Shown in pieces: positions 1-64,000 of a DNA stretch of 64,000 nt. The DNA is taken from contig NZ_CP091110.1 in the NCBI RefSeq assembly GCF_021560175.1, positions 4,652,501 through 4,716,500 on the forward strand, written 5' to 3'. A program made the translations under genes and the position numbers. How positions within the stretch are numbered: the first letter of the stretch is position 1; every line of letters starts with the position of its first letter. This DNA is from Neobacillus drentensis. Lineage in GTDB: Bacteria; Bacillota; Bacilli; Bacillales; Cytobacillaceae. The notes under the pieces were generated by a model. It had not been told where the DNA came from, ran no database searches, and saw only the letters and a program-made list of their open reading frames with translations.

Positions 1-949
1 AGATTTCCTTCTTCCCTATCTGGAGAACGGAATGATTGTCTTAATAGGAGCCACAACCAGCAATCCCTATCATGCGATTAACCCGGCGATTCGGAGCCGC
101 TGTCAAATATTTGAGCTAAAGCCCTTAGCGCCTGATGAAGTGAAGCAAGCCTTATTGCGGGCACTCAAGGATGATGAACGTGGTTATGGAAAAGAAAAAG
201 TAGAGATTTCCGAGGAAGCATTACTCCACTTTGCCCAGGGTTCTAACGGGGATGTTCGCAGCTCCTTGAATGCATTAGAACTAGCCATTCTATCAACAGA
301 TAAGAATGAGGATGGTGTGATCCCAATCGATGTGGAAACGGCAGAGGAGTGTTTGCAAAAGAAGAGTTTGGTTGCCGATAAAGATGGAGACGGTCATTAT
401 GATGTCCTCTCTGCCTTTCAGAAGTCGATTCGCGGGAGCGATGTCGATGCCGCCCTCCACTATCTTGGCCGTTTAATTGAAGCAGGTGACCTTCCTAGTA
501 TCAGCCGCAGATTGATCGTGATTGCTTACGAGGATATAGGATTAGCTAATCCCCAAGCAGGGGCACGAACGTTAGCGGCAATTGAAACAGCTGAAAGAAT
601 TGGGTTTCCCGAGGCAAGGATCCCACTCGCAAATGCGGTGATTGAACTGTGCTTATCCCCTAAATCAAACTCAGCGGTTCTGGCGATTTCTGCGGCCCTT
701 GATGACATTCAAAAAGGAATAGTCGGCGAAGTGCCAGATCATCTAAAGGATGCCCATTACAAAGGCGCAAAAGAGCTTGGCAGAGGGATCGACTACTTAT
801 ATCCGCACGACTTTGAAAACGGCTGGGTACTGCAGCAATATTTACCGAACAAACTAAAAAACAAAAAATACTATCAGCCTAAGAAAACAGGAAAATTCGA
901 ACAAGCCCTAGCTACTGTATATGAAAAATTAACAAGATCAAAAAAGTAG
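1..949 (+). CDS. rarA: RarA/MgsA AAA+ recombination factor, 3' part of gene
   Basis: C-terminal part of the RarA (MgsA, YrvN) replication-associated clamp-loader-like AAA+ ATPase, which acts at stalled forks. The frame is open from base 2, so the gene begins upstream; an internal ATG at 32 is not the start. Visible are the sensor region (GATTSNPYHAINPAIRSR) with the arginine-finger SRC, the helical lid, and the family's C-terminal oligomerisation domain ending with the typical YLYPHDFENGWVLQQYLP stretch. Walker A and B lie outside the window. The gene converges on the ABC transporter genes, with a large palindrome between them. Confidence 0.95.
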   Translation, partial: DFLLPYLENGMIVLIGATTSNPYHAINPAIRSRCQIFELKPLAPDEVKQALLRALKDDERGYGKEKVEISEEALLHFAQGSNGDVRSSLNALELAILSTDKNEDGVIPIDVETAEECLQKKSLVADKDGDGHYDVLSAFQKSIRGSDVDAALHYLGRLIEAGDLPSISRRLIVIAYEDIGLANPQAGARTLAAIETAERIGFPEARIPLANAVIELCLSPKSNSAVLAISAALDDIQKGIVGEVPDHLKDAHYKGAKELGRGIDYLYPHDFENGWVLQQYLPNKLKNKKYYQPKKTGKFEQALATVYEKLTRSKK

Positions 950-967
950 AAAGAGTTGAAAGAGTAG

Positions 968-1018
968 AAACGGTGACAGGCACCATGTGAATTCTTCACA
1001 TGGTGCCTGTCACCGTTT
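968..1018. repeat. Perfect 24-bp-arm palindrome (GGTGACAGGCACC type)
   Basis: Left arm 968-991 and right arm 995-1018 are exact reverse complements with a 3-base loop (TTC). The arm core is GGTGACAGGCACC. It lies between the convergent stops of rarA and the ABC permease, so it may also act as a bidirectional terminator, although its T tract is only three bases. No second copy was seen in this window. Confidence 0.9.
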
Positions 1019-1022
1019 GTGT

Positions 1023-1973
1023 TTATGCTGCTATGTCTCGTTTTTGGAAGACGTAGAAGGCGAGAAATTGGAATAGGGCGAAATAGATGACTAACATGAT
1101 TATCGAGAAGGGGATCGTCATGCCTTCGACTAGTGGCGTTCCTTCAAAATATTGCATTAAATCTGTGTTGGCAAATAAAACATATTTAGCCCAGTCAAAT
1201 TTCATTGCTAACAAAGCGGTAAACTGACCACCGGTAAATAGCAAAAATAAGGAAAGTCCGATCGCAAGGGAACTGTTTCGAAACACAGCAGACATCATAA
1301 ACGCCATTGTTACTAACATGATCGTATCAATGGAGCTTAGCCCATAATAAATGAGTAAATGGACAACCATATTTTGTTCGGTCACATGGCCATTATAATA
1401 ATTTAAATATGGAACGGCTTTATCTGGCATTCCAAACAAAATTGCACCCAAAAGGCTGGAGAAAATAAACATAATGGCCAACATCAGAATAGCAAATAAT
1501 AGCACTGTCACATATTTTGCCAATAAAATTTTAGTCCGATTAATCGGCCGGATTAATAATAGCTTAATGGTTCCCCAATTAAACTCACTGGCCACAATAC
1601 CTGCAGCTATAATAATAATAAAAACACCTGCTAGCAAGATCAGCTGTGATGAATCTTTAACAAACGACCAAACGGTATATTTCTCTTTTGGCGGCATATT
1701 ATGTTTAATTCGATATTCATTTATCGCTATTTCTTTCTTGAAATACTGCTTTTCCGATTCAGTCCGGCTTTTCACCATCTGTTGCTTTAGGGCATCATTT
1801 TCCTCTTTTAAAATTTGCTGCCAATTTTTATCTTGCTGAATGTCCATACTATTTTGTTGAGACTTAATCACAATGCCGACCAGGGCTAAAGATAAAACCA
1901 AAATCGCAATCATAACAATGGTTCCTGGCCGTCTAAAAATTTTCATCAATTCGTTTTTGATTAAATTAACCAC
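1023..1973 (-). CDS. ABC-2 type transporter permease
   Basis: Membrane subunit of an ABC exporter, 316 aa. After a short basic N terminus there is a membrane segment at about 17-36, a long polar charged loop at about 37-105, then about five further hydrophobic segments, as in the NatB/BcrB-like ABC-2 permeases. The start is GTG and overlaps the 3' end of the ATPase gene by 8 bp, so the two are translationally coupled. The substrate cannot be read from sequence; antimicrobial peptide or sodium export are family possibilities. Confidence 0.85.
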   Translation of the reverse strand: MVNLIKNELMKIFRRPGTIVMIAILVLSLALVGIVIKSQQNSMDIQQDKNWQQILKEENDALKQQMVKSRTESEKQYFKKEIAINEYRIKHNMPPKEKYTVWSFVKDSSQLILLAGVFIIIIAAGIVASEFNWGTIKLLLIRPINRTKILLAKYVTVLLFAILMLAIMFIFSSLLGAILFGMPDKAVPYLNYYNGHVTEQNMVVHLLIYYGLSSIDTIMLVTMAFMMSAVFRNSSLAIGLSLFLLFTGGQFTALLAMKFDWAKYVLFANTDLMQYFEGTPLVEGMTIPFSIIMLVIYFALFQFLAFYVFQKRDIAA

Positions 1974-2892
1974 GTACAGCCGCCACCTTTTCCGCTGTCA
2001 CTTCAAGGAAGCGATCTTCTAATGTTTTCGCTACTTCTTTTATCCCAAATACCGAAATCTCTTCAGCCACCAATAACTTTACCAAATGAGGGATTTCCTC
2101 TTTATCCATTTCAACAGTTAATCCGTTTCTAGAACGGTTTGCTTTATTCTTTGGATAATTGGCCGTTAACAGATCCAACGCCTTATCGCTGGGAACTACT
2201 TCCAATTCATATGCGGTTTCAGTCCCATGAACAAATTCTTGGACAAGCTGTACATCTACCAGCCTGCCATCTTGGATAATCCCGATTCGGTCACACATCA
2301 TTTCCATTTCAGATAATAAATGACTCGAAACAATCACTGCCATATTTTTTTCTCGGGCGAGCAGGCGGACATAGTCACGAATCTCTCTTATACCTGCTGG
2401 ATCTAACCCGTTAGTAGGCTCATCAAGGATTAAGACATTCGGGTCATGCAAGAGGCACTGAGCCAAACCTAACCGCTGCCTCATTCCAAGCGAATACGTT
2501 TTTACCTTTTCATGGATTCGTCCAGATAAACCCACCAATTCTACTGTTTCGGCTATTTTTTCCATTGAGATTCCTTTTGACATTCGGGCAAAATGAACTA
2601 AGTTCTGAAACCCGGTCAAAAATTTATACATTTCAGGATTTTCAACAATTGCTCCGACATGACCGACAGCCTGTTCAAACTGTGTTTTAATACTAGCTCC
2701 GCCAATAAGAATGTCTCCGGAGGTAATCCCCATTAAGCCAACAATCATCCGAATCGTTGTCGTTTTCCCTGCTCCATTTGGACCTAAAAATCCAAACACT
2801 TCCCCTTTATTTACTTGGAAACTAATCTGGTCTATTATTTTTCGCCCTTTAATAATCTTAGTGACATCTTTTAATTCTACAATTGTCTCCAA
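1966..2892 (-). CDS. ABC transporter ATP-binding protein
   Basis: Nucleotide-binding subunit partnering the downstream permease, 308 aa. Walker A GPNGAGKTT is near residues 37-45, signature YSLGMRQRLG near 133-142, Walker B LILDEPTNGLD near 154-164, switch His in VIVSSHLLSEME. The chosen start is TTG at 2892, placed 8 bases after GAGAGGAG; the frame is open nine codons further with another TTG but no better ribosome site. The C-terminal 80 residues resemble the DUF4162-like extension of NatA/BcrA-type proteins. A terminator of the upstream gene precedes it. Confidence 0.9.
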   Translation of the reverse strand: METIVELKDVTKIIKGRKIIDQISFQVNKGEVFGFLGPNGAGKTTTIRMIVGLMGITSGDILIGGASIKTQFEQAVGHVGAIVENPEMYKFLTGFQNLVHFARMSKGISMEKIAETVELVGLSGRIHEKVKTYSLGMRQRLGLAQCLLHDPNVLILDEPTNGLDPAGIREIRDYVRLLAREKNMAVIVSSHLLSEMEMMCDRIGIIQDGRLVDVQLVQEFVHGTETAYELEVVPSDKALDLLTANYPKNKANRSRNGLTVEMDKEEIPHLVKLLVAEEISVFGIKEVAKTLEDRFLEVTAEKVAAVRG

Positions 2893-2981
2893 ATTCTTAT
2901 CTCCTCTCAAAACAAACAATCCAATTTAAGTGTACCTAAATCTAGCAAAAATTTCCTTAGATTCAAGTCTGATCGAAAAAT

Positions 2982-3009
2982 AAAAACCCTAAACCTCAAT
3001 AGTTTAGGG
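2982..3009 (-). terminator. Intrinsic terminator of tcdA
   Basis: On the minus strand CCCTAAAC, a 7-base loop, GTTTAGGG, then TTTTTATTTTT. It starts 9 bases after the tcdA stop. Confidence 0.85.
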
Positions 3010-3017
3010 CTAACAGT

Positions 3018-3785
3018 TTATTTCTCATCTGCAACACGCTGTATTTTAATGTCTTTTAACAATTGTGTTACCACATAGCTTGCCATAATCAAACCGGCTG
3101 CCGATGGAACAAAGGCATTGGATGCTGGCGGCATTTGTGCTTTACGGATTGGGGCATTTTCATTTCCCACTTCTTTTTTGATATCCTCACGAATCACAAT
3201 TGGGCTTTCATCAGAAAAGACAACTGGAATACCTTTATGAATCCGCTCTTTGCGAAGTCTGGTACGAATGACCTTTGCAATCGGATCTGTGTGCGTTTTC
3301 GAAATATCGGCAATCTTAAACCGCGTTGGATCCATTTTATTTGCTGCACCCATACTGGAGATAATCGGGATATTACGTTTAAGGCATTCTTTCATGAGGT
3401 GAATTTTATAAACAATGGTATCAGAAGCATCGACAACAAAATCCAATTTATGACTAAAAATTTCTTCATATGTTTCTTCGGTATAAAATATTTTTAACGG
3501 AATCACTTCACAATCTGGATTAATATCCTTAATCCGCTCGGTCATGATTTCCACCTTTGGTCTGCCGACCGTTGACAAGAGGGCAATCAGCTGACGGTTG
3601 ATATTCGTAATGTCAACATCATCTTTATCAATCAAAATTAATTTGCCCACACCGGATCGGGCTAAAGCTTCAGCCGCAAACGAGCCAACTCCGCCGATTC
3701 CTAAAACAGCAACCGTGCTGTTTTTCATAATTGTTAATCCTTCTTTACCAATAGCAAGCTCGTTTCGAGAAAATTGATGCAGCAT
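3018..3785 (-). CDS. tcdA: tRNA threonylcarbamoyladenosine dehydratase TcdA
   Basis: E1-like ThiF/MoeB-family enzyme (YrvM in B. subtilis) that dehydrates t6A37 of ANN-decoding tRNAs to the cyclic ct6A form, 255 aa. The adenylation Rossmann loop GIGGVGSFAAEALARSG is near residues 29-45, followed by LIDKDDVDITNINRQL, the family nucleotide-binding segment. I chose ATG 3785 (MLHQFSRNE), which follows GGAGTG by 6 bases and matches the family N terminus; an in-frame GTG three codons upstream overlaps that ribosome site. The gene is next to 6S RNA and aspS, the B. subtilis order. Confidence 0.93.
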   Translation of the reverse strand: MLHQFSRNELAIGKEGLTIMKNSTVAVLGIGGVGSFAAEALARSGVGKLILIDKDDVDITNINRQLIALLSTVGRPKVEIMTERIKDINPDCEVIPLKIFYTEETYEEIFSHKLDFVVDASDTIVYKIHLMKECLKRNIPIISSMGAANKMDPTRFKIADISKTHTDPIAKVIRTRLRKERIHKGIPVVFSDESPIVIREDIKKEVGNENAPIRKAQMPPASNAFVPSAAGLIMASYVVTQLLKDIKIQRVADEK

Positions 3786-3885
3786 TAGATTCACTCCAAA
3801 TTTATAATCACTTTAATATATTTTTTCACCATAAGAATATATCATACTCGCTAATAAAAACAAGTAACCAAGTAGGAATTATTCA

Positions 3886-3917
3886 AAAAGAAAAACCTTC
3901 TGCTTCTGCAGAAGGTG
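3886..3917 (-). terminator. Intrinsic terminator of 6S RNA
   Basis: Minus strand ACCTTCTGC, loop AGAA, GCAGAAGGT, then TTTTTC; it follows the 6S terminal stem by about 17 bases. Confidence 0.85.
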
Positions 3918-3932
3918 ATAGTTTAGAAAAGA

Positions 3933-4139
3933 ACGAAGAGTCCCAATGGTGCCGTTGCTAATGATCCTTCGTTTTGATCCCGCTACTAGCAGGTGGGTGC
4001 CCTGTTTCCGCGATTGTAAGTCCCTATACCGTATAGGTGGGGCATTTACGCATGGCAGAAAACGCTGGACTCCCGAATCAATTATGTTCGGTCAAAACTT
4101 CAGGTAACACAACGAACAGTTCAGGACTCTTCTTTAATT
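3933..4139 (-). ncRNA. ssrS: 6S RNA (BsrA/6S-1 type)
   Basis: 6S RNA mimics an open promoter and sequesters the housekeeping RNA polymerase holoenzyme. The position between tcdA and aspS is that of B. subtilis bsrA. The 5' GAAGAGUCC (4132-4124) pairs perfectly with 3' GGACUCUUC (3943-3935), forming the closing stem. The interior holds long interrupted helices, including complementary runs around GGCACC and GGGCACCCACC. No ORF of note lies here. It has its own sigma-A promoter and terminator. The start near 4139 is inferred from the promoter; the mature 5' end may be trimmed to the AGUCC near 4128. Confidence 0.88.
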
Positions 4140-4145
4140 ACCTTT

Positions 4146-4174
4146 ATCATACCATAATTTACAACAGTCATCAA
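4146..4174 (-). promoter_or_regulatory. Sigma-A promoter of 6S RNA
   Basis: Minus strand -35 TTGATG (4174-4169), 17-bp spacer, -10 TATGAT (4151-4146). It begins 22 bases after the aspS stop codon. Confidence 0.8.
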
Positions 4175-4196
4175 GAATTATGAAAGCGAATTCTTG

Positions 4197-5966
4197 TTAT
4201 TTATTAACATTTAATGACAAATTTAATTCTTTTAATTGTGCCTCGGAAACTTCACCCGGTGCATCCGTCAGCAGGCAGCTTGCACTCGCTGTTTTAGGAA
4301 ATGCGATCGTATCCCTTAGGTTAGAACTGCCAGCAAGAAGCATGACCAAACGGTCAAGACCAATCGCGATTCCACCATGAGGCGGTGTCCCAAATTCAAA
4401 TGCATTTAAGAGGAATCCGAACTGTTCTCTTGCCTCTTCAGGAGTAAATCCTAGAACGCTAAACATTTTTTCTTGAACCTCACGTTCAAAGATCCTTAGG
4501 GAGCCGCCGCCAAGTTCATAACCATTTAAGACAATGTCATAGGCTTGAGCACGAACTTTTGAAGGATCCGTATCTAACAGTTCAAGGTCTTCTCTAAACG
4601 GCATTGTAAATGGATGGTGGGCAGCATAATAACGGCCTTCCTCCTCATCATACTCTAAGAGCGGCCAGTCCGTAACCCATAGGAAGTTAAACTGACTTGG
4701 GTCAATTAGGCCTAATTCTTTACCAAGTTTAAGTCTTAAGGCGCCAAGTGCGTCGGCGACAACACTTTTCTTATCAGCTACAAAAAGAAGTAAATCTCCG
4801 TCTGTTGCTTCAAGCGTAGCCTTAATCGCTTGTGCATCCTCTTCAGAGAAGAATTTTGAAATTGGCCCTTTCAATCCTTCAGCTTCAACCTTTAACCAAG
4901 CAAGCCCTTTTGCGCCATAAACAGCCACGAATTCGGTTAACGCATCAATATCTTTACGTGAATATTTTTCAGCTGCGCCCTTAACATTAATCGCTTTTAC
5001 CTGACCGCCATTTGCAACGGCTGCTGCAAAAACTTTAAAGCCAGAATCCTTCACAATTTCAGAAAGATCGACAAGTTCTAAGCCAAAGCGTGTATCTGGT
5101 TTATCAGATCCAAAACGGCTCATTGCTTCTGCATAGGTCATCCGCGGAAAGCTTGCAGGGACTTCTACCCCTTTAACTTCTTTCATTAAGCCAGACAACA
5201 TGTTCTCCATCATGCCCATGATGTCTTCTTGGCTCCAAAAGCTAGTTTCAATATCGACTTGAGTAAATTCTGGCTGACGGTCGGCACGCAAGTCCTCATC
5301 ACGGAAACAACGCGCAATTTGATAATAACGTTCAACCCCGCCTACCATCAATAATTGTTTAAACAATTGTGGTGATTGTGGCAATGCATAGAACTCACCA
5401 GGATGGACACGGCTAGGAACTAAATAGTCACGTGCTCCCTCTGGAGTGCTTTTTGTTAAAATTGGTGTTTCAATATCTAAGAAACCTTCACTGTCAAGGT
5501 AATTTCGAATATGTCTTGTTACCTGATGACGCATCTTCAGTGTTTCAAACATAACCGGACGGCGGAAATCTAAATAGCGATACTTTAAGCGGACATCTTC
5601 TGAAGCATCTGTCCGATCAGAGATCTGAAACGGCGGAGTTTTCGCTTCATTGATAATTGTTACCTCTTCAGCTTGCACCTCAATTGTTCCAGTTGCAATA
5701 TTTTGGTTGATGGTTCCTTCTTCACGACGAACAACAGTTCCAACCACATTCAAAACATATTCGTTACGGATTTTTTCTGCTGTTTGCAGTGCTTCTTTTG
5801 ATAAATCTGGATTAAACACAACCTGAACAATTCCAGAACGGTCGCGCAAATCAATAAAAATTAACCCGCCTAAATCGCGGCGCTTTTGAACCCAGCCCTT
5901 TAACGTTACCTTCTCCCCAACTGCTGACTCTGGAACTTCCCCACAAAAATACGATCTGCCAAACAT
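4197..5966 (-). CDS. aspS: Aspartyl-tRNA synthetase
   Basis: Class IIb synthetase charging tRNA-Asp, 589 aa, the usual bacterial length with the GAD insertion domain. The N-terminal OB-fold anticodon domain (about 1-110, with [20 protein letters not shown]), motif 2 ([18 protein letters not shown], about 217-234) and motif 3 ([15 protein letters not shown], about 533-547) are clear. ATG 5966 follows AAAGGGGGAT. It is 13 bp downstream of hisS and is probably cotranscribed under the histidine T-box, as in B. subtilis. No hairpin terminator is evident between aspS and the 6S promoter. Confidence 0.97.
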
Positions 5967-5979
5967 GATTATCCCCCTT

Positions 5980-7251
5980 TTAAGCTTGCAATTCCTGAAA
6001 TTGTTTAATAAATGTGTTTAGGTCAAATTCTACTTGTTCACCTGTAGCCATATTTTTAACATTAATTTTATTATTTTTAAGCTCATCGTCTCCGAGTACT
6101 GCTACATATTTCGCTTTTAAACGGTCAGCGGCTTTAAACTGGGCCTTGATTTTTCGGTCAAGATAATCTCTTTCCGCTGAAAAGCCAGCCGTGCGGAGCT
6201 GCTGCAATAGTCCAACCGTATAATCTTTTGCTTCTTCTCCAAGTGATGCTAAAAACACGTCGATTCCCTGGTTGATTTCCAGTTCAATGCCTTCTGCGTT
6301 AAGGGCAGCAATAAACCGCTCAATACTTAAGGCGAAACCAATACCAGGCGTTTCTGGACCGCCAATTTCTTCGGCCAGCCCATTATAGCGCCCGCCTCCA
6401 CATAGGGTCGTAATGGCTCCGAATCCCTCCGCATTACTCATAATCTCAAATGCTGTGTGATTATAATAATCTAAGCCGCGAACCAAGTTTGGATCGACCT
6501 CAAACGGGATATCAAGCAGCGTTAAATACTGCTGTAGTTTTTCAAAATAGGCTTTTGAAAAATCATTTAAGTAATCCAGGATGGAAGGTGCTGTTTTCAT
6601 TAGTTCATGATCACGGTCCTGTTTGCAATCAAGGATTCGAAGCGGATTTTTTTCGAGACGATTTTGACAATCATGACAAAATTCGCCAATCCGCGGTTTG
6701 AAATGATTGACTAGCGCTTCACGGTGGGCTGTGCGGCTCTCTTTATCACCAAGACTGTTGACAATAAGCTTTAACTTACGCAAACCCATTTCTTTGTAGA
6801 GATTCATCGCTAATGAGATTACCTCGGCATCGATCGCCGGGTCATTACTGCCTAATGCCTCTACCCCAAATTGGACGAATTGGCGGAAGCGGCCTGCCTG
6901 AGGCCGTTCATACCGGAACATTGGTCCCATATAATACAGCTTGACAGGCTGGTTAGGAAGACCAAACATTTTCTTCTCCACAAAAGAGCGGACAACCGCT
7001 GCCGTACCTTCTGGTCTAAGTGTTATGCTGCGTTTGCCTCTGTCCTCAAAGGTGTACATTTCCTTTTGGACAATATCCGTGCTGTCACCAACACCTCTTG
7101 AAAAAAGGTCTGTATGTTCAAAGATTGGCGTACGAATCTCTTGGTATTGATATTTTTCACATAGTTCTCTTGCTTTTGCTTCAATTAACTGCCACTTTTC
7201 AACTTCACCAGGCAGAATGTCCTGCGTACCTCTCGGAATGCTAATAGACAT
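5980..7251 (-). CDS. hisS: Histidyl-tRNA synthetase
   Basis: Class IIa synthetase charging tRNA-His, 423 aa. Motif 2 ([28 protein letters not shown]), the histidine-specific [22 protein letters not shown] and motif 3 [11 protein letters not shown] are all present; the C-terminal anticodon domain covers about 325-423. The true start is ATG 7251 ([15 protein letters not shown]), 7 bases after AAGGAGG. The frame stays open another 49 codons upstream, but that extension lies inside the T-box leader and is not coding. It heads the hisS-aspS operon. Confidence 0.97.
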
Positions 7252-7335
7252 GATGGTATACCTCCTTATAAACATAAAGCTTATGTATATATAGTTAAAT
7301 GGACACAATAACAGGTGCTTGCTTTTTCTGGAAAA

Positions 7336-7617
7336 ACAAAAAAACTCCCATCCCTTGTAATTATACAAGGGACGAGAGTTTGGTTCCCGCGGTGCCACCC
7401 TAGTTGAAGAACATCGTATATGCTCTTCCTCTTAAACAGTTAACGCCTGCTACGTTCATCTTCTACTAAAGCGCTGCTTTTTCAAAGAGAAGCCTACGGA
7501 GTGTTCTTTCACTAAGGTACATGGAGAAATGCTCTCAGCCTAAGGCACTTCCTCTCTTTCCATGGATGATCTTAATTACTATGCTCCATCATTGGTTATT
7601 CCTAATATGACTTATAT
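7336..7617 (-). promoter_or_regulatory. T-box leader (tRNA-His sensing) of hisS-aspS
   Basis: A transcription-attenuation riboswitch that binds uncharged tRNA. The T-box consensus AGGGTGGCACCGCGG is at 7401-7387 on the minus strand. The terminator hairpin follows at 7378-7345 with a run of Ts at 7344-7338. The specifier is probably CAC (His) at 7503-7501, in the context GAA-CAC-UCC, where UCC can pair with GGA at the base of the specifier loop. The transcript start near 7617 is inferred from the promoter. A His specifier fits the downstream gene. Confidence 0.92.
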
Positions 7618-7624
7618 TTATTTA

Positions 7625-7653
7625 ATAATACGGAGCAACCGTGGTAATGTCAA
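7625..7653 (-). promoter_or_regulatory. Sigma-A promoter of the hisS T-box transcript
   Basis: Minus strand consensus -35 TTGACA (7653-7648), 17-bp spacer, -10 TATTAT (7630-7625). The -35 box starts 8 bases after the stop of the small HTH gene. Confidence 0.88.
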
Positions 7654-7660
7654 GAAAGAT

Positions 7661-7837
7661 TTAAGACCTTCCTAAGTGTTTTTTTAACTTTCTGACATCG
7701 CCCATTGTGATCCCAAATTCCGATGCAAGCTCAATCGAGTTTGTATGACCTTCTTTTTGAATAAAGTCATGGAAATCCACCCCAAAAAGACGGCCCTCCA
7801 TTGATTGTATGTTCATGCCCTTCTCACTTGATCTCAT
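7661..7837 (-). CDS. Small helix-turn-helix-like protein, 58 aa (YrzK-position gene)
   Basis: A short ORF read directly from the sequence: MRSSEKGMNIQSMEGR at the N terminus, then IELASEFGITMGDVRKLKKH, which has the spacing of a helix-turn-helix, ending LGRS. ATG 7837 (or the adjacent GTG 7840) follows AGAGGTG by about 7-10 bases. It sits between hisS and the cell-wall amidase, where B. subtilis has the small gene yrzK; that correspondence is from memory. DNA binding is inferred from the motif alone. A sigma-region-4-like fragment is an alternative reading. Confidence 0.7.
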   Translation of the reverse strand: MRSSEKGMNIQSMEGRLFGVDFHDFIQKEGHTNSIELASEFGITMGDVRKLKKHLGRS

Positions 7838-8006
7838 CACCCATCACCTCTGTCTTTTTTACTAGTATTTCCACCAATTACATAAAACTTGCAGGAAATT
7901 AATTTTTTTAAGCAAGTTTTCTAGTAAATTTAACTTAATTAGCCATTTTAGGAATGAATTTCTGTACTTTTTACGATAAAATATATACGGATAAAGGAGG
8001 TTGTCG

Positions 8007-9755
8007 ATGTCAAAAAAATTCACACTATTTCTCTTCTCTATTATTCTCATTTTCGGTACCTTCCTGCCGCAAGGAAAAGGCATGGCCTCTAGTGGAACTG
8101 TAACCATTTCGACTGATACGGTTAATGTTCGCAGCGGCCCAGGATTAAGTTACCCTCTCACTTTCATCGTAAAAAGAGGCGAAAAATATTCGATTGTAAA
8201 AGAGACTGGAGATTGGATTGAAATCAAACTAGCACTAGGCCAAACAGGCTGGATCGTTAATTGGCTGGTCACAAAGGATAACGAAACCAACTCTGAACAG
8301 GCTTCCACGTCAACAGGAAAGAAAATGGCCAAAGCCAACACTGACCAATTAAGAATTCGTTCTGGTCCTGGGACAAGTTTCCCGATTGTCGGCTTTATCA
8401 ATCAAGGACAAGAAGTAACCATCCTTGATCAAAATGAAAACTGGTATAAAATCACCTCGTCCTTTGGCGAAGGATGGGTAATCCGAGAATTTTTAGATAT
8501 CCAAACCGGTAACAGTCCCTCTGCTTCATCTAGCAATCCCAAGATGGGTACAGTCACCGCAGATACTATAAACATCCGAACGGAAGCGTCTGCATCGAGT
8601 CCTATTATTGGTAAACTAACATATGGTACGAACGTCACCATTATTTCCAAACAAAATAGCTGGCTGGAAATTAGTTATTCAAGTCTAAAAGGCTGGGTAA
8701 AGGCTGAATTTATTGAAACACAATCTGGGACCTCTAAAGACACACCGAAGAACACTTCAACTGGGGAGTACGGTACCGTAACAGCCGAAAGCCTTAGTGT
8801 CCGTTCAGACTCTTCATTAAATGCGGCCATTATTGGCAGTGTTGCAAAGGGTCAGCAATTTGCTATTTTAGAAGAAAATAATAATTGGGCAAAAATAGAG
8901 TATGAGTCTGGCAGTTACGGATGGGTCTCCGGATGGTATCTGGAGAAAACAACCGCTTCCACTCCTGCCAAGCAGTCATTAAAGGATAGCAAAGTGACCA
9001 TCTTACATAACGGAACAAATATTAGACAAGAAGCAAAGGTCCAATCGAATGTGGTCGCTCTTGCTAACGAAGGAGATTCTTTTATAGTAAAAAGGATCGT
9101 CAACGATTGGTATGAGATCAAGTTAAAGAACGGTCGTACTGGGTTCGTCGCCGGCTGGATTGCTTCAATGAATGGGTCCAATACACAGATTCAAAAGAGC
9201 GGCGCCGAAAGCTATCTAAAAAACAAAACGATTGTCCTCGACCCTGGTCATGGCGGAGGGGATAATGGGACTACCGGTGCAAATGGAACGCTTGAGAAGG
9301 AACTAACATTAAGAACCGCACGGCTTTTGTACGATAAACTAAGAGCTGCCGGAGCTAATGTCACCTTGACAAGAAGCAGTGATTCCTTTATTACGCTGCC
9401 ATCAAGGGTAAATGCGGCCACTGCCAATGATGCCGATGCCTTTATCAGCCTGCATTACGACAGCAGTTTAGATCGAAGTGTGCGGGGAATGACAGGATAT
9501 TATTATTATAACGATCAAGAAGGATTGGCGGATTCGCTCTATACCTCAACAGTTGCTCAAACAAAATTGGAGGGGCGCGGGGTAAGATTTGGTGATTTCC
9601 ATGTCATCCGGGAAAACAGTCAAAAAGCTGCTCTAATTGAACTGGGATATTTAAGCGACCCACAAGAGGAAATTACTCTTAACTCTGGAGTATTTCAAGA
9701 AAACGCCGCCTCAGGGCTTTATGAAGGCTTAGCGAGGTATTTTAAAAATAATTAA
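8007..9755 (+). CDS. yrvJ: N-acetylmuramoyl-L-alanine amidase with five SH3b domains (YrvJ-like)
   Basis: Exported peptidoglycan amidase, 582 aa. A signal peptide covers about 1-28 (hydrophobic LFLFSIILIFGTFL). Five bacterial SH3 (SH3_3) repeats with VNVRSGPG-type and GW motifs span roughly 30-85, 105-160, 175-230, 250-310 and 325-385, then an Amidase_3 domain from about 405. The zinc and catalytic residues of the family are visible: His in VLDPGHGGGDNG, Glu in EKELTL, His in ISLHYDSS, Glu in LIELGYLS. ATG 8007 follows AAAGGAGG by 6 bases; a TTG two codons upstream is too close to that site. It is monocistronic between a divergent small gene and a bidirectional terminator. Confidence 0.93.
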   Translation: MSKKFTLFLFSIILIFGTFLPQGKGMASSGTVTISTDTVNVRSGPGLSYPLTFIVKRGEKYSIVKETGDWIEIKLALGQTGWIVNWLVTKDNETNSEQASTSTGKKMAKANTDQLRIRSGPGTSFPIVGFINQGQEVTILDQNENWYKITSSFGEGWVIREFLDIQTGNSPSASSSNPKMGTVTADTINIRTEASASSPIIGKLTYGTNVTIISKQNSWLEISYSSLKGWVKAEFIETQSGTSKDTPKNTSTGEYGTVTAESLSVRSDSSLNAAIIGSVAKGQQFAILEENNNWAKIEYESGSYGWVSGWYLEKTTASTPAKQSLKDSKVTILHNGTNIRQEAKVQSNVVALANEGDSFIVKRIVNDWYEIKLKNGRTGFVAGWIASMNGSNTQIQKSGAESYLKNKTIVLDPGHGGGDNGTTGANGTLEKELTLRTARLLYDKLRAAGANVTLTRSSDSFITLPSRVNAATANDADAFISLHYDSSLDRSVRGMTGYYYYNDQEGLADSLYTSTVAQTKLEGRGVRFGDFHVIRENSQKAALIELGYLSDPQEEITLNSGVFQENAASGLYEGLARYFKNN

Positions 9756-9756
9756 A

Positions 9757-9794
9757 CAAAAAGCTCTGGAAGATGACTCTTCCAGAGCTTTTTT
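9757..9794. terminator. Bidirectional terminator after the amidase
   Basis: AAAAAGCTCTGGAAGA, short loop, TCTTCCAGAGCTTTTTT: a 12-14 bp stem flanked by A and T runs. It serves the plus-strand amidase gene. Confidence 0.9.
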
Positions 9795-9811
9795 GCGGTT
9801 GGCTGGCTCAA

Positions 9812-9842
9812 CAAAAAAAGCCCGGCAAGAATGCCAAGGCAG
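9812..9842 (-). terminator. Probable terminator of relA-dtd
   Basis: Minus strand GCCTTGGCAT, short loop, TGCCGGGC, then seven Ts. The stem has a small mismatch but sits right at the dtd stop. Confidence 0.6.
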
Positions 9843-9843
9843 C

Positions 9844-10284
9844 CTACTTACTTTCTACAATCAACGTAACAGGTCCATCATTGATTAATTCTACATCCAT
9901 CATGGCGCCAAACACACCCGTTTCAACCGTAATCCCTTTGTCCCGAAGCATCTGATTAAAGGCTTCATATAAGACCACTGCCTGTTCGGGCCTTGCCGCG
10001 TCCATGAAGTTTGGCCGCCGCCCTTTCCGGCAGTCACCATAAAGGGTGAACTGAGAAACCGAGAGAATTTCACCGCCCACATCCAATAACGAAAGATTCA
10101 TTTTTCCCTCACGATCATCAAAAATTCGAAGGTTCGCAATTTTATCCGCTAAATAGAGGGCATCTTCTTCTTTATCCTCATGTGTCACCCCAACCAGAAG
10201 GACAAAGCCTTGCTTAATCCTCCCGGTTATTTCACCATCGACAGTAACCTTGGCTTTCTTGCTGCGCTGCACTACTATTCTCAT
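9844..10284 (-). CDS. dtd: D-aminoacyl-tRNA deacylase
   Basis: DTD removes D-amino acids (and Gly) mischarged on tRNAs, 146 aa, the standard length. The two signature motifs are present: [17 protein letters not shown] (about 77-93) and the Gly-cisPro motif NDGPVTL (about 136-142). It starts 12 bp after relA, with which it forms an operon as in B. subtilis (yrvI). Confidence 0.95.
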
Positions 10285-10296
10285 GCTAGAAACTCC

Positions 10297-12492
10297 TTAA
10301 TTCATAATCCGGCGAACTGAATAAATGTCCGGGATTTGCTTAATGCGCTCCACAACCTTTTGGAGGTGGCTGACATTATGAATGGCAATTGACATAATAA
10401 TCGTTGCCATTTTATTACGGTCCGACTTCCCGCTAACAGCTGAAATATTGGTCTTCGTCTCACTAACCGCCTGGAGAACCTCATTAAGCAGCCCCTGTCG
10501 GTCATAACCACTGATTTCAATATCAACGTTATACTCTTTACGATCGTTTAAGGAAGATTCCCACTCAACCGGAATTAATCTAGATTGAGCATCGTTCGAA
10601 TCAATATTTGGGCAATCAGAACGGTGAACAGATACTCCGCGTCCTTTTGTGATAAAACCGACAATCTCATCCCCCGGAACAGGATTACAGCATTTGGATA
10701 ACCGGATTAATAGGTTATCAATCCCTTGCACACGTACACCTGATTCCCGCTTTTTCGTCGACGGAAAGGCTTTTAAATCGGTAATCGCATTCGCAATGGT
10801 TGCTGATTGTTCTTTATCCCGCTTTTTCCGCCACTTCTCGGTTAAACGGTTGGCCACCTGCAAGGCGGTAACACCGTTATAGCCGACAGCGGCATACATA
10901 TCTTCTTCATTGGAAAAATTAAACTTTTCTGCAACCTTTTTAAGATTATCCGGTGTTAAAATTTCTTTTATATCGAATTCCATTGTGCGGATTTCTTTTT
11001 CAACCAGTTCTTTGCCTTTAATGACATTCTCATCACGGCGCTGCTTCTTAAAGAACGCTCGAATCTTGTTCTTGGCTTGTGATGTTTGAGCGAGCTTTAA
11101 CCAATCCTGGCTTGGTCCGTACGAATGTTTTGAAGTGAGAATCTCAATAATATCGCCAGTCTTCAATTTATAATCGAGTGTGACCATTTTTCCATTCACT
11201 TTGGCACCTATCGTCTTATTGCCAATTTCGGAGTGAATCCGATAGGCAAAATCAATCGGAACAGAGCCAGAAGGCAATTCGATCACGTCACCCTTTGGTG
11301 TAAAAATAAATACCATATCGGAAAACAAGTCAATTTTTAATGACTCCATAAACTCTTCGGCATTGGCGGTATCATTCTGGAACTCAAGAATTTCCCTAAA
11401 CCAGGTAAGCTTTTGTTCAAAGGTGGAGCTGTCGCTAATTGTTTTACCTTCTTTATAGGCCCAGTGGGCAGCAACCCCGAATTCCGCAATTTGGTGCATC
11501 TCGTACGTACGAATTTGCACTTCAAGCGGATCTCCCTTTGGCCCAATAACCGTTGTATGCAATGATTGATACATATTGGGCTTTGGCATTGCGATATAGT
11601 CCTTGAAACGCCCTGGCATTGGCTTCCAGCAAGTGTGAATAATGCCAAGAACGGCATAACAATCCTTAATACTATTGACTACAATCCGTACAGCCAGCAA
11701 ATCATAAATTTCACTGAATTGTTTATTTTGCAGGGCCATTTTACGATAGATGCTGTAAATATGCTTTGGGCGTCCTGAAAGCTCAGCTTTAATCGATACT
11801 TCATTTAAGCGGCTCTTCACTTCATCGACGACATCATCCAAATATTGCTCGCGTTCGGCCCGTTTCTTCTTCATTAAGTTCACAATCCGGTAATACTGCT
11901 GTGGATTTAAGTATCTTAATGCGGTATCTTCCAACTCCCATTTAATCTTAGAAATACCTAGACGATGAGCTAAAGGTGCAAAAATTTCAAGTGTCTCATT
12001 TGAAATCCGACGCTGCTTCTCTACAGGAAGATGCTTAAGTGTCCGCATATTATGCAAGCGGTCAGCAAGTTTAATCAGAATCACGCGGATGTCTTGTGCC
12101 ATTGCTACAAACATCTTCCGGTGGTTCTCGGCCTGCTGCTCCTCATGAGACTTGTATTTTATTTTCCCTAACTTTGTAACCCCATCAACAAGCATTGCCA
12201 CTTCGCTGTTAAAAGCCTCTGTAATATCCCCTAAGGTTACATTGGTGTCTTCTACAACGTCATGGAGAAAACCAGCCGCCACCGTTGCCGGGTCCATTTC
12301 AAGGTCCGCTAAAATACCGGCAACCTGAATCGGATGGATAATATAGGGCTCTCCCGATTTTCTATATTGTTCACGATGGGCATGTTTCGCATACTCATAA
12401 GCCTTTTTGACTAATTCAACATGCTCATCATTTAAATATTTTCTAGTCTTGTCGATGACTTGGTCGGCCGTTAACACTTGATCGTTCGCCAT
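10297..12492 (-). CDS. relA: Bifunctional (p)ppGpp synthetase/hydrolase Rel
   Basis: Long RelA/SpoT homologue making and degrading (p)ppGpp in the stringent response, 731 aa. Order: HD hydrolase domain (about 25-180, with [10 protein letters not shown] and RLHNMRTL intact, so hydrolysis is expected), synthetase domain (about 235-350, with [11 protein letters not shown]), TGS (about 390-450, with [13 protein letters not shown]), helical and zinc-finger-like region ([13 protein letters not shown]), C-terminal ACT (about 655-731). ATG 12492 follows AAAGGTG. It has its own promoter about 130 bp upstream. Confidence 0.97.
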
Positions 12493-12626
12493 GAAATCAC
12501 CTTTATTTTCATCTCATTTTTTATATCAACGTATTTTGTAAGTCCACCTGATGGTCTGAACAAAATATCTATCTATTTGAATGCTTTTCTAAAAAAAATT
12601 GTTACTAAATTAGAATGATTGTTACC

Positions 12627-12655
12627 ATTATCGAAAAAATTTGCGGAATTGTAAA
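12627..12655 (-). promoter_or_regulatory. Candidate sigma-A promoter of relA-dtd
   Basis: Minus strand -35 TTTACA (12655-12650), 17-bp spacer, -10 GATAAT (12632-12627). The rest of the 12493-12794 gap is AT-rich with no ORF; the apt terminator lies at its far end. Confidence 0.6.
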
Positions 12656-12757
12656 GGGATTGGGCTGTTTTTTTACTAAAATACGCTAATTTTGTCGCTT
12701 TTGTTGTTTTTGTGACGCCCAATACAAGGTAAAAAGCCCACCTTTTTCATTATATAA

Positions 12758-12785
12758 AGAGAGCACTCGTATCCTGAGTGCCCTC
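12758..12785 (-). terminator. Probable terminator of recJ-apt
   Basis: Minus strand GGGCACTC, 7-base loop, GAGTGCTC, followed by a T-rich stretch TCTTTATAT; starts about 10 bases after the apt stop. Confidence 0.6.
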
Positions 12786-12794
12786 ATGCCTTCA

Positions 12795-13307
12795 TTAATA
12801 GTGCATCAATGTTAGAACATCGTAGCCGTCTAATTTATTACGGCCTTCTAAATAGCTTAATTCCACTAGAAAAGCGATTCCGGCTACCACACCGCCAAGT
12901 TCTTCTACCAATTGAATCGTTGCTTCGATCGTACCGCCTGTTGCCAGCAAGTCATCGGTAATTAACACTCGTTGACCAGGTCGGATTGCATCTTTGTGGA
13001 TGGTTAAAACATCCTTACCATACTCCAATCCGTAGCTTACCTTAATGGTTTCTCGTGGCAGCTTACCTTCTTTGCGGACTGGGGCAAAGCCTACTCCTAA
13101 CGAATAGGCAACCGGGCAGCCAATAATAAAGCCACGTGCTTCCGGTCCAACGATAATATCGATTTGCTTCTCTTTTGCATATTCAACAATTTGGTCTGTT
13201 GCGTATTTATAGGCTTCACCATTATTCATTAAAGGGGTGATGTCTTTAAATTTAATCCCCGGTTTTGGCCAATCGGGTACGATTGTGATAAATTCTCTTA
13301 AATCCAT
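12795..13307 (-). CDS. apt: Adenine phosphoribosyltransferase
   Basis: Purine salvage enzyme making AMP from adenine and PRPP, 170 aa, standard length. The PRPP-binding motif [13 protein letters not shown] is near residues 118-130, with [11 protein letters not shown] upstream. Its start overlaps the end of recJ by 10 bp, so translation is probably coupled. Located next to relA, as in B. subtilis. Confidence 0.96.
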
Positions 13308-15673
13308 TCTTTAATTGCCTCCTCAGATTCAACCGATCCTTGAATGACTTGATCGAACCAGCCTTTTAATTCTTGAAAGGAGGAAAACAATAATTCTCTT
13401 TCAAGAGCATACTGGGCCTGTTTTGTTTGATAAGTTTGGGAATCAGTCAGGTCACGCTTTGGCGCGCCCGTATTTAAAGTGATAAATCCATTGTTTATTG
13501 TAACAAAATCTAGTTCAGAAAACACCTTTGACATAAATTTAATCGTTTCCTGCGACCAGCCGCGATGTTTCGCTATGGTTTCACCATGAAGCTTCAAGTC
13601 GATTGGGCCTTTTTTTAGCAGAAAGGCATAGAACCATTTGAAGTGGTCGCGGGTTGGCAGAGTGGAAAAATAATCGCTTGCTTCTTTATAAAAATAAGTA
13701 TAAATCCTTGCAGGCTCTTTTCCAGATACTAATTCTTTTACATGATCCTTGGTTGGCGGGAAATCAACTAAAGCAATATTGGCTCCTAATCCATCAAAGG
13801 ATTTGGCATCTTCAATAGTTTGAATAAGGATCGTCTCAGACCGCAACTCTGGGTTTATTTTTTCAAGGTGCTCTTGATTAAAAATAATAATTTTCCTGTT
13901 TTCAGCAGGTACAATCGTTTGGAAGTGATCCGCTCGTTTTTGTCCGCGCAAATCAAATAATTGCCACGAATGGACAGCCATATCGTGAATAAAGATTTGT
14001 GGTTTACGATTATTATTCCATTCATTAATAGATAATTCTCCAATTAATGAAATTTTTGAGACAGGAGAAATTTGGTCAGCAAGCGCACCTAAACCAAACC
14101 CTACACCATCAAGGGTGGAGCCTTCTTCATTTACTAAGACCTTTAAATGATTTTGTCCACTGCCAATCTTTCTCATACTCGTAATCGCCACATTATCGAT
14201 TAACACTTTTGGCTTCGGGTTATCCATGCCAAACGGGGCGAGCAAACTTAGTTCATCTAAGGAAGATAAACTGATATCTTGAAGATGTAACTTCTCATCA
14301 AGCTGCGTTAATGGGATTAAATGTTCATCTGTCAGCTGCTCGTCAGCGAGGCGGTTAAGGCGCTCACGGAGTTCAGCAACGTCTTCAAGTTTTAATGTCA
14401 TCCCAGCTGCCATCGGATGTCCGCCAAAATGGGGCAGAAGTTCTCTGCATGTCGATAAATTTTTAAATAAATCATATCCGAGAATACTTCTTGCCGAACC
14501 CTTAGCGACACCTTTGTCCGGGTCAAAATTTAGCACGATGGTTGGCCGATAGAACTTTTCGACAAGTCTTGAAGCCACAATTCCAATAACACCGGGATTC
14601 CAGCCTTCTTTCCCAATCACCAATACTTTATTGGTCTCAATCGGGTAGTTTTTTTCAACCTCAGCGATTGCTTCGGCCGTAATGGTGTTGACGATCTCCT
14701 GCCTTGTTTTGTTTAACGCATCCATTTCTTCAGCTAGACTTTGAGCTTCCTCCGGGTCTTCTGTTAATAACAAATGAACGGCTAAATCTGCATCTTCGAG
14801 CCTGCCGACCGCATTAATTCGTGGTGCAATGGTAAACCCAATCGTTTCTTCATTAATTGCCTTAAGGTCAACCCCAGCAACTTTTAAAATAGCTCGGAGG
14901 CCAATATTTTGGGTTACTCTCAGTTTTTCAAGACCTTTTTTGGCGATCAGGCGGTTTTCGCCTTTCAACGACACTAAGTCAGCAATTGTTCCGATGACGG
15001 CAATTTCAAATAAATGATCGGGAACTTCCCCATATAAGGCATGGGCCAGTTTAAAAGCGACACCGACTCCAGCCAGTTCGCGAAATGGATAAGTGCTATC
15101 AGGCAGTTTGGGATGAATGATGGCGAGTGCCTCTGGTAAAACCGGTCCAGGTTCATGGTGATCGGTAATAATTAAGTCCAGGCCAAGTTCTTTTGCAACA
15201 GCTGCCTCATGCACAGCCGCTATTCCTGTATCTACAGTGATAATCAATTTAATACCATTTTCCGCCGCTTGACGGAAAGCAGATTCATTTGGTCCATATC
15301 CTTCTCTAAAACGATTAGGGATATAAAATTGGACATTTGCCCCTAAATCGCGAAGTGTAATCATTAACACCGAGGTGCTGCTTACTCCATCGGCATCGTA
15401 ATCCCCAAAAATAAGAATAGGTTCTTGTTTATCAATCGCCTCTTTAATTCGTTCAACCGCTGTTTCCATTCCTATAAGTAAATATGGATCATGAAACCCA
15501 TCTTTTCCAAATAAAAAATACCGAGCAGAATCTACGGTATCCAGTCCACGGTTTACAAGCAGGGATGCAACCAGAGGTGTTATTTTCAATTCATTTACAA
15601 GCATTTGGGCAAGTTTATGATCAGTTTTGCGAACAATCCAGTTAGTTTTTGATTTTAACAATTGTACGTTCAC
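13298..15673 (-). CDS. recJ: Single-stranded-DNA-specific exonuclease RecJ
   Basis: 5'-3' ssDNA exonuclease of recombination and mismatch repair, 791 aa, the long Bacillus form. DHH domain motifs [15 protein letters not shown] (near 90) and ITDHHEPG (near 170), the DHHA1 motif [11 protein letters not shown] (near 420), an OB-like domain around 460-570, and a C-terminal RecJ_C region of about 200 residues typical of Bacilli. The gene precedes apt with an overlap. Confidence 0.95.
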
Positions 15674-15725
15674 CCCTCAGACTTTCTAATTATACAGGAG
15701 CGAGGATAAGCTTTCAATCAAAAGA

Positions 15726-15752
15726 AAAAACTGCAAATGGTTTGCAGTTTTT
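15726..15752 (-). terminator. Terminator between secDF and recJ
   Basis: AAAAACTGCAAA, TGG loop, TTTGCAGTTTTT: a 12-bp stem with T runs on both strands. It can end the secDF transcript before recJ. Confidence 0.85.
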
Positions 15753-15763
15753 CTTTTAATATT

Positions 15764-15945
15764 GCTGTGTTAATCTTGAATGTTGATTTCCGCTCCAGAC
15801 GGCTTCGCTTTCCGCGGGCGTGCCGGGGAGCCTCCTCGGCGCACTTGCGCCTGTGGGGTCTCCCCTGCCCCGTACTCCCGCACGAGTCTTCGCCGCCTTC
15901 CGCTCCAATCAACATGTTAGAAAATCAACCATAACCTTTAACACA
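15764..15945. repeat. MITE-like repeat, long copy (182 bp)
   Basis: Outer inverted ends TGTGTTAA and TTAACACA, an inner inverted pair ATGTTGATT/AATCAACAT, and a GC-rich core containing the hairpin GGCGCA-CT-TGCGCC. TTCCGCTCC occurs twice directly inside the inner pair. No transposase. It shares its ends almost base for base with the shorter copy at 26922. Such GC-rich intergenic repeats are frequent in Bacillaceae genomes. The short ORFs crossing it on both strands are not credible genes. The rest of the 15674-16002 gap holds the terminator and a small hairpin (15963-15994). Confidence 0.8.
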
Positions 15946-16002
15946 AACTTTAATATAAGACTTGTCTAGCTTCGCATTCAGCAGCTAGTGGACAGCGCTT
16001 TT

Positions 16003-18267
16003 CTAAACCTGTGGCTGATCCGAATATTTTCTCTTTTCTTTAACCGTTCTAATAACACCCTTCTTTTTCAGTTCTTTACACTTCATTACATACCATAAAG
16101 AACCTGCGATAAAGATAGATGAATATACACCAACGATTAGACCGACAAATAAGGCAATTGAGAAGTTACGAATCGATGGACTTCCAAATATCATTAAGCA
16201 CGCTGTCGTTACAAGTACCGTAAGAACTGTGTTAATGGATCGGGTTAATGTTTGACGAATACTTACGTTTACCACTTCCGCAATATCTTGAACGGTTTTA
16301 AGACGCTTTTTCTTCTGCATGTTTTCACGAACCCGGTCAAACGTGACAATTGTATCGTGGTTTGAATAACCGACAATGGTCAAAATGGCCGCGATGTAGT
16401 TTAAATCTACTTCAAGTCTTGTGATACTGAAAATGGCAATCATAAAGAATGCATCATGCAGGATAGCAGCAATCGCTGCAATGGCCATATAGGCTTCAAA
16501 TCGTAAAGAAACATAAAGAATGATGATGATCGACGCCAGCAAGACGGAAATAAAGGCATTCTTCGCCAGCTCTTTTCCGATCGTTGGAGATACGGTGCTG
16601 ACATTCGGCTCAAAGCCAAATTCCTTTTTGAAATCTGCCTTTAAAGACGCAATCTCATCTTTTGTCAGAACACCAATCATTCGAACAGCACCAATTTGAT
16701 TTTTGTTTCCTGAGATGACGACATCATCAGGTTTTAAACCGCGATCAGTAAAAGCACTTTTCACTTCTTCTGCGGTTAATGGTGTTTTCGATTGTACTTC
16801 TATCCGAGTACCACTTGAAAAATCAATCCCTAAGTTCAAGCGGAAAATGGCAAGACAGATAATACCTGCAACAATGAGCGTACCTGATAAAATAAATACT
16901 TTCTTTCTCATTCCAACAAAATCAAATTTATCAAATCTGGTAGGCAGGTCGACCGTATCAACGTTATCCGTAATTTTCCTAATTTGTGAAGGATGTACGG
17001 CAAACCAGCCCGGTCTTTTATTAAAGAGACCGCTCTTCACCCATAGTCCTAACAGGAGTCTTGAACCGTAAACATTGGTCAAGAAACTCATTAGAACACT
17101 CACGATTAACATGGTCGCAAACCCTTTAACAGAACTTGTCCCATAGAAAAATAACACGCATGCTGTCAGAATGGTTGTTAAGTTGGCATCAAAAATGGCT
17201 GTAAAGGCATGTTTTTCACCAGCTTCGAACGCGGATTTAAGGCTTCTTCCTACCTTCAATTCCTCGCGAATCCGCTCATAGGTGATGATGTTGGCATCCA
17301 CGGCCATACCGATCCCGAGGATAATGGCGGCAATTCCCGGCAGCGTCAGGACCCCATTCATCCAATCGAAAATTAATAAGACCAGATAAGTAAAAATCGT
17401 TAATGTAATCGTAGCAATGAACCCTGGAAAACGATAATAGAAAATCATGAATAGGTAAATGATTGCCACACCGAGAATTCCAGCGAAAATAGTTTCATTT
17501 AATGCTTGTGCCCCAAACTTAGCCCCAACTGAAGTGGAGTATACCTCTTTCAGTTTAACTGGCAGTGAACCAGCATTTAGTAGAGAAGCCAAGGTTTGCG
17601 CTTCTTTCGTTTTAAAACTGCCGACAATCGAAACGGTATCCTGATTAAAGACTTCTTTTACAGTAGGAGCCGATAAAAACTTAGGCTTTGCTTTGGTTAC
17701 TTCCGTTTTGAAGGAATCTTTGCCTTCTTCGAAATCAAGCCAAATAACTAGATAATTGTTAGGCGCCATATTCAAAATTTCCTGAGAAACTTTGCGGAAT
17801 TTATCTGCACTTTTTAATGTTAACGAAACACTTGGTGCACCGTTTTGATCAAAGGTTTGCTTAGCTCCTCCTTGTTTCAAATCGGACCCATCCATCATTA
17901 GTTTGTCATTCGCATCACGGAAAGTTAAATTTGCCTGTGTGGACAAAATTTCCCTTGCTTTATTTTGATCTTTAACACCGGCAAGCTGCACGCGGATTCG
18001 GTTTGTACCTTCAATTTGAATACTAGGTTCACTTACCCCTAGAACGTTAATCCGCTTATCAAGAGCTTCAGCGGTGCTCGCCAAAACATTTTTGTCAATT
18101 TTTTGACCCTTTTTCGCAGGCTGAACCTCGTACAAAACCTCAAATCCACCTTGAAGGTCTAGTCCAAGCTTCATATTATTTAAGATGTTCTTTGTTGTTG
18201 CTCCTATTGTGCCTCCAATTATTAGGATCACAAGAAAGAAAGCAATAATTCTACTACGCTTTACCAT
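16003..18267 (-). CDS. secDF: Protein translocase subunit SecDF (fused)
   Basis: Proton-driven accessory of the Sec translocon that helps late steps of export, 754 aa, a natural SecD-SecF fusion as in B. subtilis. The SecD half starts with a membrane segment and KLGLDLQGGFEVLYEV, has the extracytoplasmic P1 domain (about 40-260) and six membrane segments with GIGMAVDANIITYERIREE. The SecF half begins near 450 with NLGIDFSSGTRIEVQ and ends with GYSNHDTIVTFDRVREN in its membrane bundle. Downstream of it lie a terminator and a repeat. Confidence 0.96.
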   Translation of the reverse strand: MVKRSRIIAFFLVILIIGGTIGATTKNILNNMKLGLDLQGGFEVLYEVQPAKKGQKIDKNVLASTAEALDKRINVLGVSEPSIQIEGTNRIRVQLAGVKDQNKAREILSTQANLTFRDANDKLMMDGSDLKQGGAKQTFDQNGAPSVSLTLKSADKFRKVSQEILNMAPNNYLVIWLDFEEGKDSFKTEVTKAKPKFLSAPTVKEVFNQDTVSIVGSFKTKEAQTLASLLNAGSLPVKLKEVYSTSVGAKFGAQALNETIFAGILGVAIIYLFMIFYYRFPGFIATITLTIFTYLVLLIFDWMNGVLTLPGIAAIILGIGMAVDANIITYERIREELKVGRSLKSAFEAGEKHAFTAIFDANLTTILTACVLFFYGTSSVKGFATMLIVSVLMSFLTNVYGSRLLLGLWVKSGLFNKRPGWFAVHPSQIRKITDNVDTVDLPTRFDKFDFVGMRKKVFILSGTLIVAGIICLAIFRLNLGIDFSSGTRIEVQSKTPLTAEEVKSAFTDRGLKPDDVVISGNKNQIGAVRMIGVLTKDEIASLKADFKKEFGFEPNVSTVSPTIGKELAKNAFISVLLASIIIILYVSLRFEAYMAIAAIAAILHDAFFMIAIFSITRLEVDLNYIAAILTIVGYSNHDTIVTFDRVRENMQKKKRLKTVQDIAEVVNVSIRQTLTRSINTVLTVLVTTACLMIFGSPSIRNFSIALFVGLIVGVYSSIFIAGSLWYVMKCKELKKKGVIRTVKEKRKYSDQPQV

Positions 18268-18402
18268 TATGTATTGTTCCTCCTTAGTGCTTGTGCATGT
18301 AGCACTGTACGTCTATCTCTAACAAAAATAATGAAAAAGTCACTGCTTTCATTATGAAATAACTTATAAGTGCTGTCAATTTACATAAATGAAAACAATT
18401 TC

Positions 18403-18699
18403 TTATTTTAAAAGTTCTTTAAGCTCTGCTTCATTATCAAATGAGAATTCGGAAGTTTTATAGGATTCAATTGTTACATAGTTTAGATAGTCACTTACCC
18501 TTACAGAGAGAATATCTTGGATCATTTCATAAAGCTTCATCTCATGTTTTACTTTTTTCCACTTTTTCTTTACTAAGAATTCCCAAAGACCTTGTTCTCT
18601 TACAGAATCAACGCCGAGCAGGCGAAACTCCTCCAATTTGCTCTTTAATGCCGGCTGTACTTGGGTACGAAAGTCTTCGTTTACGTGACTATTATCCAT
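18403..18699 (-). CDS. comN: ComN-like post-transcriptional regulator
   Basis: 98-aa acidic/basic helical protein of the ComN (YrzD, DUF2640-like) family, which in B. subtilis promotes comE mRNA accumulation and localises with DivIVA. The position between secDF and spoVB matches yrzD. Typical stretches are FRLLGVDSVREQGLWEFL and VSDYLNYVTIESYK. ATG 18699 follows GGGAGG by 8 bases; the upstream in-frame GTG is too close to that site. The assignment rests on sequence resemblance plus synteny. Confidence 0.82.
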   Translation of the reverse strand: MDNSHVNEDFRTQVQPALKSKLEEFRLLGVDSVREQGLWEFLVKKKWKKVKHEMKLYEMIQDILSVRVSDYLNYVTIESYKTSEFSFDNEAELKELLK

Positions 18700-18845
18700 T
18701 CTCACTGCCTCCCAGAAATCTCGTTTGCGCTTTCACTTGAATGAAATCATTTAAAAAGCTTTTACAACTTGTCATGCTTTGTCCACCCTAAGGCATATAG
18801 TTAATTGTATATGAATTCTTCTTATTTGAGAAGGTGGGAACCTAA

Positions 18846-20396
18846 ATGTCGAAGTTTTTAAAAGGGACTTTCATCCTTTTAGTTGCGGGCTTTATCACAA
18901 GAGTCCTTGGCTTTATTTATCGCATCGTTCTGGCAAGAAGTATTGGTGAAGAAGGCGTCGGTTTATATATGATGGCCTATCCTACGTTCATTCTTGTGGT
19001 AACGATCATTCAGTTAGGCCTTCCAGTTGCCATCTCGAAAAACATTGCAGAGGCAGAGGCCAAAGGGAATTATGCCGAAATCAAAAAAATTCTCGTCGTA
19101 TCCTTGGCGATCACGGTGGGTTTATCCATAGTCCTGACACCAGCATTGATTTTACTGGCACCCGCTCTATCTAGCACTCTCTTCACCGACCAAAGAACCT
19201 ACTATCCGCTGATCGCGATTGCCCCTGCCATGCCTATTATCGCCGTGGCCTCTGTTTTACGCGGATACTTTCAAGGCCGGCAAAATATGCGGCCCTCAGC
19301 CATTTCGCAAATACTCGAGCAATTTGTCCGAATTACGTTAATCGCAACTGCTACTAAAACATTCCTCCCATATGGAGTGGAATATGCAGCAGCAGCAGCC
19401 ATGGGGGCTTCCGTTTTAGGGGAACTGCTTTCGCTTATCTACTTGCTGACAACATTTAAATTAAAAAAACGATTTAAGCTGCGAAAAAACTTTTTCCAAT
19501 TTGTTCACAAAGGGAAACGTACATTTAAAGAATTAATGGAGATTGCTCTGCCAACGATGGGCAGCAGAATGATCGGCTCGATCTCCTGGTTTTTTGAACC
19601 GATTGTCGTGGCCCACAGTCTTGCCCTTGCAGGTGTTCTGGCTGTCAATGCCACCAAACAATATGGCGCCCTAACCGGCTATGCTATGCCGTTGTTAATG
19701 CTGCCTTCCTTTGTAACCTTTTCGCTGGCAACCTCCCTTGTTCCTGCCATCAGCGAAGCCAATTCGAAAAATAATCATAAATTAATTGAATATCGACTTC
19801 AGCAAGCGTTGCGGTTTGTTTTTTTAACAGGCGGTCTTGCCGTTATTATTCTCTATGTATTAGCGGACCCGCTCATGCAGCTAATGTACGGCTCAACAAA
19901 GGGAGCCTATTTTATCCGCTTGATGTCTCCCTTTATGCTGGTTTATTACTATCAAGGTCCCCTGCAGGCAGTATTACAGGCATTAAATCTTGCTCGAGCA
20001 GCGATGCTTAATAGCCTAATCGGTTCTGTAGTTAAAACCGCTGTCATTTTCTTACTTGCTTCACAAGCTACATTTGGGATTACTGGAGCTGCCTTAGGAA
20101 TTGTCGTAGGTTTTGTCCTTGTAACTGGATTACATTTTGCAACCGTCTTAAAGAAGGTGTCCTTTTCCTTCTATGCCTGGGAATATTTTAGGGGTTTCCT
20201 CGTGATGGGGCTTTCAGGCTGGCTGGGCTATTATCTTTTTGAACATTTCCTGTTACAGGAGCATTTAATCATCCGTGTCATCACTTCTGCACTTGCTATG
20301 GTTGTTTCTTATATAGTGATGCTCGTTTTATTCCGCCTCATTAAAAAAGAAGAACTAAAACGGATCCCTTGGTTTGGGAATTTAATTCCCAGCTAA
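18846..20396 (+). CDS. spoVB: Stage V sporulation protein B, MOP-superfamily flippase
   Basis: Polytopic membrane protein needed for spore cortex synthesis, 516 aa with about 14 hydrophobic segments. It belongs to the polysaccharide/lipid II flippase group of the MVF/MOP superfamily. N terminus FLKGTFILLVAGFITRVLGF and the later VLQALNLARAAMLNSLIGSV are family features. ATG 18846 follows GAGAAGGTGGG. It is divergent from comN and followed by a terminator. The likely substrate is a peptidoglycan lipid precursor, an inference from the family. Confidence 0.95.
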   Translation: MSKFLKGTFILLVAGFITRVLGFIYRIVLARSIGEEGVGLYMMAYPTFILVVTIIQLGLPVAISKNIAEAEAKGNYAEIKKILVVSLAITVGLSIVLTPALILLAPALSSTLFTDQRTYYPLIAIAPAMPIIAVASVLRGYFQGRQNMRPSAISQILEQFVRITLIATATKTFLPYGVEYAAAAAMGASVLGELLSLIYLLTTFKLKKRFKLRKNFFQFVHKGKRTFKELMEIALPTMGSRMIGSISWFFEPIVVAHSLALAGVLAVNATKQYGALTGYAMPLLMLPSFVTFSLATSLVPAISEANSKNNHKLIEYRLQQALRFVFLTGGLAVIILYVLADPLMQLMYGSTKGAYFIRLMSPFMLVYYYQGPLQAVLQALNLARAAMLNSLIGSVVKTAVIFLLASQATFGITGAALGIVVGFVLVTGLHFATVLKKVSFSFYAWEYFRGFLVMGLSGWLGYYLFEHFLLQEHLIIRVITSALAMVVSYIVMLVLFRLIKKEELKRIPWFGNLIPS

Positions 20397-20415
20397 GCAG
20401 CTTAATAAATCAAAA

Positions 20416-20443
20416 GAAGACATGCCTTATGGGCGTGTCTTTT
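20416..20443. terminator. Bidirectional terminator spoVB / DUF421 gene
   Basis: AAGACATGCC, TTAT loop, GGGCGTGTCTTTTTT on the plus strand, between two convergent genes. Confidence 0.85.
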
Positions 20444-21103
20444 TTAATCGATGTCCTTTAGATCGATATAGAAATTTCCATTTTCAAAACTGCAAAAAGA
20501 AATATCTTTAATATCGCGATATCCCTTCTTCTTCAATTCCTGGCGCAGCCACAGGTTGGTTTTATTGATTCTCTTTAGATTTTCTTCATCAATTTGTCCA
20601 TCCATTATTAAAGGAATTGTAATATCGCCTTGCTTGGTTGGGTCTTCAGGATTTTTTAATTTTTCAATAACAGATAAACTTCCAGACGGCTCCAAAATAG
20701 CAAATTCGACGTCAGCAATACTGCGGATGTCCTTTTCTCTTAATTGCACCATTAAATCATCAAAATTATAGCGCTGCTTCCGCATCGCTTTTTCATCAAT
20801 TTTTCCTCTGTTTATAATAATAATCGGTTTGCCATCAATCAGATCACGAAACCTTTTACTCTTTAAGGATAAAATCGCCATAATAATTTGGATAGCCATT
20901 AAAGCTAACATTGGAACCATTGTGTGAAGTAACGGAGAATGATGATTCTCGATAGCAACGACCGCCATCTCACCTATCATAATAAATACGACTAGATCCA
21001 GTATACTTAATTCGCCAATTTCGCGTTTACCCATCATCCGAAAAATAATAAGGATGAGGATATAAAACAAAATGGTCCGAGACACGATCGATACATATTC
21101 CAC
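20444..21103 (-). CDS. yrbG: DUF421 membrane protein (YrbG/YetF family)
   Basis: 219 aa. Two or three N-terminal membrane helices (about 8-28, 35-52, 60-80) are followed by a soluble DUF421/YetF domain with FRDLIDGKPIIIINRGKI and RYNFDDLMVQLREKDI, then a C-terminal region ending FYIDLKDID. Members of this family in B. subtilis are linked to spore germination or envelope functions, but no biochemical activity can be inferred. Start GTG 21103 follows AAGGGGCGA. Next to spoVB, the position of B. subtilis yrbG. Confidence 0.85.
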   Translation of the reverse strand: MEYVSIVSRTILFYILILIIFRMMGKREIGELSILDLVVFIMIGEMAVVAIENHHSPLLHTMVPMLALMAIQIIMAILSLKSKRFRDLIDGKPIIIINRGKIDEKAMRKQRYNFDDLMVQLREKDIRSIADVEFAILEPSGSLSVIEKLKNPEDPTKQGDITIPLIMDGQIDEENLKRINKTNLWLRQELKKKGYRDIKDISFCSFENGNFYIDLKDID

Positions 21104-21298
21104 AATTGGTCGCCCCTTTTTTTAAATCAAAGAATAGTATCGGGTATTTGATAAGCATTTATGAGAGGAAGTTAGTTCCAAAAATTAAATAGGCAAGCAG
21201 AAATATTTTATTCTACTTTGCGCTTAGCCTGAATACGCTTGTACTAGGAAGAATAACTGTCTAGGACTTGCCGGCTAAAAAAACAGGAAGGTTTAGTC

Positions 21299-21715
21299 TT
21301 GGAACGAAGGGGGAGAGTTAAAATCGAATCGAAAAGCTTTGGGATATCCATTTTGTATGGATTAATTTTTATTTTTGCCTTTGCTTTAATTTCCAGTCTT
21401 ATATTTGCCTTTATCCTTCGATTTACATCCGCTCAAGAAGGATCACTTCAATATGTAATAACAGCTTTGTCTTTCATTGGGCTGTTCGGCGGCGGTTTTC
21501 TTTCAGGCGGAAAGCGAAAAGAAAAAGGCTGGCTAATTGGAGGATTTACAGGGCTCATTTATTCATTTGTAGTCTTTTTGTTTCAATACCTTGGCTATGA
21601 CCGCTTGTTTGATGCAGAACAAGTCATTTATCACACCTGCTATACATTGATTGCGATGATGGGTGGAATCTTAGGAGTCAATATTTCTTCTAACAATTCA
21701 CGTAGAGCTGCATAA
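21299..21715 (+). CDS. yrzE: TIGR04086 family membrane protein (YrzE-like)
   Basis: 138 aa with four hydrophobic segments (about 15-40, 50-68, 76-98, 112-130) and a glycine-rich GLFGGGFLSGGKRKEKGWLI between the second and third. This matches the small four-helix YrzE/TIGR04086 family found between spoVB and yajC in Bacilli; function unknown. The start is TTG 21299, 8 bases after AGGAAGG; there is no ATG near the N terminus. The 195-bp gap upstream shows no ORF or clear RNA. Confidence 0.78.
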   Translation: MERRGRVKIESKSFGISILYGLIFIFAFALISSLIFAFILRFTSAQEGSLQYVITALSFIGLFGGGFLSGGKRKEKGWLIGGFTGLIYSFVVFLFQYLGYDRLFDAEQVIYHTCYTLIAMMGGILGVNISSNNSRRAA

Positions 21716-21716
21716 T

Positions 21717-21757
21717 AAAAAAGGAAGCCATCTTAATACATATGGCTTCCTTTTTAT
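21717..21757. terminator. Bidirectional terminator yrzE / yajC
   Basis: AAAAAGGAAGCCAT, 10-base loop, ATGGCTTCCTTTTTA between convergent genes; strong on both strands. Confidence 0.9.
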
Positions 21758-21763
21758 TATTCA

Positions 21764-22063
21764 TTATTTCGTAAGATTTACGCTTCCTTCACTTGAACCC
21801 GCTGCGGATTCAGTTACCTCACGGATGGCATTGCGATCATATGTAAGACGGCTGCCGTCACCACATTTAATGACCACTTTATTATCATCAATCGAATCAA
21901 TAAAACCATGCAGACCACCAATCGTGACGATTTTATCCCCTTTTTTCAATTGGTTTTGCATATTCGCAACATTTTTTTGACGCTTTTGCTGTGGGCGAAT
22001 TAATAGGAAATAAAATAAAACAAACATTAGTATTAATGGAATGATTGTACCGATACCTTGCAT
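21764..22063 (-). CDS. yajC: Preprotein translocase subunit YajC
   Basis: 99-aa single-pass membrane protein associated with SecDF/YidC. One N-terminal helix (about 6-22, ending FYFLLIRPQQKRQK, the family signature) is followed by a cytoplasmic domain with GDKIVTIGGLHGFID. It is the last gene of a queA-tgt-yajC run, with 30 bp separating it from tgt. Confidence 0.95.
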   Translation of the reverse strand: MQGIGTIIPLILMFVLFYFLLIRPQQKRQKNVANMQNQLKKGDKIVTIGGLHGFIDSIDDNKVVIKCGDGSRLTYDRNAIREVTESAAGSSEGSVNLTK

Positions 22064-22093
22064 CTTGTTTCCCTCCTTTCAATAAATATTCTA

Positions 22094-23302
<1,209 letters not shown>

Positions 23303-23357
23303 TTACAGAAAATATGATTTACAAGGAAATCTACTTGCGGCGCTCCGCCCTTTACCA

Positions 23358-24386
23358 CTAGATGATGAACATTGCATCACCAAAGCTGAAAAAACGGTAC
23401 CGTTCCGCAACGGCTGTGTTGTACGCATGCAAAATATTCTCTCTGCCGGCTAACGCACTGACCAGCATGATCAGCGTTGACTTAGGCAAGTGGAAATTCG
23501 TAATCATTCCATCAATCGCTTTAAATTCATAACCAGGATAAATAAATATACTTGTCCAGCCGCTTCCGGCGGTAAATTTTCCATCGTTTGCGGACGCAAT
23601 TGTTTCTAAAGTCCTTGTCGATGTGGTTCCAACAGTTATGATTCTGCCTCCGCTCTGTCTTACTTCATTTAGCAGTTGGGCCGTACCTTCTGTAACCATA
23701 TAAAATTCAGCGTGCATATCGTGTTCCAATACATCATCCACACTCACAGGGCGGAATGTCCCAAGACCTACATGAAGCGTAATAAAGGCAATATGTACCC
23801 CTTTTGCTTTAATTTCCTCCAAAAGGGACTCCGTAAAGTGAAGACCTGCGGTTGGAGCAGCGGCAGATCCCGGTTCGCGGGCATATACCGTCTGATAACG
23901 ATCACGGTCATCAAGCTGTTCTTTAATATAGGGTGGCAGCGGCATTTCTCCCAACTGATCAAGTACCTCGTAGAAAATTCCCGAGTATTTAAACTCTAAT
24001 ACTCTTCCGCCATGGTCAGATTCCTCGGTGCAAACAGCTGTAAGCATTCCGTCCCCAAAGGTGATTTCTGTACCTATCTTCACTCGTTTTGCCGGTTTCA
24101 CAAGTGTTTCCCACTGATCATTCTCAAGTTGTTTTAAAAGCAGGACTTCGATTTTTGCCCCTGTATCATCTTTTACACCAAAAAGGCGTGCCGGCAATAC
24201 CTTTGTATCATTTAAGACAAGGCAGTCCCCTTCACGCAAATATTCGGTAATATTTTTAAACACTTCATGCTTTATTTCGCCTGTTTGCTTATTTAAAACC
24301 ATTAATCGGCTGTCTGTCCGGTTTTTTAATGGGACCTGAGCAATTAGTTCCTCAGGTAAATGAAAATCAAATATATCTACTTTCAT
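23358..24386 (-). CDS. queA: S-adenosylmethionine:tRNA ribosyltransferase-isomerase
   Basis: Transfers the ribosyl group of SAM to preQ1 in tRNA, forming epoxyqueuosine, 342 aa, the usual length. Family segments [29 protein letters not shown], the [13 protein letters not shown] motif and [18 protein letters not shown] are all seen. ATG 24386 follows AAGGTG by 8 bases. The ruvB gene is 33 bp upstream, giving the classical ruvA-ruvB-queA-tgt-yajC cluster. Confidence 0.97.
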
Positions 24387-24419
24387 CACTAACACACCTT
24401 ACTATTTTTTATAAAAAGA

Positions 24420-25421
24420 TCAATCCATCGGCACTTCCATGCCAAAATGGTGATAAACTGCTCCAGTTACTACCCTGCCGCGCGGAGTACGCTGCAAGAA
24501 GCCAATTTGTAACAGATATGGCTCATAAACATCTTCAATTGTTTCCGCCTCTTCTCCAATCGAGGCCGCAATGGTATCAAGACCGACTGGACCACCGCGG
24601 AATTTTTCGATAATTCCTTTTAAAAGCTTGTGATCGATATGGTCAAGTCCTAACCGGTCAACCTGCAGTAACTCAAGAGCCTCTCTTGCAAGGGCCAGGT
24701 TAATTGTACCATTTCCCTTTACTTGTGCAAAATCCCTAACCCGGCGGAGGAGCCGATTGGCAATTCTAGGGGTTCCCCTCGCCCTCCTGGCAATTTCAAC
24801 GGCAGATGGTTCATCAATTTCCGTTTCAAATAAATCCGAGGTTCTGACAACAATATTTTTTAACTGATCTTCCTTATAATACTCGAGCCTGCACAAAACT
24901 CCAAATCGGTCGCGTAAGGGAGCTGATAAGGAACCTGCCCTGGTAGTTGCACCGACCAGTGTAAACGGCGGCAGGTCAAGCCGGACCGACCTCGCACTTG
25001 GCCCCTTTCCGATGACAATATCCAGACAAAAATCTTCCATTGCTGGATAAAGTACTTCTTCGATCGTCCGTGGCAGCCGGTGTATTTCATCGATAAATAA
25101 CACGTCCCCAGGCTCGAGAGAGGTTAGAATAGCTGCTAAATCTCCTGGCCGTTCAATCGCAGGCCCTGAGGTTGTCCGGATATTTACCCCCATTTCATTG
25201 GCAATAATTACCGCTAGTGTGGTCTTGCCTAATCCTGGAGGCCCATAAAGGAGAACATGGTCAAGGGTCTCCTTCCGCATCTTTGCCGCTTTTATAAAAA
25301 TCTCAAGATTTTCTTTTACTTGAGTTTGCCCAATGTATTGCTGTAAAGTTTGCGGCCGCAGGCTTTGTTCAAGACTGACCTCGCTTTCATTCACTTCACC
25401 AGATATGATTCGCTCTTCCAT
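24420..25421 (-). CDS. ruvB: Holliday junction branch migration helicase RuvB
   Basis: AAA+ motor of the RuvAB complex, 333 aa. Walker [12 protein letters not shown] (about 60-70), Walker B FIDEIHRL (about 111-118), sensor [18 protein letters not shown] with the arginine finger, and the C-terminal winged helix ending [10 protein letters not shown]. It is 10 bp after ruvA. Confidence 0.98.
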
Positions 25422-25431
25422 GAATTATCAC

Positions 25432-26043
25432 CTATTTTAAAAGCCGCTGAAGGGCTTTTTTAATATATTGATCGGTTGAAAGCTGTTCTTTTTGTAATTC
25501 AGATGAGATTTTTTTAATTTCTTTATCGGAATAGCCAAGAGCTTTCAAGGCGAGGACAGCTTCTTCAAAAGCCGCATTGGCCGCTTGCTGTGGAAGTGGG
25601 AATTGATCAGCATTGAATAGGTTAGGAAAGTAATCCGGTACAATATCTTGTAATTTCCCTTTTAGATCAAGAATCATTTGCCGGGCGGTTTTTTTACCAA
25701 CGCCAGGGAATTTAACAAGAAAGCTTTCATCCTCATTTTCAATGGCATTTACCACCTGCTGGACTTCGCCTGAAGCCAAAATGGCCAGTGCACCCTTAGG
25801 GCCAATCCCCGAAACGTTTAATAGTTTGGTAAAAAGTCTTTTTTCTTCTCTTGTTTCAAATCCGTATAGGGCGATTACATCTTCGCGGACATAATGATAG
25901 GTATAAACCGTTACCATTGTTTCCATTTTACCGGCGAAAATAAACGGATTCGGTGTGGAGATTTGATAGCCAATCCCATTATTTTCGATGACGATGTATT
26001 CTGGGCCGACAAATTCTACCATCCCTTTGATAAATTCATACAC
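25432..26043 (-). CDS. ruvA: Holliday junction DNA-binding protein RuvA
   Basis: Tetrameric junction-recognition subunit of RuvAB, 203 aa. The N-terminal OB fold (about 1-62), tandem HhH motifs in domain II ([33 protein letters not shown]) and a C-terminal RuvB-binding domain (about 155-203) joined by a Q/P-rich linker. Start GTG 26043 follows GGGGAG. It heads the ruvAB-queA-tgt-yajC run. Confidence 0.96.
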
Positions 26044-26221
26044 ACGTTTTCTCTCCCCAAATAAACCTAAAAGGTTTTTCTCTTGAAAAATAAGCTATCT
26101 TTCATTTTAACATAACTCCAGGATGATATTGAAGAAATTCGTATCCTATCAAAAAGTCTAATAATTCAGTCCCTTGGACCTTCTTCTAAAATTGAATTGT
26201 AACGAGAAAATACATCTAACA

Positions 26222-26256
26222 TAAAAAAACAGGCTGATTGGAGGCAATCAGTCTGA
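26222..26256 (-). terminator. Terminator of bofC
   Basis: Minus strand CAGACTGATTG, CCTC loop, CAATCAGCCTG, then seven Ts. The rest of the 26044-26269 gap has no recognisable feature. Confidence 0.9.
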
Positions 26257-26269
26257 ATTTATAAAATGG

Positions 26270-26818
26270 CTACTGTTTTTTTACTGAATACGGTTCGAAT
26301 GTTTCTAGCACTTCCACATAATGGTCCTTCGATTTAATTGGGATGCCTTGAATTAATTCCTCTTGTTTCTTGCTTTCAAGTTTCTTGATATCTATTTGAA
26401 AGAATGATTGGATAATGTGTGATTGTCCCGGCCGGCCATTAAAAATGGTCAAAACACCATCATCTGTGACACCAAAAAAACCATTTGCTTTTAATAATGG
26501 CGAGATATCGTCAACTTGTTTGCGGAATACATAGGTTGACTCGTTGATGTCGGTAAGCTGCCATTGGTCATATTTAGCCCAGAAATTCTCTATTTTCCAA
26601 CATGTCTCGTGCACCAATTCCTGACTTATTTCCCCGTCAAGATAGACTCTTTCTAAGATAACCGTTAAGTTCAGCGGCTCTGTCTTCGGTATTTGGTTAT
26701 CTTGTGGGGCGGCCGAGCTTGTTGGGATTAGCCCAGGAACTCTACCAATCAACATGAAGAGAATAACAGCAAATACGGCTAATGTGTACCGGTACATTGC
26801 TATCCAAATGACCCTCAT
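26270..26818 (-). CDS. bofC: Forespore BofC, intercompartmental signalling inhibitor
   Basis: BofC is secreted from the forespore into the intermembrane space and restrains SpoIVB-dependent activation of pro-sigma-K processing. 182 aa with an N-terminal export signal (about 5-28, hydrophobic YTLAVFAVILFMLIG). The conserved core includes LERVYLDGEISQE and FFGVTDDGVLTIFNG. ATG 26818 follows AGAGGTG by 6 bases; the in-frame GTG within that site is unlikely. Located next to ruvA as in B. subtilis. spoIVFA/FB, its pathway partners, are in the same window. Confidence 0.93.
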   Translation of the reverse strand: MRVIWIAMYRYTLAVFAVILFMLIGRVPGLIPTSSAAPQDNQIPKTEPLNLTVILERVYLDGEISQELVHETCWKIENFWAKYDQWQLTDINESTYVFRKQVDDISPLLKANGFFGVTDDGVLTIFNGRPGQSHIIQSFFQIDIKKLESKKQEELIQGIPIKSKDHYVEVLETFEPYSVKKQ

Positions 26819-26921
26819 GTCACTCACCTCTTAATCTTAATAATTGAACATAGTTTACAGTACTAGTTTAGCCTTTATTTCCCTTTTTATCCGACAAAAT
26901 AATTGCGGTTTATTTATAAAT

Positions 26922-27013
26922 ATGGCTGTGTTAATCTTGAATGTTGATTTCCGCTCCAGGCGGCTTCGCTCCAATCAACATGCAAAAACTCAACAATCCT
27001 TTAACACAGCCAT
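26922..27013. repeat. MITE-like repeat, short deletion copy (92 bp)
   Basis: Perfect 13-bp inverted ends ATGGCTGTGTTAA (26922-26934) and TTAACACAGCCAT (27001-27013). The flanks AAAT (26918-26921) and AAAT (27014-27017) could be a target duplication. The interior equals the long copy at 15764 minus about 95 bp of its GC-rich core. The join is at a CGCT shared by both edges of the missing segment. A short plus-strand ORF across it is spurious. Confidence 0.82.
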
Positions 27014-27060
27014 AAATAAAGAGACAAGCCCGAAAGCTTTGCCTCTTGTTATGGTGTGGA

Positions 27061-27747
27061 TTAGCGGCCGCCCTTATTCCGCTGGGAGTCGTTATGAATA
27101 TTACGGTCCCGGCCCATTGTGCCCTCGTCCGTAATCACCTGGACGTTTTTTCCTTTTGCATAGGGCTGAACCACATTCTGAATGGCTCGTTTGGTTTCAG
27201 CTGCCCGATCATTGTCGTGCAATGAGACGGAAACAATGACCGTATTTCCATATGCGACAGACCTTACATTTCTAACATTATCAATATTTTCCACTTTGTT
27301 TCTTATTTTTGCTGTAAAACGATCTTGGAACTCCGGATTCGTGACCACTCCGTTGTTACCGTTCTTAGCACTCAAGTGACCGTGATAGTTTAAATCACTT
27401 GTACTAAACCGGTTATCCCGCTGAAAGAAGTTTCGGTCTGTTTTGGCCCTAGGGACTGTTGGATTTGGGGGATTCCCGTTTTCGTCTCTAGTTTGCATCT
27501 GCCTGCTGTTTTTTTCATTAACGGCTTGATCCTCCACGCCAAGGTTATGGTCCATTATTTCTGTCAAGGCACCATCATTATCCCTTAGTATGCCATAATC
27601 ATTATTGGCGTGGTTTTCATTCGAATAATAACCCATCGGCCGAGCTACGTTATTTCCAGTACCCGTACGATTATTATCATTTGCACATCCTGTAACACCT
27701 ACTAATAAAGAGAAGGAAAGAGGAATCATCCACTGTCTTTTGTTCAA
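27061..27747 (-). CDS. YhcN/YlaJ-family sporulation lipoprotein (CoxA position)
   Basis: 228 aa with a lipoprotein signal: basic start MNKRQW, hydrophobic segment, lipobox LVGVTGC with Cys about 21. A low-complexity, Asn-rich region (about 22-125) is followed by the YhcN/YlaJ domain (about 135-210; VENIDNVRNVRSVAYGNTVIVSV). Family members are spore cortex or inner-membrane lipoproteins. In B. subtilis coxA (yrbB) occupies this place between safA and bofC, so a CoxA role is likely but not proven. Start TTG 27747 follows GGGGG by 8 bases. Confidence 0.83.
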   Translation of the reverse strand: MNKRQWMIPLSFSLLVGVTGCANDNNRTGTGNNVARPMGYYSNENHANNDYGILRDNDGALTEIMDHNLGVEDQAVNEKNSRQMQTRDENGNPPNPTVPRAKTDRNFFQRDNRFSTSDLNYHGHLSAKNGNNGVVTNPEFQDRFTAKIRNKVENIDNVRNVRSVAYGNTVIVSVSLHDNDRAAETKRAIQNVVQPYAKGKNVQVITDEGTMGRDRNIHNDSQRNKGGR

Positions 27748-27834
27748 GCGATAAACCCCCTAGAATACATTCTGAGCATAGAATTCTGCTCATTTATAGG
27801 GTGTTATCTTCTGTAGGAATTCATTCTGATAAAA

Positions 27835-28824
27835 TCATTTCACTTTTTCCTGTAATTGGCGGATAAATTTTTTTCTTAGGTGAAATTGATCGACAGTTAA
27901 ATCCATGACCATCCTTATTTTTTCTTGGTCATTATAGGATTTTTCGCGGATCAGCCGATTCCATTCTCGAAAAATATCTGCCGGGAAGGCTAAGGCATAC
28001 AAAAAAGCTTTTTCATCTAAATATTTTCCTATTGGCTTTAAACTTCCCAGTTTTCCCAATGACCAATCAAGATTGGGAAGAATTCGATTGGCATATTGTA
28101 AATAATCAAATGAGGGCGGACCGATACTAATTAAGTCAAAATCAATTAAATTCAATTGTCCCTTCTTGTCACGGAGGAAATTGTGATGGGCTACATCACC
28201 ATGGAGAATCACAACCGGTTCTTTTTGAAAAAAGCGGCCGTGTTTGATCATCCCTGCTAATGACCAATTGGCCCATACAATCAGTTCAGAAATCGTGTAA
28301 TCATCTAAAAAGTATTTTATAAAAGGAAGATTGCCTGAAAAAACTCGGAGCCTTTCTGTCCATTTGGCAATTAAATCACTTCTTGAAAGCAAAGTCCGGT
28401 ATCGACTTTCAACGGAAGCAGTGGTTTGGTGAAATTGTTTCAACAGATCAAGACCTTCTTGACGATTTCGCTGTGTTGAATAAGAAAAGGGTGTGTTATG
28501 TGGAGGGATGTATTCGATACATCCATAATAGGTTCCCTCAAAAAAGAGCTGTTCTTTGATCGGACCGGATAAGTATTGGTATGTTTTCAAAAATCCTTCT
28601 TTTTTTAAGGTGGCGGTAAAGGCTTCTTGAAGTTTTAATCTGTTATTGGAATGATATCCCTTTAAAATATAGGTATTTTTTTCAGTTTTTAATAAGAAGA
28701 CAGACTTTCGGACCATCACCAGCTGAATAATTTTCTCATAAAACCGTGATCGAAAATAAGAGAGGAGACGATTCAAGTAATCATCGTCTCCCTTTTGTTT
28801 ACCAGGTTTATTAATTGCTCTCAT
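27835..28824 (-). CDS. CotS/YutH-like spore coat protein with kinase (APH) fold
   Basis: About 329 aa. The aminoglycoside-phosphotransferase-like fold is visible: FLLKTEKNTYILKGY (N lobe with the ATP-lysine position), catalytic loop VILHGDVAHHNFLRD (about 223-237) and metal-binding LNLIDFDLISIGPPSFDY. Spore coat proteins of the CotS, CotI, YutH and YsxE group share this architecture. The catalytic Asp, Asn and second Asp are kept, so it may still phosphorylate something. ATG 28824 overlaps the end of safA by 14 bp without a strong ribosome site, suggesting translational coupling. B. subtilis does not have such a gene between safA and coxA. Confidence 0.8.
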   Translation of the reverse strand: MRAINKPGKQKGDDDYLNRLLSYFRSRFYEKIIQLVMVRKSVFLLKTEKNTYILKGYHSNNRLKLQEAFTATLKKEGFLKTYQYLSGPIKEQLFFEGTYYGCIEYIPPHNTPFSYSTQRNRQEGLDLLKQFHQTTASVESRYRTLLSRSDLIAKWTERLRVFSGNLPFIKYFLDDYTISELIVWANWSLAGMIKHGRFFQKEPVVILHGDVAHHNFLRDKKGQLNLIDFDLISIGPPSFDYLQYANRILPNLDWSLGKLGSLKPIGKYLDEKAFLYALAFPADIFREWNRLIREKSYNDQEKIRMVMDLTVDQFHLRKKFIRQLQEKVK

Positions 28825-30697
28825 CACGGTAACCTGGCATACCGTATGGATTTGTTCCAGCTGGTCCCACACCGTATGGGTTCATATAAGGCGGGTGGGC
28901 AACATTCATTGGCCCTGTATACGGCGCACTGTAAATTGGCGGTGTTGGCGGTACAAAGCTGGTTGGTGGCGGGCTTGTTGGAACCATTCCGGCTGGCTGC
29001 ATTCCGCCGCCGCCACAGCCACAGTCATTTAGAGCTCCGGCTCCTACTGGCAGTCCTTGTGCTGGAGCTGTCGGCATATAAGGCATTTGTCCTGCTGCTC
29101 CATGTGTATGAAGATCGGATGATTCAAAGTCATGCATACCCATTACTTGAGGTCCAGGCCCGCCCATTTGCGGATATCCGTATGGTGCTGTGCCCATTCC
29201 GTAAGGATTAACCATTCCAGGGTTCCCGTACATGGTGCCAGGTCCTCCTGGAGAGGCTTGAGGCATCCCTCCTTGATATTGAGCTGGATACCCTTGGGCA
29301 CCTGCCATTGGGTCGACTGTTCCGCCTGGCATTCCCTCATAGCCCATTGGCATCTGGCCATATCCGGCTGGCATTCCTCCGTAGCCCATTGGGGTTTGAC
29401 CAAATCCAGCCGGCATTCCTCCGTAGCCCATTGGATTTTGTCCGTATCCGGCTGGCATCTCTCCGTAACCCATTGGATTTTGTCCGTATCCGGTCGGTGC
29501 CTCTCCGTAACCCATTGGATTTTGTCCGTAACCTGTCGGGACCTCTCCGTAACCCATTGGATTTTGCCCGTAACCTGCTTGCATTGGTGCTGCTCCTGCA
29601 GGCATTCCACCATATTCAGCTGGCATTTGAGTTGGTACAGGTGCTCCACCGCCATAGCCCATTGGCATTTGGGTTGACCCTGCTGGTACCCCTTCATAGC
29701 CCATCGGTGCGGTTCCGGATGGAAATCCACCATACCCCATTGGGGATTGACCATATGCTGCAGGGTCCATCATTGGTGTTTGGGTTCCCATTACAGCACC
29801 AGGATTATAGGCCGGATTTACACCAGGCATTTGCGGCATGAAGGATGATGACTCATCATGGAAAAATTGCCCTGGCATAACGGATGTACCCGCCACAGCT
29901 GGATTAAATCCAGGTGTCCCATGAACCATGCCTGGATGTGGCACATACCCTGCCCCTTGGACTGCCGGATAAGGCATAACAGGCGGCATCATTGGCATAC
30001 CACCAAATGGAGGGCAGAAACCAGGTCCCGGCATTACAGGCGTAATTGGCACACAATAGTCTTGCGGCAGCGGTATTTCAACCGGCATTTCTTTTGCAGG
30101 TGCCGGAGGCGGAATCGGAATTTCCTTTTTTATTTCTTCTTTGACCTCAGGAAGTATGTTGGCAGGTTTAGGAGGAAGCTGTGGTGGAACGGTCATGTTG
30201 GTCATGTTGCTCGTATAATAATTGTTTATATCAATTTCTGGGATGATCTGCAGGGGCATTTTGGGAGTGTAAGGTGCTTTCGGTGCTTCTTTTATTATTG
30301 GCTGTTCTTTTACAATTGGTTTCTCTTTTACAATCGGTTGTTCCTTTATAATCGGTTTCTCTTTTACAATCGGCTGTTCCTTCACAATCGGTTTTTCTTT
30401 TACGATTGGGGCTTCTTTGATCGGCAGTGGAACGGGTTTCTCTTTGGCAAACGGATGCTCAGCAATGGGCATTTCTTTTTTCGTTCCTAAATTGATTGTC
30501 TTTTCCGGTTTCGTTCCCATCGGCGCTTCTTTTTTTATGGATCCACCTGTTGTTGGAACTTTTATTTTCATACCGGGCATAATCATATCAGGGTTGCTGA
30601 GCTGTGAATTCATCTTTTTCAGCTCTTCAAAATTCACGCCGTACTTCTTGGCGATCTTCCAAAGAGTATCCCCTTTCTGTACGATATGGATCTTCAC
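28811..30697 (-). CDS. safA: SafA-like spore coat morphogenetic protein, LysM plus long repeats
   Basis: 628 aa. An N-terminal LysM domain (about 2-47, HIVQKGDTLWKIAKKYGVNF) should bind cortex peptidoglycan, as in SafA, the inner-coat organiser. Next is a block of KEKPI(V/I)KEQPI repeats (about 80-130), a Pro-rich central part, then about ten MGYGxxPxGYGQNP-like repeats (about 310-460) and a Gly/Pro/Met-rich tail. GTG 30697 (VKIHIVQKG) follows AGGAGGG by 8 bases; upstream in-frame codons lie within the leader. The gene between nadA and the coat genes is safA in B. subtilis. The repeats are far longer than in B. subtilis SafA (387 aa, from memory). Confidence 0.88.
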   Translation of the reverse strand: MKIHIVQKGDTLWKIAKKYGVNFEELKKMNSQLSNPDMIMPGMKIKVPTTGGSIKKEAPMGTKPEKTINLGTKKEMPIAEHPFAKEKPVPLPIKEAPIVKEKPIVKEQPIVKEKPIIKEQPIVKEKPIVKEQPIIKEAPKAPYTPKMPLQIIPEIDINNYYTSNMTNMTVPPQLPPKPANILPEVKEEIKKEIPIPPPAPAKEMPVEIPLPQDYCVPITPVMPGPGFCPPFGGMPMMPPVMPYPAVQGAGYVPHPGMVHGTPGFNPAVAGTSVMPGQFFHDESSSFMPQMPGVNPAYNPGAVMGTQTPMMDPAAYGQSPMGYGGFPSGTAPMGYEGVPAGSTQMPMGYGGGAPVPTQMPAEYGGMPAGAAPMQAGYGQNPMGYGEVPTGYGQNPMGYGEAPTGYGQNPMGYGEMPAGYGQNPMGYGGMPAGFGQTPMGYGGMPAGYGQMPMGYEGMPGGTVDPMAGAQGYPAQYQGGMPQASPGGPGTMYGNPGMVNPYGMGTAPYGYPQMGGPGPQVMGMHDFESSDLHTHGAAGQMPYMPTAPAQGLPVGAGALNDCGCGGGGMQPAGMVPTSPPPTSFVPPTPPIYSAPYTGPMNVAHPPYMNPYGVGPAGTNPYGMPGYRDESN

Positions 30698-30841
30698 TCT
30701 GATTTCCCTCCTATGGCATAAGTCCATATAGTGTATGTGAAGATGGGCAAAGTGCTAACATTCTTCAAAAAAATCTATGCTTCCTTTTGTAAAATTATGA
30801 ATAAGTCCCCAAAGATACGGTGAGATTCGTAAAATGAAATT

Positions 30842-30948
30842 TTCGCCGATAAATTAGATAAAACCGCCGATATGTTGAAGTTTTTCGCTGATATATTAGT
30901 AAAAACCGCCGATAAGTTTAAAAAAACCGCCGATAAATCCTCCAAGTC
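30842..30948. repeat. Five-unit array with exact 21-bp period
   Basis: The core CGC(C/T)GATA(A/T) starts at 30844, 30865, 30886, 30907 and 30928, each exactly 21 bp apart, with AT-rich spacers mostly ending AAAAAC. Read on the plus strand from 30842 it gives heptads such as FADKLDK and TADKFKK with no good start codon. It lies in the 319-bp gap between safA and nadA; a terminator fills the nadA side. Function unknown. Confidence 0.85.
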
Positions 30949-30973
30949 TAAGAATTACTTTTACAAAAATAAG

Positions 30974-31012
30974 AAAAAAAGATGTAATGAGTTAAATTAC
31001 ATCTTTTTTTCG
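30974..31012. terminator. Bidirectional terminator after nadA
   Basis: AAAAAAAGATGTAA, 9-base loop, TTACATCTTTTTTT, just downstream of the nadA stop on the minus strand. Confidence 0.9.
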
Positions 31013-31016
31013 CTTA

Positions 31017-32123
31017 TTATGAATTTTTCAACATCCGGTCTAGAGCTAATATTGCTTTTTCAGCTATTTCTGGACTAACTTTGATGATATTGTTTGGTTG
31101 ATCCAGCGTATCCAGGCTCCAAACTAGGTGCGGCAAGTCAATACGATTCATGGTCATGCAAGGACACATATGCGGATTTAATGAGATAATCTGTTTATCC
31201 TGATGATCGTTGATGATCCGGTTTACGAGATTCATCTCGGTTCCGATTGCCCAAGCAGAACCAGGCTCTGCCTTTTCGATCGCATTAATAATATAGCTGG
31301 TGGACCCCGCCATATCCGCTAATTCAACGACTTCCCGGCGGCATTCCGGATGAACGATAATTTTCATTTCAGGATATTGAACACGTGTATCCGCCACGTT
31401 TTGAACAGTAAAATTTTCGTGGACGGAGCAATGCCCTTTCCAAAGAATCACTTTTATTTTTGACACATCGCCCTCATATTCAAGCGCATTTGTGATTGGA
31501 TTCCAGATCGCCATATCATCTAAGCCAATCCCTAAATCTGCTGCCGTATTCCGGCCTAGGTGCTGATCAGGCAAAAATAAAATCCGTTCTTTCATTCCTA
31601 AGGCCCATTTCACCATCGTTTCGGCATTGGAGGAGGTAACGGTGGCACCGCCATTTTCACCCACGAATGCCTTAATCGCTGCGGTTGAATTGATATAGGT
31701 TAACGGCAGTATCGTATCTCCAAACAGTTCCTGGAGTTTTTCCCAGGCTCGTTCTGTTTGCTCGATATCCGCCATGTCGGCCATTGAGCAGCCGGCGCGC
31801 ATATCAGGCAGAAATACCTTTTGATTGTCACTGGTTAAAATATCGGCCGTCTCGGCCATAAAATGGACACCGCAAAATACGATATACTCCGCTTCCTTGT
31901 TATCCGCCGATAGCTGAGCTAATTTTAACGAATCACCGGTTGCATCGGCAAACTGAATGACTTCGTCTTTTTGATAATGATGGCCGGGAATAAATAAGCG
32001 TGAGCCAAGCTGTTTTTTTACCTCTATTACACGTTTTTCAAGTTCTTCTCGTGTCATTTGCTTGTATTTTTCAGGAATCATGACATTCTTTTGTAAAGTT
32101 TCTAAGAAGCTCATTCTACTCAT
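31017..32123 (-). CDS. nadA: Quinolinate synthase
   Basis: 4Fe-4S enzyme condensing iminoaspartate and dihydroxyacetone phosphate to quinolinate in NAD synthesis, 368 aa, the long Bacillus form. Cysteines available for the cluster lie in [18 protein letters not shown] and [18 protein letters not shown] and TSSNAETMV are substrate-site segments. The start overlaps the nadC stop by 8 bp, so nadB-nadC-nadA form one operon. Cluster assembly would use the cysteine desulfurase encoded divergently next to nadB. Confidence 0.96.
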
Positions 32124-32964
32124 CTCCTTTATTCCATATCACTTTTACACTTATATCAAGGGCTTTATAGGAATGAGTTAGAAGCCCTAGAGAAATATAA
32201 TCTACCCCTGTGTCACGATAGTCCGCGATGTTTGATAATTGAATGCCGCCGGAAGCCTCGGTAATGATTCCAGACGGGACGAGTTTGATAAATTCCTTAA
32301 TTTCATCAGGTGTTCGGTTATCAAACATAATCACATCCGCACCAGCATCGACTGCTTCTCTCACTTGCGCTTCTGTTTCTACCTCGACCTCCACTTTTAC
32401 CATATGGCCTGCTTTTTCCCGGACAGCCTCTACTGCCTTTGAAATCGAGCCAGCAAAGGAAATGTGGTTGTCTTTAATCATGACCGCATCATATAACCCA
32501 AAGCGATGATTAAAGCCTCCACCGCAGCGGACTGCATATTTTTCAAGCATTCTTAGACCTGGAGTCGTCTTTCGTGTATCACATACTCTTGTATGACCAC
32601 TGTCGAGAGTTTGAACTGTCTTTTGTGTCAAGGTAGAAATACCACTCATCCGTTGAACCAGATTAAGGACCACTCGTTCTCCTTTTAGTAAATCCGCGAT
32701 TTTTCCAGAGACATGCGCAAGCTCCTGTCCCTTCTTGATTGCTTGGCCATCCTTCACAAATAGCTCGACGTTAATATCTTGATTTAATAGCCGAAAACCG
32801 GTCTTGATAACTTCCTCTCCACAAAAGACACCCTCATCCTTTGAAAGAAAAACAATTTTACCTGTCGTATCATCCGTAAAAATGAGATCGGTGGTTAAAT
32901 CCTGTTCCCCAATATCTTCGATAAAAAAATCCTCAAGTTGCGAGCGCAGTTTTAGTGAATTCAT
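32116..32964 (-). CDS. nadC: Nicotinate-nucleotide pyrophosphorylase (QPRTase)
   Basis: Converts quinolinate plus PRPP to nicotinate mononucleotide, 282 aa. Family motifs include [43 protein letters not shown] and [13 protein letters not shown] 32964 follows TTGGAGAAA and overlaps the 3' end of nadB by 32 bp; it also overlaps nadA by 8 bp. Confidence 0.97.
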
Positions 32965-34510
32965 TGTTTTTCTCCAATCCCCGATTCTTTTTATGAGTAA
33001 TTGATTGACGTAACCAATTTTGATTGTCTTCTAAAGGAAAATCACTTCGATAGTGACCTCCTCGGCTCTCTGTCCTTTGTAAGGCGGCTTCGGTAATGAG
33101 ACTCGCTGTAATCACCATAAAGATTTTTGATAGATCCGATCTAGAACATGTATCTAACTGAATTTGATCGGCACGGAATTGAGCCAGCCAAGCTTGCTGC
33201 TTTTTCAAATTGGCTTCATTCCTAACAATCCCTACCCGCTCCATCATCAAATCCTTGATCCGCTGAATATCCGGTAAATTCAGCAACTTAGTAATAGCTG
33301 GTGGCAAGAAAGCTCTACTATCAAATTCTTGATACTCTGTTCGGGTGCCATTGATCCATTTTGACAATCGGTCACCTTGATAAAGCCCCTCTAATAAAGA
33401 ATTGCTCGCCAAGCGGTTGGCGCCATGCAGTCCTGTACAGGCAGCCTCTCCGATCGCATATAACCCTTTAATGGAAGAACGGCCCATTAAGTCTGTTTTA
33501 ATACCGCCCATTAAAAAGTGGCTGCCAGGAGCGACAGGAATTTTTCCGTCCGCTAAACAAATACCGTTTTCTTCGCAAATAGCCGTAATCGTAGGAAATC
33601 TTTTGCTAAATTCTTTAATAGTGCTAATATCTAAAAATATTTGTTTCCCTTTTTTAAGAAATTCATAGATTCTTTGTGAAACCACATGCCTTGGACCCAG
33701 GTCCTTCATGGGATGAATCCCTTCCATAATAGGAATTCCCTCTTCGGTCACAAGGATTGCCCCATCGCCTCGAACGGCTTCAGAAATTAATCCTTTTGTA
33801 TCACCGTTGATATACAAAAGAGTCGGATGAAATTGAACAAATTCCATATCGACAACTTCTGCACCTGCTAAGTAAGCCATCGCGATACCATCACCACATA
33901 CAGTACCAGCGTTTGAGGTGTAAGTGAACAATTGCCCGCAGCCGCCGGAGGCCATAATGATGTGGCTTCCATAAAACTTTTGTATCGTCCCATCCGATTG
34001 TTTTGCTTTAACGCCCACACAGCGAGTTTTTTCAGCGTTTAAAAGTAATTCGTAAGCAAATACATCTTCATCAATCGTTACATTATTGGGGAGCCTGCTG
34101 ATTAAATGTTCCATGACGTTTTTACCAGTGGCATCACCACCGCCATGAACAATTCTCTTTTCGCTATGGGCCCCTTCCATTCCAAGGAATAATTCACCAT
34201 TATGATCTTTATCGAACACATCGCCCTGCTGAGACAGATTTCGGATCAGAGAAGGGGCAGCGTTAATGATTTCCCGGACTGCATCAAGATTATTATGAAA
34301 TCTTCCCGCCTCAAGTGTATCCGCGATATGTTTGGATGGGTGGTCATTTGCTCCTAAAGCGGCAGCAATGCCCCCTTGTGCTAGATAAGAATTTGCCGTC
34401 CTTAATTTCCCCTTTGTGAGTATTCTCACATTCAAATGATTATTTAATTGAACAGCCAGCTGTAACGCGGCTATTCCACTTCCAATTATTACTACATCAT
34501 CATTTATCAT
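32933..34510 (-). CDS. nadB: L-aspartate oxidase
   Basis: FAD enzyme oxidising aspartate to iminoaspartate, the first NAD-pathway step, 525 aa. The N-terminal dinucleotide fold (VVIIGSGIAALQLAVQL), TANSYLAQGGIAAALG, RHVVSQRI, and the FAD tail GLHGANRLASNSLLEG are seen. ATG 34510 follows AGGAGG by 7 bases; the upstream in-frame ATG lies in the operator region. First gene of nadBCA, divergent from the desulfurase-niaR pair. Confidence 0.96.
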   Translation of the reverse strand: MINDDVVIIGSGIAALQLAVQLNNHLNVRILTKGKLRTANSYLAQGGIAAALGANDHPSKHIADTLEAGRFHNNLDAVREIINAAPSLIRNLSQQGDVFDKDHNGELFLGMEGAHSEKRIVHGGGDATGKNVMEHLISRLPNNVTIDEDVFAYELLLNAEKTRCVGVKAKQSDGTIQKFYGSHIIMASGGCGQLFTYTSNAGTVCGDGIAMAYLAGAEVVDMEFVQFHPTLLYINGDTKGLISEAVRGDGAILVTEEGIPIMEGIHPMKDLGPRHVVSQRIYEFLKKGKQIFLDISTIKEFSKRFPTITAICEENGICLADGKIPVAPGSHFLMGGIKTDLMGRSSIKGLYAIGEAACTGLHGANRLASNSLLEGLYQGDRLSKWINGTRTEYQEFDSRAFLPPAITKLLNLPDIQRIKDLMMERVGIVRNEANLKKQQAWLAQFRADQIQLDTCSRSDLSKIFMVITASLITEAALQRTESRGGHYRSDFPLEDNQNWLRQSITHKKNRGLEKNNEFTKTALAT

Positions 34511-34530
34511 GGATGAACCTCCTGGCATTA

Positions 34531-34569
34531 ACAGGTGTCTTGACATATATATTTACACAGATTTAAACT
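34531..34569. promoter_or_regulatory. Divergent nad promoters with candidate NiaR operator
   Basis: TTGACA at 34540-34545, 18-bp spacer and TAAACT at 34564-34569 form a plus-strand promoter for the desulfurase gene. The near-palindrome TGTCTTGACA at 34536-34545 overlaps its -35 box and lies upstream of nadB on the other strand. This resembles NiaR operators reported in Bacillales; the assignment is by resemblance and context. Confidence 0.55.
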
Positions 34570-34609
34570 AAAAACAAGTACTAAAAAAATAGATTATTGG
34601 AGAAATAGG

Positions 34610-35782
34610 ATGATATATTTTGATTTTGCTGCGACAACTCCTTTAGATGCTGATGCAGCGGAGGCTTATGTAAAAGTAGCAACTGAATACTTTGGAAATA
34701 CACAGAGCCTCCATGATATCGGCGGACAATCTCAACAATTACTCGAAAATTGCCGGGAAGAACTGGCCAATGCTTTAGCTATTAATAAAAAGGGCTTATT
34801 TTTTACAAGCGGCGGGTCGGAAGGAAACTTTTTAGCGATCGAGGCCCTTTTGTCAGCTCCACTAAAAAGCGGCAACCATATTATTGCTGGTATGGCAGAG
34901 CATTCCTCTGTCCATGGTGTGCTAAAGCGACTCAAAAAAAATGGCTATGAAGTGACCTTCATTCCGCTTACTTCAAATGGATTGATGGATATGAATCTTC
35001 TCCTGAATTCGATCAGATCCGAAACTATTTTAATGACCGTGCAACATGTTAATTCGGAAATAGGAACGATCCAGCCAATTGAGGAAATCGCGAAAATAGC
35101 GAAAGAAAACAAAATTCACTTTCACAGCGACTTTGTCCAATCCTTTGGAAAAATAAATGTAACGGCCCTTGCGCCCTTAGTCAGCAGTTTTTCTTTTTCC
35201 GGGCACAAAATTTATGGACCAAAAGGGGTCGGCGGCGTTTATATTAACCCAAGCATTGCATGGAAGCCCTTTTTCCCGGGAGGTTCACATGAAAGCGGGC
35301 TTCGGCCTGGAACAGTCAATGTCCCTGCGATCGCTGCACTAACTGTGGCTGCCCAGAAAATTATCGGACGACTTGATGAGGACCATACTAAATTTCAATT
35401 ATTGCGTGAAACATTTATTGAAACGCTTGAGCCGATAAAAGATTGGGTCAAAGTTTATCAAACTGATGATCATAGACAGCTAGCCAATATAATTGGAATG
35501 CGGATTTCCGGTATCGAAGGGCAATGGATGATGCTTGAATGCAACCGGCTCGGATTTGCCATCTCCACTGGAAGCGCATGTCAAATCGGAATGCAAGCCC
35601 CGGCAAAGGTGACGGAGGCACTAGGATTAGAAAAAGACGAAGCAAAGGAATTTATCCGAATCTCGCTTGGGCATTCCTCCACAAAGGAACAGGTCATTTC
35701 ACTTGGGGAAACGGTGGTCAAGATTGTTAAATCATTCAAAATGGACTCACGTGTTAGAAAGAAACAAACTGTGCTAGAATAG
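34610..35782 (+). CDS. nifS: Cysteine desulfurase for NadA cluster assembly (NadS/NifS)
   Basis: PLP-dependent desulfurase, 390 aa. PLP lysine in SFSGHKIYGPKG (about 200-211) and catalytic Cys in STGSACQIGMQAP (about 323-335). N terminus MIYFDFAATTPLD is the family start; ATG 34610 follows TTGGAG. The copy next to nadB in Bacilli supplies sulfur for the NadA iron-sulfur cluster. niaR follows 30 bp downstream in the same transcript. Confidence 0.93.
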   Translation: MIYFDFAATTPLDADAAEAYVKVATEYFGNTQSLHDIGGQSQQLLENCREELANALAINKKGLFFTSGGSEGNFLAIEALLSAPLKSGNHIIAGMAEHSSVHGVLKRLKKNGYEVTFIPLTSNGLMDMNLLLNSIRSETILMTVQHVNSEIGTIQPIEEIAKIAKENKIHFHSDFVQSFGKINVTALAPLVSSFSFSGHKIYGPKGVGGVYINPSIAWKPFFPGGSHESGLRPGTVNVPAIAALTVAAQKIIGRLDEDHTKFQLLRETFIETLEPIKDWVKVYQTDDHRQLANIIGMRISGIEGQWMMLECNRLGFAISTGSACQIGMQAPAKVTEALGLEKDEAKEFIRISLGHSSTKEQVISLGETVVKIVKSFKMDSRVRKKQTVLE

Positions 35783-35812
35783 GAAGATAGAAAATACAAT
35801 AGGAGGTCTTTT

Positions 35813-36349
35813 ATGGCTGATCAAAAGAAGATTTTGGGAGAGGAAAGAAGGTCGTTCATTCTCCAGCAGCTGAAAGACAGCTCTGAACCGCTCACAGGCA
35901 GTGAACTTGCGGCAAAAACAAAAGTAAGCAGACAAGTAATTGTTGGGGATATTACCCTTCTTAAAGCTAAGAATGAACCGATTATTGCCACAAGCCAAGG
36001 TTATATTTATTTAAAGACAAGCTCGAGTACTCCTACATTTGAAAGAACGATAGCCTGCAAACATTCGCCGGCTGACACAGAGAAAGAATTAAATTTACTT
36101 GTTGACCATGGTGTGCTTGTTAAAGATGTAAAGATTGAACACTCCGTTTACGGTGATTTAACAGCATCCGTAATGGTGGCAAACCGCCATGAAGTTAAAC
36201 GATTTATGGAAAACATTACAAGCACGAAGGCATCCTTATTATCGGAGTTAACCGGTGGTTACCACCTGCATACGATTTCTGCTTCAAGTCTCGAGGTCTT
36301 AGACCAAGCCGAACAAGCTCTGAAAAAAGAAGGATTCATAATTGAATGA
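35813..36349 (+). CDS. niaR: NiaR (YrxA) niacin-responsive repressor
   Basis: Represses nad genes when niacin is available, 178 aa. The N-terminal HTH_11 winged helix (about 8-62, PLTGSELAAKTKVSRQVIV) is followed by the 3H domain (about 78-175), with its His residues in ACKHSP, KIEHSVYGDL and GGYHLHTI, thought to bind metal and nicotinic acid. Strong ribosome site AGGAGG before ATG 35813. Its gene is cotranscribed with the desulfurase and faces nadBCA. Confidence 0.95.
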   Translation: MADQKKILGEERRSFILQQLKDSSEPLTGSELAAKTKVSRQVIVGDITLLKAKNEPIIATSQGYIYLKTSSSTPTFERTIACKHSPADTEKELNLLVDHGVLVKDVKIEHSVYGDLTASVMVANRHEVKRFMENITSTKASLLSELTGGYHLHTISASSLEVLDQAEQALKKEGFIIE

Positions 36350-36351
36350 CA

Positions 36352-36386
36352 AAAAGAGACCCGCTGCAGCTGCACGGGTCTCTTCT
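36352..36386. terminator. Bidirectional terminator niaR / pheA
   Basis: AAGAGACCCG (36354-36363), 11-base GC-rich loop with an internal palindrome, CGGGTCTCTT (36375-36384), with A and T runs outside; between convergent genes. Confidence 0.88.
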
Positions 36387-36387
36387 C

Positions 36388-37242
36388 TTAATCTAAGTTT
36401 ACCGTCACGGATGGATAGCTCCCTAACACTTTGACACCACAGCCAAGTGCTTCAAGTTCAGCAATCGCTCCAGGAATTAACACCTCGTCAAGTTTCATTT
36501 CCAAATCAATAATAAAGAAATAATTGCCAATTCCTGTTTTCATCGGTCTTGATTCAATTTTGGAAAGATTCAATTTTCTCCAGGCAAACGCTGACAGTAC
36601 CTGATGAAGGGCACCTGCCTGATCAGAAGGCAGTGTCACCATTAGGGTTGTTTTATAATGCGATGACCCGCTTATTTCTGCAAAATCCAAGTCCTGCTCT
36701 GATAAAACAAAAAAGCTAGTATGGTTAAAATGAAAATCATGAATGTCCTTTTGGACGATAGTCAGACCATATTCTTTTGCCGCGAGTTCATTTGCAATTG
36801 CGGCTGCATTCAATTCAGGCTGCTCCATGATCATCTTCGCTGCCGCAGCGGTTGACGCAATACTCTCAATCGGTACACCTTTAAAATGGTTATGTAAAAA
36901 CTTATGGCACTGGGCAATCGCATGGGAATGGCTAAATACTTTTGAAACTGACTGCCAATGGTCCTTATTATCAGGATGAACCATTAAATGCTGTTTAATC
37001 GGAAGCGTAATTTCTCCCACAATCGGAATATCAACTACATGCGTTAAATAATCCAGCGTAATATTTACTGAACCTTCAAGCGCATTTTCAACAGGAACGA
37101 CCGCCAAATTCACTTTTTGATCCGCAATGGCATCTATACTTTCCGGTATCGTGCTAAATGGTTCCAGCTCGAATCCTTGAAAAACTTTACTCACAGCTAA
37201 TTCTGTAAATGTTGCCTTTGGCCCCAAATAACCAACCTTCAT
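36388..37242 (-). CDS. pheA: Prephenate dehydratase
   Basis: Converts prephenate to phenylpyruvate in phenylalanine synthesis, 284 aa. Catalytic segments GYLGPKATFTELA, PVENALEGSVN, and SIASTAAAAK; a C-terminal ACT domain (about 200-280) with the ESRPMKTGIGNYFFIIDLE feedback motif. I chose ATG 37242 (MKVGYLGPK) by family N terminus; an in-frame GTG four codons upstream collides with the ribosome site. Last gene of a spo0B-obg-pheB-pheA order. Confidence 0.96.
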   Translation of the reverse strand: MKVGYLGPKATFTELAVSKVFQGFELEPFSTIPESIDAIADQKVNLAVVPVENALEGSVNITLDYLTHVVDIPIVGEITLPIKQHLMVHPDNKDHWQSVSKVFSHSHAIAQCHKFLHNHFKGVPIESIASTAAAAKMIMEQPELNAAAIANELAAKEYGLTIVQKDIHDFHFNHTSFFVLSEQDLDFAEISGSSHYKTTLMVTLPSDQAGALHQVLSAFAWRKLNLSKIESRPMKTGIGNYFFIIDLEMKLDEVLIPGAIAELEALGCGVKVLGSYPSVTVNLD

Positions 37243-37311
37243 GACTTTCCCCACTCCTCTATATTTTTAAAAAAGAAGGCTAAAGACCAGGCCCATAGCG
37301 GACCTTGTCCA

Positions 37312-37761
37312 CTACGCGCCTGTTCCCAGCACTTCCACTTTTTCAACAAATTCAAGTTTTCTTAATTCCGTTAATAAATCGTCTAGCTTTGTTATAATGT
37401 TCGATGTATTTAATGACAATGTCACATTTGCTCTGCCTTGGAGCGGGATCGTTTGGTGGATAGTCAGCACATTACAGCCTGATCCAGCAACGACACTTAA
37501 CAAGTTTGACAACGTGCCAGAGCGGTCTTCTAAATGAAAGAAGAGGGAAATGATCTTCTCCTTTTGAATCGTCGAAAAAGGAAAGACCGTGTCCCTGTAT
37601 TTATAAAAGGCACTCCTGCTTAGGTCCACTTTAAGAACAGCATCTGCAATCGATTCAGCTTTGCCCCTATCCAACATTTCTTTCACTTCAAGGGTTTTCT
37701 TCATCGCTTCCGGCAAAACATCCTCACGGACCAGGTAAAACTTTTTATCATTATTATCCAT
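37312..37761 (-). CDS. pheB: ACT-domain protein PheB
   Basis: 149 aa. An N-terminal region ([20 protein letters not shown], with [12 protein letters not shown], which is helix-turn-helix-like) and a C-terminal ACT domain (about 70-145; [29 protein letters not shown]). Called PheB by synteny with pheA; studies in Bacillus link this family to amino-acid-responsive control of threonine and phenylalanine genes. 30 bp after obg. Confidence 0.93.
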
Positions 37762-37790
37762 TTAACTCTACCTCGTTCTTGTACGGAAAA

Positions 37791-39080
37791 CTACTCAATA
37801 AACTCAAATTCGAACTCTAACAACTTCACAATATCCCCATCTTTTGCCCCTCTTTGTCTTAAGGCATCATCAACGCCATAACCACGGAGCTGGCGTGCAA
37901 AACGGCGGATCGATTCTTCTCTTGAAAAGTCCGTCATCTTAAATAAGCGTTCGAGCTTCTCACCCGAGAGAACAAATGAGCCGTCTGGATCTCTCGTAAT
38001 GGTAAAGGCTTCAGGATCGGCCTCATGTTTATATAATACACGATGTACGCCCGTAACCTCTTCTTCATGCTCAAGCGGGAATTCTGGTGTCTGCTCAATT
38101 TTATCGGTAATCGCAAATAATAAATCTCTAAGACCTTTTCGTGTTAGGGCAGAAATAGGAAAAATCGGATAATCCTCTTCTAACTGCTCTTTAAACATCT
38201 TTAAGTTTTCCTCGGCATCCGGCATATCCATTTTATTTGCGACAATGATTTGCGGGCGCTCCGTTAATCTGAGGTTATATTCTTGTAATTCTTTATTAAT
38301 CGTCAAATAATCCTCAAATGGATCTCTGCCTTCTGTTGCTGCCATATCAATGACGTGAACAATCACCCTTGTCCGCTCAATATGCCGCAAAAATTGATGA
38401 CCGAGGCCAACACCTTCACTAGCACCTTCAATCAATCCCGGCAGGTCGGCCATAACAAAGCTTCGGCCATCTTCAGTTTCGACCATGCCAAGATTAGGAA
38501 CAATCGTCGTGAAGTGATATTCCGCAATTTTTGGCTTTGCCGATGACACGACTGATAATAAGGTCGACTTACCTACACTTGGGAAACCTACTAGACCTGC
38601 ATCAGCAAGGAGTTTCAACTCAAGAACAACATCCCGCTCTTGTCCTGGTTCACCATTTTCAGCAATCTCTGGTGCTGGATTTTGCGGGGTGGCAAAACGA
38701 GTATTTCCTCGTCCGCCGCGGCCGCCCTTGGCAATAACCGCCCGTTGGCCATGCTCGACTAAATCAGCGATGACCTCTTTTGTTTCAGCATCGAGGACTA
38801 CTGTTCCAGGCGGCACCTTGACAATCATATCATGAGCGCCCCTGCCATGCATTCCCTTCGACATGCCGTGTTCTCCGCGTTCTGCTTTAAAATGACGCTT
38901 ATATCGGAAATCCATTAGGGTGCGTAAGCCCTCATTCACTTCAAAAACGACATTGGCTCCCTTTCCGCCATCTCCACCGGCAGGACCACCATTTGGTACA
39001 TATTTTTCACGGCGAAAGGCAACCATACCATTTCCGCCGTCACCGCCTTTTACATATATCTTAACTTGATCGACAAACAT
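37791..39080 (-). CDS. obg: Obg GTPase (CgtA)
   Basis: Essential 50S-assembly and stress-linked GTPase, 429 aa. The Gly-rich Obg fold (about 1-158, [16 protein letters not shown]), the G domain with G1 GFPSVGKST (about 165-173), G3 [10 protein letters not shown]4 NKMD, and a C-terminal OCT domain (about 350-429). ATG 39080 ([13 protein letters not shown]) follows TGGAGGA by 5-7 bases; in-frame codons upstream overlap that site. Between spo0B and pheB as in B. subtilis. Confidence 0.97.
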
Positions 39081-39116
39081 CTTATTCCTCCAGTCTTGCA
39101 CATAAATAAATTGAAA

Positions 39117-39662
39117 TTAAACCGAGTTATTTTTCAGCATTGGCATAAATAACTCGAGGGAGAGTTCCGTTTCTGTAAATTCCTTGATCGACAAATCAAA
39201 CGATTTATCAGACAAGAAGCTCTCAATCAGTTCTCTGTTAGTTATTATCCCGCTAAAATCAAAAAAGAAACGAACACCGTCTGATTGCGGTTCTATGGTA
39301 ATTGATAAATTATTTTCTTGAAATGGCTCAATGGCCTGATTCAAACTGCCAAAAAAGGTATGTGTCCATTTCGTCACAGCCAGATCATTAATTTTTGAGG
39401 CATCTGGATCAAACATCACCTCATATTCCAGCTTAAAGGAAGGATTTTCCCAGTTCGATTTTAAAAGCAGCGCTGCAAATAAAGGCATATGTAAATTTGA
39501 TAGTTTGGTCTCATGCTGGGTCTCAATTACGATTTCGTCAATCACTTGTTTTGCACGGTCAATCCGATTCAAATCCAGATTTCCTTTAATCAGCTGCAGC
39601 TTATTTAGCCAATCATGTCGTGAGTGCCGCAGCACCTCCACGATATCCCATTCTTTCCCCAT
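39117..39662 (-). CDS. spo0B: Sporulation initiation phosphotransferase Spo0B
   Basis: Phosphorelay protein passing phosphate from Spo0F to Spo0A, 181 aa. The phosphoacceptor His is in HSRHDWLNKLQLIKGN (second His, about residue 17), within an antiparallel helical pair that forms the four-helix dimer. The C-terminal half is a degenerate kinase-like domain. ATG 39662 follows GGGAG by 7 bases; the in-frame start ten codons upstream lacks a site. Upstream of obg, the conserved order. Confidence 0.93.
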   Translation of the reverse strand: MGKEWDIVEVLRHSRHDWLNKLQLIKGNLDLNRIDRAKQVIDEIVIETQHETKLSNLHMPLFAALLLKSNWENPSFKLEYEVMFDPDASKINDLAVTKWTHTFFGSLNQAIEPFQENNLSITIEPQSDGVRFFFDFSGIITNRELIESFLSDKSFDLSIKEFTETELSLELFMPMLKNNSV

Positions 39663-39815
39663 ATGTACACTCCCACATTTAAGTGTTGACACTGTTTGCT
39701 GTTAGTATATCAAAAAAACATACATGAGTAGACTTTTTTGTATAAGAAAAGTTTTTTAGAGGCAAAAAGAGCTTTCTAAGAAGATTTTATGAGTGAGGTC
39801 TTTATTGCAAAAAGA

Positions 39816-39842
39816 AAACTCTAACCAATCAGGTTAGAGTTT
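39816..39842 (-). terminator. Terminator of rplU-prp-rpmA
   Basis: AAACTCTAACC, 5-base loop, GGTTAGAGTTT, followed on the minus strand by TTCTTTTTG; 12 bases after the rpmA stop. Confidence 0.88.
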
Positions 39843-39854
39843 CTGATGAATTGC

Positions 39855-40497
<643 letters not shown>

Positions 40498-40512
40498 CTA
40501 TTTTCCAACACC

Positions 40513-40821
40513 TTATGCGTTGATTTTTTCGATGACAACTTTAGTGTAAGGTTGACGATGACCTTGCTTCTTACGGTTGTTTTTCTTCGCTTTGTACTTG
40601 AAAACAATGATTTTCTTCGCACGGCCTTGTTTTTCAACTTTAGCTGTAACAGTAGCGCCTGCAACAACAGGACTTCCAACTTTTACAGTTTCACCGCCAA
40701 CGAAAAGAACCTTGTCAAAAGTAACTGTTTCACCAGCTTCAACATCTAATTTTTCGATGTAGATAGCTTGGCCTTCTTCAACTTTTAATTGCTTACCGCC
40801 AGTTTCGATAATTGCGTACAT
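40513..40821 (-). CDS. rplU: 50S ribosomal protein L21
   Basis: 102 aa with [14 protein letters not shown] at the N terminus and the C-terminal [18 protein letters not shown] motif. ATG 40821 follows AAGGAGG by 8 bases; an in-frame codon three triplets upstream falls in that site. Preceded by the L21 leader RNA. Confidence 0.98.
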
Positions 40822-40931
40822 GAACTGCACCTCCTTATAAACTCAGACTCGCCAAATACAGGCGCTTATGCATATGCAAAAGTCTTATTACCTGCATTGT
40901 GCGGTTGTAGCACGGGTGCTACAAACATAAC
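40822..40931 (-). promoter_or_regulatory. L21 leader RNA
   Basis: About 110-nt 5' UTR of rplU. It contains a strong hairpin GTAGCACCCGTGCTAC (40918-40903) and a second element with TTTGCATATGCA and GCGCCTGTATTTGGCG (about 40865-40848). This matches the position and general form of the Firmicutes L21 leader, thought to mediate ribosomal protein autoregulation. Confidence 0.8.
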
Positions 40932-40937
40932 ATTAAG

Positions 40938-40967
40938 ATACTAACATAGATTAATTGAATGTGTCAA
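40938..40967 (-). promoter_or_regulatory. Sigma-A promoter of rplU operon
   Basis: Minus strand -35 TTGACA (40967-40962), 18-bp spacer, -10 TAGTAT (40943-40938). Confidence 0.8.
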
Positions 40968-40990
40968 TAGCCATTTGGGCACTTCATCGG

Positions 40991-42448
40991 TCAGAGCTGT
41001 TCCTTTTTCGAAAGTTCTTCATCATCACCAAACTGCTTTAGCTGATAAAAATGGGGTAAATCAGGCTGAAGCGTAAAATATAGTTTCAGCTGAAGAAGTT
41101 CCTCTAACACCTTTCTGTGGGCCTCATGTGTTCCAAGCAGCGCTTCCTTTACCTCTGGGGTTGTCCCAATCAGGATGGCCTCAAAATCGGAGCTGCGGTG
41201 CTCTAACAGCTCTCGTTCAAGCCGGAAGGCAACCGTTTCTGGACTAAGGATGCGGCCAGTGCCCTCGCAGACCGGACATTTCACCTTTAGGGCTTCTGAT
41301 AAGGTCACCTTTGTCTTTTTCCTTGTCAGTTGAAGGATGCCAAGTTCTGTAAACCCGATGATTTTGGTTCTTCGCTCATCTTTATTTAATTCTAATTCCA
41401 CTGTATCGAGAATAGTTTGCTTGTCCTGCTCCCGAGTCATATCGATACAATCAATCAAAACAATTCCGCCAATATCACGGAGACGAAGCTGTCTGACAAT
41501 TTCTTTCGCTGCAAGCTGGTTGGTTTTAAGGACCGTTTCACCGTAGTCGATCTTGCCGGAAAATTTCCCTGTGTTCACATCGATAATCGTTAACGCTTCT
41601 GTCTCATCAAATATCAGGTATGCCCCATGGTCAAGCCAAACGACCCGCTTTAACGCCTTGTCAATTTCATGCTCGACTTTACTGCTTGAAAATATATTCT
41701 CTTTGCCGTTGTAAAAGCTAAGCTTGGTATGATCGTTTACCTTTTCGAGAACATTTTTTAGAGAAAGATCGTCAACAATGATTTCACCTGATTTCATCCG
41801 GGCAGCTTGGGTGATAACCATTTCAATAAAGGTGTCCTTTTGAAAAATCATTCCGGGCTTTTTTTGGACAGACGCTTTTTGTAACAGTTCTTGGTATTGT
41901 TCTCTTAACATTTGAAGTTCAGCGGCGATTTCCTCTTCTGAACTATAGATTCCTGATGTCCGAAAGATCATCCCTTCTTCTTCTGTTTTTAACTTTGTGC
42001 CAATTTTGCGCAAGGTCGTTTTCTTAGATTCATGGGCAATTTTCTTTGATACCGCCACATACCGCCCTTGCGGCATATAGACAAGATGATTTCCCTCTAT
42101 CTCTATGATTCCTTTGACTTTTGGACCTTTTGTGCCTGTCGCATCCTTCTCAACCTGGACGAGCATTTTTTCGCCTTGATGGACATAGGAGGTGACGTTC
42201 TTTTGTTGATCCTTGGATTGAACGAACGAGGGGAGAACATTGCGGTGCAAATAAGCATTTTTCTCCTCGCCGATATCAATGAAGGCAGCGTTCATACCTG
42301 GCAGCACCTTTGTAACGGTCCCTAAATAAATATTACCGACCAGCGAACGATGTTCAGGTCGGTCGATGACAATATTTTCAACACGGTTTTCCCTTAGGTA
42401 AGCAAATCTCTTTTCCCGTGAATGATAGTTTACAATTAATCGTTCCAA
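40991..42448 (-). CDS. rng: Ribonuclease E/G family endoribonuclease
   Basis: 485 aa. N-terminal S1 domain (about 35-130, GNIYLGTVTKVLPGMNAAFIDI), the catalytic RNase E/G core with metal-binding Asp in TIIDVNTGKFSG and IVLIDCIDM, and the zinc-link CPVCEGTGRI near residue 397. Start TTG 42448 (MERLIVNYHS) follows GAGGACG. B. subtilis lacks this gene next to rplU; many other Bacillaceae have it there. Confidence 0.92.
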   Translation of the reverse strand: MERLIVNYHSREKRFAYLRENRVENIVIDRPEHRSLVGNIYLGTVTKVLPGMNAAFIDIGEEKNAYLHRNVLPSFVQSKDQQKNVTSYVHQGEKMLVQVEKDATGTKGPKVKGIIEIEGNHLVYMPQGRYVAVSKKIAHESKKTTLRKIGTKLKTEEEGMIFRTSGIYSSEEEIAAELQMLREQYQELLQKASVQKKPGMIFQKDTFIEMVITQAARMKSGEIIVDDLSLKNVLEKVNDHTKLSFYNGKENIFSSSKVEHEIDKALKRVVWLDHGAYLIFDETEALTIIDVNTGKFSGKIDYGETVLKTNQLAAKEIVRQLRLRDIGGIVLIDCIDMTREQDKQTILDTVELELNKDERRTKIIGFTELGILQLTRKKTKVTLSEALKVKCPVCEGTGRILSPETVAFRLERELLEHRSSDFEAILIGTTPEVKEALLGTHEAHRKVLEELLQLKLYFTLQPDLPHFYQLKQFGDDEELSKKEQL

Positions 42449-42486
42449 TGAAACGTCCTCACTTTACAACTTTCTTTAATCGAAGA

Positions 42487-42513
42487 AGAAGCGCTCGTGA
42501 ACCGGGCGCTTCT
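42487..42513 (-). terminator. Possible hairpin after spoIVFB
   Basis: AGAAGCGC, 11-base loop, GCGCTTCT; on the minus strand the tail is only TCTTC. The better T run is on the plus strand. It may weakly end spoIVF transcription. Confidence 0.4.
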
Positions 42514-42533
42514 CGCTTTTTTATTATTATACC

Positions 42534-43403
42534 CTAATAGTATGAAAAAAGAAGGTCGCTGATTTTATCGGTTAACCGTTTTTCGGAAAAATAGGCGTGA
42601 AGGAGCTCGTTCTCATCCAGTTTTCCGGTTTCCCGTCCATCCGCCTCGACGATAATGGGATGCTTGCAGCCGCGCTGAAATTTTTCGAGAACATGAATGA
42701 CCAAGTCCCCTTCATTCGCTTGGATGGGCTTCAAAATGTCAGGAGTCGCCTTTTTCCCATAATAACGCTCAAGTAAAAACCTCATAAAGATATAACGCCG
42801 CTGTTTCCATTCATGATAAAGCGAAAAAAAGAGGAAAAAGATTACTACCCAAACATTCAAATGCATGGGTGCTGTGAATAAAATCAGCACCGAAAACAAG
42901 CTTAAGCAGCATAGAGAAATCAGTAATGTCAATTGATGGGCTCGTGGAAATGAATCTTTTAAGGAGAGCAGTAAAAATACGAGCTTGCCCCCATCAAGCG
43001 GCCAAACTGGGAATAGATTAAAAACAAAGATCATCAGATTATAATTAAGAAAAAGATGAAATAAATCTTCTGGAAGCAGTTGGAGAGTAAATAAGAGATA
43101 AGCGAGCCCCACCATCCAGACATGCTGCAGCGGCCCGGCAAGCACCACAATCGTCTCTTCCTTTAAAGGACGATTACCATGCTCATCCATTTCCGCTACC
43201 CCGCCAAATGGAAGCAAGGAAATTTTTTTGATTCGCCAGGAAAAAAAAGAAGCCGCAGCAGCATGCCCCATCTCATGTATAAAAATAATTCCAAGCAGCA
43301 TCGAGACTTCGAGGAAATGGGCTGTAGCAATCGATAAGGCAATCACAATCCACAATAACGGATGGATCGAAATCAGTCTTAGGAGTGTAATCATCCTAGT
43401 CAA
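42534..43403 (-). CDS. spoIVFB: Site-2 protease SpoIVFB (pro-sigma-K processing)
   Basis: Intramembrane zinc metalloprotease that cleaves pro-sigma-K in the mother cell, 289 aa. The HExxH motif lies in IIFIHEMGHAAAA (about 40-52) and the third ligand in FPVWPLDGGKL (about 132-142). About six membrane segments and a C-terminal CBS-like domain (about 215-289). The start is TTG 43403, overlapping the spoIVFA stop by 8 bp, 6 bases after AGGTGA. Confidence 0.94.
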   Translation of the reverse strand: MTRMITLLRLISIHPLLWIVIALSIATAHFLEVSMLLGIIFIHEMGHAAAASFFSWRIKKISLLPFGGVAEMDEHGNRPLKEETIVVLAGPLQHVWMVGLAYLLFTLQLLPEDLFHLFLNYNLMIFVFNLFPVWPLDGGKLVFLLLSLKDSFPRAHQLTLLISLCCLSLFSVLILFTAPMHLNVWVVIFFLFFSLYHEWKQRRYIFMRFLLERYYGKKATPDILKPIQANEGDLVIHVLEKFQRGCKHPIIVEADGRETGKLDENELLHAYFSEKRLTDKISDLLFSYY

Positions 43404-44190
43404 AGCGAATCACCTGGATCGGATCGATAAAATTATCGTCTTTTTTAATGGCAAAATAATATTTTCCTTTTGTCTTATCCTCCCCTGCAGAGGTCGAAAC
43501 CGTTCCAACTACGTCTCTCTTTCCGACATACTCATACAGTTTCACTTTCACTTCGTCCAAATTGCCATACCATGTTTCTGATTTGTCAGAGTGCTGGATA
43601 ATGACCGTTTTGCCAATCCCTTCTTTCACCCCCGCAAACGTAACGAGACCATCATTAATCGCTTGAACCGGGGCACCCTTGCTTGTTTCAATCATGATTC
43701 CCTGGCCATTTTTTTCGAAGTTTTCAAGAATCTTCCCCATGGCCGGAACAGAAAGATTTTGATTATCTGCCACTGTTTTATTATCTGACGTTTTTTCGTC
43801 AGTAAAAGGCAGCAGGGCTAATGGTTTACCAAACTTCTCTTCGTACCAATTGGATACCACGGCAAACTTAAAGTCCTTATCCATTTGACTTGTGATGAAA
43901 TCCCGAGCCGGCTCAAGTTTTCCGGTATGATTGCGAAAGAGAATGGCCACCGCTAAGAAGAGAAGTGCTGAAGCTAAGATTTTGAAAAAGAAGACCTCTT
44001 TTTTAAAGAGAGGGTGTCCGGCGTCACCGCCACCGGTGTCGGAAGGACTCGTATACTTAAAATCATCATGCTCATCATACCCTGGCCAAGTAATCTGGCG
44101 TTCAGGACTTGACGAATTTGCATTGGTACCTTGTTCCTTTTTTCTTTTGGCGATTCGCCGCCGTATTTCTTCCGGTGTAGACCGCGCCAT
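43396..44190 (-). CDS. spoIVFA: SpoIVFA, regulator of SpoIVFB
   Basis: Holds SpoIVFB inactive in a membrane complex with BofA, 264 aa, same length as in B. subtilis. A basic N terminus (EEIRRRIAKRKKEQG), one membrane segment (about 66-85), and a C-terminal LytM/M23-like domain (about 150-260) lacking the usual zinc HxH motif, so no peptidase activity is expected. I chose ATG 44190 (MARSTPEEIR) by homology; other in-frame starts are at 44196 and 44253. Confidence 0.9.
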   Translation of the reverse strand: MARSTPEEIRRRIAKRKKEQGTNANSSSPERQITWPGYDEHDDFKYTSPSDTGGGDAGHPLFKKEVFFFKILASALLFLAVAILFRNHTGKLEPARDFITSQMDKDFKFAVVSNWYEEKFGKPLALLPFTDEKTSDNKTVADNQNLSVPAMGKILENFEKNGQGIMIETSKGAPVQAINDGLVTFAGVKEGIGKTVIIQHSDKSETWYGNLDEVKVKLYEYVGKRDVVGTVSTSAGEDKTKGKYYFAIKKDDNFIDPIQVIRFD

Positions 44191-44260
44191 ACCCATCAAC
44201 CCTTTTCCTGCTTTTTGTACAAGTTTATGTGCGAAGAAGGACGAGTATGACAAACATTAA

Positions 44261-44290
44261 AAAGCCTGTCCGCAATTAAAACGGACAGGC
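44261..44290 (-). terminator. Terminator of minCD
   Basis: GCCTGTCCG (44264-44272), 9-base loop, CGGACAGGC (44282-44290), then TTTTT on the minus strand; just after the minD stop. Confidence 0.9.
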
Positions 44291-44297
44291 TCCAAAA

Positions 44298-45101
44298 TTA
44301 TCTAACACCAAAAAACTTTTTAAGTTTAGTAAAAACACCTTTGTTTGCTTCCTCAAGCGGCTGAAGCGGAATGGATTCCCCTAAAATTCTTCTGGCGATA
44401 TTCCGGTAGGCAATCGATGCCTTGCTAGTTGGATTAAGGGCAATCGGCTCACCATGATTAGAAGCTTTGATAACCTCTTCATCGTCAGCGACAATTCCAA
44501 TCAATTCGATCGATAAATGCTGGGTAATTTCATCAATGTCAAGCATATCGCCAGTCTTCATCATATGATTGCGAATCCGGTTGACGACTAATTTCGGTGC
44601 TTCCATATTCTTTTGCTTTTCTAAAAGACCGATAATCCGGTCGGCATCACGGACAGCTGATACCTCAGGCGTTGTGACCACAATCGCTTTATCAGCACCC
44701 GCGATTGCATTTTGAAAGCCCTGTTCAATCCCGGCAGGGCAATCAATAATAATATAATCATAGTCTTGCTTTAATTCGAGAATAAGTTCTTTCATTTGTT
44801 CCGGTTTTACGGCTGATTTATCAACCGTTTGTGCCGCCGGAAGTAAATATAATAAACCGTCAAATCGTTTATCTTTCACCAACGCTTGATGGACTTTACA
44901 TCTTTTCTCTACCACATCCACCAGGTCATAAATAATCCTGTTTTCCAATCCCATGACAACATCCAAATTTCGAAGACCGATGTCTGTATCCACTAAGCAT
45001 ACCTTTTTGCCTTGAAGGGCCAAAGAAGTCCCAATATTAGCAGAAGTAGTGGTTTTACCCACTCCGCCCTTACCGGATGTAATTACGATTGCCTCTCCCA
45101 C
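44298..45101 (-). CDS. minD: Septum site-determining ATPase MinD
   Basis: Membrane-associated ParA-family ATPase that recruits MinC, 267 aa. Deviant Walker A TSGKGGVGKTTTSANIG (about 8-24), DCPAGIEQGF switch II, and a C-terminal amphipathic membrane-targeting helix (FTKLKKFFGVR). Immediately follows minC with no gap. Confidence 0.97.
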   Translation of the reverse strand: MGEAIVITSGKGGVGKTTTSANIGTSLALQGKKVCLVDTDIGLRNLDVVMGLENRIIYDLVDVVEKRCKVHQALVKDKRFDGLLYLLPAAQTVDKSAVKPEQMKELILELKQDYDYIIIDCPAGIEQGFQNAIAGADKAIVVTTPEVSAVRDADRIIGLLEKQKNMEAPKLVVNRIRNHMMKTGDMLDIDEITQHLSIELIGIVADDEEVIKASNHGEPIALNPTSKASIAYRNIARRILGESIPLQPLEEANKGVFTKLKKFFGVR

Positions 45102-45782
45102 CTAAAGTCCCCCTTCGAATCTGTTTAAATTAGGCCTTACATGAACTAAAACTTGTAATCTATCAACAATGATCTTCCGGTCCTCATCTATGTATGCACA
45201 TTCCATTTCTCGCGGTTCATTGTTTTCTGCATGATCTGGTGCGCTATTAATTTGATCACTAATTCGAAGCTGTGATGGTTTCATACTAGAAGCGGCAATT
45301 ACAGCCTCATCGTTGCCATAGCAGCCAGCATGCGCTACACCTTTTAATGTTCCCATTATAAAAATATTTCCACCGGCGATAACGGTACCACCAGGGTTAA
45401 CATCTCCAATTAATAATAAATCACCAGGGGCTTCCAGAACTTGCCCTGAACGAATAATTTTCGAAACAGTCCTAACCTCATTTTCAGTTTTTAACTGTTT
45501 AGCCTCTTCCAGCGTAATGACATTCGAAACAATCGCATCGACATCCAAGTTCCTCTTTTGAAGAATAAGCTGCTTTAACTCTTCATGCTGCTCCGAGGTT
45601 ATATAGCGGTTACCTATATTAACTTTTACCGAAATTAAATTGCGCTCATCTTGCATCCGCGAGTTTGCCGAAAGTTTTTCATCCAGTTCCTTTTTTAGTT
45701 CCTGATAGGAACATGTATCATCAAGATGAAGGACAAGACCTTCCTTCGTACCTTTTATTGTAACATTTTGCCGCTTTTTCAT
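45102..45782 (-). CDS. minC: Septum formation inhibitor MinC
   Basis: FtsZ assembly inhibitor, 226 aa. N-terminal FtsZ-interacting domain (about 1-100) and a C-terminal beta-helix (about 105-215) with [20 protein letters not shown] and [15 protein letters not shown], the MinD-binding part. Downstream of mreBCD. Confidence 0.95.
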
Positions 45783-45924
45783 GGAGAATTTTTCACCTCA
45801 TAATAAGAAAACAGTTTAGGAATAGTTCTCTTAGGACCTATTCCCATCAAAAAATACAGACATTTAATACAAATTCGACACGAAGGCTCCATTCTCCTTT
45901 TTTAAAAGAAAACAAAGTACTAGA

Positions 45925-46443
45925 CTATTCAGCCCGCATTGCATCCATATGTTTTTCAAACAATCTTTTTAAAGGATACCCAGCGATCATCACAAATAGC
46001 GCATTTAAGATAAGAGTTGGGTAAAAGCGCAAATGAAGATAGCTCATAAAATCCATGTCCGTCACATGGATCAGATGGTCCATTTCATAGACGCCCACTT
46101 CCAATAACGCAATCCCAACAATCGTGATTAGGATAGCGACGAAAAAATTATTTTGCAGGATATTCAGGATTTTGGAAGTTAGATACGCAATAAATGGAAA
46201 AAGGAAAAGGTATATACCAATGATTTCAATATAGACAATATCAAACAAAAGCCCAAAGATGGCTGCATAAATAATTCCTTGTTTTCTGCTTACAAATATC
46301 GTTAGAAATAATAAAGCAGCAAAAAGAAAGTGCGGCGCAATGATTTTATTTTCACCCAAAAGATCCGTTGGAACATATTGGACAAATAAGCTTTCTAAAA
46401 TAAACAAAAACAGAAACAAAAGAGGAAGAAGGAATTTTTTCAC
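45925..46443 (-). CDS. mreD: Rod shape-determining protein MreD
   Basis: 172 aa, five or six hydrophobic segments, the typical MreD integral membrane protein. The 4-bp overlap with mreC couples them. Part of the elongasome operon mreB-mreC-mreD. Confidence 0.92.
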   Translation of the reverse strand: MKKFLLPLLFLFLFILESLFVQYVPTDLLGENKIIAPHFLFAALLFLTIFVSRKQGIIYAAIFGLLFDIVYIEIIGIYLFLFPFIAYLTSKILNILQNNFFVAILITIVGIALLEVGVYEMDHLIHVTDMDFMSYLHLRFYPTLILNALFVMIAGYPLKRLFEKHMDAMRAE

Positions 46444-47321
46444 GATCCCGTCTCCTTCCCTGATGTTGTATCTGTAGTTACCGACTGAGCCATTACTCTT
46501 TTCGTGACGATGACTGTTTTAATATCATAAAAATCAGCCCCTGGTTTTACCAAAGCCGTTTGGTTTAATCCATATTGATCCTGTTTTACTTCGACCACTT
46601 TTCCGATCATTAAGCCCTTTGGAAAAACATCCCCTAACCCAGAGGTGATGACGGTCTGTCCTTTATCAATTTTTGCACCAGAAGGAATGGCTTTGACCTG
46701 AAGTAATTTTTTCTCGCTGTCATAGCCTTCTACCAGTCCATATACATTCGTTTTTCCTTGCACAATGGCAGAGATCCGGTTCTTCGGATCCATGGAACTC
46801 ATCAGCTGTACGGTCGAGCTAAATTGAGTCACATTCTTTACTTTTCCAATCAAGCCGTTGGCTGTGACAACTGCCATGTTTTTCTTCACACCGTTTAATT
46901 TACCTTTGTCGATTATAATCATTTCATGCCAACGATCAGGATTTCTTCCAATCACAGTAGCTGGAAGTGGTTCATAATCTCGCAGGGTCTTCTTTTCACC
47001 GAGAACATCACGCAGTTCTTTATTGTCGTTCTTCAGCTCCTGAACCTGTGCTTCAAGGCTGGCAACATTTTCAACCCGTGATTTTAATTCTTTATTCTCT
47101 TCGTAAGTGTTCGTCAGGTCCTGGAGATTTTCAAAAAAGCCTGCAACATAGTTGGTAGGCTTTGAAACCAAGGATTGAACCCAGCCGGTTGTATCTTTGA
47201 CAAATTGCTCCGGCCAGGATAGTTTGCTTCTCTCCCTTAAAGAAAACCCAATCAATGCCACGAGAACAATAATGCTGACAAGTAATAGAATCAGTCGTTT
47301 ATTCATAAAGAACTGTGGCAT
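46440..47321 (-). CDS. mreC: Rod shape-determining protein MreC
   Basis: 293 aa bitopic protein: membrane helix (about 8-24), coiled coil (about 65-105, with leucine heptads), then an extracellular double beta-barrel domain (about 115-275; GLIGKVKNVTQFSSTVQL, GDVFPKGLMIGKV). ATG 47321 follows AAGAGGTG by 7 bases. Links MreB to wall synthases. Confidence 0.95.
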   Translation of the reverse strand: MPQFFMNKRLILLLVSIIVLVALIGFSLRERSKLSWPEQFVKDTTGWVQSLVSKPTNYVAGFFENLQDLTNTYEENKELKSRVENVASLEAQVQELKNDNKELRDVLGEKKTLRDYEPLPATVIGRNPDRWHEMIIIDKGKLNGVKKNMAVVTANGLIGKVKNVTQFSSTVQLMSSMDPKNRISAIVQGKTNVYGLVEGYDSEKKLLQVKAIPSGAKIDKGQTVITSGLGDVFPKGLMIGKVVEVKQDQYGLNQTALVKPGADFYDIKTVIVTKRVMAQSVTTDTTSGKETGS

Positions 47322-47380
47322 GATTATACACCTCTTTTTTCTATATAGATAAGAAAGTAGTAGTCTTAAAAAGCTCTTGC

Positions 47381-48442
<1,062 letters not shown>

Positions 48443-48566
48443 CTATAGGCAGGTAATCACCTTAATTATCATGTCTTTTTTCGTACTATTTAAATGATTA
48501 CTTTAAAAAACAATCCTAAAAAATCATACCCAATATTATATCCTAACGTCAAATAATATCCTAGTG

Positions 48567-49256
48567 TTATAAATAACCTTTTTCTTTAAGACTTACAAAC
48601 TTGTTTTCGCCGATGATCAAATGATCGAGGAGGTCGATGCCAATGATCTTTCCACACTCGACAAGACGCTTCGTAACATCAATGTCTTCTTTGCTTGGTG
48701 TCGGGTCGCCGCTGGGATGGTTATGCAGGGCAATTATTGATGCGGCGGAGCGCTTTAAGGCTTCGCGGAACACCTCCCGAGGGTGTACGATCGAGGCATT
48801 TAAACTGCCGATAAAAACGGTTTGTTTATGGATGACCTGATTTTTCGTGTTTAAAAACAAACAGACGAAATGTTCTTGGGTCAAGAAGCGCATATCGTTC
48901 ATGACATACTTCGCTCCGTCTTCCGGTGAGCGGATTACATAGCGGTCTGTGTAATTAAGATTAGCAATCCTTCGTCCAATTTCAACCGCAGCAAGAATTT
49001 GAATCGCTTTAGCTGCACCAATCCCTTTGATTTCCGTCATTTCTTCTAAGGTTGCCCCCTTTAACATCCGCAGCCCTTCAAAATGAGTTAATAGGCGATT
49101 CGATAATTGCAGCACAGATTCATCTTTAGTGCCAGTTCTGAGAAGGATTGCAATCAGTTCATGATTCGATAAGCTTTGCGGTCCATGGGTTTTAAACCGC
49201 TCTCTTGGCCGTTCATCCTGCGGAAAATCATGGATCATCATGGTATTTGTAGACAC
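48567..49256 (-). CDS. radC: RadC/JAB-domain protein
   Basis: 229 aa. N-terminal HhH-like helices (about 20-85) and a C-terminal JAB/MPN-like metalloprotease fold with HNHPSGDPTPSKED (about 174-187), including the His pair, Ser and Asp of the JAMM motif. Function in DNA repair is not established for the family. Start GTG 49256 follows GGGAGG by 7 bases. Between maf and mreB as in B. subtilis (ysxA). Confidence 0.94.
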   Translation of the reverse strand: MSTNTMMIHDFPQDERPRERFKTHGPQSLSNHELIAILLRTGTKDESVLQLSNRLLTHFEGLRMLKGATLEEMTEIKGIGAAKAIQILAAVEIGRRIANLNYTDRYVIRSPEDGAKYVMNDMRFLTQEHFVCLFLNTKNQVIHKQTVFIGSLNASIVHPREVFREALKRSAASIIALHNHPSGDPTPSKEDIDVTKRLVECGKIIGIDLLDHLIIGENKFVSLKEKGYL

Positions 49257-49288
49257 TTATTTTCCTCCCTTTTTAGTGGGAGTCTTTT

Positions 49289-49861
49289 CTAATATGGCAA
49301 AGAGTAGCCGGCCTTTTTCAATTCCCTTATGGTCCTTGCGACTGGCAGACCAACAACCGCAAAATAGTCTCCATTTATTTTTTTGACAAGCATGCCTCCA
49401 AGCTGCTGGATCCCATAGGCGCCTGCTTTATCAAACGGCTCACCACTTTGCACATAGGCGTAAATGTCTTCGTCTGTTAACTCCCAAAACCATACTTCTG
49501 TTCTTTCATAAAATTGGGTGGTACCTGTTGGGGACACGATCGCAACACCCGTAAAAACCTCGTGCAGCCTTCCGGATAACCTTTTTAACGTGCTAATGGC
49601 TTCTGCTTCGTCAGCTGGCTTTCCAATGATTTGATTATCCGCAACCACAACCGTGTCCGAGCCGATCACAAAAGAGTCTTGATTCTTCTGAAAAACAACC
49701 TGGGCTTTACGCTCGGCTAACTCCATGACTACTTCCGCTGGGGAGAGTGCCGGATCAAAGCTTTCATCAACTTCACTGCTTGAGACCGCAAATGATAAGT
49801 GGAGATTTTCTAGAAGTTCTTTTCGCCGTGGAGAAGAAGAGGCTAAAATGAGGTTTTGCAT
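49289..49861 (-). CDS. maf: Maf-type nucleoside triphosphate pyrophosphatase
   Basis: 190 aa, the dTTP/UTP-preferring YhdE/Maf group by synteny. Signature ASSSPRRKELL (about 7-17), FVIGSDTVVVAD and GKPADEAEA. In B. subtilis Maf arrests septation in competent and sporulating cells. Located before radC. Confidence 0.95.
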   Translation of the reverse strand: MQNLILASSSPRRKELLENLHLSFAVSSSEVDESFDPALSPAEVVMELAERKAQVVFQKNQDSFVIGSDTVVVADNQIIGKPADEAEAISTLKRLSGRLHEVFTGVAIVSPTGTTQFYERTEVWFWELTDEDIYAYVQSGEPFDKAGAYGIQQLGGMLVKKINGDYFAVVGLPVARTIRELKKAGYSLPY

Positions 49862-50017
49862 TCAATCACCTTACCTTTGGCATTTATTATAGGGAGATAC
49901 ATGTTAATGGTATCAGAAATTGTAGAAGCAAACAATTTTATTATCATTAAATTTTGATGATTATTGACAATTTATGCAAAGAATAATACGGAAGCGCCTT
50001 CATCCTATTATAAAAAA

Positions 50018-50054
50018 GAAATAAGCCCCCATTTTGAATGATAGGGCTTATTTC
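50018..50054 (-). terminator. Terminator of spoIIB
   Basis: GAAATAAGCCC, 15-base loop, GGGCTTATTTC, T-rich tail on the minus strand; 24 bases after the spoIIB stop. Confidence 0.85.
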
Positions 50055-50078
50055 CCGGAAAATATCATCTATTGTCGA

Positions 50079-51158
50079 TTACAATGAATAATAGGCACTT
50101 AGAAAGTTTAAAAGATGTTGCTGGGCTTGACTGAGACTCTTTTTACTTTTGGACTTTTGATAAGAATCTAGCTTATCAACCACGGTTGTTAATTCGGTTT
50201 TTATCGCCTTTACCTTTTCATTCTTTAGGCCGCTCGTCTTTAATTGTTCCTCAATGCCTGTAATTGCCTTTGTCGATTCAGCAGACAGTTCATTATTTAA
50301 TAGTGCAGTTGCGGTTGCTAGTGATAACGTTTCATAGATAGCAGGCACACGCTCTAGGAAGCTTTTGTCTTTGTTATTAAGACCGGATACTTGTTTTTCA
50401 TCAAGTAATAGCGGCTTTGCAAAGACCTCCCCTACACCCTCTGCTTTATATTGATTGCCGAGTGATTTAGCTGTTTCTATGGAATCTGCTACCCCGAGAA
50501 ATAGATATTGCTTCCCACTTATTTCAATTAACTTTGCCGGAACCCCTCTTGAGGTAACCTCGGTCGATGTTTCCTTTGCCCCGTCTTTCGAGGAGAACAC
50601 CCCACCTTGGATCACATAGGTTGTCATTTGATCTAAGGTAACTTTGTTTGTTTTTTCTCCGGTATTTGCTACTGTCGTGTTTCCTTTTTCTTCAACGACA
50701 GTTGGGATTGTTGCGGTGCCTGTCTTGTTCGTAGGCCCAGCAATCACTAATTTCAACATTACAAACCCAATCGTCGTACCGAGCAGAATGGCGAAGGTGG
50801 CCGAAATTATTATAGATAGAATGTTTCGGTCCTTCTTCTTATTAGAATTGGTAGAGAAGGTTGTTATTTTGGGGAGGCTGGTCTTGTTTGTTTTTTTATT
50901 GCCTGCGATCGTAAATTCCTCTATCTCTTGTTCGGAGGATTCGGGAATAATCCAGTCAAAGCTCTCATCGACGGATTCCTGTGCGGCGGCTGTTTCGAAA
51001 AATACATCTGAATCTAGGTTAGTCGAATCTATTTTTATCACTCTTGTAGCTGATTCGAGGCTAGTTTCCGGTTCGGTATGTGTTGGTTCTTCTTGGTAGG
51101 CTTTAGTCTCACCATTTAATTTGATCGTGATTGTATTGCCTTTTTTAGGCTTGTCCAC
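50079..51158 (-). CDS. spoIIB: Stage II sporulation protein B (SPOR domain)
   Basis: 359 aa. Cytoplasmic charged N terminus (about 1-110), one membrane segment (about 117-138), then a SPOR domain (about 180-250; YVIQGGVFSSKDGAKE) that binds denuded glycan at the septum, and a helical C terminus. SpoIIB helps septal wall thinning during engulfment. Position after maf matches B. subtilis. It has its own terminator and is separated from the pilus genes by another terminator. Confidence 0.88.
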   Translation of the reverse strand: MDKPKKGNTITIKLNGETKAYQEEPTHTEPETSLESATRVIKIDSTNLDSDVFFETAAAQESVDESFDWIIPESSEQEIEEFTIAGNKKTNKTSLPKITTFSTNSNKKKDRNILSIIISATFAILLGTTIGFVMLKLVIAGPTNKTGTATIPTVVEEKGNTTVANTGEKTNKVTLDQMTTYVIQGGVFSSKDGAKETSTEVTSRGVPAKLIEISGKQYLFLGVADSIETAKSLGNQYKAEGVGEVFAKPLLLDEKQVSGLNNKDKSFLERVPAIYETLSLATATALLNNELSAESTKAITGIEEQLKTSGLKNEKVKAIKTELTTVVDKLDSYQKSKSKKSLSQAQQHLLNFLSAYYSL

Positions 51159-51220
51159 TGTTTGTACTCCTCTCTCTTCCGAAGGGTCATTGGTTTCATC
51201 CTAACATAGAGGTAAAAAAA

Positions 51221-51248
51221 AATAACAAGACTTTTGTCGTCTTGTTAT
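51221..51248 (-). terminator. Terminator of the pilus operon (after pilO)
   Basis: ATAACAAGAC, 7-base loop, GTCTTGTTAT, then nine Ts on the minus strand. It separates the pil transcript from spoIIB. Confidence 0.9.
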
Positions 51249-51292
51249 GGTAGTCTTTCGCCAAATTATTTGTTAGTTCGGCATGGTATTAA

Positions 51293-52087
51293 CTATGGCT
51301 GTGTGGTTGCTGTTGCAGGATATTGACTTAATGGGTTTTCCTTTCCGGCCGGTGCTGGAGAGTCCATTTTTGGGAGATCTGCCTGCAAATCTGTCAGACT
51401 AGGCATATAAAAGGTCGAAACCGTAAGTGAATAGGTTAACGGCTGAGTCTCCGTTTCTAGGCTCGTAACCTCTTTTTCACCTGTATAATTAATCGCTTCA
51501 ACAGACACAATCCTTGGAAGAGATTCAATTGTTTGAATGAATTTCTCCAAGTTCTGATAGGTTGATGACTCTACTGACAGCTGAACCGTTAATTTTTTTA
51601 ACCCGCTGTAAGGAGTAGCAGCTTGTTGCTGGGTTCCTGATTGGTCCGTTGTTGTTGTACTGGTTGTACTCTGAGTAGTCGCGGTAGTCGCAGCGTCAGA
51701 TTGATTGGTTGTTGTCGTTTGTGTAGTTGTTTGATCGGTGGCAACCGTAACAGCAACATCTTTAGAAAAACTCATCGTTTTTATCTTACTATTAGACACC
51801 GTTTCAGCCTTTTCTAAATCAAGAATAAACTGTTCTTGAAGAGGCTCTACAGGAACCCTTTTTTGGAGTTCTACTGTATTTTCCGGTTTAGATTTGTTCG
51901 TATCCGATTTTTTCTGGCTAACAACTTCTAATAGTTTTTGTTCAGATTTCAGTGCCTGCTCTTTGATGCTTAAGTCAGACTTTAAGGGACTAAGCGAAAA
52001 AAACTGAGAATAAACGAAGACAATGACAATTAAAACCGCTCCAGAACCGACAATAATCTTATCTATTTTTGAAAGGTTGAACTTCAC
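51293..52087 (-). CDS. pilO: PilO-like type IV pilus assembly protein
   Basis: 264 aa bitopic protein: membrane helix (about 11-29), coiled coil (about 30-60), a Thr/Gln-rich linker (about 118-155), then a ferredoxin-like fold (about 160-235; KLTVQLSVESSTYQNLEKFI). The size, topology and 4-bp overlap with pilN support PilO. It would bridge the inner-membrane PilM-PilN complex to the pilus. The long low-complexity linker is unusual. Confidence 0.82.
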   Translation of the reverse strand: MKFNLSKIDKIIVGSGAVLIVIVFVYSQFFSLSPLKSDLSIKEQALKSEQKLLEVVSQKKSDTNKSKPENTVELQKRVPVEPLQEQFILDLEKAETVSNSKIKTMSFSKDVAVTVATDQTTTQTTTTNQSDAATTATTQSTTSTTTTDQSGTQQQAATPYSGLKKLTVQLSVESSTYQNLEKFIQTIESLPRIVSVEAINYTGEKEVTSLETETQPLTYSLTVSTFYMPSLTDLQADLPKMDSPAPAGKENPLSQYPATATTQP

Positions 52088-52923
52088 GGAGCTGTCACCC
52101 CTTCCTCATCCCTCTTCTCCTTCGTTGACTCTTTTATCGCATCTTTATTAAACTTTATTTCAAATTGACCAACGTAACGAGGCAGAATATTTTGATCAGG
52201 TTTCGTTGTGGCAGCGGCAGTTCCACTGGCACCAACGCCTGTATTAGTCGAGTTTGTATTGTTTTGATTAATTGTAGTTCCAGCTGTATTGATTTGAGAA
52301 GTCTGCCCCACAGTAGTTGTAGCTTGGTTAGAGACAGTGCCCTGCGACGCTGTGTTAGTTGTACTAGCTGTCGTTTGTTCAGTTGCAGCACTTGTAGCTG
52401 TTTGTCCGGTTGACTGTGCTGAAGTGTTAGCAGCTGATTGTTCAGTTTCAGTTGCAGATAGTGAGTTAAGGCTTGCGTCTTCAATCCAATCAGATTCTTT
52501 TAAGCTTTCTAAAAAATAAGCAGCTTCACGCGTACTATCAAATTGCACACTAATTGTTACCGTTCCAGCCTCAGTATAGGCAAAAGATTGGATAAATCCA
52601 CGTTCTGGCAATAATGAATTAAGGTGTCTCATTACTGGGATTGTTTGTATCGGATAATCAGTTGCCCAATCTACTGATGTTTTTAATAAACTAGCTGATG
52701 AAGCAACTTCAGTTGTTTGGGTACTTTTTTCTTCCTTTTCAGCTATTTTTTTAGTCATAGCAATTTGTTTATCTGCAGAATCCACTTCGCTTTTTATAGA
52801 TTGAATTTGCCAAAAGTATAAACCGCTAATCAGGGCTAGTACCGCGACAATAGTGGATAAATAAATAATATTAAATTTCTTAGGCTCTTTTTGAGGAAGC
52901 AGGTTAATTTCTACTAGCATCAT
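52084..52923 (-). CDS. pilN: PilN-like type IV pilus assembly protein
   Basis: 279 aa. The short cytoplasmic N terminus VEINLLPQKEPKK carries the INLLP motif that binds PilM. Membrane helix at about 20-38, coiled coil (about 40-65), a ferredoxin-like domain (about 85-160), and a Thr/Gln/Asn-rich stretch (about 163-240) before the end. Overlaps pilM and pilO by 4 bp each. The ectodomain is longer than in classical PilN because of the low-complexity part. Confidence 0.85.
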   Translation of the reverse strand: MMLVEINLLPQKEPKKFNIIYLSTIVAVLALISGLYFWQIQSIKSEVDSADKQIAMTKKIAEKEEKSTQTTEVASSASLLKTSVDWATDYPIQTIPVMRHLNSLLPERGFIQSFAYTEAGTVTISVQFDSTREAAYFLESLKESDWIEDASLNSLSATETEQSAANTSAQSTGQTATSAATEQTTASTTNTASQGTVSNQATTTVGQTSQINTAGTTINQNNTNSTNTGVGASGTAAATTKPDQNILPRYVGQFEIKFNKDAIKESTKEKRDEEGVTAP

Positions 52924-53918
52924 TGCACCTCTTTTAAAGCAAGACCTAAAGGTAGTAAAAGATTGGTCGGTATGCTTAGTTGTTTACTCTTCGGTTCGCT
53001 GTCAATCGTGATGAAATCAACAGGTATATCGTATCTTTCTTTCATTTCATCATAAATCGCCATCAACATCGGATGGTCGCCATTTAAGAGAAACTTTGAA
53101 ACATCCTGCTTTTCATTATTATTGTGTGAATATCGGTAAAAATCTAATAACTTATTCACTTCTTTAAAGATTTCTTCAAACTGGATCACCAATTCTTCTG
53201 GGTCTCCGTTAAACTTACATACCATTAACCCTAGTGGACCTCGTGATATTTCCCATTGGTCGATATCATATGGCAAGGAGAACTGGCGCATCACTACCGG
53301 AACCGTTTCATCAAAGATACATAAATTAACACTTGTTAAATCAAACTGAACAGTGAATAAAATCTCATCAGCTATTGCCCTGTCTAATTTATGATATAAA
53401 CGGTATAACGACAGCGGAGAAATATCTGCTGCAACAGGATTTAATTTTATCCGGTTTAGCATGTCTACATATTCCATAACGCTCTGTTCAGGGGCTGCAA
53501 ATAATAATAAATCCTTTGTCTTGCCATTATCCGGAAGTGTGTAATAATCAAATACCGGTTCTTCAAAAGGTAAATGGATACTCGAGCCAAGCTCTAAATA
53601 GAGATATCCTTTTATTTCATCATCGCGAACATCTGCAGGTATAGTGACCTTTCGAATAATGACAAGTGGATCTGGAACAATAAAACGAATCGACCTTCGC
53701 TTAATCTTCCATTCATCAATACATTCCTCAAGGATGCTCGATAGTGAATCAAAATCAACAATTTTTCCATCCGTAATAATTCCGGGAGGTAAAAAACGCT
53801 CTAACCATCTTTGTGGTGTAGGCGGGTCCTCTTGTTTTAATTCCAAAAACCGAATGGAATGGTCATTTATTACCAGATTAATTATTCTGTTTTTGGTAGA
53901 AAAGAGGGAAAAAGCCAT
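52920..53918 (-). CDS. pilM: PilM-like actin-fold pilus assembly protein
   Basis: 332 aa cytoplasmic actin-like ATPase of the PilM/FtsA-like superfamily. N-terminal INLVINDHSIRFLELKQ and the later RSIRFIVPDPLVIIRKVTIP and VAADISPLSLYRL match the family. It would recruit PilN and the assembly ATPase. ATG 53918 follows AAGGGG. Directly upstream of pilN. Confidence 0.87.
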   Translation of the reverse strand: MAFSLFSTKNRIINLVINDHSIRFLELKQEDPPTPQRWLERFLPPGIITDGKIVDFDSLSSILEECIDEWKIKRRSIRFIVPDPLVIIRKVTIPADVRDDEIKGYLYLELGSSIHLPFEEPVFDYYTLPDNGKTKDLLLFAAPEQSVMEYVDMLNRIKLNPVAADISPLSLYRLYHKLDRAIADEILFTVQFDLTSVNLCIFDETVPVVMRQFSLPYDIDQWEISRGPLGLMVCKFNGDPEELVIQFEEIFKEVNKLLDFYRYSHNNNEKQDVSKFLLNGDHPMLMAIYDEMKERYDIPVDFITIDSEPKSKQLSIPTNLLLPLGLALKEVQ

Positions 53919-53945
53919 ATTTATGAACCCCTTAGTAAAGTATCC

Positions 53946-54689
53946 TTAGTAAAGTATTTGAAAGTATAGGTTAATAAGTTTGGTACCCCAAAAATAGGCT
54001 GTCAATGATCCAGCCGCAATAAATGGACCGAATGGGATAGGCTGTCGTTTTTTCACAACTCTTAACAAGAGAGCTAAACCGCCGATTACAGCACCGAATA
54101 ATGTTGATAAAAAGAATGATAATAGTACAAGTTTAAATCCTAACACGAAGCCGATTAGAGCATAAAGCTTTACATCACCAAAGCCCATTCCACCCTTACT
54201 GACAACAGCGATGATGAGGAGCAAAAGAAACCCTGTCACGGAACCTAGAATGCTATCCCACCAAGGGTAAAGCGGCCAAATAATTCGTTCCAATAAAAAA
54301 ATCCCTGCAAACCAAACTAAAATTTTATCAGGGATGATCATATAATGGATATCGGACACGGTGATAATAATAAACATTGAGATAAACGTCAAGGCAACGA
54401 CTAATTCTCCAGACCATCCAAACACGTATGGTGCTAGTGCAAATAAGATTCCGGTTAATAGTTCAAAAAAAGGATAGATAGGAGAAATCCGCGACTGACA
54501 GCCGCGGCATTTCCCTTTTTGGAACATATATGATAAAACCGGAATTAGTTCAAATGGTGTTAACTGATGCCCGCAATTTGGACATGCAGATCTTGGTGTG
54601 ATGATTGATTTGTTAACCGGAACTCTTAAACCGATGACGTTAAAAAAGGAGCCCAGTACTACTCCATAGATAATAAATACTAAATTCAT
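53946..54689 (-). CDS. pilD: Type 4 prepilin peptidase (A24A family)
   Basis: 247 aa, about eight membrane segments. A zinc-binding four-Cys domain (CPNCGHQ and KCRGCQ, about 36-82), the two catalytic Asp motifs TVSDIHYMIIPD and GFGDVKLYAL. It cleaves the prepilin leader after Gly and methylates the new N terminus. Its ATG overlaps the pilA stop (TAATG). In B. subtilis the equivalent enzyme is ComC, encoded next to spoIIB; here it sits inside a pilus operon at the same locus. Confidence 0.94.
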   Translation of the reverse strand: MNLVFIIYGVVLGSFFNVIGLRVPVNKSIITPRSACPNCGHQLTPFELIPVLSYMFQKGKCRGCQSRISPIYPFFELLTGILFALAPYVFGWSGELVVALTFISMFIIITVSDIHYMIIPDKILVWFAGIFLLERIIWPLYPWWDSILGSVTGFLLLLIIAVVSKGGMGFGDVKLYALIGFVLGFKLVLLSFFLSTLFGAVIGGLALLLRVVKKRQPIPFGPFIAAGSLTAYFWGTKLINLYFQILY

Positions 54690-55168
54690 TAGTTAGTGTA
54701 ATCTATCAATTCTTTTTCTGTTGCTACTCCGTCCTTAGTAGCACCTACACCCGCACCTGGTTTATCAACTAAATCTACAGATTTATGCCCAGATAGTGTA
54801 TAAGTGTACTTTCCAGTAGCCGGAGTAAACGTAACATTAACTACAAAGCTATCATCTTTTACATGATCTAAGTAGTCTTTTAATGGAATATTAGTGCCAG
54901 TTCCAGCAGTAGCATCCAATGTACCAGACCCATCCATATTCAATGTTAGAGTAGTAGCATTAGAATGGTCAGCGACATACATTTTAGCTGCATTTATTAT
55001 TTGCAATCCTTCCTGTACTGTTGCTTTATTATCTGACTTTTTAATTACATTCCCAATCGTCGGAATCGCAATAGCAGCAATAATCCCCAAAATAACAATT
55101 ACTGCTAATAATTCAATTAACGTAAAACCTTTTTGTTCTTTCATTTTTGCTTTTAAAGCTTGTACCAT
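54689..55168 (-). CDS. pilA: Type IV prepilin (major pilin candidate)
   Basis: 159 aa. Leader of 14 residues ending KEQKG, then FTLIELLAVIVILGIIAAIA: cleavage expected between Gly and Phe, with Glu at +5. The mature protein has a hydrophobic N-terminal helix and a beta-rich head (about 65-140). ATG 55168 follows GAGGAG by 7 bases; an in-frame ATG five codons up overlaps that site. It has its own strong promoter, as expected for a major pilin. A ComGC-like pseudopilin is an alternative. Confidence 0.88.
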   Translation of the reverse strand: MVQALKAKMKEQKGFTLIELLAVIVILGIIAAIAIPTIGNVIKKSDNKATVQEGLQIINAAKMYVADHSNATTLTLNMDGSGTLDATAGTGTNIPLKDYLDHVKDDSFVVNVTFTPATGKYTYTLSGHKSVDLVDKPGAGVGATKDGVATEKELIDYTN

Positions 55169-55214
55169 CTTCCCACTCCTCATGGTTCTATGAACCTAGT
55201 ATATTTTCTCTATG

Positions 55215-55242
55215 AGTATACAATAATTGACAAGAATGTAAA
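55215..55242 (-). promoter_or_regulatory. Promoter of pilA
   Basis: Minus strand -35 TTTACA (55242-55237), 16-bp spacer, -10 TATACT (55220-55215). Start predicted near 55208. A hairpin GGTTC-ATA-GAACC (55196-55184) sits near the mRNA 5' end, just before the ribosome site. Confidence 0.72.
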
Positions 55243-55322
55243 AGATGTTTTTTATCACTTTTTGTCACATTTTTTGAATAATTGTAATGTTTGATAAAAA
55301 ATTGTAATAAATGTAGAATTTT

Positions 55323-56528
55323 TTAACTCATTTGGTCGTACATGGAGAACATTGGCATCATAATCGACATGACAATTACGCCTACAACTCCTGCTAAAAA
55401 AACAATCATGATCGGCTCAATTAACGACTTTAGACGATCTGTCCCTGCTTCTACTTCTTTTTCATAGAATTCCGCAATCTTCGACAGCATTGCATCTAGT
55501 GCCCCTGTTCCTTCACCAATGATGATCATTTGTGTCACAAGTGGTGGAAAAGCCCAGTGGGCAAGCATAGGCTCTGTCATTGATCTTCCTTTTTCGAGCG
55601 AATCACGAGATTCACGAATCACTTTAGAAATAACTTCATTTTCCACAACCTTTTCGACAATCGACATCGCTTGCAGGATCGGCACAGAACTAGAGAATAA
55701 AGTACTAAGCGTACGCATCATCCGGGCTAACTGTGCTTTTTGTACCATTCTCCCAAATATCGGCATCTTTAATGTTACCAAATCCAAGTAGTATTTAGCC
55801 TGCTTGTTTCTTTTCATGAACATAAAAGATAGGTAGATAGCTACAAAAAACAGACCTATTAACCACCAAAAGGCTTTCATAAATTCACTAGCCGTTAGAA
55901 CAAATTTTGTAATAGCAGGAAGCTTGAGATTCATATCGCTAAACATCGTGACAAATTTAGGAACAACCCCAACCAGTAAAAAGACTACAGCCAAAATAGC
56001 AATAATTCCAATTACGGCTGGATACGTAAGCGCTGATTTAACTTTTTCCCTCGTATGGTGCTGCTTTTCAAAGTCCTCAGCTAACCGTTCGAGCGTTCCA
56101 TCCATATTCCCACTGACTTCTCCGGCCTTTACCATGTTAACAAACATCGAATTAAAGATTTTCGGATGTTTAGAAACTGCGTCAGAAAAAGGATTTCCTT
56201 CACGAAGTTCCTGTTCGACATCTAGTAGAGCACGCTTAAGTCCTTTACTTTCTGTTTGAGCAGCAAGAACCGCGGTTGCCTCTACAATGGTTACGCCAGC
56301 CTTCAATAGGGTCGCAAATTGTCTGAGATAAATAACAAAATCCTGCATTTTGACGGGATTGCCAAACGATAATTCCATAGTCATTAATGTCTCAGGGACT
56401 TCCATCATTTCTACTACCCTAACGCCATCATCTTTCAGTTTTACCATCGCTTCACGACGGGAAGCTGCCGTAATCACGCCTTGCTTCTTGCCGCGTTTAT
56501 CTCGTCCGGAATACTTAAATCTAGGCAT
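55323..56528 (-). CDS. pilC: PilC-type pilus platform protein
   Basis: 401 aa inner-membrane platform of the type II secretion F/PilC family. Two homologous T2SSF domains (about 68-190 and 270-395) with QFATLLKAGVTIVEA and MMRTLSTLFSSSVPILQAM, and three membrane segments (about 168-190, 218-240, 370-392). N terminus PRFKYSGRDKRGKKQ is typical. Overlaps pilT by 8 bp. Confidence 0.94.
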   Translation of the reverse strand: MPRFKYSGRDKRGKKQGVITAASRREAMVKLKDDGVRVVEMMEVPETLMTMELSFGNPVKMQDFVIYLRQFATLLKAGVTIVEATAVLAAQTESKGLKRALLDVEQELREGNPFSDAVSKHPKIFNSMFVNMVKAGEVSGNMDGTLERLAEDFEKQHHTREKVKSALTYPAVIGIIAILAVVFLLVGVVPKFVTMFSDMNLKLPAITKFVLTASEFMKAFWWLIGLFFVAIYLSFMFMKRNKQAKYYLDLVTLKMPIFGRMVQKAQLARMMRTLSTLFSSSVPILQAMSIVEKVVENEVISKVIRESRDSLEKGRSMTEPMLAHWAFPPLVTQMIIIGEGTGALDAMLSKIAEFYEKEVEAGTDRLKSLIEPIMIVFLAGVVGVIVMSIMMPMFSMYDQMS

Positions 56529-57570
56529 CCATCATCATCTTTTCTTGGAGATATTTAGTTGCTGATTCTTTCTGAATCAAATTACGATCAAGCATGTCTC
56601 TAATACTCATCTCCAGCGTATGCATTCCTTGGGCGCGTGAAGTTTGCATCGTACTTTGAATTTGGTGAATCTTTTCACTTCTAATTAAGTTAGCGATCGC
56701 AGGATTATTCACTAATATCTCCGTTGCAGCTTTTCGTCCTTGTTTATCCACTGTGGGAAATAGACGCTGTGAAATAACCCCCACCAATACTGAAGCTAAC
56801 TGGACACGTATTTGTGGCTGCTGTGCTGGTGGAAATACATCAATAATACGGTTAATGGTTGCCGGTGCACTTGAGGTATGAAGGGTACCAAAAACTAAGT
56901 GACCCGTTTCGGCTGCTGTGATTGCAATACCAATCGTCTCTAAGTCACGCATCTCCCCTACAAGAATAACATCGGGATCTTGACGAAGGGCTGCTCTTAG
57001 ACCACTCGCATAGTTCTTAGTATCAAATCCCACCTCGCGCTGATCAATAATGGAATTTCCATGTTTATGAAGATACTCAATTGGATCTTCTAGGGTAATG
57101 ATATGCTTCCTCATTGTGCGATTCATATAATCTACCATCGAGGCAAGTGTTGTCGACTTACCACTTCCTGTAGGCCCTGTCACAAGGATTAATCCTTGCG
57201 GCTTTTCAACAAGCTTTGGAATGATTTCCGGTAAATCCAAATCTTCAAGTGTCGGAGTTTTTGACGCAACTACCCTTAAAGCAAGAGAAACACTTTTACG
57301 TTGATGATAGGCATTGACACGAAACCGGGATACTCCAGGGATCCCATATGAGAAATCAAGTTCCCCTCGTTCTTTAAATTGTTCATATAAGTTTTCGGGG
57401 ATAATTTGTTTGGCAATTGCCTCCGTGTCTGCTGGTAACAATATCTCTTTCCCATAGCGTTTAATATCTCCATTAATACGAAAAATGGGTTGTACTCCAA
57501 CGGTTAAATGGATATCTGATGCTCTGAATTCCATTGCGGCCCGTAGAATGTTATCAATTCTTTCATTCAT
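56521..57570 (-). CDS. pilT: PilT retraction ATPase
   Basis: 349 aa hexameric ATPase that depolymerises type IV pili. N-terminal PAS-like domain, Walker A TGPTGSGKSTTLAS (about 130-143), Asp box ITLEDPIEYLH, Walker B DPDVILVGEMRD, His box TGHLVFGTLHTSSA, and PAIANLIRSEKIHQ, the counterpart of the retraction-linked AIRNLIRE motif. Its presence argues for pili that retract rather than a pseudopilus. Confidence 0.95.
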   Translation of the reverse strand: MNERIDNILRAAMEFRASDIHLTVGVQPIFRINGDIKRYGKEILLPADTEAIAKQIIPENLYEQFKERGELDFSYGIPGVSRFRVNAYHQRKSVSLALRVVASKTPTLEDLDLPEIIPKLVEKPQGLILVTGPTGSGKSTTLASMVDYMNRTMRKHIITLEDPIEYLHKHGNSIIDQREVGFDTKNYASGLRAALRQDPDVILVGEMRDLETIGIAITAAETGHLVFGTLHTSSAPATINRIIDVFPPAQQPQIRVQLASVLVGVISQRLFPTVDKQGRKAATEILVNNPAIANLIRSEKIHQIQSTMQTSRAQGMHTLEMSIRDMLDRNLIQKESATKYLQEKMMMDA

Positions 57571-57580
57571 AGTCTCGCTC

Positions 57581-59272
57581 CTACTCTAGAATGGCAACAC
57601 GTAAGACTTCTTCTGTTGTTGTCAAACCTTGTTTCACTTTTAATAGACCATCATCAATTAGAAAAATAGTCTTATTTTTAATTGCATGTTCTTTTAACTT
57701 TTGAAATGAGTTATCATTCATGATAATTCTTCGCATGTTATCGTCTAGAACCAGTACCTCATGGAGGGCAATTCTTCCCTTATAGCCTGTCATATTGCAG
57801 GAAGGACATCCTTTGCCTCTGACAATCTTGTCAATCTTCAAACCACGTCTTGCAAAGATTTCCTTTTCTCTAAGTGAAGGCTCTTGTGATTCTGCACAAT
57901 CCCGGCACACCTTTCTGACAAGTCGTTGTGCGACAATCCCACTAACAGAGGAGGCAATCATAAACGGTTCTACACCCATATCATTGAGACGGGTTATGGT
58001 TCCTAGTGAATCATTTGTATGCAGAGTACTTAATACTAAATGCCCTGTTAAAGATGCACGAATTGCTATCTCTGCCGTCTCTTTATCTCGAATCTCTCCG
58101 ACCATGATTATATTTGGATCCTGACGAAGGATTGAACGCAGACCTGCAGCAAAGGTCATCCCGACATTTGGATTTACTTGTATTTGATTAATTCCTTCCA
58201 ATTGATATTCAACCGGGTCCTCAATTGTAATGATATTGACCTCTTCACTGTTTAATTTATTTAAAGCCGCATAAAGGGTGGAGGATTTCCCTGACCCCGT
58301 AGGGCCAGTAATCAGCACAATCCCTGTTGGCTGCTCAATTAATTGATTAAACCTCTTAAAATTTAGGGCATTAAAGCCTATTTTATTTAAATCATTTAAG
58401 GCTGCTCCCATGTCCAATAATCGCATAACTATTTTTTCGCCATAGACAGTTGGCAGGGTAGAGACACGGAGATCAATGGGATAAAAATCGAGGTGCAATT
58501 TGATTCGTCCGTCTTGTGGAATCCGATGCTCGGTAATATCCAAATTAGACATTATTTTGATTCTTGCTGTTAAAACGCTTTGCATATGACGGGGTAAAGT
58601 ACGCTCCACCCTAAGCACACCATCAACACGATAGCGAATGACGATTTTTGTTTCTTGTGGGTCTATATGAATATCACTGGCCTTTTGAATAACGGCATTG
58701 GTAAGAAGCTGATTAACAAGGCGCACAATCGGTGAATCCTGGTTTGTAACGTCTTCCTCCCTGCCCCTATCATTCGAAGTCAAGTCATCAAAAAGCTCCT
58801 CAAACCCATCATCATCTTCATAATACTTATTGATCGTTCGGAGGATATCCTCCTTTGTCGCAATCCCCGCTTCAATTTGGAAGCCAGTAGAAAGGCGTAA
58901 ATCATCGATGATGATAAAGTCCATTGGATCGACCATTGCCACAAACAGCTTATTTCCCTCTTTTTTAAGCGGTACAATCAAATTCCTTTTCGCAATATCC
59001 TTTGAAATTAAGGAAAATAAGCTTGTATCAAATGGAAATTGTACTAGATTCACATGGGGGATACCCAGCTGATTCTCTAATACCTCTGCCAATTGCTGGT
59101 CTGTTATATATCCTTTTTGGAGCAAGGCTTCACCAAGCTTTTGGCTGGACCCTTTTTCTTCTATGGTAGCAGCAAGCTGCTCTTGTGTAACAAGACCTTG
59201 TTCAATTAATAATTCACCTAATCGTTTTCTTGTTTGCTTTCTATTGTTATCAACTTTATTTTGGTTGTTCAT
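57581..59272 (-). CDS. pilB: PilB/GspE-type pilus assembly ATPase
   Basis: 563 aa. N-terminal GspE_N domain (about 15-150; RLGELLIEQGLVTQEQL), ATPase core with Walker A TGPTGSGKSSTLYAAL (about 320), DPNIIMVGEIRD, GHLVLSTLHTNDS, and the tetracysteine metal site CRDC and CPSC (about 465-505). I chose ATG 59272 (MNNQNKVDNN), behind GGGGGAA; the frame is open 25 codons further, inside the upstream gene. It overlaps that gene by 17 bp. Confidence 0.95.
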   Translation of the reverse strand: MNNQNKVDNNRKQTRKRLGELLIEQGLVTQEQLAATIEEKGSSQKLGEALLQKGYITDQQLAEVLENQLGIPHVNLVQFPFDTSLFSLISKDIAKRNLIVPLKKEGNKLFVAMVDPMDFIIIDDLRLSTGFQIEAGIATKEDILRTINKYYEDDDGFEELFDDLTSNDRGREEDVTNQDSPIVRLVNQLLTNAVIQKASDIHIDPQETKIVIRYRVDGVLRVERTLPRHMQSVLTARIKIMSNLDITEHRIPQDGRIKLHLDFYPIDLRVSTLPTVYGEKIVMRLLDMGAALNDLNKIGFNALNFKRFNQLIEQPTGIVLITGPTGSGKSSTLYAALNKLNSEEVNIITIEDPVEYQLEGINQIQVNPNVGMTFAAGLRSILRQDPNIIMVGEIRDKETAEIAIRASLTGHLVLSTLHTNDSLGTITRLNDMGVEPFMIASSVSGIVAQRLVRKVCRDCAESQEPSLREKEIFARRGLKIDKIVRGKGCPSCNMTGYKGRIALHEVLVLDDNMRRIIMNDNSFQKLKEHAIKNKTIFLIDDGLLKVKQGLTTTEEVLRVAILE

Positions 59273-60572
59273 TCGGCTTCCCCCAAAGGTCATCAACATT
59301 GGAATCTTGTTGTGTCGTACCAGATGTTGAAGTAGTTTGACTTCCATCAGGACTAGTTTCAGTTGAAGGAGTAGTTGTTGTTGTTGTTTGATTTACGGTT
59401 GTCGCTGTTCCCTGTGTTGTACCCGTTAGGGCATGAATCTCCACTCGATAGGAAGGAGAATAATAATCTTCAGAAATAAATTCTGTCTTTAAAAGCTGTT
59501 CTCCTTGATAGATATCACGGTAAATTTTTACGTATCTGCCATCGTTACCTGCCGATTTGACGATTGTATTCCCTGATTTTAATTGTGGGCTATATTGAAC
59601 AATTGTTTTCGGTTTTATTAACTGTTCGTCTTTCTTATTGATTTTATAGGAATAAAGGAGCTTTTCACCCTTTAAACTCACAGTTAATTGATTATTTTTT
59701 AAACCAAGCACAAGAGTATAGCTTGTTTTATTTGGATTGGTGATAATGAAGTCCATGTTATTCTCAGGACTCACGCGAGCTTCCATTCCCAATCCTGCAT
59801 AGTAGGGAAGTGTAGTGCTAATATTTCGATCCACGATAGTGAAATTTGTTGGTAATACCGCTTGATAAATCCCTGTTCCAAGCAAACTTAGTATGTTGGC
59901 ATTGGTAATCTTCAAAATCTTGGCATAGTCAAGAACGGAAAATGTTTCTCCCTCTGCAATTTTAATCTCTGGGTTTTTTTCGATGAATTCAGGAAGTTCA
60001 ATAGGTATATCGTTTAATTTAAGAACAGCCTCATTGATAACAAAATCCTTTTTAACTGCGTTTGCCAGCATGTAATCATTTGTTAAGTTAAAGATTTGTT
60101 GACTTTTTTGAAGTGTAGAGGCATTTGATTCTAAACTTGATTTCAGTTTTGTAAAATCAACATCCTTACTAGTAAGCTCTGGGAACAGAATACTAACTTG
60201 GTCCTCTAGCTGTGTTAAATCAATCGTTACGTAGACAGGATTGGCCTGTCCATCCTTAATGGAATTAATTGTTGTTACCTTGTCGAGGTTGAAAAGATGC
60301 AAATCAAACGGAACTGTCTTTTCACTATATTGAAAGGTAAATTTAGCCTTTTTCAGCCAATCTAGGTATTGTTTTTCAAGTAAACTGGCTGCTTCTACAG
60401 CTGTTTTTCCCGAAATATCTATCTGACCAATTTGGGTTCCATCGGAATATTTCCCATCAAGAGTAGACAATTTTTCGTAGGCTTTTGCTCCAAAGTGAGA
60501 GGTACTAAAGATAAATGCTGTACTAAGGACTAGTACGATAAATAATTTTATAAACTGAGTGTTTTTCTTCAT
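59256..60572 (-). CDS. Exported VanW/G5-like protein of the pilus locus
   Basis: 438 aa. Membrane anchor or signal (about 8-28), a first region resembling the peptidoglycan-binding PG_4-like domain (GKYSDGTQIGQIDISGKTAVEAASLL), a VanW-like core ending NPNKTSYTLVLGLKNNQLTV, a G5-like domain (about 330-392, KTIVQYSPQLKSGNTIVKSAG) and a Thr/Ser-rich tail (about 395-438). Domain names are from general resemblance. It may sit in or on the wall near the pilus. ATG 60572 follows GGGGCAGGG. The upstream in-frame extension overlaps the next gene and is not used. Confidence 0.7.
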   Translation of the reverse strand: MKKNTQFIKLFIVLVLSTAFIFSTSHFGAKAYEKLSTLDGKYSDGTQIGQIDISGKTAVEAASLLEKQYLDWLKKAKFTFQYSEKTVPFDLHLFNLDKVTTINSIKDGQANPVYVTIDLTQLEDQVSILFPELTSKDVDFTKLKSSLESNASTLQKSQQIFNLTNDYMLANAVKKDFVINEAVLKLNDIPIELPEFIEKNPEIKIAEGETFSVLDYAKILKITNANILSLLGTGIYQAVLPTNFTIVDRNISTTLPYYAGLGMEARVSPENNMDFIITNPNKTSYTLVLGLKNNQLTVSLKGEKLLYSYKINKKDEQLIKPKTIVQYSPQLKSGNTIVKSAGNDGRYVKIYRDIYQGEQLLKTEFISEDYYSPSYRVEIHALTGTTQGTATTVNQTTTTTTPSTETSPDGSQTTSTSGTTQQDSNVDDLWGKPNEQPK

Positions 60573-60594
60573 ATCCCTGCCCCAATCTATCAAA

Positions 60595-61722
60595 CTACTT
60601 TTGTAATTTGAATTCCCTCTCCGGATCGCTTTCCTTTTTGCTTTCTGCATTTTTTGCTGCAGCAGCTTCCTCAATTGCAAGGAAAAGTTCGTTAAGTGAA
60701 TTATTATCCTCTTCACTAATAACCGAGTCCGTAACTTTGTTTTCCGTTTCAAAAACATTGATATCCTGAAGGTGGCTCTCATCATTAGAATCAGTCACTT
60801 CCAACTCTTCAAATAGCAAACCTTCTATATCTGATAAATAGCCTTCCCCCGTTTCCTCTACGATATCTTCATCTTTGTTATCAGGTTCAATCGTATCATC
60901 AAGAAATAACAAATCGTCATTGTCTATTTCCTTATTTCCTATCTCTACTTCATTTTGGGATTGTTCGGGAAATGGCATTATCTGAGTTTCTTCTAAATGT
61001 AATATAGGTAATACTTCTGATTCTTGTTCGTCTTGATTAAGCAATTCCATTTCTAAATGCTTTTCAGTGCTTTGATTAAAAACATCATATTCAAGGTCTT
61101 CCATAACCTGAAGGCGGCCCTCATAATTAGAATTAGTCAGTTCCAACTCTTCAAATAGCAAACTTTCTATATCTGATAGATAGCCTTCTCCAGTTTCATT
61201 TTCCTTTACTATATCTTCATCCCTGTCATCAGGTTCAATCGTATCATCAAGAAATAATAGATCGTCATTGTCTATTTCCTTATTTTCCACTTCATTTTGG
61301 GATTCTTCGGAGAATGGCATCATCTGAGTTTCTTCTAAATGTAATGTAGGTAATACTTCTGGTTCTGGTTCGGCTTCTAGGTCAAGCAATTCCATTTCTA
61401 AATGCTTTTCAGTGCTTTGATTAAACACATCATATTCAAAGTTTTCCTCTACTTGTAATTCAAGTAAATCGGATTCTGAAATATATATTAACGACCCAAA
61501 CCGAGTATCCATTATATAAGCTGAAATCAATACTAGTAATAGTATTATTAACCCTGTCTGCCATAACGGGATTGAAGTATCAACAACTAGTCCTGCAAGG
61601 GCCAACACAAAACCAATCAAAGCAACAGAAAGCTTTCCTTTGAAGGTAAGACCAATCGGTATGAAATTTAAAACTAATAGTAACAGTAAACCTGAACCAA
61701 TGGCCCATATAAACGACTGCAT
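60595..61722 (-). CDS. Acidic membrane protein with internal tandem duplication
   Basis: 375 aa, not recognised. Three hydrophobic segments in the first 75 residues, then a very acidic cytoplasmic or external part. Residues about 95-209 and 210-323 are a tandem repeat at 115-residue spacing; both copies hold YDVFNQSTEKHLEMELL, NKEIDNDDLLFLDDTIEPD and GEGYLSDIE. The C terminus (NELFLAIEEAAAAKNAESK) is helical and alanine-rich. ATG 61722 follows GAAGGGA by 9 bases. It heads the segment with the VanW-like gene and pilB, so a pilus-linked role is inferred. Confidence 0.75.
   Translation of the reverse strand: MQSFIWAIGSGLLLLLVLNFIPIGLTFKGKLSVALIGFVLALAGLVVDTSIPLWQTGLIILLLVLISAYIMDTRFGSLIYISESDLLELQVEENFEYDVFNQSTEKHLEMELLDLEAEPEPEVLPTLHLEETQMMPFSEESQNEVENKEIDNDDLLFLDDTIEPDDRDEDIVKENETGEGYLSDIESLLFEELELTNSNYEGRLQVMEDLEYDVFNQSTEKHLEMELLNQDEQESEVLPILHLEETQIMPFPEQSQNEVEIGNKEIDNDDLLFLDDTIEPDNKDEDIVEETGEGYLSDIEGLLFEELEVTDSNDESHLQDINVFETENKVTDSVISEEDNNSLNELFLAIEEAAAAKNAESKKESDPEREFKLQK
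61096..61440 (-). repeat. Duplicated coding unit, copy A (copy B at 60754-61095)
   Basis: About 345 bp in tandem within the acidic-protein gene, in frame. Copies share long exact DNA runs and differ by small in-frame indels near EPEPEV/ESEV and ENETGEG/ETGEG, indicating a fairly recent duplication. Confidence 0.85.
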
Positions 61723-61873
61723 TTTGACACTTCCCTTCTCCAACTAGACTATTATCCTATAAAAAAATAAATTATAGGAACTTTTTTATACAAAATTAGA
61801 CAAAATCTGCCTACTAAATATTGTATTATATTTTTTTATAGTAAGAAAGAATCTTGATAATTTTTTTACAAGA

Positions 61874-61926
61874 AAAAAACCCAATCCTTGCTAAGGATGA
61901 AAGTTAGAATACCTAAAAGCAAGGAT
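61874..61926 (-). terminator. Probable terminator of the minor-pilin genes
   Basis: Minus strand ATCCTTGCT (61926-61918 side) pairs with AGCAAGGAT, with an alternative short ATCCTT-AGC-AAGGAT hairpin, followed by TGGG and seven Ts. It separates the minor-pilin genes from the acidic-protein gene. Confidence 0.7.
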
Positions 61927-61949
61927 CGAGTATAAAAAATAATGCTTCA

Positions 61950-63341
61950 TTAATTACTCTCTCTAGTTGGTTCGGTAGTTATACTGTCTTTAACAGGCGA
62001 AAGTCCGGTCCCATTATCAACAAAGAGAGGGGAATTATCATAATTTATTTGAACAAATTTAAATATAAAGTTATCATCATTACCACTAGAAGTTAGTGAT
62101 CGGGCTATGATCGAACCTGAAAAGGAAGTATTTATTGAAACACTTGCATTAGGGGCATAAATCATTTTTGGTACGGTATTATCATTACTCAAATAACTAA
62201 CGCCAATAGTAGTACCAGTATTAATACCTGCATCAATAATATGCCCAAGCACACCTTTCCCCTTTGCAGGGTCAATCACTATTATCTCGTTTAACGGATT
62301 TTTTGCGTAAATGGACCCATAGATTTTTCCATTTATTTTTGTCGGAGTTCCTTCTAGAAATACATAGATTTTCTCTATATTAGAATCTGTCCCTAAAATA
62401 TTTCCCTCAGTGCCAATAATACTGCCTGACCCCATATCAAGATTTTTCAGATAAAATGAGAGCTTGCCAGTACCGACTACTTTAATTTTTCCGTAAACAT
62501 TTAAATTGTTTAACACTAAATTTTTATTATAATTTCCAACATCAATTGTTAACGTTTGCCCACTATTGACTGTTAGGGTATTAAAAGCCATATCTGTGTT
62601 CATTGTTAATGTTTGGGTTGTTGATGTAAATGAATAATTATTTGAAGTTGTTATTGAGAAAGCAGGGAACTCGGGTATATTTAATGGAGTGCTCACATTT
62701 GTATATATATTTCCTGTTACTATTGCTTTACTACCATTTAGTGTTACCTCACTCATAGTTGCTGATGTTCCCACCGATCCATCTACTGGTACGTTTTTTA
62801 ATACTAAACTATCTTTTACAAACAATACAGTATCTGCCGGTATTGTTACACTTGTCCGCGGTTTCCATGATAAATGGAATATTTTCACTACTTTTCTTGT
62901 CCGATTATTAATTTTTCCAAGTGAAGTAATTTTGTAATCATAACTGTAAGATATTGATGTACTGCTGGGAATCTGTTCAATTGTTGTCGATGCAACAGGC
63001 TTGTTCCCAGAAGTTGTGTCAAAACCCGTATAATCTTTTACCACTCCTAGCTCCATTGCATTATTCATTCTTGTAAAAAAGTCGGAACTAGTTACTGCGA
63101 GGCTATAAGATTCTTTAAGCTTTGATTCTATTATATTCATTCGATAAGTAATTCCCGACTCAGCAACATAATAGGCAGATTGAGTATCCCGGTCACCGCT
63201 GCTCATCTTTACATTGGTTGAAGCAAGACCAAGAAGACTAATACCCAAAATAGAAATGACAACTAGAACCATAAGAACAACAATGAGAGCTACACCTTTC
63301 TCATTATTTAATGAATTAATATGAGAAAAAAGTTTTTTCAT
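61950..63341 (-). CDS. PilX-like minor pilin with large beta-rich ectodomain
   Basis: 463 aa. Prepilin-like leader ending LNNEKG, then VALIVVLMVLVVISILGISL and SGDRDTQSAYYVAESGI, the PilX N-terminal pattern (no Glu at +5). Residues about 160-440 are Asn/Thr/Ser-rich with repeating beta strands (VDGSVG, VTGNIYT, INGKIYGSIYA, INTSFSGSIIA), suggesting a beta-solenoid like DUF7305-type pilin heads. Possibly a tip adhesin; function inferred. ATG 63341 follows AGGTG. Confidence 0.8.
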   Translation of the reverse strand: MKKLFSHINSLNNEKGVALIVVLMVLVVISILGISLLGLASTNVKMSSGDRDTQSAYYVAESGITYRMNIIESKLKESYSLAVTSSDFFTRMNNAMELGVVKDYTGFDTTSGNKPVASTTIEQIPSSTSISYSYDYKITSLGKINNRTRKVVKIFHLSWKPRTSVTIPADTVLFVKDSLVLKNVPVDGSVGTSATMSEVTLNGSKAIVTGNIYTNVSTPLNIPEFPAFSITTSNNYSFTSTTQTLTMNTDMAFNTLTVNSGQTLTIDVGNYNKNLVLNNLNVYGKIKVVGTGKLSFYLKNLDMGSGSIIGTEGNILGTDSNIEKIYVFLEGTPTKINGKIYGSIYAKNPLNEIIVIDPAKGKGVLGHIIDAGINTGTTIGVSYLSNDNTVPKMIYAPNASVSINTSFSGSIIARSLTSSGNDDNFIFKFVQINYDNSPLFVDNGTGLSPVKDSITTEPTRESN

Positions 63342-63349
63342 CTTTTCAC

Positions 63350-63817
63350 CTATTTCCTAATATAAATAGTGCTTGTTAGTGTTGTTTGTGGAAGATTATT
63401 AGAGGGGATATTGGCAATAGTTATGGTATACATGTCGTCTTTAATTTTTTTTAAGGTAAAGGTTTGAATATTATTGATTAAAGGATCAGCATTTTTCATA
63501 ATATTTTTATTCGCCAGCTTATAAACATCGACCCCATTAATCTTTAATTGGTCATTCGTAATATCTGAATCATCAATATTCACAAAGCTTACAGTTGAAG
63601 CTTTTCGAATCTCACGAGTAATAATATTCATTGCCAGCCTTACATTTGATTGGTTATTGATTTCAGCAGTTTGGCTGCTTGACTGCTTAATCCCAAGCAT
63701 ATGAACGGAGCCTGCTAATAGTAAAATGATTGATAAGAGAGAGAGTGCGGCTAAAAGTTCAATGAGAGTTACACCTTTTTCGTTGTTTTGCATATTTAAG
63801 CCTACACTTTTTTCCAT
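63350..63817 (-). CDS. Prepilin-like minor pilin (PilW/ComG-like)
   Basis: 155 aa. Leader MEKSVGLNMQNNEKG, then VTLIELLAALSLLSIILLLA with Glu at +5, a class III signal. The head resembles small pseudopilins (IITREIRKASTVSFVN). The start could also be ATG 63793 with a 7-residue leader; I kept 63817, whose leader length matches its neighbours and which overlaps the upstream gene by 16 bp. Ends 8 bp before the PilX-like gene. Confidence 0.8.
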   Translation of the reverse strand: MEKSVGLNMQNNEKGVTLIELLAALSLLSIILLLAGSVHMLGIKQSSSQTAEINNQSNVRLAMNIITREIRKASTVSFVNIDDSDITNDQLKINGVDVYKLANKNIMKNADPLINNIQTFTLKKIKDDMYTITIANIPSNNLPQTTLTSTIYIRK

Positions 63818-64000
63818 GATAGCAGCATCTCCATTTGAGCTTCTATTTTTGCCGTTGTCTTATTCTTTTTAACCCTTACGATTACATTTACTAACCTGTT
63901 TCCAGTCGTAGTGTTTACTTTAGTAATGGGTGGGGGAGAAGTTAATTCAATATAAACATAATATCCAGGTACAGTTGTTTCAAAGCTCTTACAAATAGTC
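63802..64000 (-). CDS. 3' end of a further pilus-locus gene (partial)
   Basis: An open frame enters from the right edge and stops at TAG 63804-63802, giving about 66 codons with no start inside the window. The visible part includes FETTVPGYYVYIELTSPPP, NRLVNVIVRVKKNKTTAKIE and LLSWKKV: a beta-rich C terminus as in PilV-type or other pseudopilins that contain VNVIVRV-like strands. Identity cannot be settled without the N terminus. Confidence 0.65.
   Translation of the reverse strand, partial: TICKSFETTVPGYYVYIELTSPPPITKVNTTTGNRLVNVIVRVKKNKTTAKIEAQMEMLLSWKKV

What the first reader, a model, noticed from the sequence alone, without database searches (positions are those of the whole stretch)
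51293..64000. Near-complete type IV pilus locus in the comC slot after spoIIB
Seen: pilB, pilT, pilC, pilin, A24 peptidase, pilM, pilN, pilO and at least two minor pilins lie contiguously after spoIIB. Known: B. subtilis has only the prepilin peptidase comC between spoIIB and folC. Inference: ComC may be the remnant of such a pilus operon, or this lineage gained the operon around an existing peptidase. PilT with its retraction motif implies twitching or DNA-uptake pili in a Gram-positive spore-former. No PilQ is expected, and none is seen.
Basis: partly seen in the sequence, partly recalled or inferred. Interest (0 to 1): 0.7.

Follow-up and report, generated by a model that had tools for sequence, protein, structure and literature searches.

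The report
ComC descends from a pilus operon
This bacterium carries a complete set of genes for a retractable surface fibre, and comparison with relatives suggests that the single gene B. subtilis keeps at this spot, needed for DNA uptake, is the last survivor of the same gene set.

Summary
The minus strand carries an intact type IVa pilus operon between folC and spoIIB: three minor pilins, an acidic membrane protein, a VanW-G5 protein, then pilB, T, C, A, D, M, N, O and a terminator. The nearest named relatives are Neobacillus-like. The genome has one recognisable prepilin peptidase, this operon's, plus a separate comG locus, so one enzyme probably serves both pili.

PilT occurs in 205 of 299 genomes of the order. 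The full operon was in this slot in 48 of 60 PilT-positive genomes inspected; in 64 of 80 PilT-negative ones the peptidase still sits there, alone (48) or with operon debris (16). Over all 79 reduced slots, 54 debris hits lie inside and none in 1.36 Mb of flank. Lone ComCs, the B. subtilis group's included, are scattered among operon-borne PilDs (one clade rejected, p-AU 1.7e-7). Aneurinibacillus, outside the order's clade in the PilB/T/C tree, has the operon in this slot. Equal-cost parsimony alone does not decide.

Pilus function is inferred. Type IV pili in Bacillales are known; I found no paper stating this origin of ComC.

The parts
63802..64000 (-). minor pilin (PilV/GspI-like by position), cut by the window end; the whole gene runs to about 64284
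   Evidence: N_methyl Pfam hit over cut-off on L002:2302-2784; ORF
63350..63817 (-). minor pilin (PilW/ComGF/GspJ-like), type III signal KGVTLIE
   Evidence: N_methyl over cut-off; ComGF model below cut-off
61950..63341 (-). PilX/GspK-like minor pilin, 463 aa, no Glu at +5 (KGVALIVV)
   Evidence: PilX_N over cut-off, GspK below cut-off
60595..61743 (-). acidic membrane protein of unknown function, with an internal repeat seen by eye
   Evidence: no Pfam hit even at E 1; a profile hit in 64 of 101 full operons
59256..60572 (-). VanW + G5 protein, N-terminal helix, predicted extracytoplasmic
   Evidence: Pfam G5 over cut-off, VanW just below it; nearest profile hit upstream of pilB in 81 of 101 full operons; AlphaFold mean pLDDT 84.7; G5 structures are its best Foldseek matches
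57581..59272 (-). pilB, extension ATPase with MshEN domain (c-di-GMP binding predicted)
   Evidence: (NF053729 51 bits, cut-off 38)
56521..57570 (-). pilT, retraction ATPase (Walker A, His box, AIANLIRS motif; motif labels recalled)
   Evidence: TIGR01420 478.5 bits, cut-off 319.1
55323..56528 (-). pilC, platform protein
   Evidence: T2SSF, two stretches
54689..55183 (-). pilA, probable major pilin (KGFTLIE)
53946..54689 (-). A24 prepilin peptidase PilD/ComC, the only one over cut-off in the genome
52920..53918 (-). pilM
   Evidence: PF11104 over cut-off
52084..52923 (-). pilN, with a long Thr/Gln/Ser-rich tail
   Evidence: PF05137 over cut-off, translation
51293..52087 (-). pilO, with a Thr-rich stretch
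   Evidence: PF04350 over cut-off, translation
51222..51248 (-). terminator-like site: 10-pair stem followed by eight T, between pilO and spoIIB
   Evidence: 12 terminator-like sites in the region, 8.6 expected in shuffles; this one judged by stem and T-run
50079..51158 (-). spoIIB, downstream flank of the slot, followed by maf, radC, mreB
   Evidence: no Pfam hit; named by position and by the recurrent spoIIB-maf-radC-mreB order

Best explanation
This is an intact type IVa pilus operon, ancestral in this order of Bacilli. Inferred from its parts: PilB, probably licensed by c-di-GMP through its MshEN domain, drives polymerisation of PilA on PilC and PilMNO; PilV/W/X prime or cap the fibre; PilT retracts it; no secretin is needed because there is one membrane. 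The operon's PilD is the only recognisable prepilin peptidase in the genome, so it most likely also matures the pilins of the separate ComG DNA-uptake pilus (genome content shown, enzymology not). That shared use explains the lone comC of the B. subtilis group: in many lineages the pilus operon decayed, but the peptidase was kept because the widespread ComG pilus still needs it. The lone comC between folC and spoIIB is then the last surviving gene of this operon, a state reached several times independently.
For: One peptidase plus a comG locus. ComGB-family match in 299 of 299 genomes, 269 over cut-off. PilT over cut-off in 205 of 299 genomes of the order. Full operon in the same slot in 48 of 60 PilT-positive regions; peptidase still in the slot in 64 of 80 PilT-negative regions, 48 alone and 16 with debris. 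Over the 79 non-full slots of both sets, 19 hold debris: 54 in-slot hits (nine profiles) in 223 kb, 0 in 1,358 kb outside the slot of the same loci, 0 among 30,121 ORFs of reversed sequence; all 54 on the peptidase's strand. Median distance from folC to spoIIB/maf/radC 13.0 kb full (n=38), 4.5 kb partial (n=18), 1.4 kb lone (n=60). Both presumed catalytic Asp present in 163 of 163 slot copies. Lone peptidases as one clade rejected, p-AU 1.7e-7; at least 7 changes forced by starred branches. PilB/T/C of 52 rows of the order form one clade (100*) with Aneurinibacillus outside it, yet Aneurinibacillus has the operon in the same slot. PilBTCM and flanking-gene distances agree, r=0.63, n=61, 0 of 999 permutations as high.
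Against: Parsimony with equal costs does not settle the ancestral state and leans slightly to lone (24 against 26 changes); at gain cost 2 it ties, at 3 or more the operon root wins, and with gains cheaper than losses the lone root wins. The peptidase tree has many weak branches (17 of 86 starred), and the group of all order rows against the outgroup in the reduced tree has support 87, not starred. Distances agree with the flanking genes only moderately (0.63 and 0.48), so some transfer is possible; a T4P cluster in Paenibacillus thiaminolyticus is described as mobile (PMC9765702, passages). Slot conservation is not absolute: 9 of 80 PilT-negative genomes have a lone peptidase elsewhere, and a paper places comC of the anthrax species outside the slot (PMC7232415, passage). 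Only one outgroup with the operon in this slot was seen; the loci of Chengkuizengella, Paenibacillus, Cohnella and Clostridia show no slot flanks. PilT-negative genomes were over-sampled (80 of 94, against 60 of 205). Nothing here shows expression, filaments, motility or processing.
Confidence: 0.85

Rival explanations
1. The operon was gained in this lineage around an existing lone comC, which became its peptidase.
For: Equal-cost parsimony slightly prefers a lone root (24 against 26 changes).
Against: Genes would have to enter on both sides of the peptidase in the same order repeatedly; debris in the slot of PilT-negative genomes shows loss; an outgroup has the same slot arrangement.
Confidence: 0.05
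2. The operon is ancestral in the order, but some present-day copies are regains: the whole slot was swapped between species by homologous recombination through the conserved flanks.
For: Only moderate agreement of pil and flanking-gene distances. One near-identical pair, L019 and L208, was not examined further and may simply be close kin.
Against: PilB/T/C of the order form one clade apart from the other Bacillota sampled. This rival would not undo the remnant conclusion for lone comC.
Confidence: 0.08
3. The locus makes a type II secretion-like pseudopilus or a DNA-uptake pilus instead of a surface pilus.
For: PilB scores almost as well against GspE (613 bits) as against PilB (635), and PilC best against GspF (383), all below the models' cut-offs; the three minor pilins resemble a GspI/J/K tip.
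Against: PilT is far over its cut-off; PilM, PilN and PilO are present; no secretin over cut-off in the genome; a separate comG locus exists.
Confidence: 0.06

Closest known systems
Pil operons of Bacillus sp. NRRL B-14911, Geobacillus and others, Imam et al. 2011 (PMC3244431; passages and section 11 read)
   Same: Type IV pilus operon in Bacillales species that also have one com operon; pilT present in a number of Gram-positive pil operons
   Different: The text holds no mention of folC or spoIIB (0 occurrences), and the parts I read propose no link to the origin of comC
Paenibacillus thiaminolyticus T4P cluster (PMC9765702; passages read)
   Same: By its locus tags, pilB, pilT, pilC, pilin, then pilD, pilM, pilN in that order, with a c-di-GMP-binding PilB
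   Different: There the cluster is described as carried on a mobile element; here it is a chromosomal operon in a recurrent slot
B. subtilis ComC
   Same: Same enzyme family and slot: comC between folC and maf, next to spoIIB (PMC7232415 passage; B. mojavensis L200)
   Different: No pil genes around it; it serves the ComG pilus
Streptococcus sanguinis Com pilus (PMC10790768; passages read)
   Same: ComC is described there as a 'distant loner' outside the comG operon
   Different: A species with a T4aP of its own; the present data do not address its ComC

Membership tests
Type IVa pilus system | Extension ATPase PilB and platform PilC | tested here: met
   Pfam T2SSE and T2SSF far over cut-off; the NCBIfam PilB model is the best match but below its equivalog cut-off, 635.1 against 675.65
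Type IVa pilus system | Retraction ATPase PilT with its motifs | tested here: met
   TIGR01420 478.5 bits, cut-off 319.1; motifs, whose labels are recalled
Type IVa pilus system | PilM, PilN, PilO alignment complex | tested here: met
   all over Pfam cut-offs; NCBIfam pilM below its cut-off, 85.4 against 133
Type IVa pilus system | Pilin with type III signal and own prepilin peptidase | tested here: met
Type IVa pilus system | Surface filament that extends and retracts | not testable with these tools
   needs microscopy
ComC (competence prepilin peptidase) | A24_N plus A24 domains with two catalytic Asp | tested here: met
   domains; Asp113 and Asp172 invariant; that these two are the catalytic ones is recalled
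ComC (competence prepilin peptidase) | Genomic slot between folC and spoIIB | tested here: met
ComC (competence prepilin peptidase) | Processes ComGC and is needed for transformation | not testable with these tools
   inferred from being the only peptidase found beside a comG locus
Type II secretion system | Outer-membrane secretin GspD | tested here: not met
   no secretin over cut-off in the genome

The most novel reading that the evidence does not exclude
Beyond ComC's descent, the VanW-G5 protein encoded directly upstream of pilB in most of the pilus operons examined is a dedicated cell-wall part of the single-membrane pilus machine: membrane-anchored, with a G5 domain that grips the wall, it would guide the fibre through thick peptidoglycan, doing for one-membrane cells what the secretin and its wall-binding partner do in two-membrane cells.
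Probability: 0.3. Interest if true: 0.72.

Novelty: new member of a known kind. Interest (0 to 1): 0.6.

Why it matters
It offers an explanation, for this order, of why the competence peptidase gene sits alone, far from the comG genes it serves. It recasts B. subtilis as belonging to a lineage that lost type IV pili, shows that PilT-bearing genomes are the majority in this order (205 of 299), and makes a clear prediction: in pilus-bearing relatives, deleting one gene should abolish both surface pili and transformation.

Tried and rejected
Equal-cost parsimony to root the history: did not decide. ComK-box pairs upstream of the peptidase at two mismatches or fewer: 3 of 48 lone, 1 of 16 partial, 0 of 48 full, against about 0.8-1.2% of shuffles; too weak to use. 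Promoter scan: 44 sites against 40.9 expected, uninformative. An independent-pairs test was fed the same trait twice, so its p value means nothing; it shows only that 5 pairs are independent on starred branches. Idea that displaced peptidases joined the comG locus: not shown. In L119 and L079 (group f47.g50) the printed neighbours look to me like Tad genes in L119 and partly in L079 (by eye; weak pilB and pilC profile hits in L119). The tblastn test used a wrong comGA query (it picked comGB), so comGA was not tested there. The pilX profile was built from only 2 sequences, so its count (28 of 101) is surely too low. The script failed on a file name.
Full report
What is there. On the minus strand, from the folC side, the genes run: minor pilin (PilV-like, window 63802 to about 64284, past the window edge), minor pilin (PilW-like), PilX/GspK-like minor pilin, acidic membrane protein, VanW-G5 protein, pilB, pilT, pilC, pilA, pilD, pilM, pilN, pilO, then a terminator-like hairpin (51248-51222) and spoIIB, maf, radC, mreB. 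Neighbours overlap or lie within 30 bases from the acidic gene to pilO, except for a 139-base gap between pilC and pilA (coordinates), so one transcription unit is likely (inference). Each gene is one open frame. PilT scores 478.5 bits against a cut-off of 319.1; PilB carries an MshEN domain, and the c-di-GMP motif model NF053729 is over its cut-off. PilB, PilC and PilM are below the cut-offs of the strict NCBIfam models, which I read as distance from the lineages those models were built on.

Whose genome. The nearest named peptidases are those of Bacillus sp. OK048 (81% identity) and Neobacillus citreus (79%), so the window is Neobacillus-like; the tool notes that the window's own record may be left out there. 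The genome is one contig of 6.26 Mb.

One peptidase for two pili. The whole genome has one A24_N peptidase and no other A24 match over cut-off. It has two proteins with T2SSF domains, this PilC and a ComGB about 195 kb away (343 bits to the ComGB model), preceded by a comGA-like ATPase and followed by ORFs that I name comGC, comGD and comGE by position and signal motif (the comGE ORF has no Pfam hit). No secretin is over cut-off. So the operon's PilD probably processes the ComG pilins too, unless an unrelated enzyme does. In 299 genomes of the order, 294 have the peptidase, and by my reading of the list 4 have a second match, one of these a weak fragment. All 299 have a ComGB-family match at E 1e-8 or better, 269 over the cut-off; some of the 30 weaker ones could be PilC alone.

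The slot across the order. PilT is over its cut-off in 205 of 299 genomes, 94 of 116 genera, and in 144 of 250 drawn from the class. I fetched regions from 60 of the 205 PilT-positive and 80 of the 94 PilT-negative genomes and annotated them with profiles built from the window's proteins. PilT-positive: full operon in the slot in 48, full operon without two visible slot flanks in 11, one cut by a contig end. PilT-negative: lone peptidase in the slot 48, peptidase with pil debris in the slot 16, lone elsewhere 9, partial elsewhere 7 (split by hand from the table). 'Elsewhere' means that fewer than two flank genes were seen in the fetched stretch. Among the 80 named loci, 36 had the full operon in the slot, 12 lone, 3 with debris, 29 other. 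Lone ones include Bacillus mojavensis of the B. subtilis group, B. glycinifermentans, Peribacillus, Siminovitchia, Halalkalibacter and Lederbergia; decayed ones include Parageobacillus caldoxylosilyticus and Cytobacillus horneckiae. The third named debris locus, L178 (Anoxybacillus sp.), is cut by its contig end and may be a full operon.

Debris. Over the 79 non-full slot loci of both sets, 19 hold remnants of nine pil-operon profiles: 54 hits inside 223,348 bases of slot, none in 1,357,896 bases outside it in the same loci, and none among 30,121 ORFs of the reversed sequences. All 54 lie on the peptidase's strand. Some are single weak pieces, for example the pilA pieces near 25 bits in three genomes of group f45.g48. 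The slot shrinks from a median of 13.0 kb (full, n=38) to 4.5 kb (partial, n=18) to 1.4 kb (lone, n=60).

Trees. In an 89-row peptidase tree, lone and operon-borne copies are mixed: lone needs 18 changes, at least 7 forced by starred branches; the order's rows together with Paenibacillaceae lie behind a 99* branch, apart from clostridial PilD. Only 17 of its 86 inner branches are starred, and all five rows flagged as long branches are lone. With six long lone rows and the partial rows left out, lone copies as one clade are rejected (20 of 73 rows, p-AU 1.7e-7). Concatenated PilB/T/C: 52 rows of the order form one clade (100*), with Aneurinibacillus, Chengkuizengella and Paenibacillus unresolved outside it and three Clostridia as the root. 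Aneurinibacillus terranovensis has the operon before spoIIB-maf-radC-mreB (L209). Parsimony is undecided at equal costs (24 changes with a lone root, 26 with an operon root); the decision for an ancestral operon rests on gene order, debris and this one outgroup. Patristic distances agree with those of the flanking genes: PilBTCM r=0.63 (n=61), peptidase r=0.48 (n=138), 0 of 999 permutations as high in either.

The orphaned enzyme. Asp113 and Asp172 are kept in 163 of 163 slot copies, and the four cysteines in all but one copy, an operon-borne one. Relative to flanking genes, lone copies have evolved faster (median root-to-tip ratio 1.69 lone, 1.52 partial, 1.45 full; n=60, 17, 60; Mann-Whitney lone against full p 6e-8, rows not independent), as expected of an enzyme with fewer clients (inference).

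A likely extra part. A VanW-G5 protein is the nearest profile hit upstream of pilB in 81 of 101 full operons and present in 86. AlphaFold gives a confident model (mean pLDDT 84.7, low only in the C-terminal tail) with an N-terminal helix; matches to solved structures at E below 0.001 are G5-containing proteins (that RpfB holds a G5 domain is recalled). The profile finds none in some full operons, for example the Oceanobacillus and Chengkuizengella loci. One search for VanW with type IV pili listed no paper on such an operon gene among the ten shown of 728; a paper on CPR bacteria mentions a VanW family with a putative peptidoglycan-binding domain, enriched there as type IV pili are (PMC6744442, passages read).

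What is known. Pil operons in Bacillus sp. NRRL B-14911, Geobacillus and Exiguobacterium were listed in 2011 (PMC3244431, passages and section 11 read), and a pilus cluster in Paenibacillus thiaminolyticus was described as mobile in 2022 (PMC9765702, passages read). A broad survey notes that peptidases are shared between systems and models comC as a loner (PMC6668835, passages read). One held paper has comC, folC and spoIIB together; its passages on comC and folC give gene positions, with comC between folC and maf in B. subtilis but outside the slot in the anthrax species, and do not mention pili (PMC7232415). Searches listed no paper that I recognised as deriving comC from a pilus operon; each showed only its top rows, and the library lacks most subscription journals, so this is not proof of novelty.

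Noticed in passing
window 59256-60572; 81 of 101 full operons: A VanW-G5 protein gene sits directly upstream of pilB; in PilT-negative L062 and L144 (and in two pieces in L122) it survives with pilD after pilB, pilT and pilC are gone.
   Followed up: partly
window 60595-61743: The acidic membrane protein holds two near-identical segments (EYDVFNQSTEKHLEMELL twice), an internal duplication; no Pfam match.
   Followed up: no
window 51293-52923 and 59256-60572: PilN, PilO and the VanW-G5 protein carry long Thr/Gln/Ser-rich stretches, possibly wall-spanning or glycosylated linkers.
   Followed up: no
L053, L120, L123, L149 (group f2): Loci with pilB, pilC, pilA, pilD, pilM, pilN and pilO but no pilT, and no folC or spoIIB in the fetched stretch.
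   Followed up: no
L093, L119, L079 (group f47.g50): L093 has a pilus operon without pilD (the place of that genome's peptidase was not listed); in L119 the peptidase lies beside what look by eye like Tad genes.
   Followed up: partly
L111 (G126): Two pilus operon copies in tandem, the first without pilD.
   Followed up: no
L032, L033, L041, L048, L050, L101, L103, L188, L191-L193, L195, L196, L199, L205, L207: A second gene order, pilA-pilM-pilN-pilO-pilD, with the peptidase last (16 of 101 full operons); named cases are Planococcus, Psychrobacillus, Lysinibacillus and kin.
   Followed up: partly
L170: A record titled Pseudomonas sp. ISL-84 carries the typical slot valS-folC-comC-spoIIB-maf-radC-mreB, so its name is probably wrong.
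   Followed up: no
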